64,000 nt of DNA from Dehalococcoidia bacterium. Its GTDB lineage: Bacteria; Chloroflexota; Dehalococcoidia; Lucifugimonadales; Lucifugimonadaceae. Position 1 is the stretch's first letter; the number at the start of each line of letters is the position of its first letter. The translations under genes and the position numbers were made by a program. The notes beneath the pieces are model-generated. The model was not told where the DNA came from. It was given only the letters and a program-made list of their open reading frames with translations, and searched no databases. Shown in pieces: positions 1 to 64,000 of this stretch. The stretch covers positions 21,600 through 85,599 of the forward strand of contig JASLLE010000003.1 of NCBI GenBank assembly GCA_030747175.1. The letters are read 5' to 3'.

Positions 1-167
1 CAACCGCAATCTTGCGCCCCGTGTAACGCTCGAATGACGGACGAGCGAGTCCATCAGCTCCACACGGCTATAATCCGGGTACCTTTCGATCCTCGTATCC
101 GCCCCGTTTGCCGCCGGTGTCATCGCTGATGCCAGGGCTTCCGCCAGCCCTACCGAAGGACCGCTCC

Positions 168-3104
168 ATGACCCAGCCCGCTTTTTCGGACAACGACCGC
201 TCTCTCTTCCTGGTGATCGACGGGCACGCCATGGTTTATCGGGCGTTCTTCTCCATCCCGGAACGGCTCAGCACTGCGACCGGACAGGACACCCGCGGTG
301 TGTACGGATTCCTGACGACCTTCCTCAAGGTGGTCCGCGACCATAACCCGACGCACGTCGCCGTGGCGTTCGATACCAGCGCGCCGACCTTCCGTGATGA
401 CCGGTATCCGGAGTACAAAGCCGGCAGAGCGCCCATGCCGGACGAGCTGCGCCAGCAGTTCCCGCTCGTCAAAGAGGTTCTTGATTCGTTCAAGATCCCC
501 TACTACGAGAAGGACGGCTGGGAGGCGGACGACCTTATCGGGACGATGAGCCGGCTCGCGACCGAGGCGGGCATTGACACGCTGGTCGTGACCGGCGACC
601 GCGACGAACTGCAGCTCGTCTCTGACACGGTGAACGTGCTGATGTACTCCGGGTTCGGCAACACAAAGGTTTACGGCATCGACGAGTTCCGGGAGCGATA
701 TGCGGGGCTGATGCCGGACTCATTGCCGGACGTGAAGGCTCTCCAGGGCGACCCGTCGGACAACATCCCGGGCGTCCCCGGCGTCGGGGAGAAGGCCGCA
801 TTCGCGGTGCTGAACGGCCGCGACCGGCTGGAGAAGGTATACGAAGAGCTCGACGAGATCGAGGCGATGCCCACCGCCGAGTTGCGTGGCGCCAAGCGCG
901 TTCGGAGGTTGCTCGAGGAGAACAGGGATGTGGCCTTTGAAGGCCGCTGGCTGACAACGATCTCGCAGGAAGCACCGATGGATTTCGAATTAGAAGACAC
1001 GCGTTTCTGGAAGTACGACCGCGAAGACGTAGTTGAAACACTGCTGGGGCTCGAGTTCAGGGGTGTCCTGAGACAGGTCCCCGATCCGGCGTTTCTGAAC
1101 CACCAGGAAGCGGACCCGGGTACATCAATTGCGACATCGGTGAACCCGGCCGGACAGGCACAGAACGGACAACAACTCGTGTTCGGCCTCGGTGGGGCGG
1201 CCGGGGCCCCCAACGGGGACGCGCCTCCGCCGATCCTCGGCGACAAGGTAGACGTGGAGTACAGCACGGTGACGACCACCGCCGAACTTGAGGCGCTTGT
1301 CGGGGAGCTTTCAACTCCACAGGGGTTCGCTTTTGATACCGAGACATCGGGCGTAAACCCGATGGACGCGGACCTGGTGGGCGTTTCGTTTTCCAACGCC
1401 GAGGGTCGGGCGTGGTACGTGCCGGTCGGTCACTCCCCGCCGCCAGAAATCGACGAAGAGGGCGAGGAGGTTCCTGCGCCGGAACAGATCCCGCTTGCGC
1501 AGGCTCTCGACGCCGTGCGAGCCATGTTTGCGAATCCGGACATCCCGAAGACCGCCCACAACGCCAACTTTGACGTGATGGTGCTGAACCATGCCGGGCT
1601 GGAGGTGAACGGGGTCGATTTCGACACGATGATCGCGGCGGCGCTCACGGGCAGGCGTCAGATCGGGCTGAAGCAGCTTGCGCTGGACTTCTTCCAGGTG
1701 GAGATGACGCCCATCACGGCCTTGATCGGCACCGGGCGCAAGCAGATCACGATGGCGGAGGTGCCGGTGGAACGGGCCGCGCCGTACGCCGCCGCTGACG
1801 CCGATTTCACCTGGCGGCTAAAGCGCGATCTGGACCCAAGATTGGACGCAGACGACGCCCGCTCGGTTTTCCGAGACATCGAGATGCCGCTGCTGCCGGT
1901 GATAGTGCGGATGCAGCAAGAGGGCGTGATGGTCGATACCGGCCAGCTCGACCGCTTCTCCGAGGAGCTTGGGGTGGAGCTGGATCGCCTCAAGGCGGAC
2001 ACGAACGAGTTGCTGGGCGGCACGGAGATCAACATGAACTCCAGCCAGCAACTGGCAACTGTGTTGTTTGACGAGTACGACGTCCCGAAGACGCGCCGCA
2101 CGAAGACCGGCTACTCGATGGACGCGGCGACGCTCGAGGGGCTGATGGATCGGGAGGATCTGAACCCGCAGGCTTTCGAGCTCATCAGGAACGTCCTGCG
2201 ATTCCGGGAGCTTGGCAAGTTGAAATCGACCTATGTCGACGCCCTGCCCCGGCTTGTCGTGCAGAGCACCGGGCGGGTTCATACCAGCTTCAACCAGGTT
2301 GGATCGGCCACGGGACGGCTGTCCAGTTCGGACCCCAACGTGCAGAACATCCCCGTGCGAACAGACCTCGGGAAGCGCGTTCGGCAGGCGTTCAAGGCGG
2401 ACGGCGAGAACGGCTGGACGCTGCTAGCGGCCGACTATTCACAGATCGAGTTGCGCATCCTGGCCCATCTGTCCCAGGAGCCGGGTTTGCTCGAGGCGTT
2501 CCGAAACGGCGAGGACATACACGCGGCCACGGCCACGGCGATGTACGGGGAGGATTCGGACGATCCCGAGGGTCAACGGCGTATCGCCAAGATACTGAAT
2601 TTTGGCGTGATCTACGGACTCGGGCCGATCGGTGTGGCCCGCCAGACTGACCTGACCCGGGCGCAGGGCGCCGAGTTCATCGAGATGTATTTCTCAAGGT
2701 ACCCGGGACTGAAGGATTACCTCGAGAGCGTCAAGAGGAGCGCTCGAGTGAAGGGCTACGTGGAGACGATGACCGGGCGGCGACGACGCTTGCCGGATAT
2801 CACCACGGGAAGCCAGATGGCGCGCGCTGCGTCCGAGCGGATGGCGGTGAATATGCCGATCCAGGGAACATCGGCAGACATAATCAAGATCGCCATGATC
2901 AATATCGACCGCGAGATTCGTGAGCGCGGGTTGAAGTCCCGGATGATCATCCAGGTGCACGACGAGCTGATTTTCGAGGTCGCGCCGGGCGAACTGATGG
3001 AGGTGCAGGCGATGGTGTCTGAGCTGATGCCGTCGGCGATGGAGCTGTCAGTGCCGCTGGAGGTGGAGATCAAAACGGGCCCGACATGGGGTGATATGGA
3101 GTAG
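168..3104 (+). CDS. polA: DNA polymerase I (5'-3' exonuclease, 3'-5' exonuclease-like and polymerase domains)
   Basis: ORF with FLVIDGHAMVYRAFF N-terminus, FAFDTETSG exonuclease motif and polymerase motifs DYSQIELRILAHLS and QVHDELIFEV; ATG at 168 preferred over the ORF-track start at 108. Confidence 0.97.
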   Translation: MTQPAFSDNDRSLFLVIDGHAMVYRAFFSIPERLSTATGQDTRGVYGFLTTFLKVVRDHNPTHVAVAFDTSAPTFRDDRYPEYKAGRAPMPDELRQQFPLVKEVLDSFKIPYYEKDGWEADDLIGTMSRLATEAGIDTLVVTGDRDELQLVSDTVNVLMYSGFGNTKVYGIDEFRERYAGLMPDSLPDVKALQGDPSDNIPGVPGVGEKAAFAVLNGRDRLEKVYEELDEIEAMPTAELRGAKRVRRLLEENRDVAFEGRWLTTISQEAPMDFELEDTRFWKYDREDVVETLLGLEFRGVLRQVPDPAFLNHQEADPGTSIATSVNPAGQAQNGQQLVFGLGGAAGAPNGDAPPPILGDKVDVEYSTVTTTAELEALVGELSTPQGFAFDTETSGVNPMDADLVGVSFSNAEGRAWYVPVGHSPPPEIDEEGEEVPAPEQIPLAQALDAVRAMFANPDIPKTAHNANFDVMVLNHAGLEVNGVDFDTMIAAALTGRRQIGLKQLALDFFQVEMTPITALIGTGRKQITMAEVPVERAAPYAAADADFTWRLKRDLDPRLDADDARSVFRDIEMPLLPVIVRMQQEGVMVDTGQLDRFSEELGVELDRLKADTNELLGGTEINMNSSQQLATVLFDEYDVPKTRRTKTGYSMDAATLEGLMDREDLNPQAFELIRNVLRFRELGKLKSTYVDALPRLVVQSTGRVHTSFNQVGSATGRLSSSDPNVQNIPVRTDLGKRVRQAFKADGENGWTLLAADYSQIELRILAHLSQEPGLLEAFRNGEDIHAATATAMYGEDSDDPEGQRRIAKILNFGVIYGLGPIGVARQTDLTRAQGAEFIEMYFSRYPGLKDYLESVKRSARVKGYVETMTGRRRRLPDITTGSQMARAASERMAVNMPIQGTSADIIKIAMINIDREIRERGLKSRMIIQVHDELIFEVAPGELMEVQAMVSELMPSAMELSVPLEVEIKTGPTWGDME

Positions 3105-3123
3105 ATAGGGGGAGAGCGGGCTA

Positions 3124-3885
3124 GTGTTGTGGCCTCATGTCGTCGCGCCTAACGGACTCGAAGTGTTGATCGTTGTGTGGGTGAACGTCGCCGCGACATT
3201 TGTTATCGATTTGGTATTTCGGCCCTGGGGGGGCCAATCGGTGATCCTTGTAACCGTATGGCGTCAAAGACCGCGCCCTTCGATCGCGGCAAAGGGCATG
3301 GGGTGGAGTCTTGCCATATTGGAGTGTGCCTTTCGGATCGCTCAGATCTTCAGTTTGTCGCATTGGATACGTGAATCAATATCGCTGCATTATCGGTGGG
3401 ATACGACGAAAAGATATTGGCGACCGGTCATCATTGACTTATACCTCCTCGTCGAAGTCACCACCATCGTCCTGTTTTTTGTTTTCGCGAGCGACTGGCC
3501 AACGTGGTTCATAACGGGAGTCATCACCTATTTTTTGGCGGAAACAGCCGTTAGCTCTGCCAACGTCGTCGTGTTCGGGCATTTGAGGGGTCAGCCAGCC
3601 GTCGCCAGCATCCAGCGCAACTTTGTTCTGGCGTTCATCACATTCGGTCTCTCGGTACTCGCGTTCGCAGCAATCCGGTTGGCCAATGGCGATGACTTCA
3701 AGATCGTTGCCGATCACACTCACGCTTGGGCGGACAGTCTAAAAACCGCGACCTTCATTAGCGCTGATGCCGTAACGACACTGGGGTGGACAGTGATTTC
3801 CGCTCAATTGATGTTCTCGGTCTGGATGCTCGTCGTCATGCTGAGCTGGACCATTGCTGGGTTCCCATCGAGGTCGCGGAGATGA
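3124..3885 (+). CDS. Hypothetical multi-pass membrane protein with a channel-pore-like TTLGW segment
   Basis: 253-aa ORF with several hydrophobic segments; located between polA and mutM on the same strand. Confidence 0.6.
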   Translation: MLWPHVVAPNGLEVLIVVWVNVAATFVIDLVFRPWGGQSVILVTVWRQRPRPSIAAKGMGWSLAILECAFRIAQIFSLSHWIRESISLHYRWDTTKRYWRPVIIDLYLLVEVTTIVLFFVFASDWPTWFITGVITYFLAETAVSSANVVVFGHLRGQPAVASIQRNFVLAFITFGLSVLAFAAIRLANGDDFKIVADHTHAWADSLKTATFISADAVTTLGWTVISAQLMFSVWMLVVMLSWTIAGFPSRSRR

Positions 3886-3915
3886 TGATCGACAGCACAC
3901 AGAGGATATCGGCCC

Positions 3916-4815
3916 ATGCCTGAACTTCCTGAGATCGAGGCGCTGCGGCGCTACTTACTGCGTGAGGGGCTTGTTGGGCGGACTGTTGTTGAGGTGGATG
4001 CTGACTGGCCGGGGGTTGAGGACACCGTCGATGGCATGGGCGGGTTGTCGGGGCTGGCGGGACGGCGGTTTGAGGGATTTGATCGCCGGGGTAAGCAGAT
4101 GATGGCGTCTATGAGTGCGCCTGCTGGGCGCAACCCCCTCATCCTTCGAGAGCCTCAGGATGCCGACCTCTCCCGCGTGGGTGAGAGGGGGCAAAACAAC
4201 GGACCCGACCGGGTCTTAGGGCTGCATATGGGGATGACTGGTCGGCTTGGGGTTATGGCTCCTGAGGATGAGTCGTTCCAGTATCGGCGGTTGGCTCTTT
4301 ACCTGGACGATGAGCGTCGGTTGGAGCTGGATGATGTCCGGCGCTGGGCGATGGTTCGGCTTGAGGCAGATGCGGAGACGTTCACGGCCGGGATGGGGCC
4401 GGACGCGCTTGACCCGGAGTTCACAGCGGCCGAGTTTGCGGAGCGCGTGTCGGCTCGGCGTTCGCCCATCAAATCCGTATTGCTGGACCAGAAGGTTCTG
4501 GCAGGTGTCGGCAACATCTACGCCGACGAGGCGCTTCTCATAGTTGGCATATCGCCCTCAAGACGCGCCGATCGGGTATCAGCCGGGCGGCTGGAAACGC
4601 TGCATGGGACGATCGTCGGAGTACTCAAAAACGCGCTTGCGTTCATCGAGTCGCATCCCGATAACGAGGGGCGTCCGTACGTGATCGACGCGCAGGACGA
4701 TCGCATGCAGATCACCCGCAAAGCGGGAGCGCCGTGTCCTCTGTGCGGGGGGCCCCAGAACGCGAAGAAGTTCGGAGGTAGAACGGCCTATTACTGTCCC
4801 TCCTGCCAGCACTGA
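3916..4815 (+). CDS. mutM: Formamidopyrimidine-DNA glycosylase (Fpg/MutM) with an in-frame repeat-derived insertion
   Basis: MPELPEIE N-terminus, LGLHMGMTGRL, VGNIYADEAL, C-terminal zinc finger CPLCGGPQ...YYCPSCQH. Confidence 0.93.
   Translation: MPELPEIEALRRYLLREGLVGRTVVEVDADWPGVEDTVDGMGGLSGLAGRRFEGFDRRGKQMMASMSAPAGRNPLILREPQDADLSRVGERGQNNGPDRVLGLHMGMTGRLGVMAPEDESFQYRRLALYLDDERRLELDDVRRWAMVRLEADAETFTAGMGPDALDPEFTAAEFAERVSARRSPIKSVLLDQKVLAGVGNIYADEALLIVGISPSRRADRVSAGRLETLHGTIVGVLKNALAFIESHPDNEGRPYVIDAQDDRMQITRKAGAPCPLCGGPQNAKKFGGRTAYYCPSCQH
4134..4193 (+). repeat. Palindromic repeat (CTCTCCC/GAGAGGG and TTCGAGAGCCTCAGGA types) inside mutM
   Basis: CCCTCATCCTTCGAGAGCCTCAGGATG and CTCTCCCGCGTGGGTGAGAGGGGGC match intergenic copies elsewhere in the window. 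Confidence 0.75.
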
Positions 4816-4930
4816 CATGACACCGAACGGCCCTTGGCGTTATGCCCCAGCATTCAAGGTCGGCCCGGTAAACGCATCAGCCTGCCGGACCGGCTGCAGA
4901 TAGAACGACAATTTCAGGGAGGTACTTCAG

Positions 4931-5227
4931 ATGGCAGCATACGTTGTCGCCAATTACGACATCACGAATCCCGAGGCGTTCGCGGCTTACCCGATGGCGG
5001 CGGGTCCAACGGTCATGGCCCACGGAGGCGAGATCCTGGCGGCCGATCCCGAGAGCGAGACGGTCGAGGGCCAGGCACGGAGCATGACGGTCATCCTCAA
5101 GTTCCCGTCAAAAGACGCCGCTCATGCCTGGTACACGTCAGAGGAGTACGTCAACATCAAGGGTCTGCGAACAGACAATACCGAGGGCATTGTCACGCTC
5201 TCGGACGAGTTCACGATGCCTGACTAG
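4931..5227 (+). CDS. DUF1330-family protein
   Basis: 98-aa ORF AAYVVANYDITNPEAFAAYPMAAGPTVMAHGGEIL typical of DUF1330; GGAGG-like RBS upstream. Confidence 0.85.
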   Translation: MAAYVVANYDITNPEAFAAYPMAAGPTVMAHGGEILAADPESETVEGQARSMTVILKFPSKDAAHAWYTSEEYVNIKGLRTDNTEGIVTLSDEFTMPD

Positions 5228-5321
5228 CCGGGAACCGGCTACTTCGGACATCGTCTCTCCCGGCTCCAGCGCCCTCTAACGATCTCCGTACCGTTCCGGG
5301 GCGCCGGAGCCTTTCGGCGTG

Positions 5322-5534
5322 TCAGGCGTGTCGCCCGAGAGGTGCGGCCGGAGTGTGGTTGGTGTGCTCCGGGAGCGCTTCGATCACCAGAACGTGCCGC
5401 AGATCCGGCTGTAACGGTGAGTAGCCGTAGAAGGTTTGCCCCTGCTCCGGCATATCGCCCCATACCCAGGCAGCGAACAGCACTGCGACACCGATGAGGA
5501 AGGTTACGTAGAGAACCGCGAGGCTCATCGTCAT
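5322..5534 (-). CDS. Small hypothetical membrane protein
   Basis: 70-aa ORF with one N-terminal hydrophobic helix (SLAVLYVTFLIGVAVLFAAWVWG). Confidence 0.4.
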   Translation of the reverse strand: MTMSLAVLYVTFLIGVAVLFAAWVWGDMPEQGQTFYGYSPLQPDLRHVLVIEALPEHTNHTPAAPLGRHA

Positions 5535-5833
5535 GGCGCACCATCCCTATAACCGGCCGCCATTATTCCCGTCGATACCTGTCTTCTGCGTCGTCGGCGG
5601 CCGGTATCTTCGAGGCATAGATCATCTCGCACGGGCGATGAGGGTCGCGTGAACTGGGCCATGTCGGTCATGAGCTTCGGGTGATATTTGTCTTACTGCG
5701 GAGACTTACAGGCGACGGCGCAAGAAAATCCTGGGCCGGGGTGGGCGCCGATACCTCGTTCGCTCTGTCGAAAACAGGTGACGGGGGATTACCGATGAGG
5801 CGCCCCGGGCCGTTAGACTTTGAAGTTCGGCGT

Positions 5834-5923
5834 GGAGGGGTGGCCGAGTGGTTTAAGGCGCCTGTCTTGAAAACAGGTTTACCGGCGACGGTAACGCAGG
5901 TTCGAATCCTGTCCCCTCCGCCA
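5834..5923 (+). tRNA. tRNA-Ser (anticodon UGA), 3' CCA encoded
   Basis: Acceptor GGAGGGG/CCCCTCC, anticodon arm CCTGT-CTTGAAA-ACAGG, long variable arm, T-arm GCAGGTTCGAATCCTGT, terminal CCA. Confidence 0.97.
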
Positions 5924-5985
5924 GATTTTCGCGTTGACGCCCGCCCGGCTCCGCGAGAGATTCCGGCCTTCGCCGCAGGAGAGAC

Positions 5986-6879
5986 ATGAAGACCTCTTTA
6001 CGCGCGTACGACCACGCTTTGGACTATGAGCGTGTCGGCCAGTTCCTCGTCGAGACCTACCGTGAGTCCGGCAAGCACATCAACTGGTTGCAGGCTCGCT
6101 GGGAATACATGAACTTCCATCCCTTTGTGCGCGTTTTGGATCTTTCGAGAATCGGGCTCTGGGAGTCAGGCGGTCAGATCGTGGGAGCCGTCCACCCGGA
6201 GGACCCGGAGGGCGGCGTCTACTTCGAGTTGCACCCGGATTTCGGTGACCTGAGGGCGGAGATGCTGGAGTACGCGGAGGCCCACCTCGCGCTTGATAAC
6301 GATGGCGTCAAACGGATGCGCGTCTTTATCAATGATCTCGATGAAGAGTTACAGGGCATCGCCGCCGATCGCGGGTATGCGATGGACGGTTCGGCCGAAC
6401 CCATGACGCGATTCGATATCGCGGACGAGATCCCAGCGCATCCGATTCCAGATGGCTATCGCGTCTCCAACCTGACGCTGGACGGAGATGCCGTGAAAGA
6501 GAGCCGCCTGTTCTGGCGGGGCTTTAATCACGGCGATGAGCCGCCAGGAGATGGCCGGGAGGATCGGGAGTTCATGCGGTCAGCGCCGAACTTCGACACG
6601 GATTTGAACATAGTCGTGGTCGCGCCGGACGGCACGCTGGCGTCGTACTGCGGCACCTGGATGGACCCGGTCAATCACGTGGCGTACGTGGAGCCGGTCT
6701 GCACCGACCCGGACCACCGACGCCTGGGGCTGGCGAGCGCCGCCGTGCTTGCGGGTATCCGCCGTTGTGCCGAGCGCGGGGCTACCGTGGCGTTTGTGGG
6801 ATCAGACCAGCCGGCGTATCTGTCGATGGGATTTGCACCCCATCACCGGACGTCTGCGTGGGCGCGTGAGTGGTCTTGA
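5986..6879 (+). CDS. GNAT-family N-acetyltransferase
   Basis: C-terminal acetyl-CoA binding pattern VEPVCTDPDHRRLGLASAAVLAGIRRCAERGA. Confidence 0.85.
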   Translation: MKTSLRAYDHALDYERVGQFLVETYRESGKHINWLQARWEYMNFHPFVRVLDLSRIGLWESGGQIVGAVHPEDPEGGVYFELHPDFGDLRAEMLEYAEAHLALDNDGVKRMRVFINDLDEELQGIAADRGYAMDGSAEPMTRFDIADEIPAHPIPDGYRVSNLTLDGDAVKESRLFWRGFNHGDEPPGDGREDREFMRSAPNFDTDLNIVVVAPDGTLASYCGTWMDPVNHVAYVEPVCTDPDHRRLGLASAAVLAGIRRCAERGATVAFVGSDQPAYLSMGFAPHHRTSAWAREWS

Positions 6880-7075
6880 GGGGGAGCTGCTGAGGCGGCA
6901 GGTGGACATCGGAGAGTGTTGTGCGATGATCCGCGTGATATCCGTTCTCGCAAGATATAGACGGGCCAGAGTGCAAGCCAGGAGATCCTGGATCAAGTCC
7001 AGGATGACAACTGGTAGTTGATGCGCTCTCGGCGATTGCGAATGCCGGGCGGAGTGAGCGCCGCCCTTCCCCCGT

Positions 7076-8149
7076 TCAGCTTCCCAGTTTCAGCGTCGCC
7101 GTTCCCGTCGGGAAGCTCGAGAAGCCGGGATCGAGGATGTACGTGTGGTGGGACACGGCGTTTTCCGGCACGGTTCCCACGAGGGTCTTCAGCCCGAACG
7201 GTTCCGGTGAGTCATCGGGTTCTGGTTCGATGGTCACGTAGATCGGGAAGCCCGATAGATCGACCGGGAACGTGAGCCCGGGGGGTGCGTTAAGAAGGTA
7301 GTCCTCGCCCGGCTCCGGGGGCCCGTGGAAGAACAGATCCAGCGCGAGACCGTCCTTCTGGAACATTTTCCAGCCTTCCGGCCCCGTGAACAGCTCGGTG
7401 CCGTTTTCGCCCTGCACGACTACCGACACGTACTCGTCAAGCATCACGTCAAATATGTCTGTCGTGTTCATGTCAGCCGGACCGCTGTACGGAGCCGCGA
7501 AATCGATGTCCCACGGATCCCAGAACTTGCCGGAGGTGACGGGCTGGCCTTCGATATCGACAAATCCTTCATAGAGCCAGCCGTCCGGCAGCTCTGGAAG
7601 GTAGAGGCCGCGGGGGTCGGGTTCGAGCTGATCCACGGCGCGCCTGAACCAGATACCGGCGGTCTCATTCGTGCGCAGATGTCCATCGGTCGGCGTGGCG
7701 AGAATGTAGAAGCCGTTGGCGCTCTGGAACGTGTTTCCGATAGCCCCGGGATCACCGACGACCAGCGAAGCGACGCCGTCGGAAACGTCTCCTGCCAGGA
7801 TGCGTGTATCTGATGGCTCGCCATCTGTGTCTCCGGCGGGTTCGATCGACACCATCACGGAGGTCACGTCTTCGATGGCTGAATCGATCTCAAACGCCCC
7901 GCCATTAATCGTCTTGCCGTCCGGCGTCACTAACTCGCCCTCGGCGGAGGCGTTGAACTTGCCCATGGAAACCTCGTCGCCATCAACTACCACCCATGCT
8001 TCATAGTAGAAGCCACCGGCAAGCGGTTCAATCCCCGACAGATCAAGCACGATGCTCTCACCATCTCCACCCGAGCACGCGGCGAGCGCGATGGCGAAGA
8101 ATGCCACGAAGATAACCAGAGGGTTCTTATGCCCGGTTGTCACGTTCAA
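7076..8149 (-). CDS. Putative lipoprotein with two anti-sigma-K-like repeat domains
   Basis: Signal peptide with lipobox-like LAAC; two internal copies of a YEAW/YEGF...GKF motif. Confidence 0.65.
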   Translation of the reverse strand: MNVTTGHKNPLVIFVAFFAIALAACSGGDGESIVLDLSGIEPLAGGFYYEAWVVVDGDEVSMGKFNASAEGELVTPDGKTINGGAFEIDSAIEDVTSVMVSIEPAGDTDGEPSDTRILAGDVSDGVASLVVGDPGAIGNTFQSANGFYILATPTDGHLRTNETAGIWFRRAVDQLEPDPRGLYLPELPDGWLYEGFVDIEGQPVTSGKFWDPWDIDFAAPYSGPADMNTTDIFDVMLDEYVSVVVQGENGTELFTGPEGWKMFQKDGLALDLFFHGPPEPGEDYLLNAPPGLTFPVDLSGFPIYVTIEPEPDDSPEPFGLKTLVGTVPENAVSHHTYILDPGFSSFPTGTATLKLGS

Positions 8150-8511
8150 ACGTCTCTCTAACGGGGTCGAAAAGCTGAGTGGTTCGGTCAGGGCAGCCGG
8201 GGTGCGGACGGGGTGAATCTTACAGCGAAACGGTTTGTCCGGAGTCCGCTCCCGTACGAAAGATCACGGAGTTGGAGTGGGAATCGATCTCGAAACGCCC
8301 GGACCGGCAAACCTTCACGTCACGCCATTTCGTGACATCAGGGATCGGTGTGTTGCGATTTCAGTCACCTGTGTTAACGGTCTACGGCAGTTTCAGTATG
8401 TTATTGTGTCAGGTAGGCATGTAGAAAGCTCGTCCCATGGTTAACCGGCAATGCTCGGATCCGTGAAGACCAGTCCGAGATGCCCCGAACGAGACCATGG
8501 AGATGGATTAA

Positions 8512-8838
8512 GTGTTCCAGGATCGAAACATAGGTTGTGTTGAGTGCGGACAAGAGTTCGTGTTTAGCGCAGATGACCAGCAGTACCACTCAGAACGTGG
8601 CTACTCCGACCCCAAGCGTTGCCCGTCCTGTCGGGCGGCACGCCGGGCACAGGGTGGCGGCGGTGGCGGCGGCTATGGCGGCGGCGGCGGTGGCGGATTC
8701 CGGTCCGACCGGCCGATGTTCACCACCACGTGCGCACAGTGCGGACAGGAGGCCCAGGTGCCTTTCCAGCCGCGCGGTGACCGCCCGGTGTACTGCAACT
8801 CTTGCTTCTCGCAGCAGCGGCAGTCCCGCAGCTGGTAG
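8512..8838 (+). CDS. Small double zinc-ribbon protein with Gly-rich linker
   Basis: GTG-start 108-aa ORF; CVEC..CPSC and CAQC..CNSC cysteine pairs separated by GGGGGGGYGGGGGGGF; followed by a strong terminator. Confidence 0.8.
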   Translation: MFQDRNIGCVECGQEFVFSADDQQYHSERGYSDPKRCPSCRAARRAQGGGGGGGYGGGGGGGFRSDRPMFTTTCAQCGQEAQVPFQPRGDRPVYCNSCFSQQRQSRSW

Positions 8839-8867
8839 GCGTTAGCGCCCGATAGCTCTAGTTAACG

Positions 8868-8910
8868 AAACCGCCCCGATGACTTCGGTCATCGGGGCGG
8901 TTTTCTGTTT
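8868..8910 (+). terminator. Intrinsic terminator with UUCG tetraloop
   Basis: AAACCGCCCCGATGAC-TTCG-GTCATCGGGGCGGTTT, 16-bp perfect stem followed by T-rich TCTGTTT. Confidence 0.93.
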
Positions 8911-9015
8911 GGCCCGGGTCCGGCTGGGCGGGTCCGGCCGGACGGCTATATTGGAAATCCCGGGTTTTGAGTCGGCGGGCGTTAGGCAATCACCGTGAAG
9001 GAGACAGGCAGGACC

Positions 9016-9810
9016 ATGGACTCCCGAGCAATCAATAGCGCCGCATCCGCACTGGCAAAGGGGCGGCTTGAGCCGGTCAAACTTGATCGCCTTCCAGAAG
9101 CGATCCGTCCTTCGGACGAGGTCGACGCCTATCTACTTCAGGCGGCCGTGCGGGAGCGGCTTTCCGCCGGAGGGTACGGAGATCCTGTCGGACGGAAGAT
9201 CGGCTGCACGACGGCTGTGATGCAGGAGTTCCTCCAGATCCCGAATCCCTGCGCAGGGTTCGTGTACGGCCCGACGGTTCGCGAGCGCGACGGCGAGTTC
9301 GACTTCTCGTCCTTTCATCACGTGGGAGTCGAGTGCGAGGTCGTTGTCCGGTTGGGACACGGGCTCCCGGCCTCCGGCGCGCCGTATGACCGGACCAGTG
9401 TGGCCCCTGCCGTCGAGGCGGTTATGGCCGGGATCGAGGTCGTGGATGACCGCTGGGCCGATTACCGGTCGATGGACGTGGCGACGCTGATAGCGGATGA
9501 CTTTTTCGGGGCGGGCTGCGTGCTTGGTGATCCGGTCGCCGCCTGGCGGGAACTGGATCTCGAATCGCTACGCGGCTCGATGTCTATCAACGGCGTGGAG
9601 GTCGGTCAGGGCATCGGTGGCGACATCATGGGGCACCCGTTTGAGGCGCTGGCGTGGCTGGCGGACACCGCCGTCCAACATGACACCCCGCTTCAGGCTG
9701 GCGAGTTCATCTTCCTCGGCAGCATCGTCGAGACGAAATGGCTCGAAAGGGGCGACATCGTGGAGATCGATATCGAGGGCCTGGGAAGGGCCAGGGCGCG
9801 GTTCACCTGA
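9016..9810 (+). CDS. 2-keto-4-pentenoate hydratase / fumarylacetoacetate hydrolase-family protein
   Basis: VGRKIGCTTAVMQEFLQIPNPCAGFVYGPTV and GVECEVVVRLG pattern of MhpD-like hydratases; ATG at 9016. Confidence 0.82.
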   Translation: MDSRAINSAASALAKGRLEPVKLDRLPEAIRPSDEVDAYLLQAAVRERLSAGGYGDPVGRKIGCTTAVMQEFLQIPNPCAGFVYGPTVRERDGEFDFSSFHHVGVECEVVVRLGHGLPASGAPYDRTSVAPAVEAVMAGIEVVDDRWADYRSMDVATLIADDFFGAGCVLGDPVAAWRELDLESLRGSMSINGVEVGQGIGGDIMGHPFEALAWLADTAVQHDTPLQAGEFIFLGSIVETKWLERGDIVEIDIEGLGRARARFT

Positions 9811-9855
9811 ACGGGACCGGAACAGGTCGCGACGCCGATACGCCTGATACCGCAA

Positions 9856-10350
9856 GTGGACACCCGACACACGGGTGACTACGATATTCGTCGCCTACCG
9901 GCCGCCGAAGACAACGCAGTCGAGCCGGCGAAGGCCGAGGTCAGGTTGCCGCACCACGAGGAATCGATAGTTATCGACGCGCCTGTCGAAACGGTGTTCG
10001 CCGCCATGACGGACATCGAGCGCTGGCGCGACTGGTGGCCGCAGATACAGAACGTGAGGCTTCCTGACGGTTGGACGGTGAACGGCGGGATGAGTTGCCG
10101 TGTTATGGGGATGAACCTCGATGGCTCGGTAACCTTCTACGATCCGGATCGGGAACTGGGATTTGAGACGAACATGCCCGTCGGCGGACGCGTGTTGCAG
10201 CGTTTCACGTTCCGGCCCGAAAACGGCGGTACACGACTAACGGCGGAGCTGGACGCATCCGGTGTGGCGGGCATGATGTTCACCCGGAAACGGCTTCTCA
10301 AGGAAATGGACCGGCTCAAGGCGAATGTGGAGGACGCCGAGGCTGAGTGA
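9856..10350 (+). CDS. SRPBCC / polyketide cyclase-like protein
   Basis: ESIVIDAPVETVFAAMTDIERWRDWWPQ typical START/SRPBCC N-terminal pattern. Confidence 0.8.
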   Translation: MDTRHTGDYDIRRLPAAEDNAVEPAKAEVRLPHHEESIVIDAPVETVFAAMTDIERWRDWWPQIQNVRLPDGWTVNGGMSCRVMGMNLDGSVTFYDPDRELGFETNMPVGGRVLQRFTFRPENGGTRLTAELDASGVAGMMFTRKRLLKEMDRLKANVEDAEAE

Positions 10351-10422
10351 TCGGCCCGGAGGTTGTACCTCTCCGCTTCTCAGATCAGCGAGAATGAGCG
10401 GCATTAAGAGCGGAGCCCAACT

Positions 10423-11598
10423 ATGAACATTCATGAATACCAGGCGAGAGAGATCCTGGACTCATACGGGGTCCCGGTTCCGCGCGCGGGCGTCGCGTCC
10501 ACGCCCGAGGAAGCGCGGCAACTCGCCATCGATCTCGGCGGCCGCGTTGTCGTCAAGGCGCAGGTGCATGCCGGAGGTCGCGGGAAGGCGGGCGGGGTCA
10601 AACTCGTCGAGTTTCCCGATGAAGCTGCGGAAGCCGCCGCCGGGATGCTGGGGGCGAACCTGGTCACGCATCAGACGAAGACCGGGGGCGTTCCGGTACG
10701 CAAGGTGCTGGTGGCAGAGCTGACCGACATCGCAGACGAGCTGTACGTGGCGATCACGATGGACGCCGACGCACGGGCGCCAATGGTGATGGCAAGTTCC
10801 GAGGGCGGAGTGGAGATCGAAGAGGTCGCCGCAAACACGCCCGAGAAGATAGTCAGGGTTGCGGCGGACCCGCTCATCGGCCTGTCCCCGTATCACGCCC
10901 GCGATATCGCCATGAAGATCGGTATCCCGACCGATCTTGTACGGCCGGCGACGGCTCTGATCACGAATCTCGCACGCGTATTCCAGGAGAAGGACGCCTC
11001 GCTGGTGGAGATCAATCCACTGGTCGTCACGACGGATGGGCGGGTCATGGCGCTCGACGCCAAGATCGCTTTTGAGGACGACGCGTTGTTCCGTCACAGT
11101 GACGTGCAGGCGCTCGAGGACCCCGAGCAGAACGATGAGCTGGAACAGAAGGCGCACGACGCCGGACTGGCGTACGTGAAGCTGGATGGCGGCCGGGTGG
11201 GCTGCATGGTGAACGGCGCCGGGCTGGCGATGGCGACAATGGACATCACCAAGACCGCAGGGGCTGCGCCGGCAAACTTCCTTGATGTTGGCGGCGGCGC
11301 TGCCGAGGACAAGATCGCCGAGGCGTTCGAGATCATCGTCTCGGATAACGATGTGGAAGCGATCCTGGTGAATCTTTTCGGCGGAATTCTTCGATGCGAT
11401 GTGGCCGCCCGCGGGATTGTGGCGGGGGCGCAAAACTCGGGCACGCAGTTGCCGCTCGTGGTCGCCATGCGCGGCACCAATGCCGAAGAAGGGCTGAAGA
11501 TACTGGCCGCCGCCGGCCTGAACGTCACGACCGTTGGCGATCTCGGAGAGGCCGCCATCGCGCTTACAAAGGTGCTTGCCGGCGAGGGCAGAGTTTAA
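10423..11598 (+). CDS. sucC: Succinyl-CoA ligase (ADP-forming) subunit beta
   Basis: MNIHEYQAREILDSYGVPVP, KAQVHAGGRGKAGGVK, NLFGGILRCDVAARGIV. Confidence 0.97.
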   Translation: MNIHEYQAREILDSYGVPVPRAGVASTPEEARQLAIDLGGRVVVKAQVHAGGRGKAGGVKLVEFPDEAAEAAAGMLGANLVTHQTKTGGVPVRKVLVAELTDIADELYVAITMDADARAPMVMASSEGGVEIEEVAANTPEKIVRVAADPLIGLSPYHARDIAMKIGIPTDLVRPATALITNLARVFQEKDASLVEINPLVVTTDGRVMALDAKIAFEDDALFRHSDVQALEDPEQNDELEQKAHDAGLAYVKLDGGRVGCMVNGAGLAMATMDITKTAGAAPANFLDVGGGAAEDKIAEAFEIIVSDNDVEAILVNLFGGILRCDVAARGIVAGAQNSGTQLPLVVAMRGTNAEEGLKILAAAGLNVTTVGDLGEAAIALTKVLAGEGRV

Positions 11599-12474
11599 AT
11601 GGCCGTGCTTGTAGACGAGAACACACGCCTGCTGGTGCAGGGCCTTGGCCGGGACGGATCGTTCCAGGCGAGCCGCTGCCGGGCGTACGGGACGAACATG
11701 GTGGCCGGCGTGCACCCGCGCCGCGGTGGCACGAAGTTTGAGGATGAGGTTCCGATTTTTGAGACGGTCGCGGAGGCCGTTGAAGCGACCGGAGCGAACG
11801 CCGGACTGATCTTTGTGCCGGCCTCCGGCGCAGCGGACGCCATAATCGAGCAGGCTGATGCGGGCCTCCCGCTCGTGGTCTGCATCAGCGAGGGCGTGCC
11901 GGTGCAAGACATGGTTACGACGCTGGCTTACCTGGAGGGCAAATCCTCGCGGCTGCTCGGCCCCAACTGCCCGGGCCTGATCAGCCCTTCGGCGCACGTG
12001 AAGATAGGCATCATCCCCGGTAACATCCTGAGCGAGGGACGGGTGGGCGTGGTGTCGCGCAGCGGCACGCTGACCTACGAGGCCGTGGTGCAGTTGACGG
12101 AGCTGGGCATCGGCCAATCGACATGCGTCGGCATCGGCGGCGACCCCTTGCATGGCACGACCTTTGTGGACGTGCTTGAGATGTTTGAGAACGACGATGA
12201 GACGGACGCGATCGTGATGATCGGTGAGATCGGCGGGACGAAGGAACAACAGGCCGCCGAGTACATCAAGAAACACGTCACGAAGCCGGTGGTCGGGGCG
12301 ATCGTCGGCCAGACAGCGCCTCCCGGAAAGCGCATGGGACACGCAGGGGCGATCATCACGGGAAAGGCGGCGCTGGCGTCCGAGAAGATCCGGGTGCTCA
12401 ACGAGGCCGGTGTGCATGTGGCGGAGTCGCCGGCGGTTATCGGGGCGAAGATGGCGGAGGTACTCGGGCGATAA
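11599..12474 (+). CDS. sucD: Succinyl-CoA ligase subunit alpha
   Basis: [50 protein letters not shown]; starts at the base after the sucC stop. Confidence 0.97.
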
Positions 12475-12505
12475 GGGGTTGCCTGTGTTCGCAGCAGCAG
12501 CGTCC

Positions 12506-12568
12506 TGAGGCTTTCACCCGTGTCCTGAGGCTCTCGAAGCTTGTACTGAGCCTGTCGAATGTGGACCG
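12506..12568 (+). repeat. TCCTGAGGCTCTCGAAG...TGAGCCTGTCGAATG-type repeat
   Basis: Related copies at 16378-16530, 31833-31872, 51797-51848. Confidence 0.7.
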
Positions 12569-12779
12569 GGTTCCTTGAGCCTCAGTGAGCCAGTGCGACG
12601 AGCACCCTGTCGTGCGGTCCATCTCTCGCCATCTTGTAATCCGTTTGTCATCCCACGGTCAGCCCGGTGTCACGAACCCCGGTGCGCCGGTCGGCATATT
12701 GAAGGCCTGCGATGTCGCGCGTGAAGCGTCACATCCCCTAACATGCCGCAAGTCGAAATTCTGTACCCGGGGTTGATGG

Positions 12780-15557
12780 ATGGCCGAGGAGTACATAGGC
12801 CGGTACCAGATCATCGAGACGATCGCGTCCGGCAGCCAGGGCGCGGTCCACCGCGCGTTTGATCCCCAGCTCAACCGCATCGTCGCTCTGAAGGTTCTCC
12901 TCCCCGCGCTCATAAGCCAGACGCAACACCTGGAGCGTTTCCGGCGTGAGGCCACCCTCATGTCGGCTATCGACCACCCCAACGTCGTCAAGATCCTTGA
13001 CGTCGGATCGGACGGCGACACCCACTACCTGGCGATGGAGTTGCTGCCCGAGAGCCTGTCCCGGATTATTGAGACCTCTCGCCAGCTCCCGATCGAGAAC
13101 GCGGTCCGGTTTGCCATCCAGGTGGCTGACGGCCTCGCAGCCGTCCACGATGCCGGGATCATCCACCGCGATATCAAACCTCAGAACATCCTGATCGATG
13201 CCGAAGGCGTGGCGAAGGTCACGGACTTCGGCATAGCTCGCGGCGACATGCTCGGGACGCTGACAGCGACCGGCGTGATGATGGGAACGCCCTACTACAT
13301 GTCGCCGGAACAGGCGGCAGGCGGCGGGGTTGACGCACGGTCCGACATCTACGCGCTAGGTGGTGTCCTCTACCAGATGCTCGCCGGCGAGGTGGTCTTC
13401 AACGCCACCACGCCGCTGGCGATCCTGCGATTACACATCGACGAGCCGCCAAGGCCGGTGGAGTCGTTGCGGGCTGATGTGCCCGCGGCGGTCAGCGGAA
13501 TCGTCATGCGGGCGCTGGCGAAGAGGTCGGAGGAGCGGTTCGAGAGCGCGGACGATATGGCAGAGGCGTTGCGGGCCGCTATGCCGGGCGTTGCGGAGTC
13601 GGCGCCGGTGGTACGGACGCCGAGAGACGTGCCGACAACCCAACACTCTTCACACCAGCAAGATACGAGGCAACCCGCCGAGGAATCCCCACCACATCCC
13701 CCCGAGCCACTGGAAAGCACTCCGGTCCCAGAGATAGGTTCTGACCGGGTCCGGGCCTCACAGCGGCGCGCACTGCCACTTGGATGGATTGCGATGGCCT
13801 TAGCGATTGTGACAATCCCGGTGATGGCTCTCATGAGTTTCGAGCTAATCAGTTCCACTGGCGGTTCTAGCACCTCGCCGTCATTGGCCCCTACCCCGTT
13901 CCCGGTAGAAGCGACGCCGACAACCAACCAACTCCGCGAACCGGTCGCAACCACTGTCCCGTCCGAACAGGCAATCCCCACGTCTTTACCGGTGCCCGCC
14001 TCTGTGCCGACTCCCCCATCACCGCCACCGACGCCCACTCCTGTTCCCATTTTCGTACAGCCGTCCGCGCCCTTACATAACCTGGGTAGTGTGCCGACCG
14101 GAGTGATTGTCAGTGTCGCCGGAGTGTCGCCATTGTCCTCCGGGCCGTCCATCGGAGACGGGGGCATCGCAACGGCGGCCAAGCTTTCGAGCCCATTCGG
14201 TGTCACGGTCGGCTCGGACGGAACTGTCTACATCGCCGACTCCAGAAACAATCGTGTTCGGCGCGTTGATCCTTTGACGGGCGTGATCCTCACTGTGGCG
14301 GGCACTGGTACCAATGGGTACAGCGGGGATGGCGGCTCTGCAGTGGCAGCGATGCTCAATTTTTCGGGCGATGTCGCGATAGATAACGATGGAAATCTGT
14401 ACATCGCTGACTCTGGCAACAGTCGAATTCGTCACCTCGATGCCACGTCTGGGATCATCAGCACTATCGCCGGGAATGGCACACCAGGTTTCAGCGGCGA
14501 CGGCGGGCCGGCGTTCGAAGCGCAACTCAACGGTCCGGGCGCCCTGACGCTGGACACTGAAGGACATCTGTATTTCGCAGACAGCTCTAACCATCGAATT
14601 CGCCGCGTAGACGCTCGCACAAGAGTAATCACCACTGTCGCGGGTTCGGGAGGTTCCGAAGACGGCGGTGATGACGGTGATGACGGTCTGGCTACTGAGG
14701 CGCAGATTCCATATCCGGATAGTGTGTCTGTGGACACTGGTGGCAACCTGTACGTCGTCACCTCACGGCAAGATCGAGTACGCCGAGTCGATGCCGCCAC
14801 CGGGATCATCACCACCATCGCGGGTACAGGCGAATCACGTTACAGCGGGGATGGCGGGCCCGCGATTGAGGCACCACTCATGGGGGCGCGAGGCGTGTTG
14901 GTGGATGCCGAAGGAAACCTGTACATCGCGGACGCCTGGAACTATCGAGTGCGGCGTGTTGACGCCGGCACAGGGATCATTATCACCATCGCTGGTAACG
15001 GAATACGCGGTTACGACGGCGATGGCGGTCTGGCCACAGAGGCGCAACTTGACTTCCCAACGGGAATGTCGCTGGACACCGAAGGCAACCTCTACATCGC
15101 TGACACATACAACGACCGAATACGACGAGTTGATGCCGCCACCGGGATCATCACCACAATTGCTGGCACGGACGACGTAGTGAATAACACCGGAGATGGG
15201 GGGTTAGCTACGGCGACGAAGCTTACCTATCCCGTTGGTATTTCCGTTAGCCCTGCCGGAGACCTGTACATAAGTAATTTAGAGGATCCACGTGTGCTCC
15301 GTGTTGACGCAAACACCGGGGTAATCAGTTCAGTTGTCGGCAACGGTGATTCAGGTTATGGCGGCGATGGCGGCCCTGCGAACCAGGCGCAACTTGACAA
15401 CCCCATTGGCGTTTCTGTCGGCAACGACGGCAACTTGTTCATAGCAGACACAGGAAATCATCGGGTACGCCATGTACACGGCGAAACCGGGGTAGTCACA
15501 ACTGTCGCCGGGACTGGCGAGCCAGGTTATCGCGGTGATGGCGGCCCGGCCACATAG
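12780..15557 (+). CDS. Eukaryotic-like Ser/Thr protein kinase with TM segment and extracytoplasmic NHL repeats (interrupted by in-frame TAG)
   Basis: Kinase motifs IIHRDIKPQN, VTDFGIA, MSPEQA; TM segment; Pro/Thr-rich linker; about 8 NHL units (GNLYIADxxNxRIRRVDaaTG). Confidence 0.9.
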   Translation: MAEEYIGRYQIIETIASGSQGAVHRAFDPQLNRIVALKVLLPALISQTQHLERFRREATLMSAIDHPNVVKILDVGSDGDTHYLAMELLPESLSRIIETSRQLPIENAVRFAIQVADGLAAVHDAGIIHRDIKPQNILIDAEGVAKVTDFGIARGDMLGTLTATGVMMGTPYYMSPEQAAGGGVDARSDIYALGGVLYQMLAGEVVFNATTPLAILRLHIDEPPRPVESLRADVPAAVSGIVMRALAKRSEERFESADDMAEALRAAMPGVAESAPVVRTPRDVPTTQHSSHQQDTRQPAEESPPHPPEPLESTPVPEIGSDRVRASQRRALPLGWIAMALAIVTIPVMALMSFELISSTGGSSTSPSLAPTPFPVEATPTTNQLREPVATTVPSEQAIPTSLPVPASVPTPPSPPPTPTPVPIFVQPSAPLHNLGSVPTGVIVSVAGVSPLSSGPSIGDGGIATAAKLSSPFGVTVGSDGTVYIADSRNNRVRRVDPLTGVILTVAGTGTNGYSGDGGSAVAAMLNFSGDVAIDNDGNLYIADSGNSRIRHLDATSGIISTIAGNGTPGFSGDGGPAFEAQLNGPGALTLDTEGHLYFADSSNHRIRRVDARTRVITTVAGSGGSEDGGDDGDDGLATEAQIPYPDSVSVDTGGNLYVVTSRQDRVRRVDAATGIITTIAGTGESRYSGDGGPAIEAPLMGARGVLVDAEGNLYIADAWNYRVRRVDAGTGIIITIAGNGIRGYDGDGGLATEAQLDFPTGMSLDTEGNLYIADTYNDRIRRVDAATGIITTIAGTDDVVNNTGDGGLATATKLTYPVGISVSPAGDLYISNLEDPRVLRVDANTGVISSVVGNGDSGYGGDGGPANQAQLDNPIGVSVGNDGNLFIADTGNHRVRHVHGETGVVTTVAGTGEPGYRGDGGPAT

Positions 15558-16150
15558 GCGCAAATCGATTCTCCAGTTGGTGTGGATGTGGACTCTCACG
15601 GGAACCTGTACGTTTCCGGCTCAAATGTTGTGCGGCGCGTGGATGCGATCACCAGAGTAATCACCACCGTTGTAGGCACGGGTGAATCGGGTTATGACGG
15701 CGATGGCCGCCTTGCTATTGAGGCGCAGCTGTCCGCTCCTGTCGGCGTGGCAATTGATTCAGAAGGGAACTTATACGTAGCAGACTCGTTCAGTAATCGA
15801 ATTCGGCGAGTGGACGCGACCACCGGGATAATATCCACAGTCGCGGGTACCGGCGATACCGGTGGGGGCGGCGATGGAGGTCTGGCCACAGAAGCGCAAA
15901 TCTATACCCCAAACGACGTAGTTGTGGACGCCGAGGGACACATTTTTGTCGCCGCTTTTAGCGACAATCGAGTACGGCGGGTAGATGCGGTGACAGGGGT
16001 TATCTCTACTGTCGCGGGCACGCGTGAATGGGGTTATGACGGTGATGGAGGCCCGGCAGGCGAGGCAATAATCAGGGGCCCGACCAGCCTGTCTTTGGAC
16101 GCAGAGGGAAACTTGTACATCGCCGACAGAGGTAACGGCCTGATCCGTGT
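14105..16150 (+). repeat. Degenerate in-frame tandem repeat encoding about 12 NHL units, period about 168 bp
   Basis: Recurring GGNAACCTGTACATCGC...CGCGTNGATGCC...GGCGATGGCGG. Confidence 0.85.
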
Positions 16151-16178
16151 CGTTGTGGGTGCGGCGAGTCCCGGCTGA
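15558..16178 (+). pseudogene. In-frame continuation of the NHL-repeat domain of the kinase, separated by a single TAG codon
   Basis: Same frame as 12780..15557; four more NHL units; ORF-track start at 15582 is an internal Met. Confidence 0.8.
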
Positions 16179-16593
16179 TGGTTCCCATTGGATCACTGGG
16201 GCGGTGCGCTTTTCGCGAAAGTACATCCTGACCCGAAACCCGCCTGGCGACCCGTACACCCATCGGATGGGCAGGTTCCCGGCCCTCTCGCGCGCTTGGG
16301 AGAGGGGGCAAATTCTGACTGGCGGTATGTGGGTCTCAGCGCGTGTCTTCTCACGATCATGATCGCCACGACGGCAAGTCATCCTGAGTCGGGGTGAAGA
16401 GCCTGTCTTGAGCTTGACTCAGGATCTCGCCGGTTGCTGGACGCGAGTGGGTCCGGCGTGCATCCCGTTTTCCGGGGACGAGATCCACTTCGAGAGCCTC
16501 AGCACAAGCTTCGTCGCAAGCTCCTCAGATTGACCTGGGGTGGGATTGAGTTGTACGCGACGAAACAGCGTGACGCGTGGTGAGGACATTTAA

Positions 16594-16660
16594 CCTCCCT
16601 CACCCTTCCGGCCAGCGGAAGGGCAGGCCCCAACCCTCTCCCACCGGGAGAGGGGCAACG
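16594..16660 (+). repeat. CCCTCACCCTTCCGG...CCGGAAGGG / CCCTCTCCC...GGGAGAGGGG nested palindrome
   Basis: Near-identical to 23513-23580 and to the reverse orientation of 22401-22458. Confidence 0.85.
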
Positions 16661-16717
16661 TTTGGCCGTGTACGGGCCGGGAAAGGGGGCGCAGACACGC
16701 CCCGTTTTCGTCGGATC

Positions 16718-18751
16718 CTAATCCCCACCTCCTGCCGGCGCGCCCAACGGTTCCGGAGCCTCTTCAGATGGCGACGGCGCCCGTTCCACTCCCTCAACCC
16801 TGACGTCTGGCAGCCAGTTCAGGAACCCGGGCAGGTACCAGTTCCTGTCGCCCAGGAGTTTCATCGTTGACGGCACGAGTACTGATCGGACGATCGTGGC
16901 GTCGATCAAGATCGCAACTGCCAGTCCGAAACCGAACTGTGAGGTCGTGATCAGCTCGCCGGCCGCAAAGCCGCCGAATACGGCGACCATGATGAGCGCA
17001 GCGCCGGTGATCAGGCCCGCCGTTGAGCGAACGCCGAACGCGACAGCGCTGGCGTTGTCGCCCGTCTCGTCGTACTTCTCACGAATCCGGCTGATCAGGA
17101 ACACCTGGTAGTCCATCGAGAGACCGAACAGGATGGTGAACAGCATCAACGGGAGCCAGGGTTGGATTATCGGCGTTTGCTGCAGACCGAAGATCTCGTT
17201 CAGGAAACCTTCCTGGAACACCAGGACCAGGATCCCGTAGGCCGCGCCCACGGAAAGCAGGTTCATGATGATCGCCTTGATCGGCACGACTATCGACCGG
17301 AATACGACCGTCAGCAGGAGGAAGCTGAGCCCGAGTACAAGGGCGATCACCCACGGCTGGTATGACGACGTGGTGTCGAGCAGGTCTATCTCTTCCGAAG
17401 TTAGACCGCCCACGAACGCCTGTGACGGCGTGCCTCTGAATGCATTGGGCGCGTATTCGTCCCGGAGCATCCTTACCCCGTCTACCGACTCCGCGCTTTG
17501 AGCGCCGCCGGTCAACGGGAAGGTGATCAAGCCAAAAGTACCTGACGCGTTGACCTCAAGTTCGGAAGGTGGGCCGAATGCGCTGTCGGTCGCCACCGCT
17601 GCCTTGAGGTCCGATATCGCCTGCTGGGTGGTCGCTTCATTAATGTCGCCAACGATTACGACTTCGGCGGGTGCTCCAATAATGAATCCGAACTCGGACT
17701 TCAGCACCTCAAAGCCCTGCTTGGACTGGAATTCATCAGGCAGGTCTTCGACGCCGGAGGAACCGAGGTTGATGTTAAAGAACGGAATGGTTGCGGCGAC
17801 CATGAAGGCGGCAGTTACGATGAGCGCCACCCAGGGCCGACGCATGACTCCACGCGTGATCCAGGCCCAGAATCCACCGCCACCGTGTTCACTTCCGTCG
17901 TCCAGTTCACGTGGCCTGATGAACGGGACTTTAAAGCGGTTCACCCTGTCGCCCATGATGCTGAGCGTCGCCGGAAGCAAAGTCTGGGTGGCCAGCACAG
18001 CGACGAAGACTACAGTGATGGCGCCAATTCCGAGGCTGACGAACACGCTCTGCGGAATCACAAGCAAACCGATGAGCGCGAACACGACGGTCAGGCCACT
18101 GAAGAACACGGCCCGACCGGCGGTGGAGCCGGCCATCGCGATCGCGTCGATCTTCTCGAGTCCTCGTTGCCGCTCTTCACGGAAACGAGAAACAATAAAC
18201 AGGGCGTAATCGATACCGACGGCAAGCCCGATCATGATGATGATGTTCTGAACAAACGCGTTCAGTTCAAATACCGTGCTTACAATCGAAACCGTACCGA
18301 TGGCTATCACAATCGATCCAACCGCGAGCACGATCGGTATGAACATCGCCGCTAACACCCCGAGGACGATCGCCAGAATGACCATAGCGAGCGGGATGGC
18401 GAACATCTCACCGCGCTCAAGGTCTGACTGGTTGCCTTCAAGGAAGTCGACCGAGAATGTCGCCTCTCCAAAGATGAACACCTCATACCCGGCGGGGAAA
18501 GGTGTCTCCTCAAGTACGTCGTGGACATCCCCGATGTTGTCGCCCGCGGCCTTGAAGTCGTCCGCCATCAGCACCGGGATTACCGTGGTGCGCCGGTCTG
18601 GAGATACCTGGGCATCGGCGTCCGTGTCGTAGAAACTGACGGCGCTCGTCACGATTTCTGGACCGAGACCGGCGATCTCCTCGGTCAGTGACTCGACCGT
18701 AGACCGGAACTCGGCGTCATCGACCGTCGCACTTATGGAGCGGACGATCAC
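16718..18751 (-). CDS. MMPL/RND-family transporter, main portion
   Basis: IMIGLAVGIDYALFIVSRFREE and FGLSMDYQVFLISRIREKYDETGDN motifs; multiple TM segments. Confidence 0.9.
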   Translation of the reverse strand: MIVRSISATVDDAEFRSTVESLTEEIAGLGPEIVTSAVSFYDTDADAQVSPDRRTTVIPVLMADDFKAAGDNIGDVHDVLEETPFPAGYEVFIFGEATFSVDFLEGNQSDLERGEMFAIPLAMVILAIVLGVLAAMFIPIVLAVGSIVIAIGTVSIVSTVFELNAFVQNIIIMIGLAVGIDYALFIVSRFREERQRGLEKIDAIAMAGSTAGRAVFFSGLTVVFALIGLLVIPQSVFVSLGIGAITVVFVAVLATQTLLPATLSIMGDRVNRFKVPFIRPRELDDGSEHGGGGFWAWITRGVMRRPWVALIVTAAFMVAATIPFFNINLGSSGVEDLPDEFQSKQGFEVLKSEFGFIIGAPAEVVIVGDINEATTQQAISDLKAAVATDSAFGPPSELEVNASGTFGLITFPLTGGAQSAESVDGVRMLRDEYAPNAFRGTPSQAFVGGLTSEEIDLLDTTSSYQPWVIALVLGLSFLLLTVVFRSIVVPIKAIIMNLLSVGAAYGILVLVFQEGFLNEIFGLQQTPIIQPWLPLMLFTILFGLSMDYQVFLISRIREKYDETGDNASAVAFGVRSTAGLITGAALIMVAVFGGFAAGELITTSQFGFGLAVAILIDATIVRSVLVPSTMKLLGDRNWYLPGFLNWLPDVRVEGVERAPSPSEEAPEPLGAPAGGGD

Positions 18752-18754
18752 AAC

Positions 18755-18976
18755 TTACGTAATCTGCTCTGGACCGCGGAACTCTTCCAGCGTTTCCAGT
18801 GCTCGCTTGGATTCCGGATCGCCCAGGAACTTGAACTCGGTTGATGTGCCATCCGCCAGCAGCGTTCCCGCCGCCGCCATTGCTCCAATGAGAATCAGGA
18901 GCCAGACGAACAGCACGCGTTTGGGCTTGCGAGCGCTTGCGCGCGCCAGGTTCTCGGTCGATAGATTGCTGAGCAT
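18755..18976 (-). pseudogene. N-terminal part of the MMPL transporter, same frame as 16718..18751, cut by in-frame TAA
   Basis: KPKRVLFVWLLILIGAMAAAG first TM segment; ...FRGPEQIT-stop-VVIVRS, read straight across the stop. Confidence 0.8.
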
Positions 18977-19152
18977 ACGAGCGTACCCCCCGTGAACTCG
19001 TCAAGAACGCCGCCCGCGTCGAGAGCGACGGATTACCGTCAACGGTCGCTGTAATTAGGCACATGATCGTGGCGGACCGGTCAATGTCAAGCGTCAATGT
19101 CGTAACAAATGGCGCCCCTCGTTATTGAGGGATGTCTGACTCAGGTCTTCAC

Positions 19153-19335
19153 TCAGGCGGCCGCCGAGGTCGATTCGGCGTCCAGAAGTTCCATGTTGAA
19201 CTCAACCGGCAGGACGGCCCGGGCGCACATCATGCAACGGTATGCGCTCTCTTTGCCGTCATATCTGGCCGTCCCGCCGCAGCGAGTACATGCACTTATC
19301 AGCAACTCGGGCGCCTCCCTGCTTGTCATATCCAT
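19153..19335 (-). CDS. Small zinc-ribbon protein
   Basis: 60-aa C-terminal part of the ORF with CTRCGGTARYD...YRCMMCAR. Confidence 0.5.
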   Translation of the reverse strand: MDMTSREAPELLISACTRCGGTARYDGKESAYRCMMCARAVLPVEFNMELLDAESTSAAA

Positions 19336-19761
19336 CTCCAATTCTGTCTCGAGCGTCTTCGCTGACAAATCCGATGCCGCCCGGGTTCTGGCGATGCAGA
19401 ATTCGTTGTCCCGTGTCGCTATGGCTCCCTTACAGGGAAGTATCCGGGGGATTTCTGCGCGTTCCCCACGTGTCCCTGGAACGGATGTCGCTGTATGATT
19501 GTGAATTGTGGCGCGATCTGCGCCGCTCGGCCGGGGTCCAGTCCTCCATATGTCTGGCGATGGATTCGCCAACGGAGTTGCCGGGCACGTAACGTCGCTC
19601 CGGAATTGATCAGACCGGGGCACGACACACCAAGTCACGCCCGAAGGTATCGGTCCGCTCGCCAGTTCAATCGACAATTCCCGCGGTTCGTCCGCGGCCT
19701 GACGCAAGCGCGTACCCGGCATCACCGGGGCGCCCGGGAAACACCTGGAACACTTAGACAG

Positions 19762-21414
19762 ATGCTCTACGCCAATAAATTAGCCATGTCCTACGGGACG
19801 CAAGAGTTGTTCTCCAACGTGACCTTCGTCATTGGAGAAAACGAGCGCGTTGGCATCGTCGGGCCGAACGGGGCGGGTAAGTCGACACTTCTCCGCCTCA
19901 TCTCCGGACAGGAACTTCCCGAGGCTGGAGCGGTTGGACACCGCGGCGGAGACGCCGGATTCCTGAAGCAGGAAGCGGACCTCACGCCAGAATTCACGCT
20001 CGTAGACGAGTTGTGGAAGGCGTTCCCGGAAGCGCTCGATATCCGGCATCGGCTCGACGATGTTGGCGGGATGCTTGAGACGGGCGAGGGCGACGTCATG
20101 GAGCTCATCGACGAGCAAACGACGTTGTACGAACGTTACGAAGTGCTTGACGGGTATCGGATCGAGGCGCGCATCGGCAAGGTGCTGGACGGCCTCGGAT
20201 TTGAGCGGCCGGACTGGGACAAGCATTGTGTCGAATTCTCCGGCGGCTGGCAGATGCGTATCGCTCTGGCGAAGATCCTCGTGTCCGTCCCCGAACATGC
20301 CCTGCTGGACGAGCCGACCAACCACCTGGACACAGCGGCCCGTGACTGGCTTGCGACATATCTGAAGGAATACCCGGGTGTTGTCGTAATCGTCACCCAC
20401 GACGGCGAGTTCATGGACAAGGTCGTCACCAGGGTGATGGAACTCGATCGCGGCGAGATCATTAGCTACTCGGGCAACTTCAGCGCCTACCTCGCGGAGA
20501 AAAAGGCGCGCGCCGAGGCGCGCGAGCGCGCCCGCTTGCGCCAGCAGCGCGAGATCGCACGGCAACGCCGTTTCATCGAGCGGTTCCGGTCGAAGGCGAC
20601 CAAGGCAGCGCAGGTCCGGAGTCGCGAGGCTGCGCTGGAAAAGATGGAGATCATCGAGCAGGTTCGAAAGGCTCCAGAAGTGCGGTTCGCACTCCAGGCC
20701 AATGGCCGCACGGAGCGAGAAGTTCTCAAGATGCGGGGCGTCGCGAAGGCGTTCGGCGATGAGCCGGTGCTGCTGGACGTGAACCTGGATATCGAACGCG
20801 GACACAAGGTGTGCCTTGTGGGCGAGAACGGCGGCGGCAAGAGCACGCTGCTGCGCATAGCGGTCGGTTCGCTGGATGCCGACGGCGGGGAGATCGAATG
20901 GGCGGAACGCGCCCGGCCCGGTTATTACGACCAGCACCAGGACGAGGCGCTGGACCCGAACCGGACGGTGATCGAAGAGGTTCGCGACGGCTCTAACGGG
21001 GCCCCGGACGTGCGGCTTCGATCGATCCTCGGCCAGTTTCTGTTCAGCGGGGACGATGTATTCAAGCCCGTGAAGGTCTTGTCTGGCGGAGAGCGTTCAC
21101 GGGTTGCGCTGGCGAAGTTCCTGATCCAGCCGACGAACGTCCTCCTGCTTGACGAGCCGACCAACCACCTCGACCGCGCCACGCGTGTCCGGTTGATCGA
21201 GGCGCTCGCCAGCTACGACGGGACCATCATCTGCGCCAGCCACGACCCGGGTATCGTTGACGGCATCGCCACGCACGTGTACGAGGTCAAGGACGGCGAG
21301 GCGACCGAAATCCTCTCGATGCGCAAGATCGATCCGATCGGCGACGAAGGCCCGAAGACGGCCCGCCAACGACGTGAGGCGAAAGAGGCCCGAGAGGCCG
21401 CCAACACTCGTTAG
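19762..21414 (+). CDS. ABC-F family ATP-binding protein
   Basis: Two ABC domains: GPNGAGKST...LLDEPTNHLD and GENGGGKST...LSGGERSRVALAKFL...LLDEPTNHLD; no TM; ATG at 19762. Confidence 0.93.
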   Translation: MLYANKLAMSYGTQELFSNVTFVIGENERVGIVGPNGAGKSTLLRLISGQELPEAGAVGHRGGDAGFLKQEADLTPEFTLVDELWKAFPEALDIRHRLDDVGGMLETGEGDVMELIDEQTTLYERYEVLDGYRIEARIGKVLDGLGFERPDWDKHCVEFSGGWQMRIALAKILVSVPEHALLDEPTNHLDTAARDWLATYLKEYPGVVVIVTHDGEFMDKVVTRVMELDRGEIISYSGNFSAYLAEKKARAEARERARLRQQREIARQRRFIERFRSKATKAAQVRSREAALEKMEIIEQVRKAPEVRFALQANGRTEREVLKMRGVAKAFGDEPVLLDVNLDIERGHKVCLVGENGGGKSTLLRIAVGSLDADGGEIEWAERARPGYYDQHQDEALDPNRTVIEEVRDGSNGAPDVRLRSILGQFLFSGDDVFKPVKVLSGGERSRVALAKFLIQPTNVLLLDEPTNHLDRATRVRLIEALASYDGTIICASHDPGIVDGIATHVYEVKDGEATEILSMRKIDPIGDEGPKTARQRREAKEAREAANTR

Positions 21415-21607
21415 GCGGAGCGGCGGCCGGGACGGTGAGTCGATTGCTAACGGGCTCGAACCTGTGCCGCGTCGCCTGTACGTACTCCAGGATGCTCCCG
21501 TAGATCACCAGAAGCTGGTTTCCGGCTCGTGTTTTCGCCTGCACGTGCCACCCGAAAAACGAAACGGGAACGGGTGCGCAGCCCGGACCACCCCCGCCTG
21601 CGGTACC

Positions 21608-22453
21608 ATGCCGCCGCCGATGCCAAATCCCGTGGACCTCGATTTCCGTTCCGATGTGCCCGTGTTCGACGCCAACGTCGCGCTCGGAAGACGACACGAT
21701 CGTCGCGTGCCCGCCGAAACACCCGGCGACCTGCTCGCCGAGATGGACCGCTTCGGCATAGATCGCGCCCTCGTCTACTGCCAGCACGCGGTCACATTCG
21801 ACGCCGTCGAGGGCAACCGGATGCTGCTGGAGATGATCGCCGGTCACCGGGAACGATTGGTCCCGCAGTTCGTCTTCAACCCGGCTTATGACGACTTACC
21901 CGCGTTCGTGAAGAGCACGGAAGATGCGGGCGTCAGATCGGTCCGCATGGCGCCGACTCAACACAAGTACCCGCTGCGAAGCTGGGTCGCCGGGGACTTC
22001 ATCGCCTGGGCCGCCGGACTGGAGCGTCCCCGAGAACTCCCGCAGCAGCCGACGCCGATCTGGATATCGGCCTTCGATGTCGATCCGTCACAACTGGCGG
22101 ACATGCTTGAGACCGTCCCCGCGCTCACGGTCGTCCTCTGCGAGCCGCACTACACGCATATCCCGTGGATCATCCCGCTTCTTCGGTCTCGGTCGAACCT
22201 GCGCGTCGAGATATCACGCGCCGTGATCGGCGATGCCATTCCCCGGCTGATCGAGGCGGCGGGCCATTCCCGGGTCCTGCACGGCTCATGGTGGCCGGAA
22301 GGCTCGTTAGCCGCTCAGCTATACGCCCTCCATCGTTGTGGGCTGGATCAGGAACAGCTAATGGCAATCTGCGCCCGCAATCTAGACCACCTCCTTGGAG
22401 CCCCCTCTCCCGGCGGGAGAGGGCAGGGAGCCCGCCCTTCCGGGGAAGGGTGA
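21608..22453 (+). CDS. Amidohydrolase-family (TIM-barrel) protein with repeat-encoded C-terminal tail
   Basis: VFDANVALGRR...DLLAEMDRFGIDRALVYCQHAV; C-terminus APSPGGRGQGARPSGEG encoded by a palindromic repeat. Confidence 0.8.
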   Translation: MPPPMPNPVDLDFRSDVPVFDANVALGRRHDRRVPAETPGDLLAEMDRFGIDRALVYCQHAVTFDAVEGNRMLLEMIAGHRERLVPQFVFNPAYDDLPAFVKSTEDAGVRSVRMAPTQHKYPLRSWVAGDFIAWAAGLERPRELPQQPTPIWISAFDVDPSQLADMLETVPALTVVLCEPHYTHIPWIIPLLRSRSNLRVEISRAVIGDAIPRLIEAAGHSRVLHGSWWPEGSLAAQLYALHRCGLDQEQLMAICARNLDHLLGAPSPGGRGQGARPSGEG

Positions 22454-22458
22454 GGGAG
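22401..22458 (-). repeat. Nested palindrome, reverse orientation, overlapping the 3' end of the amidohydrolase
   Basis: CCCTCTCCCGGCGGGAGAGGGCAGGGAGCCCGCCCTTCCGGGGAAGGGTGAGGGAG. Confidence 0.85.
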
Positions 22459-22509
22459 AACCCTCAATGAGGGCATCGATTTTGGCCACCTCAACGACAC
22501 CGAGCCACC

Positions 22510-23271
22510 ATGACTGACGCCAACCCGGTAATAGACCTCCACGCCCACGCCGGAAGATGGGGCAGTGTCGCCGTGGACGACGACCCCGATCGCTACGTCG
22601 AGATCATGGACGAGGCGGGGATCGATCAGACCTGCATCAACTGCATCTTCCACGGCGATGCTTCGACCGGAAACGACGCCGTCGCACGTTTCATCGACCG
22701 CCACCCGGAGCGATTTATCGGCGTGGCGTTCGTGAACCCGCACTACCCGGAAGAGGCGATACCTGAGCTGGAGCGGGCGTACGACTCGCTGGGTTTCAGG
22801 ATGCTCAAGGTCTACCCGCCGTATGCGTTGATCCCGCTGACCGACCCCGCATGGGAGCCGATATTCGAGTGGTGCGATGCACGGTCCGCCGTGGTGATGA
22901 GCCACTCGGACCTGGGAATGGCCGGTAATCACCTGCATCGCCCCCGGCTGTTTGCCGAGCTGGCGAAGCGATACACCAACGCCAACTGGGTGCTCGGCCA
23001 CGCCGGCAATGCCGAAGCCGGCCGCGTCGAGGCGGTCTGGGCCGCAAAGCAGGCTCCCAACATCTACCTCGAGACCGCCACTTCATGGGGCGGAAACGGG
23101 GCGATAGAGTTCCTGGTGGGTGGAGCGGGACAGGACCGCGTGCTCTTCGGCACGGACATGCCCCTCATGGACGCCCGCTACCAGGTAGGCCGGATCGCGA
23201 CGTCCGGCATCTCGGATGAAGCGAAGCACGCAGTCCTGGGCGGCAACGCGGCGCGCCTGCTGGGCCTGTAG
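22510..23271 (+). CDS. Amidohydrolase-family protein
   Basis: VIDLHAHAGRWG, MDEAGIDQTCIN, RVLFGTDMPLMDARYQVGRI. Confidence 0.87.
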   Translation: MTDANPVIDLHAHAGRWGSVAVDDDPDRYVEIMDEAGIDQTCINCIFHGDASTGNDAVARFIDRHPERFIGVAFVNPHYPEEAIPELERAYDSLGFRMLKVYPPYALIPLTDPAWEPIFEWCDARSAVVMSHSDLGMAGNHLHRPRLFAELAKRYTNANWVLGHAGNAEAGRVEAVWAAKQAPNIYLETATSWGGNGAIEFLVGGAGQDRVLFGTDMPLMDARYQVGRIATSGISDEAKHAVLGGNAARLLGL

Positions 23272-23291
23272 GCGCCTGTTGCGATAACGCC

Positions 23292-23340
23292 CAGGGGCGG
23301 GCCGTGGCCCACCCGCGGGCGGATCGCTATCCGCCCCTGC
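23292..23340 (+). repeat. Two adjacent GGGGCG...CGCCC hairpins
   Basis: CAGGGGCGGGCCGTGGCCCACCC and GGGCGGAT-CGCT-ATCCGCCCCTGC. Confidence 0.75.
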
Positions 23341-23512
23341 GATGTTTTGGTCCCCGGTTCGACCCGACCGCACGACGCGACCCACCTCCAACCTCCTCCC
23401 TCCCAGGGAGGAGGCTCACTCGTTGCCCCCTCCTGATGCAGGAGGGGGTCTGGGAGTGGTTATTCGTGGCTGTTGACACAAATCAGCGTGTCGGACGGAA
23501 GCTGAGGTTTTG

Positions 23513-23580
23513 ACCTCCCTCACCCTTCCGGCCGAGCGGAAGGACGGGCTCCCAGCCCTCTCCCATCGGGAGAGGGGGTT
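23513..23580 (+). repeat. Nested palindrome
   Basis: ACCTCCCTCACCCTTCCGGCCGAGCGGAAGGACGGGCTCCCAGCCCTCTCCCATCGGGAGAGGGGG. Confidence 0.85.
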
Positions 23581-23713
23581 ATGTTGCCGCACATCGCGAC
23601 CCACCCAGACCCTTCGAGTGCCTCAGGACAGGCTTCCTCCCTCCCGGGGAGGAGGTCATCTGACAACCGCCGCTGCTGGACTGTGGCCCCATCGCACCGC
23701 ATCATGTGGCCCG

Positions 23714-25030
23714 ATGAAATCACGCGATCAGATAGAAGCCGCCTACAAAGCCGTTACCCCCACCTCCCGGGCCCAGTGGGAGCGCAGCAAGTCGTCTATG
23801 CCCGGCGGTATGGTGAAGGGCGCCTACTGGTACCCGCCGTACCCCATCTACATGGAGTCCGGCGAAGGCTGCTACGTGTCGGACCTGGACGGTCGGCGGC
23901 TTGTCGATTTTGCCAACCACCACACCGCCATGATCCTGGGCCACTCTCACCCGAACGTCCTCGCGGAGACCACGCGCTGGATCACGGCGGGAATCGGGCT
24001 GAGCGCGCCGACCACACTCGAAGCCGAAGCCGCGGAGGCCCTCTGTGAGCGCGTCCCATCGGTGGAGCGCGTGAGGTTCACAAACTCCGGCACCGAGGCA
24101 ACCCTGCACGCCGGCCGGCTCGCCCGTGCTGCGACCGGCCGGGTGAAGCTCGCCAAGTTCGAGGGCGCTTACCACGGTTCTCACGACTCGCTGGAGGTCA
24201 GCGTCGCGCCGTCGCTGGAAGACGCCGGAGACGCCTCGAACCCGGACGCCGTGCCCGAGTGGGACGGCATGTCACGCGCAACCGAAGACACGGTGATCCT
24301 GCCCTACAACGATCCCGAGACCTGCGCCCTGATTCTCCGGGAGCACAAAGACGAGATCGCCGCCGTGTTCTACGACGGCAAGCCGGGCACGCTGGAAATC
24401 CCGGACGAGTTCACCCGGTTCATCAGGGACATCACCTCCGAGCTGGGGATCCTGATGGTGATGGACGAGGTGATCTCGTTCCGCGTCGGCTACTCCGGCT
24501 ACCAGGCGCTATGTGATGTGGAGCCTGATTTGACGACCTTCGGCAAGGTGATCGGCGGCGGCCTGCCCGTTGGGGCATTCGGGGGCCGCGCCGACCTGAT
24601 GGACATGCTCGACAACACGCAGCCCGGCAACCGCATCTACCAGTCAGGAACTTACTCGGGGAACCCGCTGACGCTGGCTGCCGGGATCGCCAATATGCGT
24701 GCGCTAACGCCGGAGGTGTACGAGCACCTGGACGCGCTCGGCGAGCGGCTCGCCGACGGGTTGCGTCGCGCTTTCACAGACGCCGACATCCCGGCGCGCG
24801 TTGTGCAACGTGGCTCACTGCTCCACTCTTACTTCCTCGACCCCGACACCCCGGTTTCCGACTACCGGACGATGGCGAAACACGACGGCGCGCTGGCCCA
24901 TGATCTGTTCCTGGCGACCACGCTTGAAGGCTTCTTCACCGGCAAGGGCGAGTTCGTCCTGTCCGCGCCGATGGATCACGGCCACATCGACGGACTTATC
25001 AGGGCCACGGAACGCGTCCTGGCGGCGTGA
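23714..25030 (+). CDS. Class III aminotransferase, glutamate-1-semialdehyde aminomutase-like
   Basis: SMPGGMVKGAYWYPPYPIYMESGEGCYVSDLDGRRLVDFANHHTAMILGHSHP; MDEVISFRVGYSGYQ; FGKVIGGGLPVGAFGGR; ATG at 23714. Confidence 0.9.
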   Translation: MKSRDQIEAAYKAVTPTSRAQWERSKSSMPGGMVKGAYWYPPYPIYMESGEGCYVSDLDGRRLVDFANHHTAMILGHSHPNVLAETTRWITAGIGLSAPTTLEAEAAEALCERVPSVERVRFTNSGTEATLHAGRLARAATGRVKLAKFEGAYHGSHDSLEVSVAPSLEDAGDASNPDAVPEWDGMSRATEDTVILPYNDPETCALILREHKDEIAAVFYDGKPGTLEIPDEFTRFIRDITSELGILMVMDEVISFRVGYSGYQALCDVEPDLTTFGKVIGGGLPVGAFGGRADLMDMLDNTQPGNRIYQSGTYSGNPLTLAAGIANMRALTPEVYEHLDALGERLADGLRRAFTDADIPARVVQRGSLLHSYFLDPDTPVSDYRTMAKHDGALAHDLFLATTLEGFFTGKGEFVLSAPMDHGHIDGLIRATERVLAA

Positions 25031-25062
25031 TCGCGAACAGGTCATGAACAGGGAGGTATCCA

Positions 25063-25890
25063 ATGCCGATGGACGAGTACAGCGCCGCAAACCTGGCGCA
25101 ATGGGACGAGAGGGTTGACATCCACTACCGCTCGGATTTCTACGGGGTCGAGCGGTTCAAGGCCGGCGAGACAACACTGGAGCCGTTAGAACGGGAGGAG
25201 ATGGGATCGGTTGAAGGCAAGTCGCTGCTTCACCTGCAGTGTCACTTCGGCATGGACACGCTCTCATGGGCACGGGAGGGAGCGGACGTAACCGGCCTCG
25301 ACTTCTCTCCCCTCGCCATCGAGGCCGCCCGAAAGCTGAGCAATGAGTCGGGCGTGCCGGGCCGGTTCGTCGAGTCCGAGCTTTACGATGCGCCGGAAGC
25401 GCTGGACGCCAACTTCGATGTTGTTTACACCGGCCTGGGAGCGCTCTGCTGGCTCCCGGACATCCGCGGCTGGGTGCAGATCGTGGGCCACTTCCTCAAG
25501 CCGGGAGGTGTGTTCTACATCCTGGAAGGCCATCCGATTATGTGGGCGCTGGACGACGACACACCCGAAGAACCAATGCACATCAGATGGCCCTACTTCG
25601 AGACGGATCAGCCTCAGAACCCCGAAGGGTGGGATGATGACGAGACTTACTCGGGAACCGGCGAAAAGATGCAGAACACCCGCAGCTACAACTGGGGCCA
25701 CGGCCTCGGCGAAATCGTCACGGCCTTGATCGATGTCGGCCTGAAAATAGAGTTTCTGCATGAACACAAGACCTGCGCATGGCGAGCTTATCCGTGGATG
25801 GTCAAAGGTGATGACGACTTGTGGCGCGTCCCCAATCACCCCGATCGGTTGCCGTTGATGTGGTCGTTGCGGGCGGTCAAGGAGGCCTGA
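25063..25890 (+). CDS. Class I SAM-dependent methyltransferase
   Basis: LLHLQCHFGMDTLSWAREGADVTGLDFSPLAIEAA. Confidence 0.92.
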   Translation: MPMDEYSAANLAQWDERVDIHYRSDFYGVERFKAGETTLEPLEREEMGSVEGKSLLHLQCHFGMDTLSWAREGADVTGLDFSPLAIEAARKLSNESGVPGRFVESELYDAPEALDANFDVVYTGLGALCWLPDIRGWVQIVGHFLKPGGVFYILEGHPIMWALDDDTPEEPMHIRWPYFETDQPQNPEGWDDDETYSGTGEKMQNTRSYNWGHGLGEIVTALIDVGLKIEFLHEHKTCAWRAYPWMVKGDDDLWRVPNHPDRLPLMWSLRAVKEA

Positions 25891-26498
25891 TGACCGCTGC
25901 CGGCGCAAACCCCCGCGACGCGATCAACGACCGCCACGGCTTCGCCATTTACGCTGTTTTTGCCCTCGCCGGGTCGGCACAGGTGGCGGCTATTTCAGAG
26001 CTTCGCAGGGCGATGTACTCCGGGGCCGAGAACCCGCCGGCCTACGTCAAAGCGCCGGCGCACGTCACCGTGAAACGCCTGTTTGCCGGAATCCCAAACG
26101 TGGAGGACATACAGGAGGCGATCCACGGCCTCGCCGAGTCCACGAAACCCTTTCGTATCGAGTTTGCTGGTGATCCGGAATCACGCGGCGCGGACGGTTC
26201 TTCTCTCGCGATCCCGATCAAGACCACTCCGGAACTGGTTGCGCTCAGTCACTCCCTGGAATCGGCGATCAGTCCCCTCGTGGAAACCGAATACGGAGGC
26301 ACCGAATTCCGGCCGCACATGACCGTTTTCCAGGATGCGTCAACCGACGAAGCCGAAACAGGACTCCGGCTGGCGAGGGGGCTTCGGCTGGGGACCGGGT
26401 TCCACGTCGAGACCCTGGAGATGATGGCCCGTAGCGCACCCTTCAGGGGTGGTCGCTGGCAGTCGCTGGCCTCCTTCGAGTTAGACATCTGGAGCTGA
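25890..26498 (+). CDS. 2'-5' RNA ligase / phosphoesterase-family protein
   Basis: HxT-type motifs APAHVTVKRLF and FRPHMTVFQD; ATG overlaps the upstream stop. Confidence 0.82.
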   Translation: MTAAGANPRDAINDRHGFAIYAVFALAGSAQVAAISELRRAMYSGAENPPAYVKAPAHVTVKRLFAGIPNVEDIQEAIHGLAESTKPFRIEFAGDPESRGADGSSLAIPIKTTPELVALSHSLESAISPLVETEYGGTEFRPHMTVFQDASTDEAETGLRLARGLRLGTGFHVETLEMMARSAPFRGGRWQSLASFELDIWS

Positions 26499-26546
26499 TA
26501 CGCCACGGCCCCGGCACCCGGTGGTTCTGGAAAGGCGGGGATCCGA

Positions 26547-27308
26547 TCAGGCGATGCCCAGTAAGGCCGGCAACTCCGACAAAGACGTTATGGTGTGATC
26601 CGCCGGATTGGTGCGCCCATCCGCGTCGCCTGACTGGTTCAGCCAGATGGAGATCGCTCCGGCGCGATTCGCCCCATCTACGTCGGTCACAAGCGAATCG
26701 CCCACGTGGGCCGAGCGTTCCAGGTCGTATCCGCCGATCGTTGCAGCGTGCTGAAAGACTCGCGGGTCGGGTTTTCGGTACGGCATCGCATCGGCGCACA
26801 CGGCGAAAGAGAACTGGCTCGACAGTCCGATCTCTGCCGGATCGGTGTTTGAGTTGGTGATGACGCCGAGTTGAAACCGCTCCCCGAGAACGGCAAGCGC
26901 GGGGAGCGTCTCCGGGAATATCGGCGTACTGGCAACCCGCGTGGCGATGTACATGTCGAATAGTTCGTCCACCAGGCCGGGATCATCGAGTCCGGCCTGA
27001 GATGCTGACCGGCGGATCGCCTCACGGCGCGATGCGTCCAGCGTCGCGCCGAGCAACCGGGGATCGTCGTCAACGGCCGCGCGCGTGGCCTGCATCGCCT
27101 CCACCGACGGCACCCGGGCGCCGCCATCTGCCAGGGCGACGATCTCCGCACGGAGCCGGCGCAGCGCCGCAATCATCCCCGTCTCGAAGTCCCACAATGT
27201 GTCGTCGGCATCGAACGTGATGGTCGTGATCCCGTTCAGCGCCAAAGCCGGGCCAATCCGATCTCCGGCCGGGGCGAGTTCTCCGGGAATGAATTTTGCA
27301 TAGCCCAA
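26547..27308 (-). CDS. HAD-superfamily hydrolase
   Basis: ITFDADDTLWDFE, GVITNSNTD, RKPDPRVFQHA, HVGDSLVTDVDGANRAG; exact start uncertain. Confidence 0.88.
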   Translation of the reverse strand: MGYAKFIPGELAPAGDRIGPALALNGITTITFDADDTLWDFETGMIAALRRLRAEIVALADGGARVPSVEAMQATRAAVDDDPRLLGATLDASRREAIRRSASQAGLDDPGLVDELFDMYIATRVASTPIFPETLPALAVLGERFQLGVITNSNTDPAEIGLSSQFSFAVCADAMPYRKPDPRVFQHAATIGGYDLERSAHVGDSLVTDVDGANRAGAISIWLNQSGDADGRTNPADHTITSLSELPALLGIA

Positions 27309-27418
27309 TCTTAGCCAGTCTTCAAGTTGGCTTCACAACCTGAGACTAAGCTCGGTAGAGCACGGTCAACCAGATATGTCGATCGAGGTCGGCTGGATCG
27401 ACGGTTCGGGAACCACAA

Positions 27419-27742
27419 GTGTTCGGATTCAAGAGTTTAACCGCGGTGGCTGCGATCGTAGCTGCGGTTGCGGGCGGGCTGGTTGCGTACGTGTACGAAG
27501 GAGACCCGGCCCCGGTGGTCACGGTGTCCGCGCCGGAGTCGACCGGTGAGGACGCCGGTTTCGTGGTCCCGGACGAGTTCCGCCAACGATTTGCGGAAGG
27601 GTTCCAGATCTCGCCCGAGGTCGAGGCGGCGCTACAGCAGCGTATTGAGCAGGGCCTGATTCCGGAGGGCGGCGGATTCTTCCCGGCCCCTGACGGCGGG
27701 TTCGGACGGATCGCCCCGGACAAGCCCGCCGGTGCTAACTAA
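27419..27742 (+). CDS. Small secreted or membrane-anchored hypothetical protein
   Basis: 107-aa ORF with N-terminal hydrophobic helix; convergent 4-nt overlap with the sthA-like stop. Confidence 0.55.
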   Translation: MFGFKSLTAVAAIVAAVAGGLVAYVYEGDPAPVVTVSAPESTGEDAGFVVPDEFRQRFAEGFQISPEVEAALQQRIEQGLIPEGGGFFPAPDGGFGRIAPDKPAGAN

Positions 27743-29154
27743 GCCGCCTGGCGCAACGTGGAGTAGACGGCGTACCCGGAGATCTTGTTGTAGGCGTCCA
27801 ACGCAGCGACCTTGTAGCACTCGGCCAGTGTCGGGTAGTTGAATACGTTGTTGACCAGGTAGTCCAGCTTGCCGTTCAGGGCGATCACGGTCTGGCCGAT
27901 GTGGATCAGCTCAGAGGCCCCCTCGCCGATGATGTGGACGCCAAGAATCTCTCTTGTCTCGGTATGTACGAGCAGCTTGAGCCGTCCTGTGCTATCGCCG
28001 ACGATCTGGCCCCGTGCCGTCTCCGAATAGCGCGCGAGCCCGATTTCGTAGGGTACGCGATCGCGCGTCAACTGCGGTTCAGTCTTCCCGACTATCGAAA
28101 TTTCGGGGATGGTGTATATGCCGAAGGGCAAGGGATCCTGCACGCCATCGGTCGGCGCGCCGAGTGCGTTCCGGGCGGCAATTCGGCCCTGCTCCATCGA
28201 GGAGGACGCCAGCGCGGGGAAGCCGATAACGTCGCCCGCCGCGTAAACATACGGGACGGATGTCCTGTAACGGTCATCCACGGTCAGCCGTCCGCGATCG
28301 TCCGAACCCAGCCCGATATTCTCAAGGCCGAGCTGGTCGGTCGATCCTACTCGACCGATCGTGTAGAGAAGCGCATCGGCGCAGACTCGTTTGCGGCTCT
28401 CCGTTGTGGCCACTACCTCATCGCCCTCGATCGTCACGGAATCGACGCCTTCGCCGAGCTGGAACAGCACCCCGGTATCACGCATGTGATAGATCAGCGC
28501 CTCGACAATCTCACGGTCGACAAACGGAATCAGCTGCTCTTGTTTTTCGACGAGCGTCACCCGGACCCCCAGGGCGGCGAACATGCAGGCGTATTCCAGG
28601 CCGACAACGCCTGCCCCGATAACCGCCAGCCGCCGCGGGATCTCCCGAAGGTTAAGAATCTGGTCGGTGTCGAATATCCGTACGCCATCGATCGGCACTT
28701 GCTCGGAGTGCGCTGGCTTGCTCCCGGGGGCGAGGATCACGTTTTCGGCAACGATTTCAGACTTCTCATGACCGCGATCAATGACAAGCCTGTGATCGCC
28801 CGAGAACGACGCCCTGCCGAACATTACCTCGACGCCGTTGCGGGCCAACTGGGATTCCATCACGGCGACTTCGCGCCTGAGGATGTGGTCCAGCCGGTAC
28901 GTCAAATCCTGGAGCAAGATGTCTTGCTTGACGGAGTAGCTGACGCCGTAGAGTTCGCGTTCCCGGAACCCGGTCAGATACAGCACAGCCTCGCGCAGCG
29001 CCTTGCTGGGGATGGTCCCGCCGTTGATGGCCGCCCCGCCGACCGTGGGGAGACGTTCGATCACGACCACGGACGCGCCCAGCTTTGCGGCCTGGATAGC
29101 GGCGCGCTGGCCCGCCGGACCGGCGCCTATTACAGCTACGTCGAATTGTTTCAT
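27739..29154 (-). CDS. sthA: Si-specific NAD(P)+ transhydrogenase-like flavoprotein
   Basis: AVIGAGPAGQRAAIQAAKLGASVVVIE, GGTIPSKALREAVLYLTG, AVIGAGVVGLEYACMFAALG, YVYAAGDVIGFPALAS. Confidence 0.9.
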   Translation of the reverse strand: MKQFDVAVIGAGPAGQRAAIQAAKLGASVVVIERLPTVGGAAINGGTIPSKALREAVLYLTGFRERELYGVSYSVKQDILLQDLTYRLDHILRREVAVMESQLARNGVEVMFGRASFSGDHRLVIDRGHEKSEIVAENVILAPGSKPAHSEQVPIDGVRIFDTDQILNLREIPRRLAVIGAGVVGLEYACMFAALGVRVTLVEKQEQLIPFVDREIVEALIYHMRDTGVLFQLGEGVDSVTIEGDEVVATTESRKRVCADALLYTIGRVGSTDQLGLENIGLGSDDRGRLTVDDRYRTSVPYVYAAGDVIGFPALASSSMEQGRIAARNALGAPTDGVQDPLPFGIYTIPEISIVGKTEPQLTRDRVPYEIGLARYSETARGQIVGDSTGRLKLLVHTETREILGVHIIGEGASELIHIGQTVIALNGKLDYLVNNVFNYPTLAECYKVAALDAYNKISGYAVYSTLRQAA

Positions 29155-29254
29155 TCCAACACACTACGTGTGGATTGATCTCTCAACACGGCGGGAAACG
29201 AAAGCCGCTACTGGCAGTCTGCCGATCAAGTCCGCCGGTGAGAGGGTCTGCGTG

Positions 29255-30136
29255 CTAGCCCAGCAGGCCGGCTTCCCGAAGCGCCAGTTCAAGTATGGCG
29301 CGGACCTCGTACGGCGCCGCCGGTTCCGGGGATCGCGGGCGCATCCCTTCCCATCCGAGGAGTTCGAGCGAAGCTTTCACCCCCGCGATTCCGTACTTGA
29401 TAATCTCGCCGTCCAGCTTTGCTGCCGCCGCCTGTTTTTCGCGCGCGGGGTTGAACCTGCCCTGGTAGCCAAGCCGAACGATCTCCACGGCAAGATCAGG
29501 GGCGACGTTGCCGAGCCACATCATTGCGCCGTTCGCTCCGATCAACACCCCGGGCAGGAGTAGCGAGCCGTTACAGGTCCAGAACTTGCGATCTTCAGGG
29601 ACACGTGGCCGGACCCATGACTCGAACCTGATGTCGTGGTCGGTCACGTATCCGTATACGTTGTCCATCTGGCAGATCGCGCCGATGACCTCCGGCGGGG
29701 CCGCAGGCTCGCGCGTGGGTGTCTGGTGGATAACGATGACGGGCGACGGGGAACGAAAGAGAACGTTCGTGAAGTACTCGATCACCGCCCCGGGCTCCAG
29801 GTCTCTGGGGATGCGCACCCGGATCAGGTCCGCGCCAAGCTCCGTGAACCGGGTGGCCTGCCGGACGGTGTCGGACGGGGACGGGTTGTCGATCCCGGCG
29901 ATCACCAGCCGCTCATTTCCGGCCACCTCGGCGACGGTACGAACGATAGCCGCCTTCTCGTCCTCGCTGAGCGCGTTTTCCTCACCGTTAATGGTGCCGA
30001 GGACGAAACCGCCAAGCGGCGTGGGCATGAGTCGCTCGACGTTGCGAACGAGCATGCCGTGGTCCACCCGATCTCCGGTATCGAAGGGCGTCGGCATCGG
30101 CGCGACGACGATCGGATCCTTGTCCGGGATGGCCAT
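29255..30136 (-). CDS. Dihydrodipicolinate synthase-superfamily protein with non-canonical active site
   Basis: PMPTPFDTGDRVDHGMLVRNVERL..., GTINGEENALSEDEK; (beta/alpha)8 DHDPS-like layout. Confidence 0.83.
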   Translation of the reverse strand: MAIPDKDPIVVAPMPTPFDTGDRVDHGMLVRNVERLMPTPLGGFVLGTINGEENALSEDEKAAIVRTVAEVAGNERLVIAGIDNPSPSDTVRQATRFTELGADLIRVRIPRDLEPGAVIEYFTNVLFRSPSPVIVIHQTPTREPAAPPEVIGAICQMDNVYGYVTDHDIRFESWVRPRVPEDRKFWTCNGSLLLPGVLIGANGAMMWLGNVAPDLAVEIVRLGYQGRFNPAREKQAAAAKLDGEIIKYGIAGVKASLELLGWEGMRPRSPEPAAPYEVRAILELALREAGLLG

Positions 30137-30311
30137 ACGTTCCCCCTTTCGCGCACCCTGAACCCGTCAGGGCATGAAGCGAAACAAGCAGCGATGCCCC
30201 AGACAATAACGTATCGGCCACTATCCGTGCATTACACGACGAAAAGGGGCGAAGGGGCGATGGTGGCGCAGAGCGGTGAGCGGAGAGTTGAACGGAACGG
30301 GACTGTTCCGG

Positions 30312-31769
30312 CTAACTCCAACCTGCGTAAAGCCGTGACTCCTCGAGATCCACCACTTCGTACTTGAGGCCGCTGGCTTTCGCCGCGTCCTCGCCTGCGG
30401 CGGTGACTATCCATGCGCCGCCGGACGCGATTGACACTCCGCCTTCCATGATGACTTCGCCCGCCACCAGGGACATCGTGGCCAGCCCGGAGTTCGGGTC
30501 GACGATGGTGATGTCGGCATCTGCGCCTTCCGAGAAGTGGCCCTTGTTGAGGAGGCCGAGCATCCGGGAGGGGTTGTAGCTGAGCTTTCGCACGGCGTTG
30601 AGCGGGCTGAGCGCGCCGAAGTTGACCAGCGCCATCGTTCTTTCGATGGCGACGTTTCGCGGGATCGCGCCGCCGTCTGTGCTGACGGCATCTACGCGGA
30701 ACTCGGCGTCATCGGGCGACGAAGAATCGGCGGCTTCGTACTGGCCGGTGGCGAGCGTGAAGGCGGACGAGGCCGGGTTTACGGGGAAGCTGAGGCTGGC
30801 TGCGGTGCCGGCGCCCTCCCAGATATCGACCGCCTCCTGCCCGGTGACGAGGATGACCCGGCCGTCGCGCACGGTCTGCGCGTAGCCGTAACCGTCCAAC
30901 AGCGCCTGCCGCATCCCGACCTCGGTCGTCGGGTATCCCCTCGCTGTGAGGCAGTTCTGCGGCACGTTGGCGACGACGTTTCCGTCTTCATCGCAAAGGC
31001 CGTTTGTGCCGTTCATCTGCGCCAGGTATGACTCGGTTACGACCTGCCCGCGAACGCTCTCAAGGATGTCGAACGCCTCCCTGCATTCCTGCTCGGCGGG
31101 GAGGATCATGCCGCGGCAGTAGGAGTTGACGTGCGCTACGTGGAGCCTTCCGTTTCCGAGAAGGTCCGGCACTTCACGCAGCCCCTCCAGGGTGCTGCTG
31201 CTGTCCTTGGTGGCAAGGTGGAAGGCGACCCAGGCCATCTGCTCGTTGGACGCCTCGATCACCCCGGCGGTCGATTCCGGGGTGAAGGGGTGGTAGCCGC
31301 CGATCATCTTGACGCCGACCGCGCCGCGTGACAGGGCGTCCGAGACGATGTCCCGCATCATCGCTATCGGCGGGTCGTCTTCGGGGATAGTCAGGTGCGG
31401 GATCAGGGCCATCACGCCCGCGACATTGATCCCCGCGCCGAGTCGCCGGATGCCGTCGGAGAGCGATTCGGGCGTGCCGAGAAGATCAAGGCAGGTTGTG
31501 GTGCCGGACTCGGCGAGCATGGCGAGTCCGAGAGCGCGATCCACGTTGCGCTCGTCGCCCGCGTCCGAGACGTGGGCGTGTGTGTCTATGTGGCCGGGCA
31601 TAACCCATCGGCCCGCCGCATGTATCGTCCGGCCGCCGGATGAGGTTTCCAACCCCTCACCTATCGCATCGATACACCCGTGGTTGATGCCGAGGTCAAC
31701 GACGGCGTCCGTGTTGTTGGCGGGGTCGAGAACGCGTCCGCCTCGTATTACGGCGTCGTAGGTCGGCAT
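30312..31769 (-). CDS. Amidohydrolase (D-aminoacylase/dihydroorotase-like)
   Basis: YDAVIRGGRVLDPANNTDAVVDLGI, WVMPGHIDTHAHVSDAGDE, GHFSEGADADITIVDPN. Confidence 0.88.
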   Translation of the reverse strand: MPTYDAVIRGGRVLDPANNTDAVVDLGINHGCIDAIGEGLETSSGGRTIHAAGRWVMPGHIDTHAHVSDAGDERNVDRALGLAMLAESGTTTCLDLLGTPESLSDGIRRLGAGINVAGVMALIPHLTIPEDDPPIAMMRDIVSDALSRGAVGVKMIGGYHPFTPESTAGVIEASNEQMAWVAFHLATKDSSSTLEGLREVPDLLGNGRLHVAHVNSYCRGMILPAEQECREAFDILESVRGQVVTESYLAQMNGTNGLCDEDGNVVANVPQNCLTARGYPTTEVGMRQALLDGYGYAQTVRDGRVILVTGQEAVDIWEGAGTAASLSFPVNPASSAFTLATGQYEAADSSSPDDAEFRVDAVSTDGGAIPRNVAIERTMALVNFGALSPLNAVRKLSYNPSRMLGLLNKGHFSEGADADITIVDPNSGLATMSLVAGEVIMEGGVSIASGGAWIVTAAGEDAAKASGLKYEVVDLEESRLYAGWS

Positions 31770-31930
31770 TGGCGATTTCCCCTGGGGTGAATGTTGTGAC
31801 TTAGCCGGGTCTAAATGCTGTAAACCGTGCCCGGGGTTCTCGAAGCCTGTACTGAGCCTGTTGAATGTGAACAGGGCACGCGACTACGGTCAAATTGTGC
31901 ATCAACATCGAGGCAGATCTACGATCCGCC

Positions 31931-32008
31931 TTCCCCTCACCCTGGCCCTCTCCCAGTGGGACCGGCGCCGCCAGCAGCAATAGAGGGTTCAGGGTGAGGG
32001 AGAAGGGT
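31931..32008 (+). repeat. Degenerate nested palindrome
   Basis: TTCCCCTCACCCTGGCCCTCTCCCAGTGGGA...AGAGGGTTCAGGGTGAGGGAGAAGG. Confidence 0.7.
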
Positions 32009-32104
32009 CTCTACCGGCACGTCTGGACGCGAAACGGCCCGGCCGCCGTTCCCGGATGCTCATCCGGGTCTGGCCTGCCGGGCCGCTCCGTGCCGGCTAC
32101 CGGG

Positions 32105-32593
32105 CTAGACCGCGTAGACCGGCGCCGCCTCCCTTGCTTCCACTCGCTCTTTTGCCTCGTGACGGGCCGCCAGGGTGTAGACCACTGCTCCTGTCGTTGC
32201 GAATCCGAGGCCGACGACCATGAACACGCCACCGATCGCCTTCACCATCAGGCTGAGATCGAGACCCATTCGAGCCATGTTGAGGGAGTTGCGAAGCGTC
32301 AGGCCGTCAAGGAGAGACGCCCTCTCGTCGCTGCCGCGTTCCAGGGTCTGCCACGGCCCGTACTTCTCCAGCGTGTGGGACTTGATGATCAGCGCCTGCG
32401 CCGTCGCGCGCTCGCCGTTATCCACCGGGTACTCCACGTCATCGATCTTGACCGTAACGGCCTCGTCGGCCATCCGATCCTTGATCTCTGACTCGGCTGC
32501 AAAACCCTGCTGGATGAAGTAGGCGCCAATAATCACGACACCCGCTCCAAGCGCCAGCAAAGCAATGCCGGTCAACTTCCTCAGTGCGGTCAT
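32105..32593 (-). CDS. Hypothetical membrane protein
   Basis: 162-aa ORF with hydrophobic segments near both ends. Confidence 0.6.
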   Translation of the reverse strand: MTALRKLTGIALLALGAGVVIIGAYFIQQGFAAESEIKDRMADEAVTVKIDDVEYPVDNGERATAQALIIKSHTLEKYGPWQTLERGSDERASLLDGLTLRNSLNMARMGLDLSLMVKAIGGVFMVVGLGFATTGAVVYTLAARHEAKERVEAREAAPVYAV

Positions 32594-32993
32594 GACCTGT
32601 CTCCCATCTCCCGCCGATCCTGATCTGCGACCTCCGCAACAAGACCCGGTGGGTGTGTAGCTCTCGATAACCAGTCTCTCGCGCGAGTCGTGAGCATTTC
32701 ATGAACAGATTACGTTAGACATGAACGTTGTGTGAAACAAGACACAATTAGGTTTTATTCACGATTTCTTCGCTGATTTGATGCTCTGAAACGCCGTCTC
32801 AGTGGACATATATCGACGTCCGAATCTCGCCACCAGTTGCGCCCGGGCCACCAGAGAGAGATCATGCCGCTGAAAGACACTTCAATGCTTTCTCTCCCGG
32901 TGTCGCACTGGTAAGACAAAAACGTCTAGAAGCGGTCCGCTGACCGCCTCTGCAACGAAATCGCCAAATCCACCACCGCTCGCAGGAAGCCAC

Positions 32994-34568
32994 ATGCGCA
33001 TAGCCACCCTGGGCATCTCGCACGAGACCAACACCTTCTCCCTCATCCCGGCCGAGTACGACAAGTTTGAGGAGGTCGAACTTCTCCGCGGGGCGGAGAT
33101 TCTGGATCGGCACGCCGAGTCCAACTACACCATCGCCGGGTACGTAGAGGCGTCCCGGGAGTTGGGATTCGAGCTCGTCCCGCTCATGTTCGCCCGTACC
33201 GGCCCGATAGGCACCATCACGAAGGACGCATACGACCGTCTCTCCGGCGAGATGCTCGGGATGTTGCGAGAGCAGGGACCGTGGGACGCGGTCTTGATCG
33301 CCAACCACGGCGCGGCCGTATCAGAAGAGTTCCCGGACATGGACGCAGAGTTCGCCCGCGCCATCCGGGAGATCGTCGGGCCTGACATACCGGTTGGGAT
33401 CACCCTGGACATGCACTCCAACATCTCGAAGGAGCTGATCGAGCGAACAACGGTATGCGTCGTCTGGCGAACCAACCCCCACCTGGACACCCGGATTCGC
33501 GGCCGGAAAACGGCCGACCTGATACATCGCACCGTACTCGGCGAGGTCAAGCCGGTGCAGTGGATCGAGACGCCCCCTGTGCTCGTCAATATCGTCCGGC
33601 AGTTCACGGGCGAAGAGCCGATGAAAGGGCTTGTGGACAACGCGCTGGCCGCCAACGAGCGACCGGGGATCCTGGACACCAGCGTCGCCGAGGGCTATCC
33701 CTACGCCGATGTCGAAGAAATGGGCATGAGTTTCATCGCCATCGGCGATGACGATCTGGCGGCAGCAAGAAGCGCGTCCCGCTGGATGGCCGCCCGCGCG
33801 TGGGACCAGCGCGTTGAATTAAACGTGCCCGTCCCAAGTGTCGTCGAGGCGCTCACGATGGCCGAAGAGCGTTACGTCGGGCCGAAACCGGAAGGCGTGA
33901 CGAACTTCGTGCCGGCCGACGGAAGCGCGCTCTCTGCGCCGGTCGCCGACAGCGACCACTCGCACCTCGGGCCGATCGTGTTGATGGACGTCGGCGACAA
34001 CATCGGCGGCGGCTCCTCGGCTGATTCCACCTTCATCCTGGCCCAGGCAAAGCAGATGGGCGTGAGGGGGTTGTTATTGTCGCTCTACGACCCGGAGGCG
34101 GTTGAGGCGTGCGTGGCGGCGGGCATCGGCGCTGAAGTGACGTTTGAGGTCGGCGGTAAGACGGACAGCATGCACGGCGAGCCGGTGCTGGTGACGGGTG
34201 TGGTGCGGGCAGTTTCCGACGGCGATTTCGAGGAAACCCGGCCGATTCACGGCGGATATCGCTACTTCTCCGCGGGAACCTGCATCCGGCTGGACACCAC
34301 CGACGACCACACCATCCTTCTAACGGGCCGCCGGAGCGGCAACACGAGTCGCGAGCAGATGTATCACATCGGCATCTGGCCCGAGAAATACCGGGTGATC
34401 GTGGCCAAGGGCGTCGTGTCGCCCCGCCCGGCCTACCAGCCGATCGCAGCGGAAGTAATCCTCGTCAACACGCCGGGGGTGACAACGGCAGACCTCGATA
34501 CATTCACCTACGAACGACGCCGAATCCCGCTCTACCCCTTCGAAGAAGCCGAGTACAACGCAGGGTAA
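32994..34568 (+). CDS. M81-family metallopeptidase (MlrC/microcystinase C-like)
   Basis: MRIATLGISHETNTFSLIPAEYDKFE, HGAAVSEEFPDMDAEFARAIREIVG, TLDMHSNIS, DVGDNIGGGSSADST. Confidence 0.93.
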   Translation: MRIATLGISHETNTFSLIPAEYDKFEEVELLRGAEILDRHAESNYTIAGYVEASRELGFELVPLMFARTGPIGTITKDAYDRLSGEMLGMLREQGPWDAVLIANHGAAVSEEFPDMDAEFARAIREIVGPDIPVGITLDMHSNISKELIERTTVCVVWRTNPHLDTRIRGRKTADLIHRTVLGEVKPVQWIETPPVLVNIVRQFTGEEPMKGLVDNALAANERPGILDTSVAEGYPYADVEEMGMSFIAIGDDDLAAARSASRWMAARAWDQRVELNVPVPSVVEALTMAEERYVGPKPEGVTNFVPADGSALSAPVADSDHSHLGPIVLMDVGDNIGGGSSADSTFILAQAKQMGVRGLLLSLYDPEAVEACVAAGIGAEVTFEVGGKTDSMHGEPVLVTGVVRAVSDGDFEETRPIHGGYRYFSAGTCIRLDTTDDHTILLTGRRSGNTSREQMYHIGIWPEKYRVIVAKGVVSPRPAYQPIAAEVILVNTPGVTTADLDTFTYERRRIPLYPFEEAEYNAG

Positions 34569-34717
34569 GGAGATTCCCCCTCTCCCGGTCCGGAGAGGAT
34601 TCAGGTGAGGGGTGTGCCGATCAAGGATCGGCAAGACGCCAGCGCGTGACTATGCGATGCAAATGTGGTCGCAATTCCCCCCTTCGAGAGCCTCGGGGAG
34701 GGGGGCTTCGCCAACAC

Positions 34718-35239
34718 CTATTCCGATGATTCCTCAGCCTCCCTGACCACCATCCCTGCGCGTATCGCCCCTTCAAGCTTCAAAGGCGCGAGCGACGACA
34801 CAAAGTACTCGCGCCGTTTGCCTGACTCGTGTAACACCACGACCACGCCCGCGGACACCCCGGGCATGCTCCACGCCCGTCGTCCCAGCGACCCGCGACT
34901 GTAGCCCCAGCCGCCGTAGCGCCCCCAGCGATATCCATCTACCTCGATCGACTCGATCTGGTCGATAGCCACCCGATGCCGTACTACCCCGTAGGCAAAC
35001 GTCAACTCGCCGTTTGCGACGCCGATCTGGAGCGTCAGGAGGTTGAAATAGGCGAACAGGAACGCAGCGCCGGAAACCAGGGCGGCGATCCACGCGGCTA
35101 TTCCATCGCCGCGAACCGTTCCAGCACCGATCCTCACCCCGATGGTGGAGATGATCAACACCAGCGCCGCCAGCAATACCCAGCGCAGCCAGGCAGGCGC
35201 TTCCAGTGTCTCTTCGTATACCGCTGAGTTACCGTCCAT
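34718..35239 (-). CDS. Hypothetical PH-domain-like membrane protein
   Basis: Two hydrophobic segments then VRHRVAIDQIESIEVDGYRWGRYGGWGYSRG. Confidence 0.65.
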   Translation of the reverse strand: MDGNSAVYEETLEAPAWLRWVLLAALVLIISTIGVRIGAGTVRGDGIAAWIAALVSGAAFLFAYFNLLTLQIGVANGELTFAYGVVRHRVAIDQIESIEVDGYRWGRYGGWGYSRGSLGRRAWSMPGVSAGVVVVLHESGKRREYFVSSLAPLKLEGAIRAGMVVREAEESSE

Positions 35240-35386
35240 CGGAACGCGCTAGTTCTCCGGCTGTCCACGGATTGCACATCGCAGATCAAGAAAACGGCTG
35301 CCGGTCTGACCGGATTCGAGCCCCTTCAAAGAGATCATCCGGCTCCACATTTCTTATCCGGTAACGATACCCGGGGTTCATGCCGT

Positions 35387-35466
35387 GTTGACGGCCCAAT
35401 AGGCCCACCCTAGTATGAACGTACTGGAAATGTCGGCGGGCCTACCTCAAAAAACGGCCCGTCAAC
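35387..35466. promoter_or_regulatory. Nested inverted repeat overlapping a sigma70-like promoter upstream of rny
   Basis: TTGACG-17 nt-TAGTAT at 35388..35416; arms GTTGACGGCCC/GGCCCGTCAAC, TAGGCCCACC/GGCGGGCCTA, AGTA/TACT. Confidence 0.6.
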
Positions 35467-35494
35467 CCCAGGCAGGACGGTCGAGGAGGTACTC

Positions 35495-37054
35495 ATGGAC
35501 CTCGCCCTGACTGCCGTAATTACGGCTCTACTGGTCGGCGTTCTCGCAGGGATTCTGATTTACCTGCGAAGCGCACTCACATCCCGGCGGCAGGAAGCCG
35601 CCCGGGTAGCGGCTGAACAACAGATTCGCCGGGCTGACGCACGCAGCAAGGAAATACTGCTCGAAGCCAAAGAAGAAGGAATTCGGACCAGGACCGCAGC
35701 TGAAGCTGAAATACGAGCCGAACGGCAGGAAATACAAAGACACGAACGGCGCATTGAACAGCGCGAAGAGACACTGGAGAAACGATCCAGCGGACTCGAC
35801 GAACAGAATAAAGGCCTGGAGCGTCTCCAGGCACAGCTTGAGACCGAACGCACGGACTTCGAAGAGGTTCGCAAGACTGAGACGGCACGGATAGAGGAGA
35901 TCTCTCGGCGGGAAACGGAACGGCTGGAAGAGATCTCCGGACTGTCAGCAAGTGACGCGCGTCAGATGTTGATGAACCGCGCCGAGGAAGCGATCGAGTT
36001 CGATCTCGCACGGCGCTACCGCGACGCGGAAGTGGAAGCGCGGGAACGCTCGGAAGGTCTTGCCCGCAATATCCTCGCGGGAGCGATCCAGCGGCTGGCC
36101 TCCGATGTCGTATCGGATAGCTCCGTTTCCTCGGTCCCGCTTCCTAACGACGACATGAAGGGCCGTCTCATCGGCCGCGAAGGTCGAAACATCCGTGCAA
36201 TCGAGGCCGCTACGGGCGTCGACTTGATAATCGACGAGACGCCGGAAGCGGTCACGATCTCGTGTTTCGATCCCATTCGGCGTGAAGTCGCACGGATTGC
36301 GCTTGGGGCCCTGATCCAGGACGGCCGGATACATCCGGCACGGGTAGAGGAACAGGTAACCAAGGCACGCCTCGAGGTCGATGACGTTGTCCAGAAGGCG
36401 GGCGAAGAGGCGCTCTTCGAGGCCAACGTCAAGGGGCTGCATCCCGAGCTCGTCAAAATCGCAGGCCGGCTCAAGTTCCGGTACAGCTACGGCGAAAACG
36501 TGCTCCGGCACTCCGTAGAGGTAGCTCTGCTCGCGGGGATGATGGCGGCGGAGATCGGCGCACACGTTGAGCGCGCCAGGGTCGCAGGATTCCTCCACGA
36601 CATCGGCAAAGCCCTCACACACGAGGTCGAAGGCCCGCACGCCGAGATCGGCGCAGATCTGGTCTTGAAATACAACGTGCCGGACCAGATCGCAGACCCG
36701 ATACGCCAGCACCACGACTCCGAGATGACGACCCCGGAAGCCTTCATAGTGGCCGCCGCAGACGCCATCAGCGCCGCGAGGCCGGGAGCGAGACGTGACA
36801 CGCTGGAACGATACATACAGCGGATGCAGGAGCTTGAGGACGCCGCACGGGGCTTCGAAGGCGTGGAACGCTGCTTCGCCATCCAGGCCGGACGTGAAGT
36901 CCGGGTGATGGTGCAGCCGGATACGGTCGATGACGCCGCATGCGCAGTACTGGCCCGCGACATAACAAAGCGGATCGAAAGCACCCTGTCATACCCGGGC
37001 CAGATCAAGGTGGTCGTAATCCGGGAGTCCAGGTCCGTCGAGGTCGCTCGCTGA
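35495..37054 (+). CDS. rny: Ribonuclease Y
   Basis: N-terminal TM, coiled coil, KH domain MKGRLIGREGRNIRAIEAATGVDLIIDETPE, HD domain FLHDIGKALTHEVEGPHAEIGADL. Confidence 0.97.
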   Translation: MDLALTAVITALLVGVLAGILIYLRSALTSRRQEAARVAAEQQIRRADARSKEILLEAKEEGIRTRTAAEAEIRAERQEIQRHERRIEQREETLEKRSSGLDEQNKGLERLQAQLETERTDFEEVRKTETARIEEISRRETERLEEISGLSASDARQMLMNRAEEAIEFDLARRYRDAEVEARERSEGLARNILAGAIQRLASDVVSDSSVSSVPLPNDDMKGRLIGREGRNIRAIEAATGVDLIIDETPEAVTISCFDPIRREVARIALGALIQDGRIHPARVEEQVTKARLEVDDVVQKAGEEALFEANVKGLHPELVKIAGRLKFRYSYGENVLRHSVEVALLAGMMAAEIGAHVERARVAGFLHDIGKALTHEVEGPHAEIGADLVLKYNVPDQIADPIRQHHDSEMTTPEAFIVAAADAISAARPGARRDTLERYIQRMQELEDAARGFEGVERCFAIQAGREVRVMVQPDTVDDAACAVLARDITKRIESTLSYPGQIKVVVIRESRSVEVAR

Positions 37055-37081
37055 CCGGGCGCCGGTGAAGTGAAGAAACAA

Positions 37082-37114
37082 ACTCCGGGCCGTTCCGTTG
37101 GGGCGGCCCGGAGT
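37082..37114 (+). terminator. Stem-loop after rny, no clear U tract
   Basis: ACTCCGGGCC...GGCCCGGAGT perfect 10-bp stem. Confidence 0.5.
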
Positions 37115-37272
37115 CGCGTCTAAGCCCCTGCGTCATCGGGCTCACTTTCACGACCACTCCCGGGCGGTGATTCCCACTCCCAGGCACAGACCGCGAACCT
37201 GGAAGACACTATCTCCCGGACCACCTGTATCCTGTCCCTGCCGTCCGTCCTGATGCGCGTTCGGCTCGAAAC

Positions 37273-38307
37273 ATGGCAACTACGGACACGGACTCGGCGT
37301 TGAACTCATCTGACCATAACGATCCCGGGAAAGGTCCCCGAATCAACGGAGAGAACGGGAGCGGAAACGACAACACGGGCCTCACTCCGCCCCTTGTCGA
37401 TCTGCACCTCCACACCACCGCGTCAGACGGACAACTCTCGCCGACCGAGTTGATAGACCGGGTCGCCGCCACATCCCTGAGGATCGTCGCCATAACGGAC
37501 CACGACTCGACCGAGGGAGTCGCAGAAGCACAGGCGGCGGCGGAGCGTCACCCCGGGCTCACCGTCATCCCGGGAATAGAGCTCGGGACCGAAGACGGCG
37601 ACTCGGAAGTCCACCTTGTCAGCCACTTCGTGGATACGAGCGCGCCCGGATTGCAGGACTACCTCACCTTCCTTCGCAACGGGCGTGTCGAGGCCGCGAA
37701 AGGGACCGTCAACAAACTCGCCGAGCTTGGCGTACACATCGAGTGGGAACGCGTGATGGAGATAGCGGGCGGCGCAGTCGGCAGGCCTCATATCGCAAGG
37801 GCGATGGCCGAGGCCGGCTACGTCCAGAACGCGCAGGACGCGTTCCAGCGCTACCTGGGCAACGACGGCGTCGCCCGGGTCAGGCGGCCGAAGCCATCCC
37901 CGGGCGACGGTGTCCGGTTCTTGCACTCGATCGGCGCCACCGCAACGCTGGCCCACCCCCAGACCGTAAAGGGCCTGCGAAACGTCCTGGGATTCCTGGT
38001 GGACGAGGGACTGGACGGCATAGAAGTATTCGCTCCAAAGTACGGGACCAGCGACCGCGAAAGGCGCCTGGAGGTCGCATCACGGAACGGCCTGATCGCC
38101 GTCGGGGGCAGCGACTATCACGCGTGGGGGGCGGCCGACGAGATCGTGCCGGGCGACCCGGATACGGTCGGACCACCGATCGACGCCGTGGAGAGGTTGC
38201 GCGCCGCCGCAGACAGGTGGAAGGCGTCACCTCCGGCCGGTGATTTCAATGTCTGCGGCGTTCCCGAGACACCGGGCGGAACCCAGGCAACTCCCGGCGC
38301 CGGCTGA
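37273..38307 (+). CDS. PHP-domain phosphoesterase
   Basis: LVDLHLHTTASDGQLSPTELIDRVAATSLRIVAITDHDST; VGGSDYHAWG. Confidence 0.92.
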   Translation: MATTDTDSALNSSDHNDPGKGPRINGENGSGNDNTGLTPPLVDLHLHTTASDGQLSPTELIDRVAATSLRIVAITDHDSTEGVAEAQAAAERHPGLTVIPGIELGTEDGDSEVHLVSHFVDTSAPGLQDYLTFLRNGRVEAAKGTVNKLAELGVHIEWERVMEIAGGAVGRPHIARAMAEAGYVQNAQDAFQRYLGNDGVARVRRPKPSPGDGVRFLHSIGATATLAHPQTVKGLRNVLGFLVDEGLDGIEVFAPKYGTSDRERRLEVASRNGLIAVGGSDYHAWGAADEIVPGDPDTVGPPIDAVERLRAAADRWKASPPAGDFNVCGVPETPGGTQATPGAG

Positions 38308-38308
38308 G

Positions 38309-39010
38309 ATGGAGATCCTCGGGGCGCCGCTGGCCGGAATACTGGCTCTGGGCATCGGCTCGTACCTGTTCGGGGCGATCCCCACCGCCTATCTCGCCGT
38401 CCGATTCAGACGCGGCGTTGACATACGCCAGCTTGGCAGCGGCAACGTGGGCGGGGCGAACGCCATCCAGGCGATAGGCAAGGGGCCCGGGCTGGCCGTG
38501 ATGGCGTTCGACGTGTTCGTCAAAGGCGGAGCGCCGGTGCTCGTGGCCGATGGGCTGCTGGGCTACGGACACGGTGCAGAGGTGATCGCCGGGAGCACCG
38601 CGCTCATCGGCCACAACTGGTCGATATTCCTTCGATTCTCCGGCGGCAGGGGGCTGGGAACGGGCAGCGGCGTGATGTTCGCCATGGCGTGGCCGATCTG
38701 GTTCATTTTCGCCGGTACCGGGCTGCTCTACTGGCTCATAACCCGCAACTCGCCGCTCGGATGGGTGATAGCGCTGCTTCTCCAGCCCTTCATCGTGGCC
38801 GCATTCGGGCTGCCCGGGGAATACGTCGTATACGCCGCGATCTTCGCAGCCATGTCCGGGATCAAGCGGGTAGCATCTAATCCGGGTGAACGTTCCGTAT
38901 TCCCGCGTAGTGGAGACATGAGCAGGCGCCGGCTCTACTGGAACCGGCTCATCTACGACCGTGACATTAAAGACCGGGAAGCCTGGCTGAGAGGAGACGC
39001 CGGCGGGTAG
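38309..39010 (+). CDS. plsY: Glycerol-3-phosphate acyltransferase PlsY
   Basis: GSYLFGAIPTAYLAVRFRRGVDIRQLGSGNVGGANAIQAIGKGPGLAVMAFDVFVKG; GHNWSIFLRFSGGRGLGTGSG. Confidence 0.93.
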   Translation: MEILGAPLAGILALGIGSYLFGAIPTAYLAVRFRRGVDIRQLGSGNVGGANAIQAIGKGPGLAVMAFDVFVKGGAPVLVADGLLGYGHGAEVIAGSTALIGHNWSIFLRFSGGRGLGTGSGVMFAMAWPIWFIFAGTGLLYWLITRNSPLGWVIALLLQPFIVAAFGLPGEYVVYAAIFAAMSGIKRVASNPGERSVFPRSGDMSRRRLYWNRLIYDRDIKDREAWLRGDAGG

Positions 39011-39034
39011 CGCGTTGAGCGACCTGCCGTTCCG

Positions 39035-39529
39035 ATGGCCGAATCACAAGCAACTTACTGCCCGCGCGATCCGGGCACGGAGACCAAGCTGCGCTGCGGC
39101 CGCTGCGAAGAGCTGATCTGCCCCAACTGTCTCATCCAGACAGACGTCGGCTCGCGCTGCCCGGACTGCGCTCGGGTCCGAACGCCTCCCATGTTCCAGG
39201 CAAGCTCAGGAGAACTGGGTAAAGCGGTGGTGGCCGGGTTCGGCACGGCGTTAGGAGTCGCGATCCTGGCCTCGGCCGCGATGTTGATATTTCCGTTGCC
39301 CTTCGGGGGAGGGGCTGTCGCCGTAGGCGGGATCGGCTGGCTTGTCGGAGAAGTCGTCTACAGGGCCAGCGACTACAAGCAAAGTCAAACCCTGCAATGG
39401 GTGGGTGGACTGGCGACGTTCTCTGGATTCCTGATCGTATCGTTTGTCGACCCGTTAGGGGCAATCATCGGCCTCATCATCGGGACCTACTACGCCATCC
39501 AGCGCCTGAAACCCCCGCGCGGGATTTAA
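39035..39529 (+). CDS. B-box-type zinc finger membrane protein
   Basis: YCPRDPGTETKLRCGRCEELICPNCLIQTDVGSRCPDCA followed by hydrophobic segments. Confidence 0.8.
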   Translation: MAESQATYCPRDPGTETKLRCGRCEELICPNCLIQTDVGSRCPDCARVRTPPMFQASSGELGKAVVAGFGTALGVAILASAAMLIFPLPFGGGAVAVGGIGWLVGEVVYRASDYKQSQTLQWVGGLATFSGFLIVSFVDPLGAIIGLIIGTYYAIQRLKPPRGI

Positions 39530-39746
39530 CCGCGCGCCAGGCCGCACGTGCACGTGCAATTCTTCCAGGAGCGGGGGGAGCTCACGATTTCCTCCTCTCC
39601 AAGCGGGAGAGGATTGAGGTAAGGGAGAACTCCCAATCTGCAATCACGCCAGACCTGTACCCTGCCGCTCGTCCTGAAGTTCTCGAACGACGGACACCAA
39701 CCACTCCCGCACCCCTCCTGAATCAGGAGGGGGCTGTTGTGAACCT

Positions 39747-39804
39747 CGTCTCCCAGCGGGAGAGGACTGGGAACCCGCCCTTTCGGGGAACGGTGAGGGA
39801 GGTT
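39747..39804 (-). repeat. Nested palindrome
   Basis: GTCTCCCAGCGGGAGAGGACTGGGAACCCGCCCTTTCGGGGAACGGTGAGGGAGG. Confidence 0.8.
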
Positions 39805-39920
39805 AAAGCTCTTCGCGAAATCATTATTTTTTGCTGAACGGCGTGCCGGTAGAGGTCCCTCGTCCTTCCGGAACCAGAAGGATCGGGATGGCCGAGGCCG
39901 AGGGATCTCGTCCGTGACGA

Positions 39921-40568
39921 TTAGCCCTGCTCGAACTCCACCGGGTTCATGAGCATCACCTCGCCATGCGCGACCAGGGACGGCACCCGATCCTTGATCG
40001 CCTGCCAGTCGAGGCCTTCATGGAAGCGATTCTGGCTCGATTCCATGTCCCACTGGTTCTTGAACGATCGAATCCAGAAGAATCGCTCTTCCTCGAGGTC
40101 ATGTGAGAGCCACTCGAGGGTGATACCCGCGGCCTGGTGGCCCGGGATCTCGTAGCGCTTGAACAGGTCTTCCCAGTCAGCCAGCATGCCCTTGTTGACC
40201 GTGTACATACGAAGCTGGGCTAGTCCGCGCCGATCCATATCGAGCAGCCCGTAATCGCCGTCCCAGTCATCGAAATGCCATATCGGCTGGAGCTGCACGA
40301 TGTCCTGCTGGGCCGTCAGGTCAAGCACCCGTCCCTCGATCGCCCGCCAGTCTGGACTGGAGACGAACCGGGCGCGCCTTGCCGCCATGTCTTCATCGTC
40401 TGCAAACGACCGGATCTGGACGAAACGCTCGCGATCCACGTCCGTCCACGCGCCGGTGATTCGAACATCGAGCCGGCGAGCCAGCGGCGCAACTCGATCG
40501 CGGAACAGGTCGAGCCAGTTATCCATCTGGCCCTTGTTAATGGTCACGATCCGGAGTTCGGACAGCAT
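39921..40568 (-). CDS. NIPSNAP-family protein with two tandem NIPSNAP-like domains
   Basis: LSELRIVTINKGQMDNWLDLF... and AQLRMYTVNKGMLADWEDLF..., each followed by ERFxxIRSF. Confidence 0.82.
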   Translation of the reverse strand: MLSELRIVTINKGQMDNWLDLFRDRVAPLARRLDVRITGAWTDVDRERFVQIRSFADDEDMAARRARFVSSPDWRAIEGRVLDLTAQQDIVQLQPIWHFDDWDGDYGLLDMDRRGLAQLRMYTVNKGMLADWEDLFKRYEIPGHQAAGITLEWLSHDLEEERFFWIRSFKNQWDMESSQNRFHEGLDWQAIKDRVPSLVAHGEVMLMNPVEFEQG

Positions 40569-40633
40569 CCTGTTCCCCCCTTGGATTTGGCCTTGCTTTC
40601 GGTCCCAGGCGATTCGCTCTGAAGGCCCTGTGC

Positions 40634-40921
40634 CTATACCGGGCTGATTACGGTGACGTCTCGGTGAGCCAGGTGGCCGCGCACGTGGTCCACTCCGGCG
40701 AGCCATTTCTCGGAGCCGTAAAACGCCGCTTCCTTCCGCTCCAGGTCCGCCTGGTCCTCGAAAGACCGGACCCAGATGAAGCGTTCGTTCTCTTCATCGA
40801 CCCATGTACCGTCGACTTGAATTCCATGTTCGGCCATAAGCGGCTTCAGGCCATCGAATGCCTTGAGCCATGAGTCCATCTGGCCGCGATTTATCGTGTA
40901 GATACGGAGCTGTGATATCAA
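40634..40921 (-). CDS. NIPSNAP-family protein
   Basis: ISQLRIYTINRGQMDSWLKAF...ERFIWVRSFEDQADLERKEAAFY; TTG start at 40921 by alignment with neighbours. Confidence 0.8.
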   Translation of the reverse strand: MISQLRIYTINRGQMDSWLKAFDGLKPLMAEHGIQVDGTWVDEENERFIWVRSFEDQADLERKEAAFYGSEKWLAGVDHVRGHLAHRDVTVISPV

Positions 40922-41042
40922 AATGCTGGTCCCCCGGGTTGATTGAGTCTGACCGAAGCGATAGAGCAGCCAGCGGTCGCGCATATTGTCCGCAGCATAT
41001 TGGCCGTCAACGGCATCGTCCAGCGCGCCGGTGCAAATAAGG

Positions 41043-41345
41043 TCAGGCGCGCGGCGGAACCGATTGAACGATCGTGATCTCCCGGTGAGCCTCGTGCACC
41101 CGAATCCGGTCCATCAGTTCCAGCCACTGCGGGTCGCTGTAAAACGCGGCATCCTTGCGCTCCATATCCGCCTCATCCTCGTAAGTCCGGAACCAGATAA
41201 AGCGCTCCCGGGGGAGATCTGTCCACATCCCGTCCACGCCCATCCCGTGTTTGCGGATCAAGGGCATCGCCTCGCCGAGAAAGATCTCCAACCATGCGTC
41301 CATCTGACCGCGGTCGATCGTGTAAACGCGCATCTGGGCGATCAT
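41043..41345 (-). CDS. NIPSNAP-family protein
   Basis: MIAQMRVYTIDRGQMDAWLEIF...ERFIWFRTYEDEADMERKDAAFY. Confidence 0.85.
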   Translation of the reverse strand: MIAQMRVYTIDRGQMDAWLEIFLGEAMPLIRKHGMGVDGMWTDLPRERFIWFRTYEDEADMERKDAAFYSDPQWLELMDRIRVHEAHREITIVQSVPPRA

Positions 41346-41483
41346 CGTGAGGCTCCTTTCGCGACATGGTTCATTCGCCCGGGGAGTACAGCGGACTCGG
41401 CCTCACAGGAAGGGCCAATCTCGAATCGGGCGCGGATAACGGTCCCCTGGAGGATCGGTCATCCAGATAACCGCACGGCCGGG

Positions 41484-42824
41484 CTAGCGGCCTTCCAGCA
41501 TGCTCATTACTGCGCGACGACCCTTGCCGGACGAGATCTTCTTCATCATCTTCTGCATCTGGCGGAACTGCCCGAGCAGCTGGTTCACGTCCGAGGCAGT
41601 GGTGCCGGAGCCGTCTGCGATCCGTTTGCGGCGTGATCCGTTGATGAGCTTCGGATTGGCCCGCTCGGAAGGCGTCATCGAATGGATCATCGCCTCCACG
41701 CGAGTGATTCGGCTCTCGTCCATGTTCTTCGGGTTCATCCTGCCCTTGAGCGATCCCATGCCCGGGATCATGCCCAGGATATCCGCCATTCCGCCCATCT
41801 TCTTGAACGCCTGTAATTGCTGAAGCATGTCGTTCAGATCAAACTGCTGCGAGCGCAGCTTCTGCTCAAGTTCAGCGGCCTGGTCCGTATCGAACTGCTC
41901 CTCGGCCTTTTCGATGAGGGTTTGCACATCGCCCATGCCCAGGATTCGGGAAGCCATCCGGTCCGGGTGATACTGCTCGAGGCCGTTCGGACGCTCGCTC
42001 ACGCCGATGTACTTGATCGGCACACCCGTGACGGACCGCATGGACAGCGCTGCGCCGCCCCTGGCATCGCCGTCCATCTTGGTCATGATGATGCCGGTCA
42101 GCCCGATACGATCCTGGAACTCGGTCCCGGAGCGCACCGCATCCTGCCCGGTCATGGCGTCCACGACCAGCAGGCTCTCGACCGGGTTCACAGCGTCCCG
42201 GATCTCTTCCAACTCCTGCATCAACTCATCGTCGATGGCGATCCGGCCGCTGGTGTCGAGGATCAGGTAATGGGTGTTGTTGCGCCCCGCATCTTTGACG
42301 GCGTTCTTCGCAACCTGGAGCGGTGTCGATTTCTGAGGGTCTTCCCGGTACACATGGACCCCGAGATCGTTGCCGAGAGTCACCAGCTGGTCGATTGCGG
42401 CAGGCCGCCGCAGGTCGCAGGCGGCGATCGCGACCGATTCGTCCTGCTCACTCAACAGCCGCGCCAGCTTTGCCGCGGAGGTCGTCTTGCCGACGCCCTG
42501 GAGGCCGATGAGCATGATGACGGTCGGCGGAGTTTCGCCCCGTCCAAGCCCGACAGCCTCGCCGCCCAGTATCTTTACCAGCTCCTCGTTGACGATCCGT
42601 ATGACCGTCTGCCCGGGCGTCAGGGATGCGAAAAGATTCTCGTCAGATGCACGTTCTTTGACGGCGCGGACAAAGGTGCGGGCCACCTTGAAATCCACAT
42701 CCGCTTCGAGAAGCGCAAGGCGTACCTCGCGCAAAGCCTCGTCGATGTCCTTCTCGGACAGCCTTCCCTTGCCGGTCATCCGTGCGAAAGCGCCGTTGAG
42801 TTTGTCTGATAGTGACTCGAACAA
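41484..42824 (-). CDS. ffh: Signal recognition particle protein Ffh
   Basis: FESLSDKLNGAFARMTGKGRLSEKDIDEALREVRLALLEADV, GLQGVGKTTSAAKLA, GDARGGAALSM, M-domain; TTG start at 42824 inferred. Confidence 0.95.
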   Translation of the reverse strand: MFESLSDKLNGAFARMTGKGRLSEKDIDEALREVRLALLEADVDFKVARTFVRAVKERASDENLFASLTPGQTVIRIVNEELVKILGGEAVGLGRGETPPTVIMLIGLQGVGKTTSAAKLARLLSEQDESVAIAACDLRRPAAIDQLVTLGNDLGVHVYREDPQKSTPLQVAKNAVKDAGRNNTHYLILDTSGRIAIDDELMQELEEIRDAVNPVESLLVVDAMTGQDAVRSGTEFQDRIGLTGIIMTKMDGDARGGAALSMRSVTGVPIKYIGVSERPNGLEQYHPDRMASRILGMGDVQTLIEKAEEQFDTDQAAELEQKLRSQQFDLNDMLQQLQAFKKMGGMADILGMIPGMGSLKGRMNPKNMDESRITRVEAMIHSMTPSERANPKLINGSRRKRIADGSGTTASDVNQLLGQFRQMQKMMKKISSGKGRRAVMSMLEGR

Positions 42825-43000
42825 GTTCAGATATACCCTGTGTGCTGAAAATAAGGTGGCGTCAACGAGACGATTCGCAGACCATGCCTTGTGACGTTGT
42901 GTAACAAGTGTAGCAATGAGGGCGCGGATGTCCGCTCGTCCGGCGGTACTGCCCTCGGCAGAACGCGCGTAAACGGTCAACCGCACCCCCGGGGATTCCA

Positions 43001-44611
43001 ATGAAATTTGACACCATCATCCGGGGCGGCACGGTCGTGGATGGCGATCTAACGCCCGGATTCCGGGCCGATGTCGGGATCGCTAGCGGGCAGATTACCG
43101 CCATTGCGGACCTATCAGACGCAGTGCCTGACACCGCCACCGTGATCGACGCCGCCGGACATGTCGTATGTCCCGGTTTCATAGACATCCATACGCATTC
43201 CGATGTCACCCTGGTCGATCATCCCGGCGGTGAGAGCAAGGCGTACCAGGGCGTTACTACAGAAGTAACCGGCAACTGCGGGTTCTCTCCGTTTCCTGCC
43301 CCGGAAACGAATTCCGACCGGCCGCGCAAGGGGCTGGGATCCGGTTTACGGTCCAGCAAAGACTGGAACTGGCGCGATCTGGCCGGGTACTCGGAGGTCG
43401 TCAATTCACAGGGCGTCTCCATCAACATAGCGCCACTGGCAGGGCACTCCGCGCTGCGGATAGCGGCGGGCGCGGTGGACGACGCGCCCCCGACGGCCGA
43501 CCAACTGGCACACATGCGTCGCTCCGTTAAAACGGCGATGGAACAGGGCGCGTTCGGCATGTCCACCGGCCTGACACTCCCCCCGTCCAGCTATGCCGAC
43601 ACCGACGAGATCGTCTCGCTTGCGTCCGTAATGTCGTCCTATGATCACGCCTTCTACGCAACTCACGCCCGGGTGTGGGCTGGCATGCACATCAAGGCCA
43701 TCCAGGAGGCCGTGGACATCGGGCGGCGTGCCAGCGTCCCCGTCCAGTTCTCGCACATCGCCATCATCGACTCACGGGAGTACGGTCACGGCGATCAGCT
43801 AGTCGCGGTGATCGACGAGGCACGCGCGCTAGGTGAGGATGTCACGTGCGACATGTACCCGTACACGGCATCCTCGTCCGGGTTTAGCCAGTTGCTGCCC
43901 GGCTGGGTTCAGGAAGGCGGGGTCGCCGCGATGCTTGAGCGGCTCCGGGACCCCACCACCCGAAAGAAGGCCCACGAAGACACATCGAAAGGATGGTTTG
44001 GAGGACTCCCGTGGTCTTTCGAGCCACACGTCGTTGCCACGGTGGCGGGCGAAAAGAACAGCGGCCTGGTCGGAAAGACGCTTGCGGAGATCGCAGAGAT
44101 GCGGGGCGTAGACGGGATCGAGGCGATGCTGATGCTGATTGATGAAGAAGACAACGAAATCTCGGAGATCATGCACAACCGCGTGGAGGGCGACATACGT
44201 TTCTTCATGGCCTACGAGAACGCTATGATCGGATCCGACGGCAACGCAATCGACCACGCAGGGACCTGGGAGTCATCCCAGCCGCATCCACGTTTTTACG
44301 GCACTTTCCCGCGGGTACTCGGCCGCTACGTGCGCGACGAACCGCTGATCTCGCTCGAAACCGCGGTGAACAAAATGACCGGCATGCCGGCGAAACGACT
44401 CGGCCTCTCCGACAGGGGCGTCCTGCACGAAGGAGCGATAGCGGACATCGTCGTCTTCGATCCCGCCTCGGTGAGCGACGTTGCGACGTTCGAGGACCCG
44501 CACCGCTACCCGGACGGGATGCCGCACGTCTTCGTGAGCGGAGAGCCGGTTATCAGGGACGGAAAACACACTGGAGCGAGGCCCGGCGCTGTTCTCCAGC
44601 GCGGTGCGTGA
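43001..44611 (+). CDS. N-acyl-D-amino-acid deacylase / D-aminoacylase-family amidohydrolase
   Basis: [45 protein letters not shown]-terminal [13 protein letters not shown]. Confidence 0.93.
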
Positions 44612-44622
44612 CCCCCCGGCCT

Positions 44623-45237
44623 CTACTTGCCCAGATCGCCCAACGAGTTCGGCACGACAACTCCGCCGGTCACCACCATCTGCATCGCCTCGGGGGATGA
44701 CATATCCAGGATGGTGATGTCACTCATGGGAACCACGAGCAGAAACCCGGAACTGGGCACGGGCGTGGTCGGGATGTACACGATGCCGTATTCACGATTC
44801 GCGTCGTTCGTGAACTCTCTCGTGAGGAAGCCGACAGCCAGGCTGCCCTCCGTCGGGAATGGCACGCTGACCACGGTATCGAAGCTCGACTCCTGCCCAC
44901 CCGAGACGGACAACGCGACCTGTTTGGCCGTCACGTATACCCGGCCGATAAACGGAAACTTGACGATTCCTCGCTCCACCGTTCGGCCGACGACCTCGGC
45001 AAACCGGTGGCTGAGCAGACCTACCAGGAAGACGACCGCGAGGAGTATGGCGAGGCCGATGCCGGGGATGTCAGGGCCGATCAATCGATCGGTGACGGGC
45101 GCGAAAATCGAATCCGCCGTACCCGCGACGAACTGGATTATCAGCACCGTTACGGTCAGCGGCAACAGCACGATCAGGCCGCGACCGAAAATTCTTCCCA
45201 TAAATCCTTCGGATCCTTGATTCCGGATGATCGACAA
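44623..45237 (-). CDS. DUF502-family membrane protein
   Basis: GRGLIVLLPLTVTVLIIQFVAGTAD...IPGIGLAILLAVVFLVGLLS...PFIGRVYVTAKQ. Confidence 0.88.
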   Translation of the reverse strand: MSIIRNQGSEGFMGRIFGRGLIVLLPLTVTVLIIQFVAGTADSIFAPVTDRLIGPDIPGIGLAILLAVVFLVGLLSHRFAEVVGRTVERGIVKFPFIGRVYVTAKQVALSVSGGQESSFDTVVSVPFPTEGSLAVGFLTREFTNDANREYGIVYIPTTPVPSSGFLLVVPMSDITILDMSSPEAMQMVVTGGVVVPNSLGDLGK

Positions 45238-45554
45238 TAGCCGATTGCGGACCGGTTCGGTACTTATCTACCGGGTAGAGACGCGCCCAACGGGTGAAAT
45301 TCACATGAATGCCGGCGGTTTTGGCAGGGCAACTCGTCGGCGTGACGGATACGGACTGCGGGTTCATGCATGCTCCAGTCCGTTGCCAACTGCGATCACA
45401 ACGCTCGTCATGCCGCCGCTCAACCCAGACAAAGTCCGCAGCGCGGACAAGAGGACTCACGCAACATCCCAATCTGGACAAAACCCGCGCCGCGGGTATG
45501 CTTTGCCGCATCTCGCCGGGGCCCGCCCGACGTCACTTCGATCGGAGACACCAG

Positions 45555-46493
45555 ATGACTACCAACGGCACCGGCAACATCGATATGTCCGGCTTCAAAG
45601 GCGTATTCCCGGCCAACCCCACGCCAGTCAACGCCGACGGCACAATCTATGAAGAAGGACTTCGCGCGATCCTTGAGGACAACATGTCCCACGGCGTCCA
45701 GGGATTCTGGATCGCGGGCAGCACCGGTGAAGGTCCGATCCTATCCGAGCAACAGCGCGACACCGTCGCACGCGTCGCGGGCGAGACCACAAAGGGCAAG
45801 GCCCTCGCCATCATGCACGTCGGCGCAATCAGCACCGAGAGCGCAGTCAAAGGCGCGAAGGCGGCGGCTGAGTCCGGCTGCGCAGCGGTCTGCTGCGTCC
45901 CCCCGTTCTTCTTCCGGCCCAACCAGCGAGCGATCATCGACCACTACAAGGCAGTCGCCGACGCCGCCGACGGCCTCCCGCTCTTCGCCTACAACCTTCC
46001 GCAGCTCACACAGGTCGAGTTCGTCCCGGATCTGATGGACGCGGTGATGAAAGAAGTTTCGAGCCTCAAGGGCTTGAAGCACTCCGCAGCAAACTTCGCC
46101 CTGATCCGAGACTGGGCTGACCGGGGCCTGGCCTGCTTCTCCGGCTCCGGCCGTCTCCCGCTCCCTGCTCTCACAATGGGCGCGATCGGCACGGTCGATG
46201 CCCCGCTCTCGCTGACGCCCTGGCTCTACACGGAGCTGTACTCGGCGTACCAGGCTGGCGACATGGCACGAGCCCAGGAACTCCAGGACGAGGTCCAGAA
46301 AGTCGTCGACATCGTCACGATGTACGGCGCGGCCGCACACGTCTGCAAGGCAGTCCTCTCAGAGCGACTCGGCACGGACATGGGCGAGTCGATCCGGCCG
46401 AACAACTACCTGGCGGCGGACGAAAAAGACGTCGTCATCGCAGCCGCCCGGAAGGCCGGCATCCTGGAGGCTCCGGTAGCAGCAGCCGTCTAA
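45555..46493 (+). CDS. Dihydrodipicolinate synthase/N-acetylneuraminate lyase-family protein
   Basis: GVFPANPTPVNADGTIYEEGLR, WIAGSTGEGPILSEQQR, FAYNLPQ, LKGLKHSAANF (Schiff-base Lys retained). Confidence 0.92.
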   Translation: MTTNGTGNIDMSGFKGVFPANPTPVNADGTIYEEGLRAILEDNMSHGVQGFWIAGSTGEGPILSEQQRDTVARVAGETTKGKALAIMHVGAISTESAVKGAKAAAESGCAAVCCVPPFFFRPNQRAIIDHYKAVADAADGLPLFAYNLPQLTQVEFVPDLMDAVMKEVSSLKGLKHSAANFALIRDWADRGLACFSGSGRLPLPALTMGAIGTVDAPLSLTPWLYTELYSAYQAGDMARAQELQDEVQKVVDIVTMYGAAAHVCKAVLSERLGTDMGESIRPNNYLAADEKDVVIAAARKAGILEAPVAAAV

Positions 46494-46530
46494 GGCGACC
46501 GCGATCGAAGGAATCAGTCAACCGAAAAAC

Positions 46531-46567
46531 AAGCGCCCCGGTCTTGAGATCAGGACCGGGGCGCTTT
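46531..46567 (+). terminator. Intrinsic terminator-like hairpin
   Basis: AAGCGCCCCGGTC-TTGAGATCAG-GACCGGGGCGCTT, 13-bp perfect stem. Confidence 0.7.
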
Positions 46568-46732
46568 CGCGCCCGCTCGCAACTCAGTGGTGGCGGTCTG
46601 GCATCCACCCACACCCATCACTCATCAACACAGGCAATAGCAACGTCATTGCAGTCCGCCCTGAAACGAGAAGCGGGTATTCGCCGTGGCGCTCCAATCC
46701 CGCCGCCGGATACATGTATCATCCGGGCCATC

Positions 46733-47785
46733 ATGAACAGCGAGCGGATGCAGCGGAGGATCAACGATCTTCTCGACCAGGCGGAAGAGGCTGTCGCCGC
46801 GCGCGACTGGAACGGGGTACGGGAACTGTCTGAGGCCGTTCTCGCCGTAGACGGAAACAACGCGGATGCGAGCGGATTCCTGGAGATGGCCCAACGCGCC
46901 ACCGCAGTAAGAGACGGCTCAAGCTCTGAATCTACTATCGGAGAGGGCCGGGGCGAGGAAGAAGCCTCATCCGCATCCGCCGTTGTAGGGGCGTATGGCA
47001 ATGCGCCCACGACCGGCCCTTCGAGAACCTCAGGACACGGTTCGGTCCCAACCCCAACTTCCTTTGCCAACGCCCGCTACACCGTCTCCAGCTTCCTCGG
47101 CGAGGGCGGCAAGAAGCGCGTCTACCAGGCCCACGACACCCTGCTGGACCGCGAGGTCGCCTTCGCCCTCATCAAGACGGAAGGCTTTGACCAGACCTCG
47201 AAGGAGCGCATCTCCCGGGAGGCCCAGGCCATGGGACGCCTGGGTGTGCATCCCAACATCGTCGCCGTGCTGGATCTGGGACAGGAAGACGATGGCACGC
47301 CTTACATGGTCACGGAGCTAATGGTTGGCGGTGACGTGGAGGCGCTGCTTGAGGCCGTGGATCTCGGAGGGCAGGCACAGGGGCCTGCCCCTACGGACGG
47401 GCCGATTCGGGATGACGTTGTTGGGGCGGTCCCCCGTGGCCGCCCGGCCGGTGGTCTTTCCCTGGAACGCACCATCGAGATAGGAAAGGCCGTCTGCGAG
47501 GGATTGGAGTTCGCTCACGCACGCGGCATCGTTCATCGGGACCTGAAACCCGGAAACGTCTGGTTGACGGAAGACGGAACTGCCAAGATCGGAGACTTCG
47601 GGCTTGCGGTGATGACCGACCGATCACGCCTTACCCGCGAGGGGATGATGGTGGGTACGGTGTCGTACATGCCCCCCCGAGCAGGCCACCGGCGGCGAGA
47701 TCACCCCGAGGGCCGACCTATACTCGCTCGGGGCCATGCTCTACGAGATGGTGACCGGCAGGCCGCCGTTCCTTGGCGACGATGA
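46733..47785 (+). CDS. Ser/Thr protein kinase portion of a kinase-AAA ATPase-TPR-like regulator (frameshifted at 3' end)
   Basis: FLGEGGKKRVYQAHD, IVHRDLKPGNVWL, IGDFGLAV; loses kinase homology after SYMPP at a C7 run. Confidence 0.88.
   Translation: MNSERMQRRINDLLDQAEEAVAARDWNGVRELSEAVLAVDGNNADASGFLEMAQRATAVRDGSSSESTIGEGRGEEEASSASAVVGAYGNAPTTGPSRTSGHGSVPTPTSFANARYTVSSFLGEGGKKRVYQAHDTLLDREVAFALIKTEGFDQTSKERISREAQAMGRLGVHPNIVAVLDLGQEDDGTPYMVTELMVGGDVEALLEAVDLGGQAQGPAPTDGPIRDDVVGAVPRGRPAGGLSLERTIEIGKAVCEGLEFAHARGIVHRDLKPGNVWLTEDGTAKIGDFGLAVMTDRSRLTREGMMVGTVSYMPPRAGHRRRDHPEGRPILARGHALRDGDRQAAVPWRR
46985..47008 (+). repeat. GTAGGGGCGTATGGCAATGCGCCC hairpin inside kinase CDS
   Basis: 23/24 match to the 63648 copy; translated in frame as VGAYGNAP. 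Confidence 0.85.
47369..47445 (+). repeat. Two GGGGC-type hairpins inside kinase domain CDS
   Basis: GGGCAGGC-ACAGGG-GCCTGCCCCTAC and GTTGGGGCGGTCCCCCGTGGCCGCCC. Confidence 0.8.
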
Positions 47786-48104
47786 GATCGCCATCATCGG
47801 CCAGCATATCAACACGCCGCCGGTAGCCCCGACATGGCACAACGGCAGGTGCCCGAGACCCCTCGAGGCGCTGATCATGCGCCTGCTCGCGAAGGACCCG
47901 TCCGAGAGGCCGGAGAGCGCAGCGGACGTATTCAACGCCTTTGACGCCATCGACCTGACAGCCAGGGGTGAAACGGTCGAGCGCGAAGGCACGTCCCTCG
48001 ACTCACTTGCCGGAGGCGTTTTCGTCGGCCGACAGGCGGAAATGGACCTGTTGAAGGCCGCACTTGAGGACGTGCTCGGGGCAGTGGCCGGCTCGTCACC
48101 TTGA
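47736..48104 (+). pseudogene. Middle segment of the same protein: kinase C-lobe and start of AAA domain, in shifted frame
   Basis: LYEMVTGRPPFLGDDEIAIIGQHINTPPV...LLAKDPSERPESA...FVGRQAEMDLLKAALEDVLG. Confidence 0.85.
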
Positions 48105-50728
48105 TGGGCGAACCCGGGATCGGCAAGACCCGAACCTGCGAGGAGTTAGCCACCTACGCCGGGCTTAGAGGCGCGCAGGTCCTCTGGGGACGATGCTACG
48201 AGACAGGAGGCCAGCCGCCGTACTGGCCGTGGGTGCAGGCGATTCGTAGCTATGTACGGGAGATCGATCCAGCCGAACTGCGCCGCCAAATGGGGTCGAG
48301 CGCCTCGGTGGTCGCGGAGATAGTGACCGACGTGAAAGACCGGTTACCTGACCTTCAACCGCCTCAGCAGTTAGACGATCAAGACAGTGCTCGATTTCGG
48401 TTATTTGACTCCATCACCAGCTTCCTGAGGTCCGCTTCCCTGGCTCAGCCGTTGGTCATTGTGCTCGACGATCTCCACTGGTCTGACCGGGCGTCGCTCG
48501 CATTCCTGGAGTTCATGGCACGAGAGTTTGGTCGATCACGTGTCCTGCTCATCTGTACCTATCGCGACATGGAACTGAACCGCCGGCATCCCTTGACGGC
48601 GACGCTGGGCGACCTTGCCCGGGAACGGCTCTATGAGCGGGTTTTGCTGCGCGGCCTGGCTGAACCCGATATCGCCCGGTTCATCGAGATCGCGGCCGGG
48701 TTCAGTACGCCCCGCGAACTCGCCGCCACCGTGCACCGGCACACGGAAGGAAATCCGCTCTTTGTGACCGAGGTGGTGCGGGATCTCGTCCAGTCGGGCG
48801 AGTTGACGCCGGAGAAGGTTGTCGGCCGCGAGGCCTGGAGTGTCCGGATACCAGAGGGGGTCCGAGAAGTGGTTGGGCGGCGGCTGGACCGGCTGTCCGA
48901 GCGCTGCAACGAGACACTCACGCTGGCCGCCGTGATTGGACGCGAATTTTCGCTGGACGCGCTCAAATCTCTATCCGAGGACGCCACGGAGTTACAGCTT
49001 CTTGACGCCGTGGAAGAAGCGCTGTCCGCACGCGTCATCGAAGAGTTACCCGCGATGATAGGACACTACCAGTTCACGCACGCCCTCATCCAGGAGACTC
49101 TCACAGGAGAACAATCCGCGGCTCGGCAGGTACGGTTCCACGCGCGCATCGCCGAAGCGCTGGAGGCGATGTACGGGGAAGAGGCGGATGAGCACGCGGC
49201 GGAACTCGTACCGCATTTCGCCGATGCGGAACCGGTCCTCGGTACCCGGAAGATGATCCACTACTCTGTCATCGCGGGCGAGCGGGCCATGGACGCATTC
49301 GCGCCGGGCGACGCGCTTACCCATTTCGACAGAGCTGAAGCCGCGATCGATGTCCCCGACGACGAACCGCTCATGGGCCGTATCTGGTTCGGCGGGGCCA
49401 TGGCGGCGGTGACCGTGTTTGCTACGGACCGCCTCCAGGTGGCATGGGGCAACCTGGTCAGGGCGTTCGAATGGTACCTGGCGCACGATGACATAGAAGC
49501 AGCCATCGCCACCGCCCAGATTCCGACCATGTTTGAAGCCATATCACAAGACGCGGCAGAGTTCCACGAACGTGCACTTCAGTTCGCGCCGTCAGATTCG
49601 GCGGCCGCCGGGTGGATCAACGCATGCCTAGCCGCGGCGCTGAATGGCAGGGGGGATATCAGAGGTTCGCGGATTGCCGCCGAGCGCGCAGAAGCCATCG
49701 CCCGGACAATCAGCGATGAACGGATGGAGTCGTACCTTCTGTACTGTCGTTCCAACAGCGCGCTGTCTTCCGGCGATGCGAAATCCGCGATAGCGGCGAC
49801 CTCTACCGGCCTGACCCTTGCGCGCCGTAATGGTTACGTGCTCTCGGAAATACGGCTCCTCTATTTTGGTTGCTGCGCTCAACTGGCCACTGGTAATCTC
49901 CAGGCCGCGCGCAAAATGGCTGACGAACTCCAGGAGGCCGCCGACCGGGTCAAAGACGGCACCTACTCAAATAGTGCGATGTCCGCCCGGTGTGCAATGG
50001 CCTGGCTCGCGGGGGATCGTGAATCCGTCATGGAGCTTGCAGAAGAGTGGGACCGCAGGGGGATGGAGGGAGTCAGCCAGCGCGGCTGGCTGGTACATGC
50101 GGCGGTTCACGAATTTGGAGGCACGATCGATTTTGAGTCGCTGCTGGAGCGGACGAGAGGATTCGTGGACCGGCTGGGCAACCTTTCCTATGACGTTCGA
50201 GCGCTGGCGTTCCTCGGAGGGGCGGTGGCATCGCTCGAGTCCGTGGAGTTGTTTGACGCCATTGAAACGGCAGCCCGCAAGATGCTCGCGTCCATACAGG
50301 ACGCTGATCGCGTCTGGACACGCTCTGTGGTCGATACGTGCCTCGCACTCGTGGCCGTGTATCGCTCGGACGCCACCCTCGCCAGAGCTCAGTACGACCG
50401 GGTTAAACCCGGTGCCGGGAAGTTTGATCCCTGGGTGCTGTTGTCGTATGACCGCGTGCTGGGCGGCCTGGCGGCGACGGCCGGGGATATCAAGACGGCG
50501 GAGACGCACTTCGACGATGCGCTGGCGTTCGCAGACGAGTCTGGATGTATCCGCGAAGCGGTGTGGGCACGGATTGAATACGCCGAAATGCTGCTGGATC
50601 GCGACGAGCCCGGCGATACGGAGAAAGCGACCAGGCTGCAGGACGAGGCGCTGGCCATCACTCAGGAACTCGGTATGCGGCCGCTCACCGAGCGCATCCT
50701 GGCGCGGCGCGAGATCCTGGGGGCGTAG
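48101..50728 (+). CDS. AAA ATPase plus alpha-helical repeat portion of the same regulator
   Basis: MGEPGIGKTRTCEELA Walker A, PLVIVLDDLHWSDRASLAFLEF Walker B; same frame as 46733..47785. Confidence 0.88.
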   Translation: MMGEPGIGKTRTCEELATYAGLRGAQVLWGRCYETGGQPPYWPWVQAIRSYVREIDPAELRRQMGSSASVVAEIVTDVKDRLPDLQPPQQLDDQDSARFRLFDSITSFLRSASLAQPLVIVLDDLHWSDRASLAFLEFMAREFGRSRVLLICTYRDMELNRRHPLTATLGDLARERLYERVLLRGLAEPDIARFIEIAAGFSTPRELAATVHRHTEGNPLFVTEVVRDLVQSGELTPEKVVGREAWSVRIPEGVREVVGRRLDRLSERCNETLTLAAVIGREFSLDALKSLSEDATELQLLDAVEEALSARVIEELPAMIGHYQFTHALIQETLTGEQSAARQVRFHARIAEALEAMYGEEADEHAAELVPHFADAEPVLGTRKMIHYSVIAGERAMDAFAPGDALTHFDRAEAAIDVPDDEPLMGRIWFGGAMAAVTVFATDRLQVAWGNLVRAFEWYLAHDDIEAAIATAQIPTMFEAISQDAAEFHERALQFAPSDSAAAGWINACLAAALNGRGDIRGSRIAAERAEAIARTISDERMESYLLYCRSNSALSSGDAKSAIAATSTGLTLARRNGYVLSEIRLLYFGCCAQLATGNLQAARKMADELQEAADRVKDGTYSNSAMSARCAMAWLAGDRESVMELAEEWDRRGMEGVSQRGWLVHAAVHEFGGTIDFESLLERTRGFVDRLGNLSYDVRALAFLGGAVASLESVELFDAIETAARKMLASIQDADRVWTRSVVDTCLALVAVYRSDATLARAQYDRVKPGAGKFDPWVLLSYDRVLGGLAATAGDIKTAETHFDDALAFADESGCIREAVWARIEYAEMLLDRDEPGDTEKATRLQDEALAITQELGMRPLTERILARREILGA

Positions 50729-50811
50729 GCACGTCGCCGCGCAGCACACGCCAGACAGGCGGGCCGTCTGGGTCGTGATCCCGGTCCGGGCTGCCGGTAC
50801 CCTTGCAGCCC

Positions 50812-51582
50812 ATGACTAACCCCGATTTTGGCCGGGCCGCAAAAGACTACGCACGCCATCGCGGCGGCTTTCCGCCGGAGTTCTTCGATTCTCTCGATGA
50901 GATAGCCATCGACGTAGAAGGCGCGCGAATCGTCGATCTCGGCACCGGCGCCGGTACCCTTGCCCGCGGCTTCGCCAGGCGCGGCGCTGAGGTGATTGCC
51001 ATCGACATCTCGGAAGACCTGATGCGTGAGGCGCGGCGGTTGGACCGGGAGTCTGGCGTGGGGGTTGAGTACGTCACGGCGCCGGCCGAAGAAACGGGAC
51101 TTCCCGCCGGCGAGTTCGACATCGTCGCCGCCGGCCAGTGCTGGTGGTGGTTCGACCCCGGCGCCGCTCTTGCTGAGGCCACTCGACTGCTCAAACCGGG
51201 CGGCGCGCTGCTACTCGCATCCTGGGACTGGATTCCGCAGCCGGGCAACGTCGTGGATCTGACAGAACGGCTGATCGAGTCACACAACCCGGACTGGCTG
51301 AAGGGCGGCGGCAACGGCCTCCACCCGGAGTTCATAGTCGATCTCCAGGGCGGTGGTTTCGAGGCCGTGACTCAGCTCACCTTCCCGCTGGACGACACTT
51401 ATACGCATGAATCGTGGCGAGGTCGGGTAAGAGCATCTGCAGGTGTCGCCGCGTCGCTGTCTCAAGACCGGGTTGATGTCTTCGATCAAGAGCTGGCGGC
51501 TCTGCTGGCGGAGAGGTTTCCGGGCGACCCGATAGCCATCCCCCACCGCGTGTTCGCCGCCGCCGGCCGGAAGCCCATCTGA
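50812..51582 (+). CDS. Class I SAM-dependent methyltransferase
   Basis: IVDLGTGAGTLARGFARRGAEVIAIDISEDLM; first ATG of the native N-terminus MTNPDFGRAAKDYARHRGGFP. Confidence 0.92.
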   Translation: MTNPDFGRAAKDYARHRGGFPPEFFDSLDEIAIDVEGARIVDLGTGAGTLARGFARRGAEVIAIDISEDLMREARRLDRESGVGVEYVTAPAEETGLPAGEFDIVAAGQCWWWFDPGAALAEATRLLKPGGALLLASWDWIPQPGNVVDLTERLIESHNPDWLKGGGNGLHPEFIVDLQGGGFEAVTQLTFPLDDTYTHESWRGRVRASAGVAASLSQDRVDVFDQELAALLAERFPGDPIAIPHRVFAAAGRKPI

Positions 51583-51700
51583 AACAGTCGTGATTTGCCC
51601 CCTCTCCCGGGCAATCAGGGTTTTCTACTGAACGGTGTACCGGTGAAGGTCCCTCGGCTACGCTCGGGATGACTGTCAGGCGTGCCTCCCCGTGATTTGC

Positions 51701-51740
51701 TCCCTCTCCCCACCGCGGGAGAGGATTGGGGTGAGGGAGG
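51701..51740 (+). repeat. CCCTCTCCC...GGGAGAGG...GGTGAGGGAGG repeat
   Basis: TCCCTCTCCCCACCGCGGGAGAGGATTGGGGTGAGGGAGG. Confidence 0.8.
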
Positions 51741-52157
51741 TCAGAGGCGCACCCCCACGCTACCCTCCTGGTTCAGTTTCGCCGCTCCGCCCGTCATCCT
51801 GAGGAGCTTGCGACGAAGCGTGTGCTGAGCCTCTCGAAGTGGATCTAACCGCGGGATGGCCGCAACTACGCCGGACCTGTTCGCGCTCTGCTACCGGCGG
51901 GATTCCTGAGTCGGGCTCAGGACAGGCTCTTCGGCACGACTCAGGATGACCTGCCGCGGGTTGCCTGGGATTGAGAAAGACTACCGCCCGGTCGATAGCA
52001 ACCTGTGGCATTCTTGCCCGCCATACGGTTGGATTCGACCCTTGAAGCCCGGGGAATCCAGAAGAATCTTGTTGTGGCAGACCCCTTCTCCCGGCCGGAG
52101 AAGGTTGGGATGAGGGAGAAGCTCCTGAATCTCATTCCCACGTCCCGGGAGGCCCGA

Positions 52158-52985
52158 TTGCTCACCGAAAAACAGCACAGCACCGGAGAAATGACCCTCA
52201 ACTACGTGGAGGGCGATGACCACGGCGATCCCCTCGTCTTCATCCACGGCATCGGGGAACGCTGGCAGTTCTGGTCGCAGGAGATCGGCCTCGTCTCACA
52301 CCGATGGCACGCGTACGGGGTGGACCTTCGTGGGCACGGCGCATCCTCTCCGGCCGAGACCGGGTACACCTTCGCCGACTACCCGCGCGACATCATCTCG
52401 TTTCTTGAGAACTGCATCAACGGACCGGTGGTTCTGGTAGGGCACTCACTCGGGGCCGTCACGGCCATCGGGGTTGCAAGCGCCCGTCCGGACCTTGTGC
52501 GAGCCGTCCTCCTTGAGGATCCGCCCATCTTTGTCCATGAGCGCGTGGGTGGGAGTCCCCGCGGCAGTTTGTTTGCCCGATTGCAGGAAATAGCGCGGAT
52601 GGAAGTTTCTGACGCCGAAATGGCGCGCCTCATCAAGGAGGCGAACCCGGACCAGAACGGCTCCGATGTCCGGTTCAGGGTCGCAACCGTGAAGGGTCTC
52701 GATCCCGAGGTCTACACGGTGACTCTCAACGGCAGATCGATGGATGATTTCGATGCCGAGGCACGGCTGTCCGCCATCGAATGCCCCGCGCTGCTCATGC
52801 AGGCGGACCCGCCGCTCGGCGCGGCGATGACCGACGAGGACGGCGATCGCGCCGCGAGGCTGATCCCGGACTGCACGCTGGTGCGGATGCGAGGCGTCGG
52901 GCACGGCATCCACCGGGATGATCCCGTGAACTTCCGACGCGTGATGTTCGATTTCTTAGACACGGTTCAGAGGGATACGATCTAG
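52158..52985 (+). CDS. Alpha/beta hydrolase
   Basis: LVFIHGIGERWQFWSQEIGLVSHRWHAYGVDLRGHG, VVLVGHSLGAVTAIG; start (TTG) inferred by alignment with 53020 paralog; upstream is a repeat. Confidence 0.85.
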   Translation: MLTEKQHSTGEMTLNYVEGDDHGDPLVFIHGIGERWQFWSQEIGLVSHRWHAYGVDLRGHGASSPAETGYTFADYPRDIISFLENCINGPVVLVGHSLGAVTAIGVASARPDLVRAVLLEDPPIFVHERVGGSPRGSLFARLQEIARMEVSDAEMARLIKEANPDQNGSDVRFRVATVKGLDPEVYTVTLNGRSMDDFDAEARLSAIECPALLMQADPPLGAAMTDEDGDRAARLIPDCTLVRMRGVGHGIHRDDPVNFRRVMFDFLDTVQRDTI

Positions 52986-53019
52986 TCTCACGTGCCGGAC
53001 ATCCAGAAAAAAGGACGCC

Positions 53020-53838
53020 ATGCTCAACGAGAAAATCTTCGACGCCGGAGGAATCAACCTCAATTACGTTGAGACCGGCGATCCGGGCGCGGACCCGATC
53101 GTGCTGCTCCACGGCTTGAGCGGTCGATGGCAGGGCTGGTCACAGGAAATCGGCCTGTTGAGCCATCGCTGGCACGTCTTCGCATTCGACGCGCGTGGTC
53201 ACGGCCGATCAGACAATGTGCCGGATGCTCATTACGGTGTCGATCTGCAAACGATCGATGCCGCGCGTTTCATAGAGGGAATGGTCGGCGGCCCCACGGC
53301 GGTCGTCGGACACTCGATGGGCGCACTCACGTCGATCGGTCTTGCCGGCACCCGCCCGGATCTCATTCAGGCTGCCGTGCTCGAAGATCCGCCCGCCTAC
53401 ATAGCCAGCAGTCTTGAAGAAACCGATTTCTACCCGCGGTTCGTGGCCGCCCGGGACCGTATGCGGACCGGCATATCGTTCGAAGAGCTGGTTGGCGAGT
53501 TGAGCACAGCGGACCCGGCCGCTTCGGCCAGCGCCGTAAGGGCCACTGCCGCAAGCCATATGGCGATGGACCCCGAGGCGTGGACCACGTTCATCGATAA
53601 CGTCGGCCTGGAACGATTCGATATGGACGCCACATTGAGCGCCATCGAATGCCCCGTGCTGTTGCTACAGGCGGACCCAGAGATCGGCGCGGCGCTGCTG
53701 GAGGATGACGAAAAACGAATCCAGGGGTTGGTCTCTGATTGCACGCACGTACGGTTCGCCGGCGTCGGCCACAGCGTCCATCGTGACGATCCGATCAACT
53801 TCCGACGCGTCTTGTTCGATTTCCTGGACACGATTTGA
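53020..53838 (+). CDS. Alpha/beta hydrolase
   Basis: IVLLHGLSGRWQGWSQEIGLLSHRWHVFAFDARGHG, AVVGHSMGALTSIG. Confidence 0.9.
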   Translation: MLNEKIFDAGGINLNYVETGDPGADPIVLLHGLSGRWQGWSQEIGLLSHRWHVFAFDARGHGRSDNVPDAHYGVDLQTIDAARFIEGMVGGPTAVVGHSMGALTSIGLAGTRPDLIQAAVLEDPPAYIASSLEETDFYPRFVAARDRMRTGISFEELVGELSTADPAASASAVRATAASHMAMDPEAWTTFIDNVGLERFDMDATLSAIECPVLLLQADPEIGAALLEDDEKRIQGLVSDCTHVRFAGVGHSVHRDDPINFRRVLFDFLDTI

Positions 53839-53929
53839 AGGGACACGATCCAGTAGTCGCATCGTCAGCAGACGCCTCCGTTTATACTTCCGTAACTATC
53901 GTGCCGTACTCCTACACTCAAGGGATCAC

Positions 53930-54568
53930 ATGGTCTCCACCGCAAGATTCAAGAACGCCATCACTTCAGAAGACGAGCTGCGCGAACTGCTTGGCTGGCC
54001 GTCCGAACGTGCCCGGGATAAGACCATCACGGCGCTGGACAAGCACTGCCGCGACATAATCGCCGCATCACCGATAGCCTTTCTTGCGACCACCAACTCT
54101 GACGGATCGGTTGACGTCGCTCCAAAAGGCGACCCCGCCGGTTTTGTGCAGGTGTTGGATGACCACACACTCGTTATCCCGGACCGGCCCGGCAACCGTC
54201 GGTTCGACGGCCTTACCAACCTGATATCCAACCCCGGTATCGGCCTGGTGTTCCTCGTTCCCGGCATGCGAGAGACGCTCCGGGTAAACGGAACCGCCGC
54301 CATCGTTCGGGACCCGGAACTGCTAGCGTCGCTCGCCGTGAATGGCAAAGATCCCTGGCTGGCGATCGTGGTAGACGTCGAAGAGGCCTTCATGCACTGC
54401 CCGAAGGCATTCTTACGGTCCAAACTCTGGGAATCCGAGACCTGGCCGTCCAGGGACTCCCTGCCGTCAATGGCCCGCGTTCTAAACGACCACGCATTCG
54501 ACGGAAAAGGCAACGTGGAAGAGATGGAAGCGCAGATGAAACAGACAAACAAGGACGATCTTTACTAG
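53930..54568 (+). CDS. Pyridoxamine 5'-phosphate oxidase-family FMN-binding protein
   Basis: AFLATTNSDGSVDVAPKGDPAGFVQVLDDHTLVIPDRPGNRRFDGLTNLISNPGIGLVFLVPG. Confidence 0.88.
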   Translation: MVSTARFKNAITSEDELRELLGWPSERARDKTITALDKHCRDIIAASPIAFLATTNSDGSVDVAPKGDPAGFVQVLDDHTLVIPDRPGNRRFDGLTNLISNPGIGLVFLVPGMRETLRVNGTAAIVRDPELLASLAVNGKDPWLAIVVDVEEAFMHCPKAFLRSKLWESETWPSRDSLPSMARVLNDHAFDGKGNVEEMEAQMKQTNKDDLY

Positions 54569-54686
54569 CGGGAACAGTTTCGCCGGACGCGGGGTACGAC
54601 GACCCGGTGTTCGGACCGAAACCATCGGGTCAACCAGAGGGTTGCGTTACCGGGGGGTGTAGCCGCAACGGAAAGCGCACGCAAGC

Positions 54687-56975
54687 ATGATCGCGAGCAC
54701 CGGCTCGGCCGTACGGGAACGCACCCGGGATACTTTCGACGACAACCGGGACGCCATCTTCCGGCGATTCAAAAACGTCCCGTACTCGCCGGACACCGGC
54801 GTATCGGCCGATGAGCTGCAGGGCATGGCGGACGCCTACCTGCTCGAACACGCGGATCAGCCCCGCATCCTGCAAAAGGCAAGCATCTTCAGGCTCGTCC
54901 TGACACGGGGCCGCATCGACATCGACCCACTCGACTGGTTCGCGGAGAAAATCGACCACGGCGACGTCCTCCGCAAGCTCACGCACGGGGCAAGAGGCGA
55001 TCAAGATTTTGGACCGGGGTTGTGGCTCGAGGAAGCCGCCGCTGGCGCTCTTAAGAGAGGCACGGACTGGTTCGACCAGGCGCGCGACCACGGCGTTACG
55101 ACCGGGCCTCGGAGCGGCCTGGACCTGGGTCACATCTCGCCCGGCTGGGACAAGCTGCTCGCAAGAGGGCTGACCGGCCTCCTGGACGACACGGCGCAGG
55201 CCCGCGCCTCGCTCGGCGACGACATCACCGAAGATCAGGCCGCGTTCTACAACGCCCTGGAGATCGTCTACGGAGCGGCGATCGACTTCGCATCCCGGCT
55301 CTCAGTCCTCGCCGAAAAGACGGCCGAGGTTTACGCTGACCACGCTGTAAACCTGTTGGAGATCGGCAGCGCACTATCTAACGTCCCGGCAAATCGCCCT
55401 CGCACCTTCCACGAGGCGTTGCAGTTCATGTGGATCATGCACGAACTGATCGAGATGGAGGGCGAAAACGTCCGCTCCATGGGCCAGTTTGACCGCACCC
55501 TGTACCCCTTCTACAGGGCCGATATTGAAGCCGGACGCATCACGGAAGACCACGCCCGGGAGCTCATCAAGTACTTCTGGCACAAGTGGTACTGCGGCAC
55601 CGAGGGCGCAGCCAACGGCAAGAACTTCGTCTTCGGTGGCCAGGCCGCGAACGGCTCCGAGAACGTCAATGAACTCACCTATCTTGCGCTGGACGCCTAT
55701 GAGGAGCTGGACACCCCGGACCCGAAGCTGTCCGTGCGTTATCTCCCGGACTCGCCGGATCGGCTGTACCGGCGCGTGGCTGACCTCATCCGCAAGGGCC
55801 ACAACTCATTTGTGCTGATGAACGACCCGCCGGCCGTCGAGGCGCTCGTCAAGCGCGGCAAGACGCCCGAAGACGCACGCATGTATCTGCCCATCGGCTG
55901 CTACGAGCCGGCCGTGGAGGGCAAAGAGGTGGCGTGCACGATGAACGTCACCGTGAGCCTCGCGAAGCCGATCGAACTGGCGCTCAACGACGGCCTCGAC
56001 GCCCGCACGGGCGCTCGCCTTGGTCCCGCCACCGGCGATGCGGCCGGGTTCACGTCGTACGACGAATTCCACGCCGCATACATCACTCAACTGGACTACG
56101 TGCTCAACAACTCGCACGACAACATCGCGCAGGCTGAACGCGAGTGGCCGCGCATCAATCCAGCGCCCTTCATCTCGGGCGCGATTGATGACTGCATCGC
56201 AAGCGGTACCGACATCAGCGCCGGGGGCGCGCACTACAACTCGGTCGGTTTCGTAGGCGCGGGACTGGCAAACGCCGCCGACTCGCTTTACGCGATTAAG
56301 AAGACCGTCTTCGACGAGGGCCGTTTCACCATGGCCGAGATCGTTGAGGCAACCCGGGGCGATTTCGCAGGCCGGGAAGACATGCGTCTCTACCTGCGGA
56401 ATCGCGTGCCGAAGTGGGGGAACCACGCCGCCGGAGTAGACGAGGTGGCGAAGGGCGTCGCCGACCACTTCTGTTCGACGGTCCACTCGTTCACAAACGG
56501 CCGCGGCGGAGGGTGCCAGGCCGCCCTGTTCACCCTGGTAGCGGCCATGAGCTTCGGCGCGCTTTCGGGCGCGACGCCGGACGGACGCAAAGCCGGAGAG
56601 TCCCTCGCTCCGGGCGTCGGAGCGTCTTACGGACTCGACACTGGCGGCGTTACCGGCCTCATTAACTCCGTCACGAAACTCGACTTCACGGAAACACCAA
56701 ACGGCTCCGTCCTTGACGTTTCCCTGCACCCCACGGCGGTCGCCGGTGAAGACGGACTCCACGCCTTCGTGAGCCTGATCAAGACCTTCTTCGCCCAGGG
56801 CGGTTACGCCATCCAGTTCAACGTCCTGGACGCCGACACTCTGCGTGATGCCCAGCGACACCCCGAGCAATACGCATCGCTACAGGTGCGTGTCACCGGC
56901 TGGAGCGTCTACTTCACGACCCTTACCCGCAAAGAGCAGGACCTGTACATCGCCCGGATAGCCCATGCCGGCTAG
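54687..56975 (+). CDS. Glycyl-radical enzyme, pyruvate formate-lyase family, substrate unknown
   Basis: Active-site LPIGCYEPAVEGKE; C-terminal glycyl-radical motif VRVTGWSVYFTTLT; followed by its activase. Confidence 0.9.
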   Translation: MIASTGSAVRERTRDTFDDNRDAIFRRFKNVPYSPDTGVSADELQGMADAYLLEHADQPRILQKASIFRLVLTRGRIDIDPLDWFAEKIDHGDVLRKLTHGARGDQDFGPGLWLEEAAAGALKRGTDWFDQARDHGVTTGPRSGLDLGHISPGWDKLLARGLTGLLDDTAQARASLGDDITEDQAAFYNALEIVYGAAIDFASRLSVLAEKTAEVYADHAVNLLEIGSALSNVPANRPRTFHEALQFMWIMHELIEMEGENVRSMGQFDRTLYPFYRADIEAGRITEDHARELIKYFWHKWYCGTEGAANGKNFVFGGQAANGSENVNELTYLALDAYEELDTPDPKLSVRYLPDSPDRLYRRVADLIRKGHNSFVLMNDPPAVEALVKRGKTPEDARMYLPIGCYEPAVEGKEVACTMNVTVSLAKPIELALNDGLDARTGARLGPATGDAAGFTSYDEFHAAYITQLDYVLNNSHDNIAQAEREWPRINPAPFISGAIDDCIASGTDISAGGAHYNSVGFVGAGLANAADSLYAIKKTVFDEGRFTMAEIVEATRGDFAGREDMRLYLRNRVPKWGNHAAGVDEVAKGVADHFCSTVHSFTNGRGGGCQAALFTLVAAMSFGALSGATPDGRKAGESLAPGVGASYGLDTGGVTGLINSVTKLDFTETPNGSVLDVSLHPTAVAGEDGLHAFVSLIKTFFAQGGYAIQFNVLDADTLRDAQRHPEQYASLQVRVTGWSVYFTTLTRKEQDLYIARIAHAG

Positions 56976-57927
56976 CCGTTCACCGGTGACCGAATCCGCG
57001 ACCGGCATCGCGGTTAACCTGAAGGGCCGGGTCTTCGATTTCAAACGTTTTGCGGTCCACGACGGCCCCGGGATCCGAACCACTGTCTTCCTGAAGGGCT
57101 GCCCGCTCAGTTGCGCCTGGTGCCACAACCCGGAGGCCATCGCCCGGGGATCACAGATTTTCTACAGGCCGGAGCGCTGTATCGAGTGCCTGGCGTGCGT
57201 GGACGCATGTCCGACCGGCGCGCAGGCGGTGATCGACGACAAACGGATCTTCGCACGCGGCATCTGCGACCTGTCCGGGGATTGCGTAGACGTGTGTAAC
57301 TCCGGCGCGCTGGAGATGTCCGGCCGGTCCATGAGCGTTGAAGAGGTAATGGACGCGGTACGGCAGGACAACAGCTTCTACGGCCAGTCAGGGGGCGGTG
57401 TCACGCTGTCGGGCGGCGAGCCGCTTCTGCAGGCCGAGTTCGCAACGGCGTTGCTGCGCGCCTGCCACGAAGAGGGCATTCACACCTGTGTGGATACATG
57501 CGGGCAGTTGCAATGGTCGACCCTGGAAGCTGTTCTGCCGTTTACAAGCATGTTCCTGTACGACCTGAAGGACACGGCCTCCGAGAACCACAGGACCAAC
57601 ACGGGGGTGTTGAACGAACGCATAATCGGCAACCTCAAACGGCTGTCGGAAACAGGCGTGCCGATCGAGGTCCGCATGGTCATTATCCCCGGCGTGAACG
57701 ACTCGGATCAGCAGATCGAGGATGCCGGGCGTCTGCTCGCCGATCTGGACAACATCACCGGCGTGCGGTTGCTCGCATACCACCGAATGGCCGGGTCCAA
57801 GTACGACGCGCTCGATATGGAGAACACGCTCCCCGACGTCGAGCCGCCCGGCGAGGTACGCTTGATTGCCATCGGCAAGCAACTTGAAACGCGGGGTCTG
57901 ACGGTGTACCTGCCTGACCGGGCATGA
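56965..57927 (+). CDS. Glycyl-radical enzyme activating protein (radical SAM)
   Basis: FAVHDGPGIRTTVFLKGCPLSCAWCHNPE (CxxxCxxC) and ferredoxin-like CIECLACVDACPTGA; 11-nt overlap with the GRE. Confidence 0.94.
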   Translation: MPASRSPVTESATGIAVNLKGRVFDFKRFAVHDGPGIRTTVFLKGCPLSCAWCHNPEAIARGSQIFYRPERCIECLACVDACPTGAQAVIDDKRIFARGICDLSGDCVDVCNSGALEMSGRSMSVEEVMDAVRQDNSFYGQSGGGVTLSGGEPLLQAEFATALLRACHEEGIHTCVDTCGQLQWSTLEAVLPFTSMFLYDLKDTASENHRTNTGVLNERIIGNLKRLSETGVPIEVRMVIIPGVNDSDQQIEDAGRLLADLDNITGVRLLAYHRMAGSKYDALDMENTLPDVEPPGEVRLIAIGKQLETRGLTVYLPDRA

Positions 57928-57982
57928 ATCCCCGGCTCCCGCGTAATTCGCGTTATCCCCGGAAAGAAGTAACACCGTGATG

Positions 57983-58002
57983 GGGCGGGCGTCAGCCCGC
58001 CC
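57983..58002 (+). repeat. GGGCG-type hairpin just upstream of the alpha/beta hydrolase start
   Basis: GGGGCGGGC-GTCA-GCCCGCCC. Confidence 0.7.
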
Positions 58003-58016
58003 TTCCTGCGTCCACC

Positions 58017-58865
58017 ATGCCGCCTCAATTCACGTCCAACAAATACGCCGCGCCGGATATGTCGCTGGCCTACGACGCCGGGCCGAACAACGGCCCCCCG
58101 GTGGTGTTCCTGCACGGCCTCGGCACACGACGCCAGGACTGGACCGCCGTACTCCGGGAGTTCGCTTCGGGCAACCAGGTCTTCGCCCCGGACCTGCGGG
58201 GACATGGCGATTCCGGCAGGGTCCCCGGCGGTTACAGGTTCACCCAGTACGCGGAGGACATCGTCCCATGGCTGCGGGATGTGGTTGGAGAACCGGCCGC
58301 GTTGGTAGGGCATTCGCTGGGCGGCGTCATAGCCACGGTCGTAGCTGCGAACAATCCTGAGCTGGTCACGACGGCCGTCGCAGTGGACCCGCCGCTCTTC
58401 TCGAAACGCCACGCCGACGAAGGAAACCTGACCAGGTATCCCGAGCGATTCAAAAGGGCGCGCGACCTCGCCGCGTCCGACATGAGCGAAATTGGCCTGT
58501 TCACCATGCTTCAGGAGCGATCGCCGGACCGGCCCCCGCACGTAAGCAGGGCGCTCGCCCGGAACCTCATCAAGCTGGACCCGGACGTTTTCACGCTGGC
58601 GCTTGAGGGCGGAAAACAGCTCGACTTTGACCCGGACGAACTGATCGGACGCGTGGCGCGGCCGATGCTCGTCATGCGGGCGGACCCGGCAAATGGCTCG
58701 GCCGTGAGCGAGGATGATGTGCAGTGGGCGGTCGAGAAGAATCCGCTGATATCGCACGTCTTGATCGAGGGTTCGGCCCACGAGATTCATCATTCGCACC
58801 GGGATGAGTTCGTCAAAACGGTGCGCGAGTTCATCTGGGTCGAATCAGGACCCGAACACGAATAA
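58017..58865 (+). CDS. Alpha/beta hydrolase
   Basis: VVFLHGLGTRRQDWTAVLREF...APDLRGHGDSG, ALVGHSLGGVIATV. Confidence 0.9.
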   Translation: MPPQFTSNKYAAPDMSLAYDAGPNNGPPVVFLHGLGTRRQDWTAVLREFASGNQVFAPDLRGHGDSGRVPGGYRFTQYAEDIVPWLRDVVGEPAALVGHSLGGVIATVVAANNPELVTTAVAVDPPLFSKRHADEGNLTRYPERFKRARDLAASDMSEIGLFTMLQERSPDRPPHVSRALARNLIKLDPDVFTLALEGGKQLDFDPDELIGRVARPMLVMRADPANGSAVSEDDVQWAVEKNPLISHVLIEGSAHEIHHSHRDEFVKTVREFIWVESGPEHE

Positions 58866-58953
58866 CGCATGGCCGCGTTGTCCGGGAACACCTCCGCTGC
58901 TACGCTGTCGCCGCCTTCAATAGACACCCCCAGCACCCATACCGGAGCCTGAA

Positions 58954-59712
58954 TTGAACTTCACCCTTATCGCTCACCGCGGTTACTCGTTCAGCGCGCC
59001 GGAGAACTCGTTTGAGGCCTTCGATATGGCCCTTGAACGGGGATTCGATAATTTCGAACTGGACGCCCAGATCACGAAGGATGGCCAGCTCGTCGTTTTC
59101 CACGACCAGACCGTCGATCGCGTGACAAATGGCAGCGGAGAGGTTTTCGATCACACGCTTGAGGAGATACAGGCGCTGGAGCTGATCGGCGGGTACGAGT
59201 TCGAAAGCGACTTCCCGGGCGCCTACATCCCGACGCTGGACGAGTTCCTCGGCAGATACGCCGGGCGGGCACACCCCCATCTCGAGCTCAAGTCGAGAGA
59301 GGCGGCGCTGCCGACGATGGTCGCAGAGGCGCTCAAACGCCACGGCTGGCTCGACGTCGCAGACACCGAATCCTTTGACGCCCCTGGCATCACCGTGTCG
59401 TCGTTCTGGGCTGACCAGCTCTATCGCTCCAAGCTCCGCCTGCCAAACGTTCGCCACGGCTGGCTGATCAACGAGCTCAGTGAAGAGACGGTAGACGCCG
59501 CTCTGAAACTCGGGTTTGACGCCGTCTACCCGCGAGCCGGGACCGCCACCCCGGAGTCCGTCAGCCACGCTTACGACCGCGGCCTGGGTGTGCGCGGATG
59601 GGGCATCGATAACGACGACGACATGGCCCGGATATACCGCTCAGGAGCCGGGGGCACGACGGTGAACTGGCCCGGTGAGGCGAAGGCATTTCTTGAAGCG
59701 ATGGCCGATTGA
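58954..59712 (+). CDS. Glycerophosphodiester phosphodiesterase-family protein
   Basis: LIAHRGYSFSAPENSFEAFDMALERGFDNFELDAQITKDGQLVVFHDQTVDRVTNGSG; TTG start. Confidence 0.92.
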   Translation: MNFTLIAHRGYSFSAPENSFEAFDMALERGFDNFELDAQITKDGQLVVFHDQTVDRVTNGSGEVFDHTLEEIQALELIGGYEFESDFPGAYIPTLDEFLGRYAGRAHPHLELKSREAALPTMVAEALKRHGWLDVADTESFDAPGITVSSFWADQLYRSKLRLPNVRHGWLINELSEETVDAALKLGFDAVYPRAGTATPESVSHAYDRGLGVRGWGIDNDDDMARIYRSGAGGTTVNWPGEAKAFLEAMAD

Positions 59713-59800
59713 TGCGTCGGTCCCCTCTCCCGGCGGGAGAGGGGATACGCTGCTGCTCAACGGACCCTTCGAGAGCCTCAGGGTGGGTTTGTGCAAAGCG

Positions 59801-59826
59801 CAGGGGCGTATTGCCATACGCCCCTG
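59801..59826 (+). repeat. CAGGGGCGTAT-TGCC-ATACGCCCCTG perfect hairpin
   Basis: 11-bp perfect stem, 4-nt loop, 3' boundary of the enolase-superfamily array. Confidence 0.88.
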
Positions 59827-59841
59827 CGTGTTGCCGAGTTC

Positions 59842-61008
59842 TTAGCCCGTGTAGGCGTGCTTCTCTGCTGCGGCTTCGTCCAGGTCGCAGCCCCAGCCGG
59901 GGCCGTCCGGGATGGTCATGTATCCGTCTTTTAGCTCCGGAACGGCTGTCGTCAGTTCGTCACGCCAGGGTGACGAGTCGACATCGGTCTCCATGATTCG
60001 CACGTTTGGGATCATCGCCGTGAACTGGAGGCTCTGGAACGTGGCGAGGTGCGATGTGTAGTTGTGGGGAGCGACGTTCATCTCGTACAACTCGGCGAGA
60101 TCGGCGACCTTTTTCGACTGACTGAAGCCCTGCCACGGCACGTCTATCTTGACGGTGTCCATGGCACGAAGGTCGAAGAAACGCTTGTACTCGCGCACGC
60201 CGAGAAGCTGCTCGCCGGTGCAGATAGGGGTCCGGGTTGAAGACTTGATCTGGGCGAGCGGCTCCGGCTCAAAGCGGTCGAACTCCAGCCACATCAGGTT
60301 GTACGGCTCAAGCGCTTGAGCCAGCCTGATGGCGGCCTCGGTCTTGAACTCGTAATGGATGTCGAGGGCGATCCCGACTTTCGGGCCGGCCGCCTCGCGC
60401 ATGACGGATAGCTGTTGCACCGCGTGATCGATCAAGTCCTGGTCGGCGTTCTGGTCAAAGTCGCCTGCGAATACGTCGTTCATCCTCCGGGACGGATCGC
60501 CCGGGAAAATGATGTTTGATTTGAACGCGCCGAACCCGGCGTCGGTAGCCTCCCTCACGCAATCCGCTACGTCGTCCCAGGTTCGCAGAGGTGCAACGCC
60601 CAGCTCCCCGGCCCGTTGCGCCCGGTATGACGCCAGGTGGGACCAGTAGACCTTCTGGCGCTCCCTGAACGGCCCCCCAAGGAGCCGGTACACCGGCAGC
60701 CCGGCCGACTTGCCCTTGATGTCCCACAACGCCAGCTCGATGCCCGCTATCGCCATCGCCGTGGCTCCGCCGGAGACCTGTGCGCTTTTTCGGTACATCT
60801 CCAGGTAGTGCCGCTCGACCGGGTCCGGATCCTGGCCGATGAGGGTCTTGCCGAGGTCCTCGACCAGCCCCACCTGTCCTTTCGGATATGAGCCGGATCC
60901 AAACTGGCTGTAGCCGGTGATCCCGGCGTCGGTTCGGATGATGCAGAACAGCCAGGGCCCGCCGCCGCCGGTGGCGACTACTCGGGTTTCGATTGCGGTG
61001 ATTTTCAT
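59842..61008 (-). CDS. Mandelate racemase/muconate lactonizing enzyme-family protein, paralog 1
   Basis: MKITAIETRVV start at 61008; FKSNIIFPGD, ALDIHYEF, WLEFD, TGEQLLG, APHN; C-terminus KHAYTG. Confidence 0.92.
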   Translation of the reverse strand: MKITAIETRVVATGGGGPWLFCIIRTDAGITGYSQFGSGSYPKGQVGLVEDLGKTLIGQDPDPVERHYLEMYRKSAQVSGGATAMAIAGIELALWDIKGKSAGLPVYRLLGGPFRERQKVYWSHLASYRAQRAGELGVAPLRTWDDVADCVREATDAGFGAFKSNIIFPGDPSRRMNDVFAGDFDQNADQDLIDHAVQQLSVMREAAGPKVGIALDIHYEFKTEAAIRLAQALEPYNLMWLEFDRFEPEPLAQIKSSTRTPICTGEQLLGVREYKRFFDLRAMDTVKIDVPWQGFSQSKKVADLAELYEMNVAPHNYTSHLATFQSLQFTAMIPNVRIMETDVDSSPWRDELTTAVPELKDGYMTIPDGPGWGCDLDEAAAEKHAYTG

Positions 61009-61049
61009 CTCAGATTGTCCAATCGGCTGGGGTTGTATGACGCTTTGAG

Positions 61050-62216
61050 TTATCCCGTGTAGGCGTGTTTCTTTGCGACCGACTCTACGAGGTCGCAACC
61101 CCATCCGGGACCGCTCGGGACGAGCATCGATCCGTCGATCAATTCTGGCGCAGAGGTCGTCAGCTCATGACGCCAGGGAGGGGCGTCGACATCCGACTCC
61201 ATGATCCTCACGTTCGATACCGCAGCCGACAGATTGAGTCCCTGGAACGTCGACAGGTGTGAACTGAGGTTATGTGGCGCTACGTTCAATTCGTATACTT
61301 CCGCGAGGTCTGCGGCGAACTTCGCATTTGAAAAACCCTGCCACTGGACATCCACCTTGACGGTGTCGACAGCGTGGAGCGCAAAGAGTGGCCGGTAATC
61401 ACGTACATTCAACATCTGCTCGCCGGAGCAAATGGGAGTCCGTGTCGATGCCTTGATCTGCGCGAGCGCGGCCGGGTCCTTGAGATCGACCTCCAACCAC
61501 ATGAGCTCGAACGGCTCCAGCACTCGCGCTATCGTGATCGCGCCCTCGGTCCTGAAGTTGGCGTTGATATCCAGGGCGATGTCAATGTCCGGGCCTACGG
61601 CATCTCGAAGTACCGACATCTGTTTAACCGCGTGATCCACCATCGCCGTGGGCGCGTTCAGATCGTGTGGCCCCGAGAACTGTTGATCGATGAGACGCGA
61701 CGGGTCGCCCGGCCACATGATGTTGGTCTTGAACGCGGTGTAACCGGCGTCTACGACTTCACGTGCCGCTTTTGCGATGTCGTCCCAGGTCCGTAGTTCC
61801 GGTGTCCCGTATAGCCCGGGATTACTGGCCCGGAATGTTGCCATGTGCGACCAGTAAACACGTTGTCGATCACGGAACGGCCCGCCAACCAGCCGATGGA
61901 CCGGCCGGCCGAGAGATTTGCCTTTGATATCCCAGAGCGCCAGTTCGATTCCCGCAAGTGCCATGTCCTGGAGACCTCCCGCGGTGTAACGGTTGGGCGC
62001 GAAAAGGTCGGCGCGGATTCGCTCAATCGGCCCGGGATCACGGCCGATGAGCATCGGGGCCAGCGCCCCGACAAGGGTTACCAACGGCCGTGCCATTCCA
62101 CCCTCGCCGAACTCGCTGTACCCCGTGATGCCTTCGTCTGTGCGCACGGCGCAGTAGAGCCACGGATGCCAGTGCTCCGGGCCGACCACGAAGGTTTCTA
62201 TGCCAGTGATCTTCAT
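61050..62216 (-). CDS. Mandelate racemase/muconate lactonizing enzyme-family protein, paralog 2
   Basis: MKITGIETFVVGPEHW; FKTNIMWPGD, ALDINANF, SGEQML, APHN; KKHAYTG end. Confidence 0.92.
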   Translation of the reverse strand: MKITGIETFVVGPEHWHPWLYCAVRTDEGITGYSEFGEGGMARPLVTLVGALAPMLIGRDPGPIERIRADLFAPNRYTAGGLQDMALAGIELALWDIKGKSLGRPVHRLVGGPFRDRQRVYWSHMATFRASNPGLYGTPELRTWDDIAKAAREVVDAGYTAFKTNIMWPGDPSRLIDQQFSGPHDLNAPTAMVDHAVKQMSVLRDAVGPDIDIALDINANFRTEGAITIARVLEPFELMWLEVDLKDPAALAQIKASTRTPICSGEQMLNVRDYRPLFALHAVDTVKVDVQWQGFSNAKFAADLAEVYELNVAPHNLSSHLSTFQGLNLSAAVSNVRIMESDVDAPPWRHELTTSAPELIDGSMLVPSGPGWGCDLVESVAKKHAYTG

Positions 62217-62352
62217 GTTGTGTGTCCGTTGTGGGGACCACCATCGGTTGTGACGTCCGAAGAGGCTTCTCCCTCACCCCGGACGTCTATTGCAACTGGA
62301 GGCGCCGGTGCAGCTGGCGGCGCCGGTCCCGCTGGGAGAGAGGATTTCCGTT

Positions 62353-62446
62353 GTAGGGGCGTATGGCAATATGCCCCCGGGCGGGGCAAGCCCCGCCCCT
62401 ACGGTGTTTCGGATGCTGGTGCGGGCGTATTGCCATACGCCCCTAC
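62353..62446. repeat. Composite inverted hairpin element between enolase paralogs 2 and 3
   Basis: GTAGGGGCGTATGGCAATATGCCC ... GGGCGGGGCAAGCCCCGCCCCTAC ... GGGCGTATTGCCATACGCCCCTAC. Confidence 0.88.
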
Positions 62447-62456
62447 AAGTTCTGGA

Positions 62457-63623
62457 TTACCCCGTATAGGCGTGCTTTTTGAGGGCCGCTTCGTCCAGAT
62501 CGCTGCCCCAGCCGGGGGTTTGCGGGATGGCCATGTAGCCGTCCTTGATGTCCGGGAGGACCGTCGTTAGCTCGTCTCGCCAGGGCGCGGCGTCCACGTC
62601 CGACTCCATGATCCGGACGTTCGATGCCGCGGCGGTTAGATGCAGGCTCTGGAATGTGGACATGTGCGACCCGTAGTTATGGGGAGCGATGTTCAGGTCA
62701 TAGGTCTCGGCCAGATCGGCCACCTTCTTGGACTGTGAAAAGCCCTGCCACTGCACGTCCACCTTCACGGTGTCCATTGCGTGGAGCTTGAAGTACGGCT
62801 GGTACTGGCGCACCCCGAGGAGTTGCTCTCCGGAACAGATCGGCGTGGTGGTGGACGCCTTTAGCTGTGCCAGCGCCCGGGGATCCTGGTTGTCGATCTC
62901 CAGCCACATCAAGTTGTGTGGCTCCAGTTCGCGAGCGATACGGATCGCGCCCTCGGTCTTGAAGTTGTAGTTGATATCCAGTGCGATCCCGATGTCTGGT
63001 CCGACGGCCGCTCGCATGGCGCCGATCTGCCTCTCGGCGTGGTGGACCAGTTCGGTCGTCGCGTTCTGGTCGTCTGACTGGAAGAAACCCTGGTTGATTG
63101 CTGCGGAGTTCTCGCCGTGGAACACGATGTTTGTCTTGAAGGCCGTGTAGCCCTTTTCGACCGCCTCGGCTGCGCAGTCCGCGACGTCTTCCAGTGTCAG
63201 AAGCGGTGTGCCGCCGTAGAACTCGGCGTCCATCGCCCTGTATGAAGCCAGGTGCGACCAGTACACGCGTTGTCGATCCCGGTGAGGTCCTCCGACAAGC
63301 TGGTGGACGGGAACGCCGTAGCGCTTGCCCTTGATGTCCCACAGAGCAAGCTCAATCCCGGCGATGGCCATGGCGGTTGCGCCACCCGACATGGACCGAG
63401 TCTGGCGGTACATGTCCATGTAGAACTTCTCGACCGGGTCCGGGTCTTTCCCGATCAGCCATCCGGACAGATCCTGGACGACCCCAGGCAGCCCGTGCAC
63501 CATCTTGCCCTCGCCGAACTGGTTGTAGCCGGTGATGCCCTCGTCGGTACGGACAGCGCAAAACAGCCATGCGCCCCAGCCGCCGGACTTGACCGGAAAT
63601 GTTTCTATGCCGGTGATCTTCAT
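62457..63623 (-). CDS. Mandelate racemase/muconate lactonizing enzyme-family protein, paralog 3
   Basis: MKITGIETFPVKSGGW; FKTNIVFHGE, ALDINYNF, SGEQLLG, APHN; KKHAYTG end. Confidence 0.92.
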   Translation of the reverse strand: MKITGIETFPVKSGGWGAWLFCAVRTDEGITGYNQFGEGKMVHGLPGVVQDLSGWLIGKDPDPVEKFYMDMYRQTRSMSGGATAMAIAGIELALWDIKGKRYGVPVHQLVGGPHRDRQRVYWSHLASYRAMDAEFYGGTPLLTLEDVADCAAEAVEKGYTAFKTNIVFHGENSAAINQGFFQSDDQNATTELVHHAERQIGAMRAAVGPDIGIALDINYNFKTEGAIRIARELEPHNLMWLEIDNQDPRALAQLKASTTTPICSGEQLLGVRQYQPYFKLHAMDTVKVDVQWQGFSQSKKVADLAETYDLNIAPHNYGSHMSTFQSLHLTAAASNVRIMESDVDAAPWRDELTTVLPDIKDGYMAIPQTPGWGSDLDEAALKKHAYTG

Positions 63624-63647
63624 GTGGTCCTGTCCAATGGATCTGAT

Positions 63648-63713
63648 GTAGGGGCGTATGGCAATACGCCCTCCCGTTGCCCGGCCCCCGGGCGTATTGC
63701 CATACGCCCCTAC
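63648..63713. repeat. Composite inverted hairpin element between enolase paralogs 3 and 4
   Basis: GTAGGGGCGTATGGCAATACGCCC-N18-GGGCGTATTGCCATACGCCCCTAC, 24-bp perfect inverted arms. Confidence 0.9.
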
Positions 63714-63726
63714 GGGTGTCGGTTCA

Positions 63727-64000
63727 CTAGCCCGTGAAGGCGTACTTCTTTGCCGCCGCTTCGTCGAGTTCCGATCCCCAGCCGGGTTCGGTCGGGATAG
63801 TCATGTAGCCGTCCTTGATCTCCGGGACGTTGGTCGTGATCTCGTCCCGCCACGGGGCGGAATCGACATCCGATTCCATGATCCTGACGTTTGAAACCGA
63901 GGCGACCAGGTTCAGGCTCTGGAAGCTGGAGAGGTGCGGGGTGTAGTTGTGCGGGGCGATGGTGAGTTCGGAGACGGCGGCAAGCTCGGCGGCCTTCTTG
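63727..64000 (-). CDS. Mandelate racemase/muconate lactonizing enzyme-family protein, paralog 4 (partial, runs off window)
   Basis: Reverse strand reads ...KKYAFTG-stop, with upstream sequence colinear with paralogs 1-3. Confidence 0.85.
   Translation of the reverse strand, partial: KKAAELAAVSELTIAPHNYTPHLSSFQSLNLVASVSNVRIMESDVDSAPWRDEITTNVPEIKDGYMTIPTEPGWGSELDEAAAKKYAFTG

Follow-up and report, generated by a model that had tools for sequence, protein, structure and literature searches.

In an earlier paper (PMC3733652), REPs are described inside open reading frames; they keep the frame, often lie in DNA-repair genes, occur singly or in groups and encode 20-30 (up to 82) residues. The paper also describes the Rickettsia elements, a REP insertion at one site in recB of two Xanthomonas species and the presence of GTAG repeats in Chloroflexi; the term Dehalococcoidia does not occur in it, and mutM goes unmentioned in the section consulted. 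These intragenic REPs, already reported in DNA-repair genes, are the closest known class to two repeat types, A and B, found within mutM of an uncultured Dehalococcoidia bacterium: both sets consist of short, high-copy hairpins, mostly intergenic, with some copies in frame within ORFs and with DNA-repair hosts (PMC3733652). Contrary to the GTAG/CGTC REPs of that paper, neither A nor B bears the GTAG/CGTC tag in the copies listed. The original prediction had compared the mutM insert to the Rickettsia palindromic elements, and the comparison stands for the mode of action, as those are also palindromic, lie between and within genes in frame and leave host proteins that likely work, and A and B likewise have intergenic copies as well as in-frame copies within genes. 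Nevertheless, the lineage is unrelated, RPE-1 is described as a longer insertion (PMC3733652), and the likeness is one of description; the closer home is that of the REP-like elements with intragenic copies. The in-frame insertion of a REP is already known, and what is new here is the lineage and a hotspot in a kinase loop.

The window, that is, the whole stretch of 64,000 nucleotides that was analysed, belongs to a genome (G000) of 3.19 Mb in 154 contigs with an estimated contamination of 3.8%. Its mutM gene (Table 1) encodes an intact MutM/Fpg, in which the Pfam domains Fapy_DNA_glyco, H2TH and zf-FPG_IleRS all exceed their cut-offs, and it is the only Fpg/Nei-like match in this genome (E <= 0.001). 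The protein has the Pro2-Glu3 N-terminus, the conserved Lys60, the H2TH domain and the four-Cys zinc finger of the family; among its signature residues P2, E3, K60, N200, R289, C274, C277 and C294 are invariant and C297 is nearly so. The ORF is uninterrupted, in agreement with the earlier claim that the frame and the zinc finger are preserved. In comparison with MutM proteins of the same genus, the extra residues fall between K60..M66 and VLGLHM, the protein reading KQMMASM-[31 codons]-DR-VLGLHM. An extra segment had been predicted correctly, with a length of about 34 residues that is slightly too high: it measures 31 codons, or 93 bp. An intein or an intron was discarded, since there is no such domain and the insert is too short, and Rfam contains no known structured RNA matching positions 3800-4900. 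Between polA and mutM, a 253-codon ORF (window 3124-3885) has no Pfam match, and a weak relative (32% identity) turned up at just one of the homologous loci checked, that of G001.

Table 1. Coordinates of the mutM insert, its component repeats and related features. Positions are those of the window unless a contig is named.
Feature	Position	Strand	Remarks
mutM (Fpg)	3916..4815	+	299 codons, all three Fpg domains
In-frame insert, 93 bp (31 codons)	4114..4206	+	Between Met66 and Asp98, turn of beta-hairpin 61-66 / 99-104
Small hairpin GCGCCtgctgGGCGC	4117..4131	+	5' end of insert; single copy in 0.98 Mb
Type A element, outer arms CCCCCTCATC ... GAGAGGGGGCAAAAC	4134..4197	+	Interrupted by type B
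Type B hairpin CATCCT-tc-GAG-agc-CTCAGGATG (= CATCCT-tc-GAG-agc-CTC-AGGATG)	4140..4162	+	Nested in A
Type A core palindrome CCTCTCCCGCGTGGGTGAGAGG	4167..4188	+	Sequence match to genomic repeats
Intergenic type A copy	16635..16653	+	Same window; others 22404, 23557, 34579, 39594, 39747, 51703, 59724
Intergenic type B copy	59767..59785	+	Same window; others 12539(-), 16488, 23612, 34682
Ser/Thr kinase-AAA family gene	46733..47785	+	In-frame GTAG-type repeat plus a type B copy (47019-47034), upstream of the kinase domain
RAYT-like Y1 transposase	L126 about 16803-17321	+	Identical GTAGGGGCGACCCCCTGTGGTCGCCC (GTAG repeat) on either side
TPR-kinase-AAA paralogs with REP-derived in-frame segments	L211 5879-9949, L223 974-4978, L232 1-3618, L240 5592-9551, L245-L274		Kinase loop, pre-kinase linker
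Terminase large subunit (prophage-like)	L229 1246-2754	-	Two in-frame type B copies, inverted orientation, before nuclease part

The insert had been described as a single palindromic repeat. It is indeed made of repeats, but it is a composite of two hairpin families spread over the genome, with B nested in A. The motifs quoted in the original prediction are present (CATCCTTCGAGAGCCTCAGGATG at 4140-4162, CCTCTCCCGCGTGGGTGAGAGGGGGC at 4167-4192) and do match intergenic repeats of the window, as was claimed (B at 12539(-), 16488 and 59767; A at 16635, 22404, 23557 and 59724). Type B sits between the CCCTCATC arm and the core of the mutM type A copy, and if 18 bases are set aside when the sequences are compared, the type A copy is continuous and its frame is the same. 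Neither repeat accounts for the outermost parts of the insert, about 20 bp on the 5' side and 9 bp on the 3' side. As single-stranded DNA the insert folds into nested hairpins (z about -2).

Both families are abundant, and the central claim of an in-frame palindromic repeat inside mutM is borne out. Type A (about 45 bp) can be summarized as CCCTCAYCC...CCTCTCCC-loop-GGGAGAGG..GCAAAA, the full element reading about CCCCCTCACCCCAACCCTCTCCC-loop-GGGAGAGGGGGCAAA, and type B is about 20 bp long. This genome holds 128 exact copies of the type A core CCTCTCCCN2-8GGGAGAGG and, if up to 3 mismatches are allowed, 163 of the type B 19-mer CTTCGAGAGCCTCAGGATG; the reversed controls gave 0 in both cases, and the matches are far above chance. 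The type A core was also counted in other genomes (74 in G005, 79 in G004, 44 in G003, 28 in G001, 15 in G007, 8 in G002 and 1 in G006; reversed control 0). The two repeat types in the insert match genomic repeats at 19/19 and 27/28 bases. Coding status was assessed with a home-made gene caller in a sample from G000 (0.98 Mb) and G005 (0.33 Mb) that was partly picked for repeat-bearing contigs, so that per-genome rates should not be extrapolated from it. In the 0.98 Mb of G000, 108 of 118 type A copies (91%) and 102 of 115 type B copies (89%) are intergenic, against 13% of random positions. Since A and B are overwhelmingly intergenic, mutM is a rare coding exception. The copies cluster, with 57 neighbours at <=100 bp (random mean 29, maximum 46 in 300 randomisations). 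The type B hairpin is supported by covariation, because the pair -2/+16 is complementary in 78 of 98 copies and the best of 1000 shuffles reached 69. The general traits of REP-like elements are all found in these repeats: a short hairpin unit, high copy number, a mostly intergenic location and clustered or composite arrangements.

The structure of the protein was also considered, as had been proposed. The AlphaFold2 model (mean pLDDT 88, about 50 in the insert) retains the Fpg fold and places the insert at a disordered hairpin turn joining strands 61-66 and 99-104; by Foldseek, it matches the solved MutM structure 1r2y with a TM of 0.86 (by target length). The dN/dS of mutM is ~0.08-0.11 in pairs with or without the insert. 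As this equals the values of insert-free homologues and is similar to that of polA, the insert-bearing gene is under the usual constraint. Selection and the model suggest that the insert-bearing MutM is a working enzyme. A catalytic role of the inserted residues is improbable. Unrelated Fpg proteins have loops of up to 60 residues, mostly 13-14, at the same turn (approximate lengths, measured by regular expression); since they also differ in length there, the turn tolerates extra residues. This counts at the same time against the reading favored below, as the site tolerates length for other reasons as well.

The reading that we favor, with a probability of about 87%, is that mutM carries, as its insert, a coding copy of dispersed REP-like hairpins, with A in the Fpg turn and B nested in an arm of A; this copy forms a disordered surface loop in a working enzyme. 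Several of its elements are shown directly: the insert matches repeats that are numerous and biased towards intergenic DNA, congeners have an empty site, the frame is conserved, the model combines disorder with an intact fold and the gene is under purifying selection. In that case, a type A hairpin element would have entered the Fpg N-terminal domain at a turn that joins two of its beta-strands. Copies would arrive through a transposition-like process acting on hairpins, as supposed for RAYT transposases on GTAG REPs, and selection would then have purged those that broke the frame. Five of the six frames are stop-free in A, and five of six in B; because the repeats are mostly stop-free and the turn tolerates residues, a copy whose length is divisible by three could survive, and it would have persisted as a disordered surface loop. 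B may have entered A after A entered mutM. Yet some intergenic A copies carry another hairpin where B sits (21 TTCC..GGAA and 5 TTCGA, the 5 including the mutM copy), and the A+B composite may therefore have arrived as one piece.

The history of the insertion can be followed in the same genus. The insert is absent from the four congeners with a readable site, which read KQLIAKLDTG-VLGLHM (G007, G002 and G006) or KQLVVQMDRG-FLGLHM (G001), and from other family members. In G001 there are two slightly different mutM pieces on separate contigs (L119 7065-7269; L136), both insert-free, possibly from two strains in one bin. The original prediction had proposed to align relatives in order to see whether the insert is strain-specific. 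It is not confined to one species, as MutM of G005 has 26 extra codons at the same turn, with a decayed A copy that shares the orientation and the frame of the one in G000. Both inserts lie inside the ORF with a length that is a multiple of three (93 bp in G000, 78 bp in G005).

Two scenarios may explain this distribution, and they are about equally likely: a single ancestral insertion, or an independent entry of type A into this turn in each of G000 and G005. The latter finds an argument in the polA protein tree, which places G000 (89/97 support) with the G007 group, whose members lack the insert. The DNA trees leave a trichotomy, and a sister relationship of the two genomes is rejected neither by mutM (AU p = 0.14) nor by polA (0.31). 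The identical orientation and frame and the slightly similar 3' flanks (p = 0.017) rather suggest a common origin; nevertheless, the 5' flanks show no homology (p = 0.60) and several intergenic A copies are closer to the G005 insert than the window insert is. The kinase loops described below also show that one site can be filled repeatedly, and the recB genes of two Xanthomonas species provide a published parallel (PMC3733652).

Other explanations of the insert fare less well. It could be a functional module, kept for a useful property of MutM or of its mRNA, for instance a tail that binds a partner or a hairpin in the transcript that affects translation. The hairpin is still foldable in G000, but the G005 insert folds no better than shuffles (z = 0.42), other species do without the insert and the segment is predicted to be disordered, which makes this explanation unlikely. 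Alternatively, the segment could be an ancestral variable Fpg loop that resembles the repeats by chance, in which case there would have been no insertion. The long loops of several distant Fpg proteins at the same turn are congruent with this idea. Yet congeners and family members lack the extra residues, and two independent repeat types match genomic repeats almost base by base with null controls; the empty sites in G001, G002, G006 and G007 lead us to reject the ancestral loop, which is very improbable, and to side with the original prediction of an insertion. An assembly or binning artefact fusing mutM with intergenic DNA might be feared in such a fragmented and slightly contaminated assembly, but it is hardly credible given the intact frame and downstream gene, the dN/dS of 0.08 and the same kind of insert at the same place in the separate assembly of G005.

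The mutM insert has company, as kinase paralogs and a terminase gene carry such segments too. Proteins of the TPR-Ser/Thr-kinase-AAA family (TPR-kinase-AAA_16-TPR) contain in-frame repeats in two places, one ahead of the kinase domain and the other in the loop from GGDVEALL to LERTIEIGKAVCEG. This loop has 10 residues in four G004 copies and 35-82 in sixteen others, most of which are visibly assembled from A, B, GTAG-type and other hairpins in differing combinations, frames and orientations. Recurrent intergenic 12-mers cover 16.1% of the kinase linker bases against 0.33% of the rest of the genes, a set drawn from intergenic DNA of G000 that under-counts the repeats of other species. The kinase-linker repeats GTAGGGGCG...CGCCC bear the GTAG/CGTC tag. 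Least expected among these results is that one kinase loop has been filled repeatedly; a literature search, which was not full, found no paper on this, and it sets the present case apart from the intragenic REPs of PMC3733652, since here one loop in many paralogs is filled by different repeat families. It is tempting to conclude that, across the genus, unrelated hairpin families recurrently supply coding sequence, refilling the same loops (the kinase loop after GGDVEALL, the pre-kinase linker and the Fpg turn), which would diversify signalling paralogs and may be selected in kinases; this generalization is possible but doubtful.

In the window, the kinase gene at 46733-47785 switches to another frame past SYMPP (around 47664-47683), because of which it is considered frameshifted or mis-assembled. 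Several candidate coding copies were dropped: L127 12858-14156, with type A near the start, whose start codon is likely misplaced, and L225, L235 and L231, whose matches are weak (reversed-sequence control 3/827 genes). Another repetitive gene of the window, at 14256-16066, encodes a repeat protein that looks NHL-like by eye; it consists of tandem copies of a unit of about 171 bp, of which the copy near 15465-15559 reads CACATAGGC, possibly with an in-frame stop.

The mobilization of GTAG REPs is attributed to RAYT transposases. A single RAYT was found in G000, an incomplete assembly, and none of the other congeners searched has a Y1_Tnp match. In a way that recalls the RAYT/REPtron systems (PMC2817692, PMC3733652), this RAYT-like Y1 transposase is flanked by two identical repeat copies, but these are GTAG repeats and not A or B. 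Because of these flanks, the transposase fits the GTAG repeats in the kinases and not directly A or B.

The in-frame insertion of palindromic repeats, known in Rickettsia and other bacteria, now includes uncultured Dehalococcoidia, where a repair enzyme is the host, and the mutM insert illustrates how "junk" repeats become protein sequence. The kinase family, in which the same loop is empty or variously filled in related genomes, provides a natural series for following the route from repeat to protein and for examining whether these additions are neutral.
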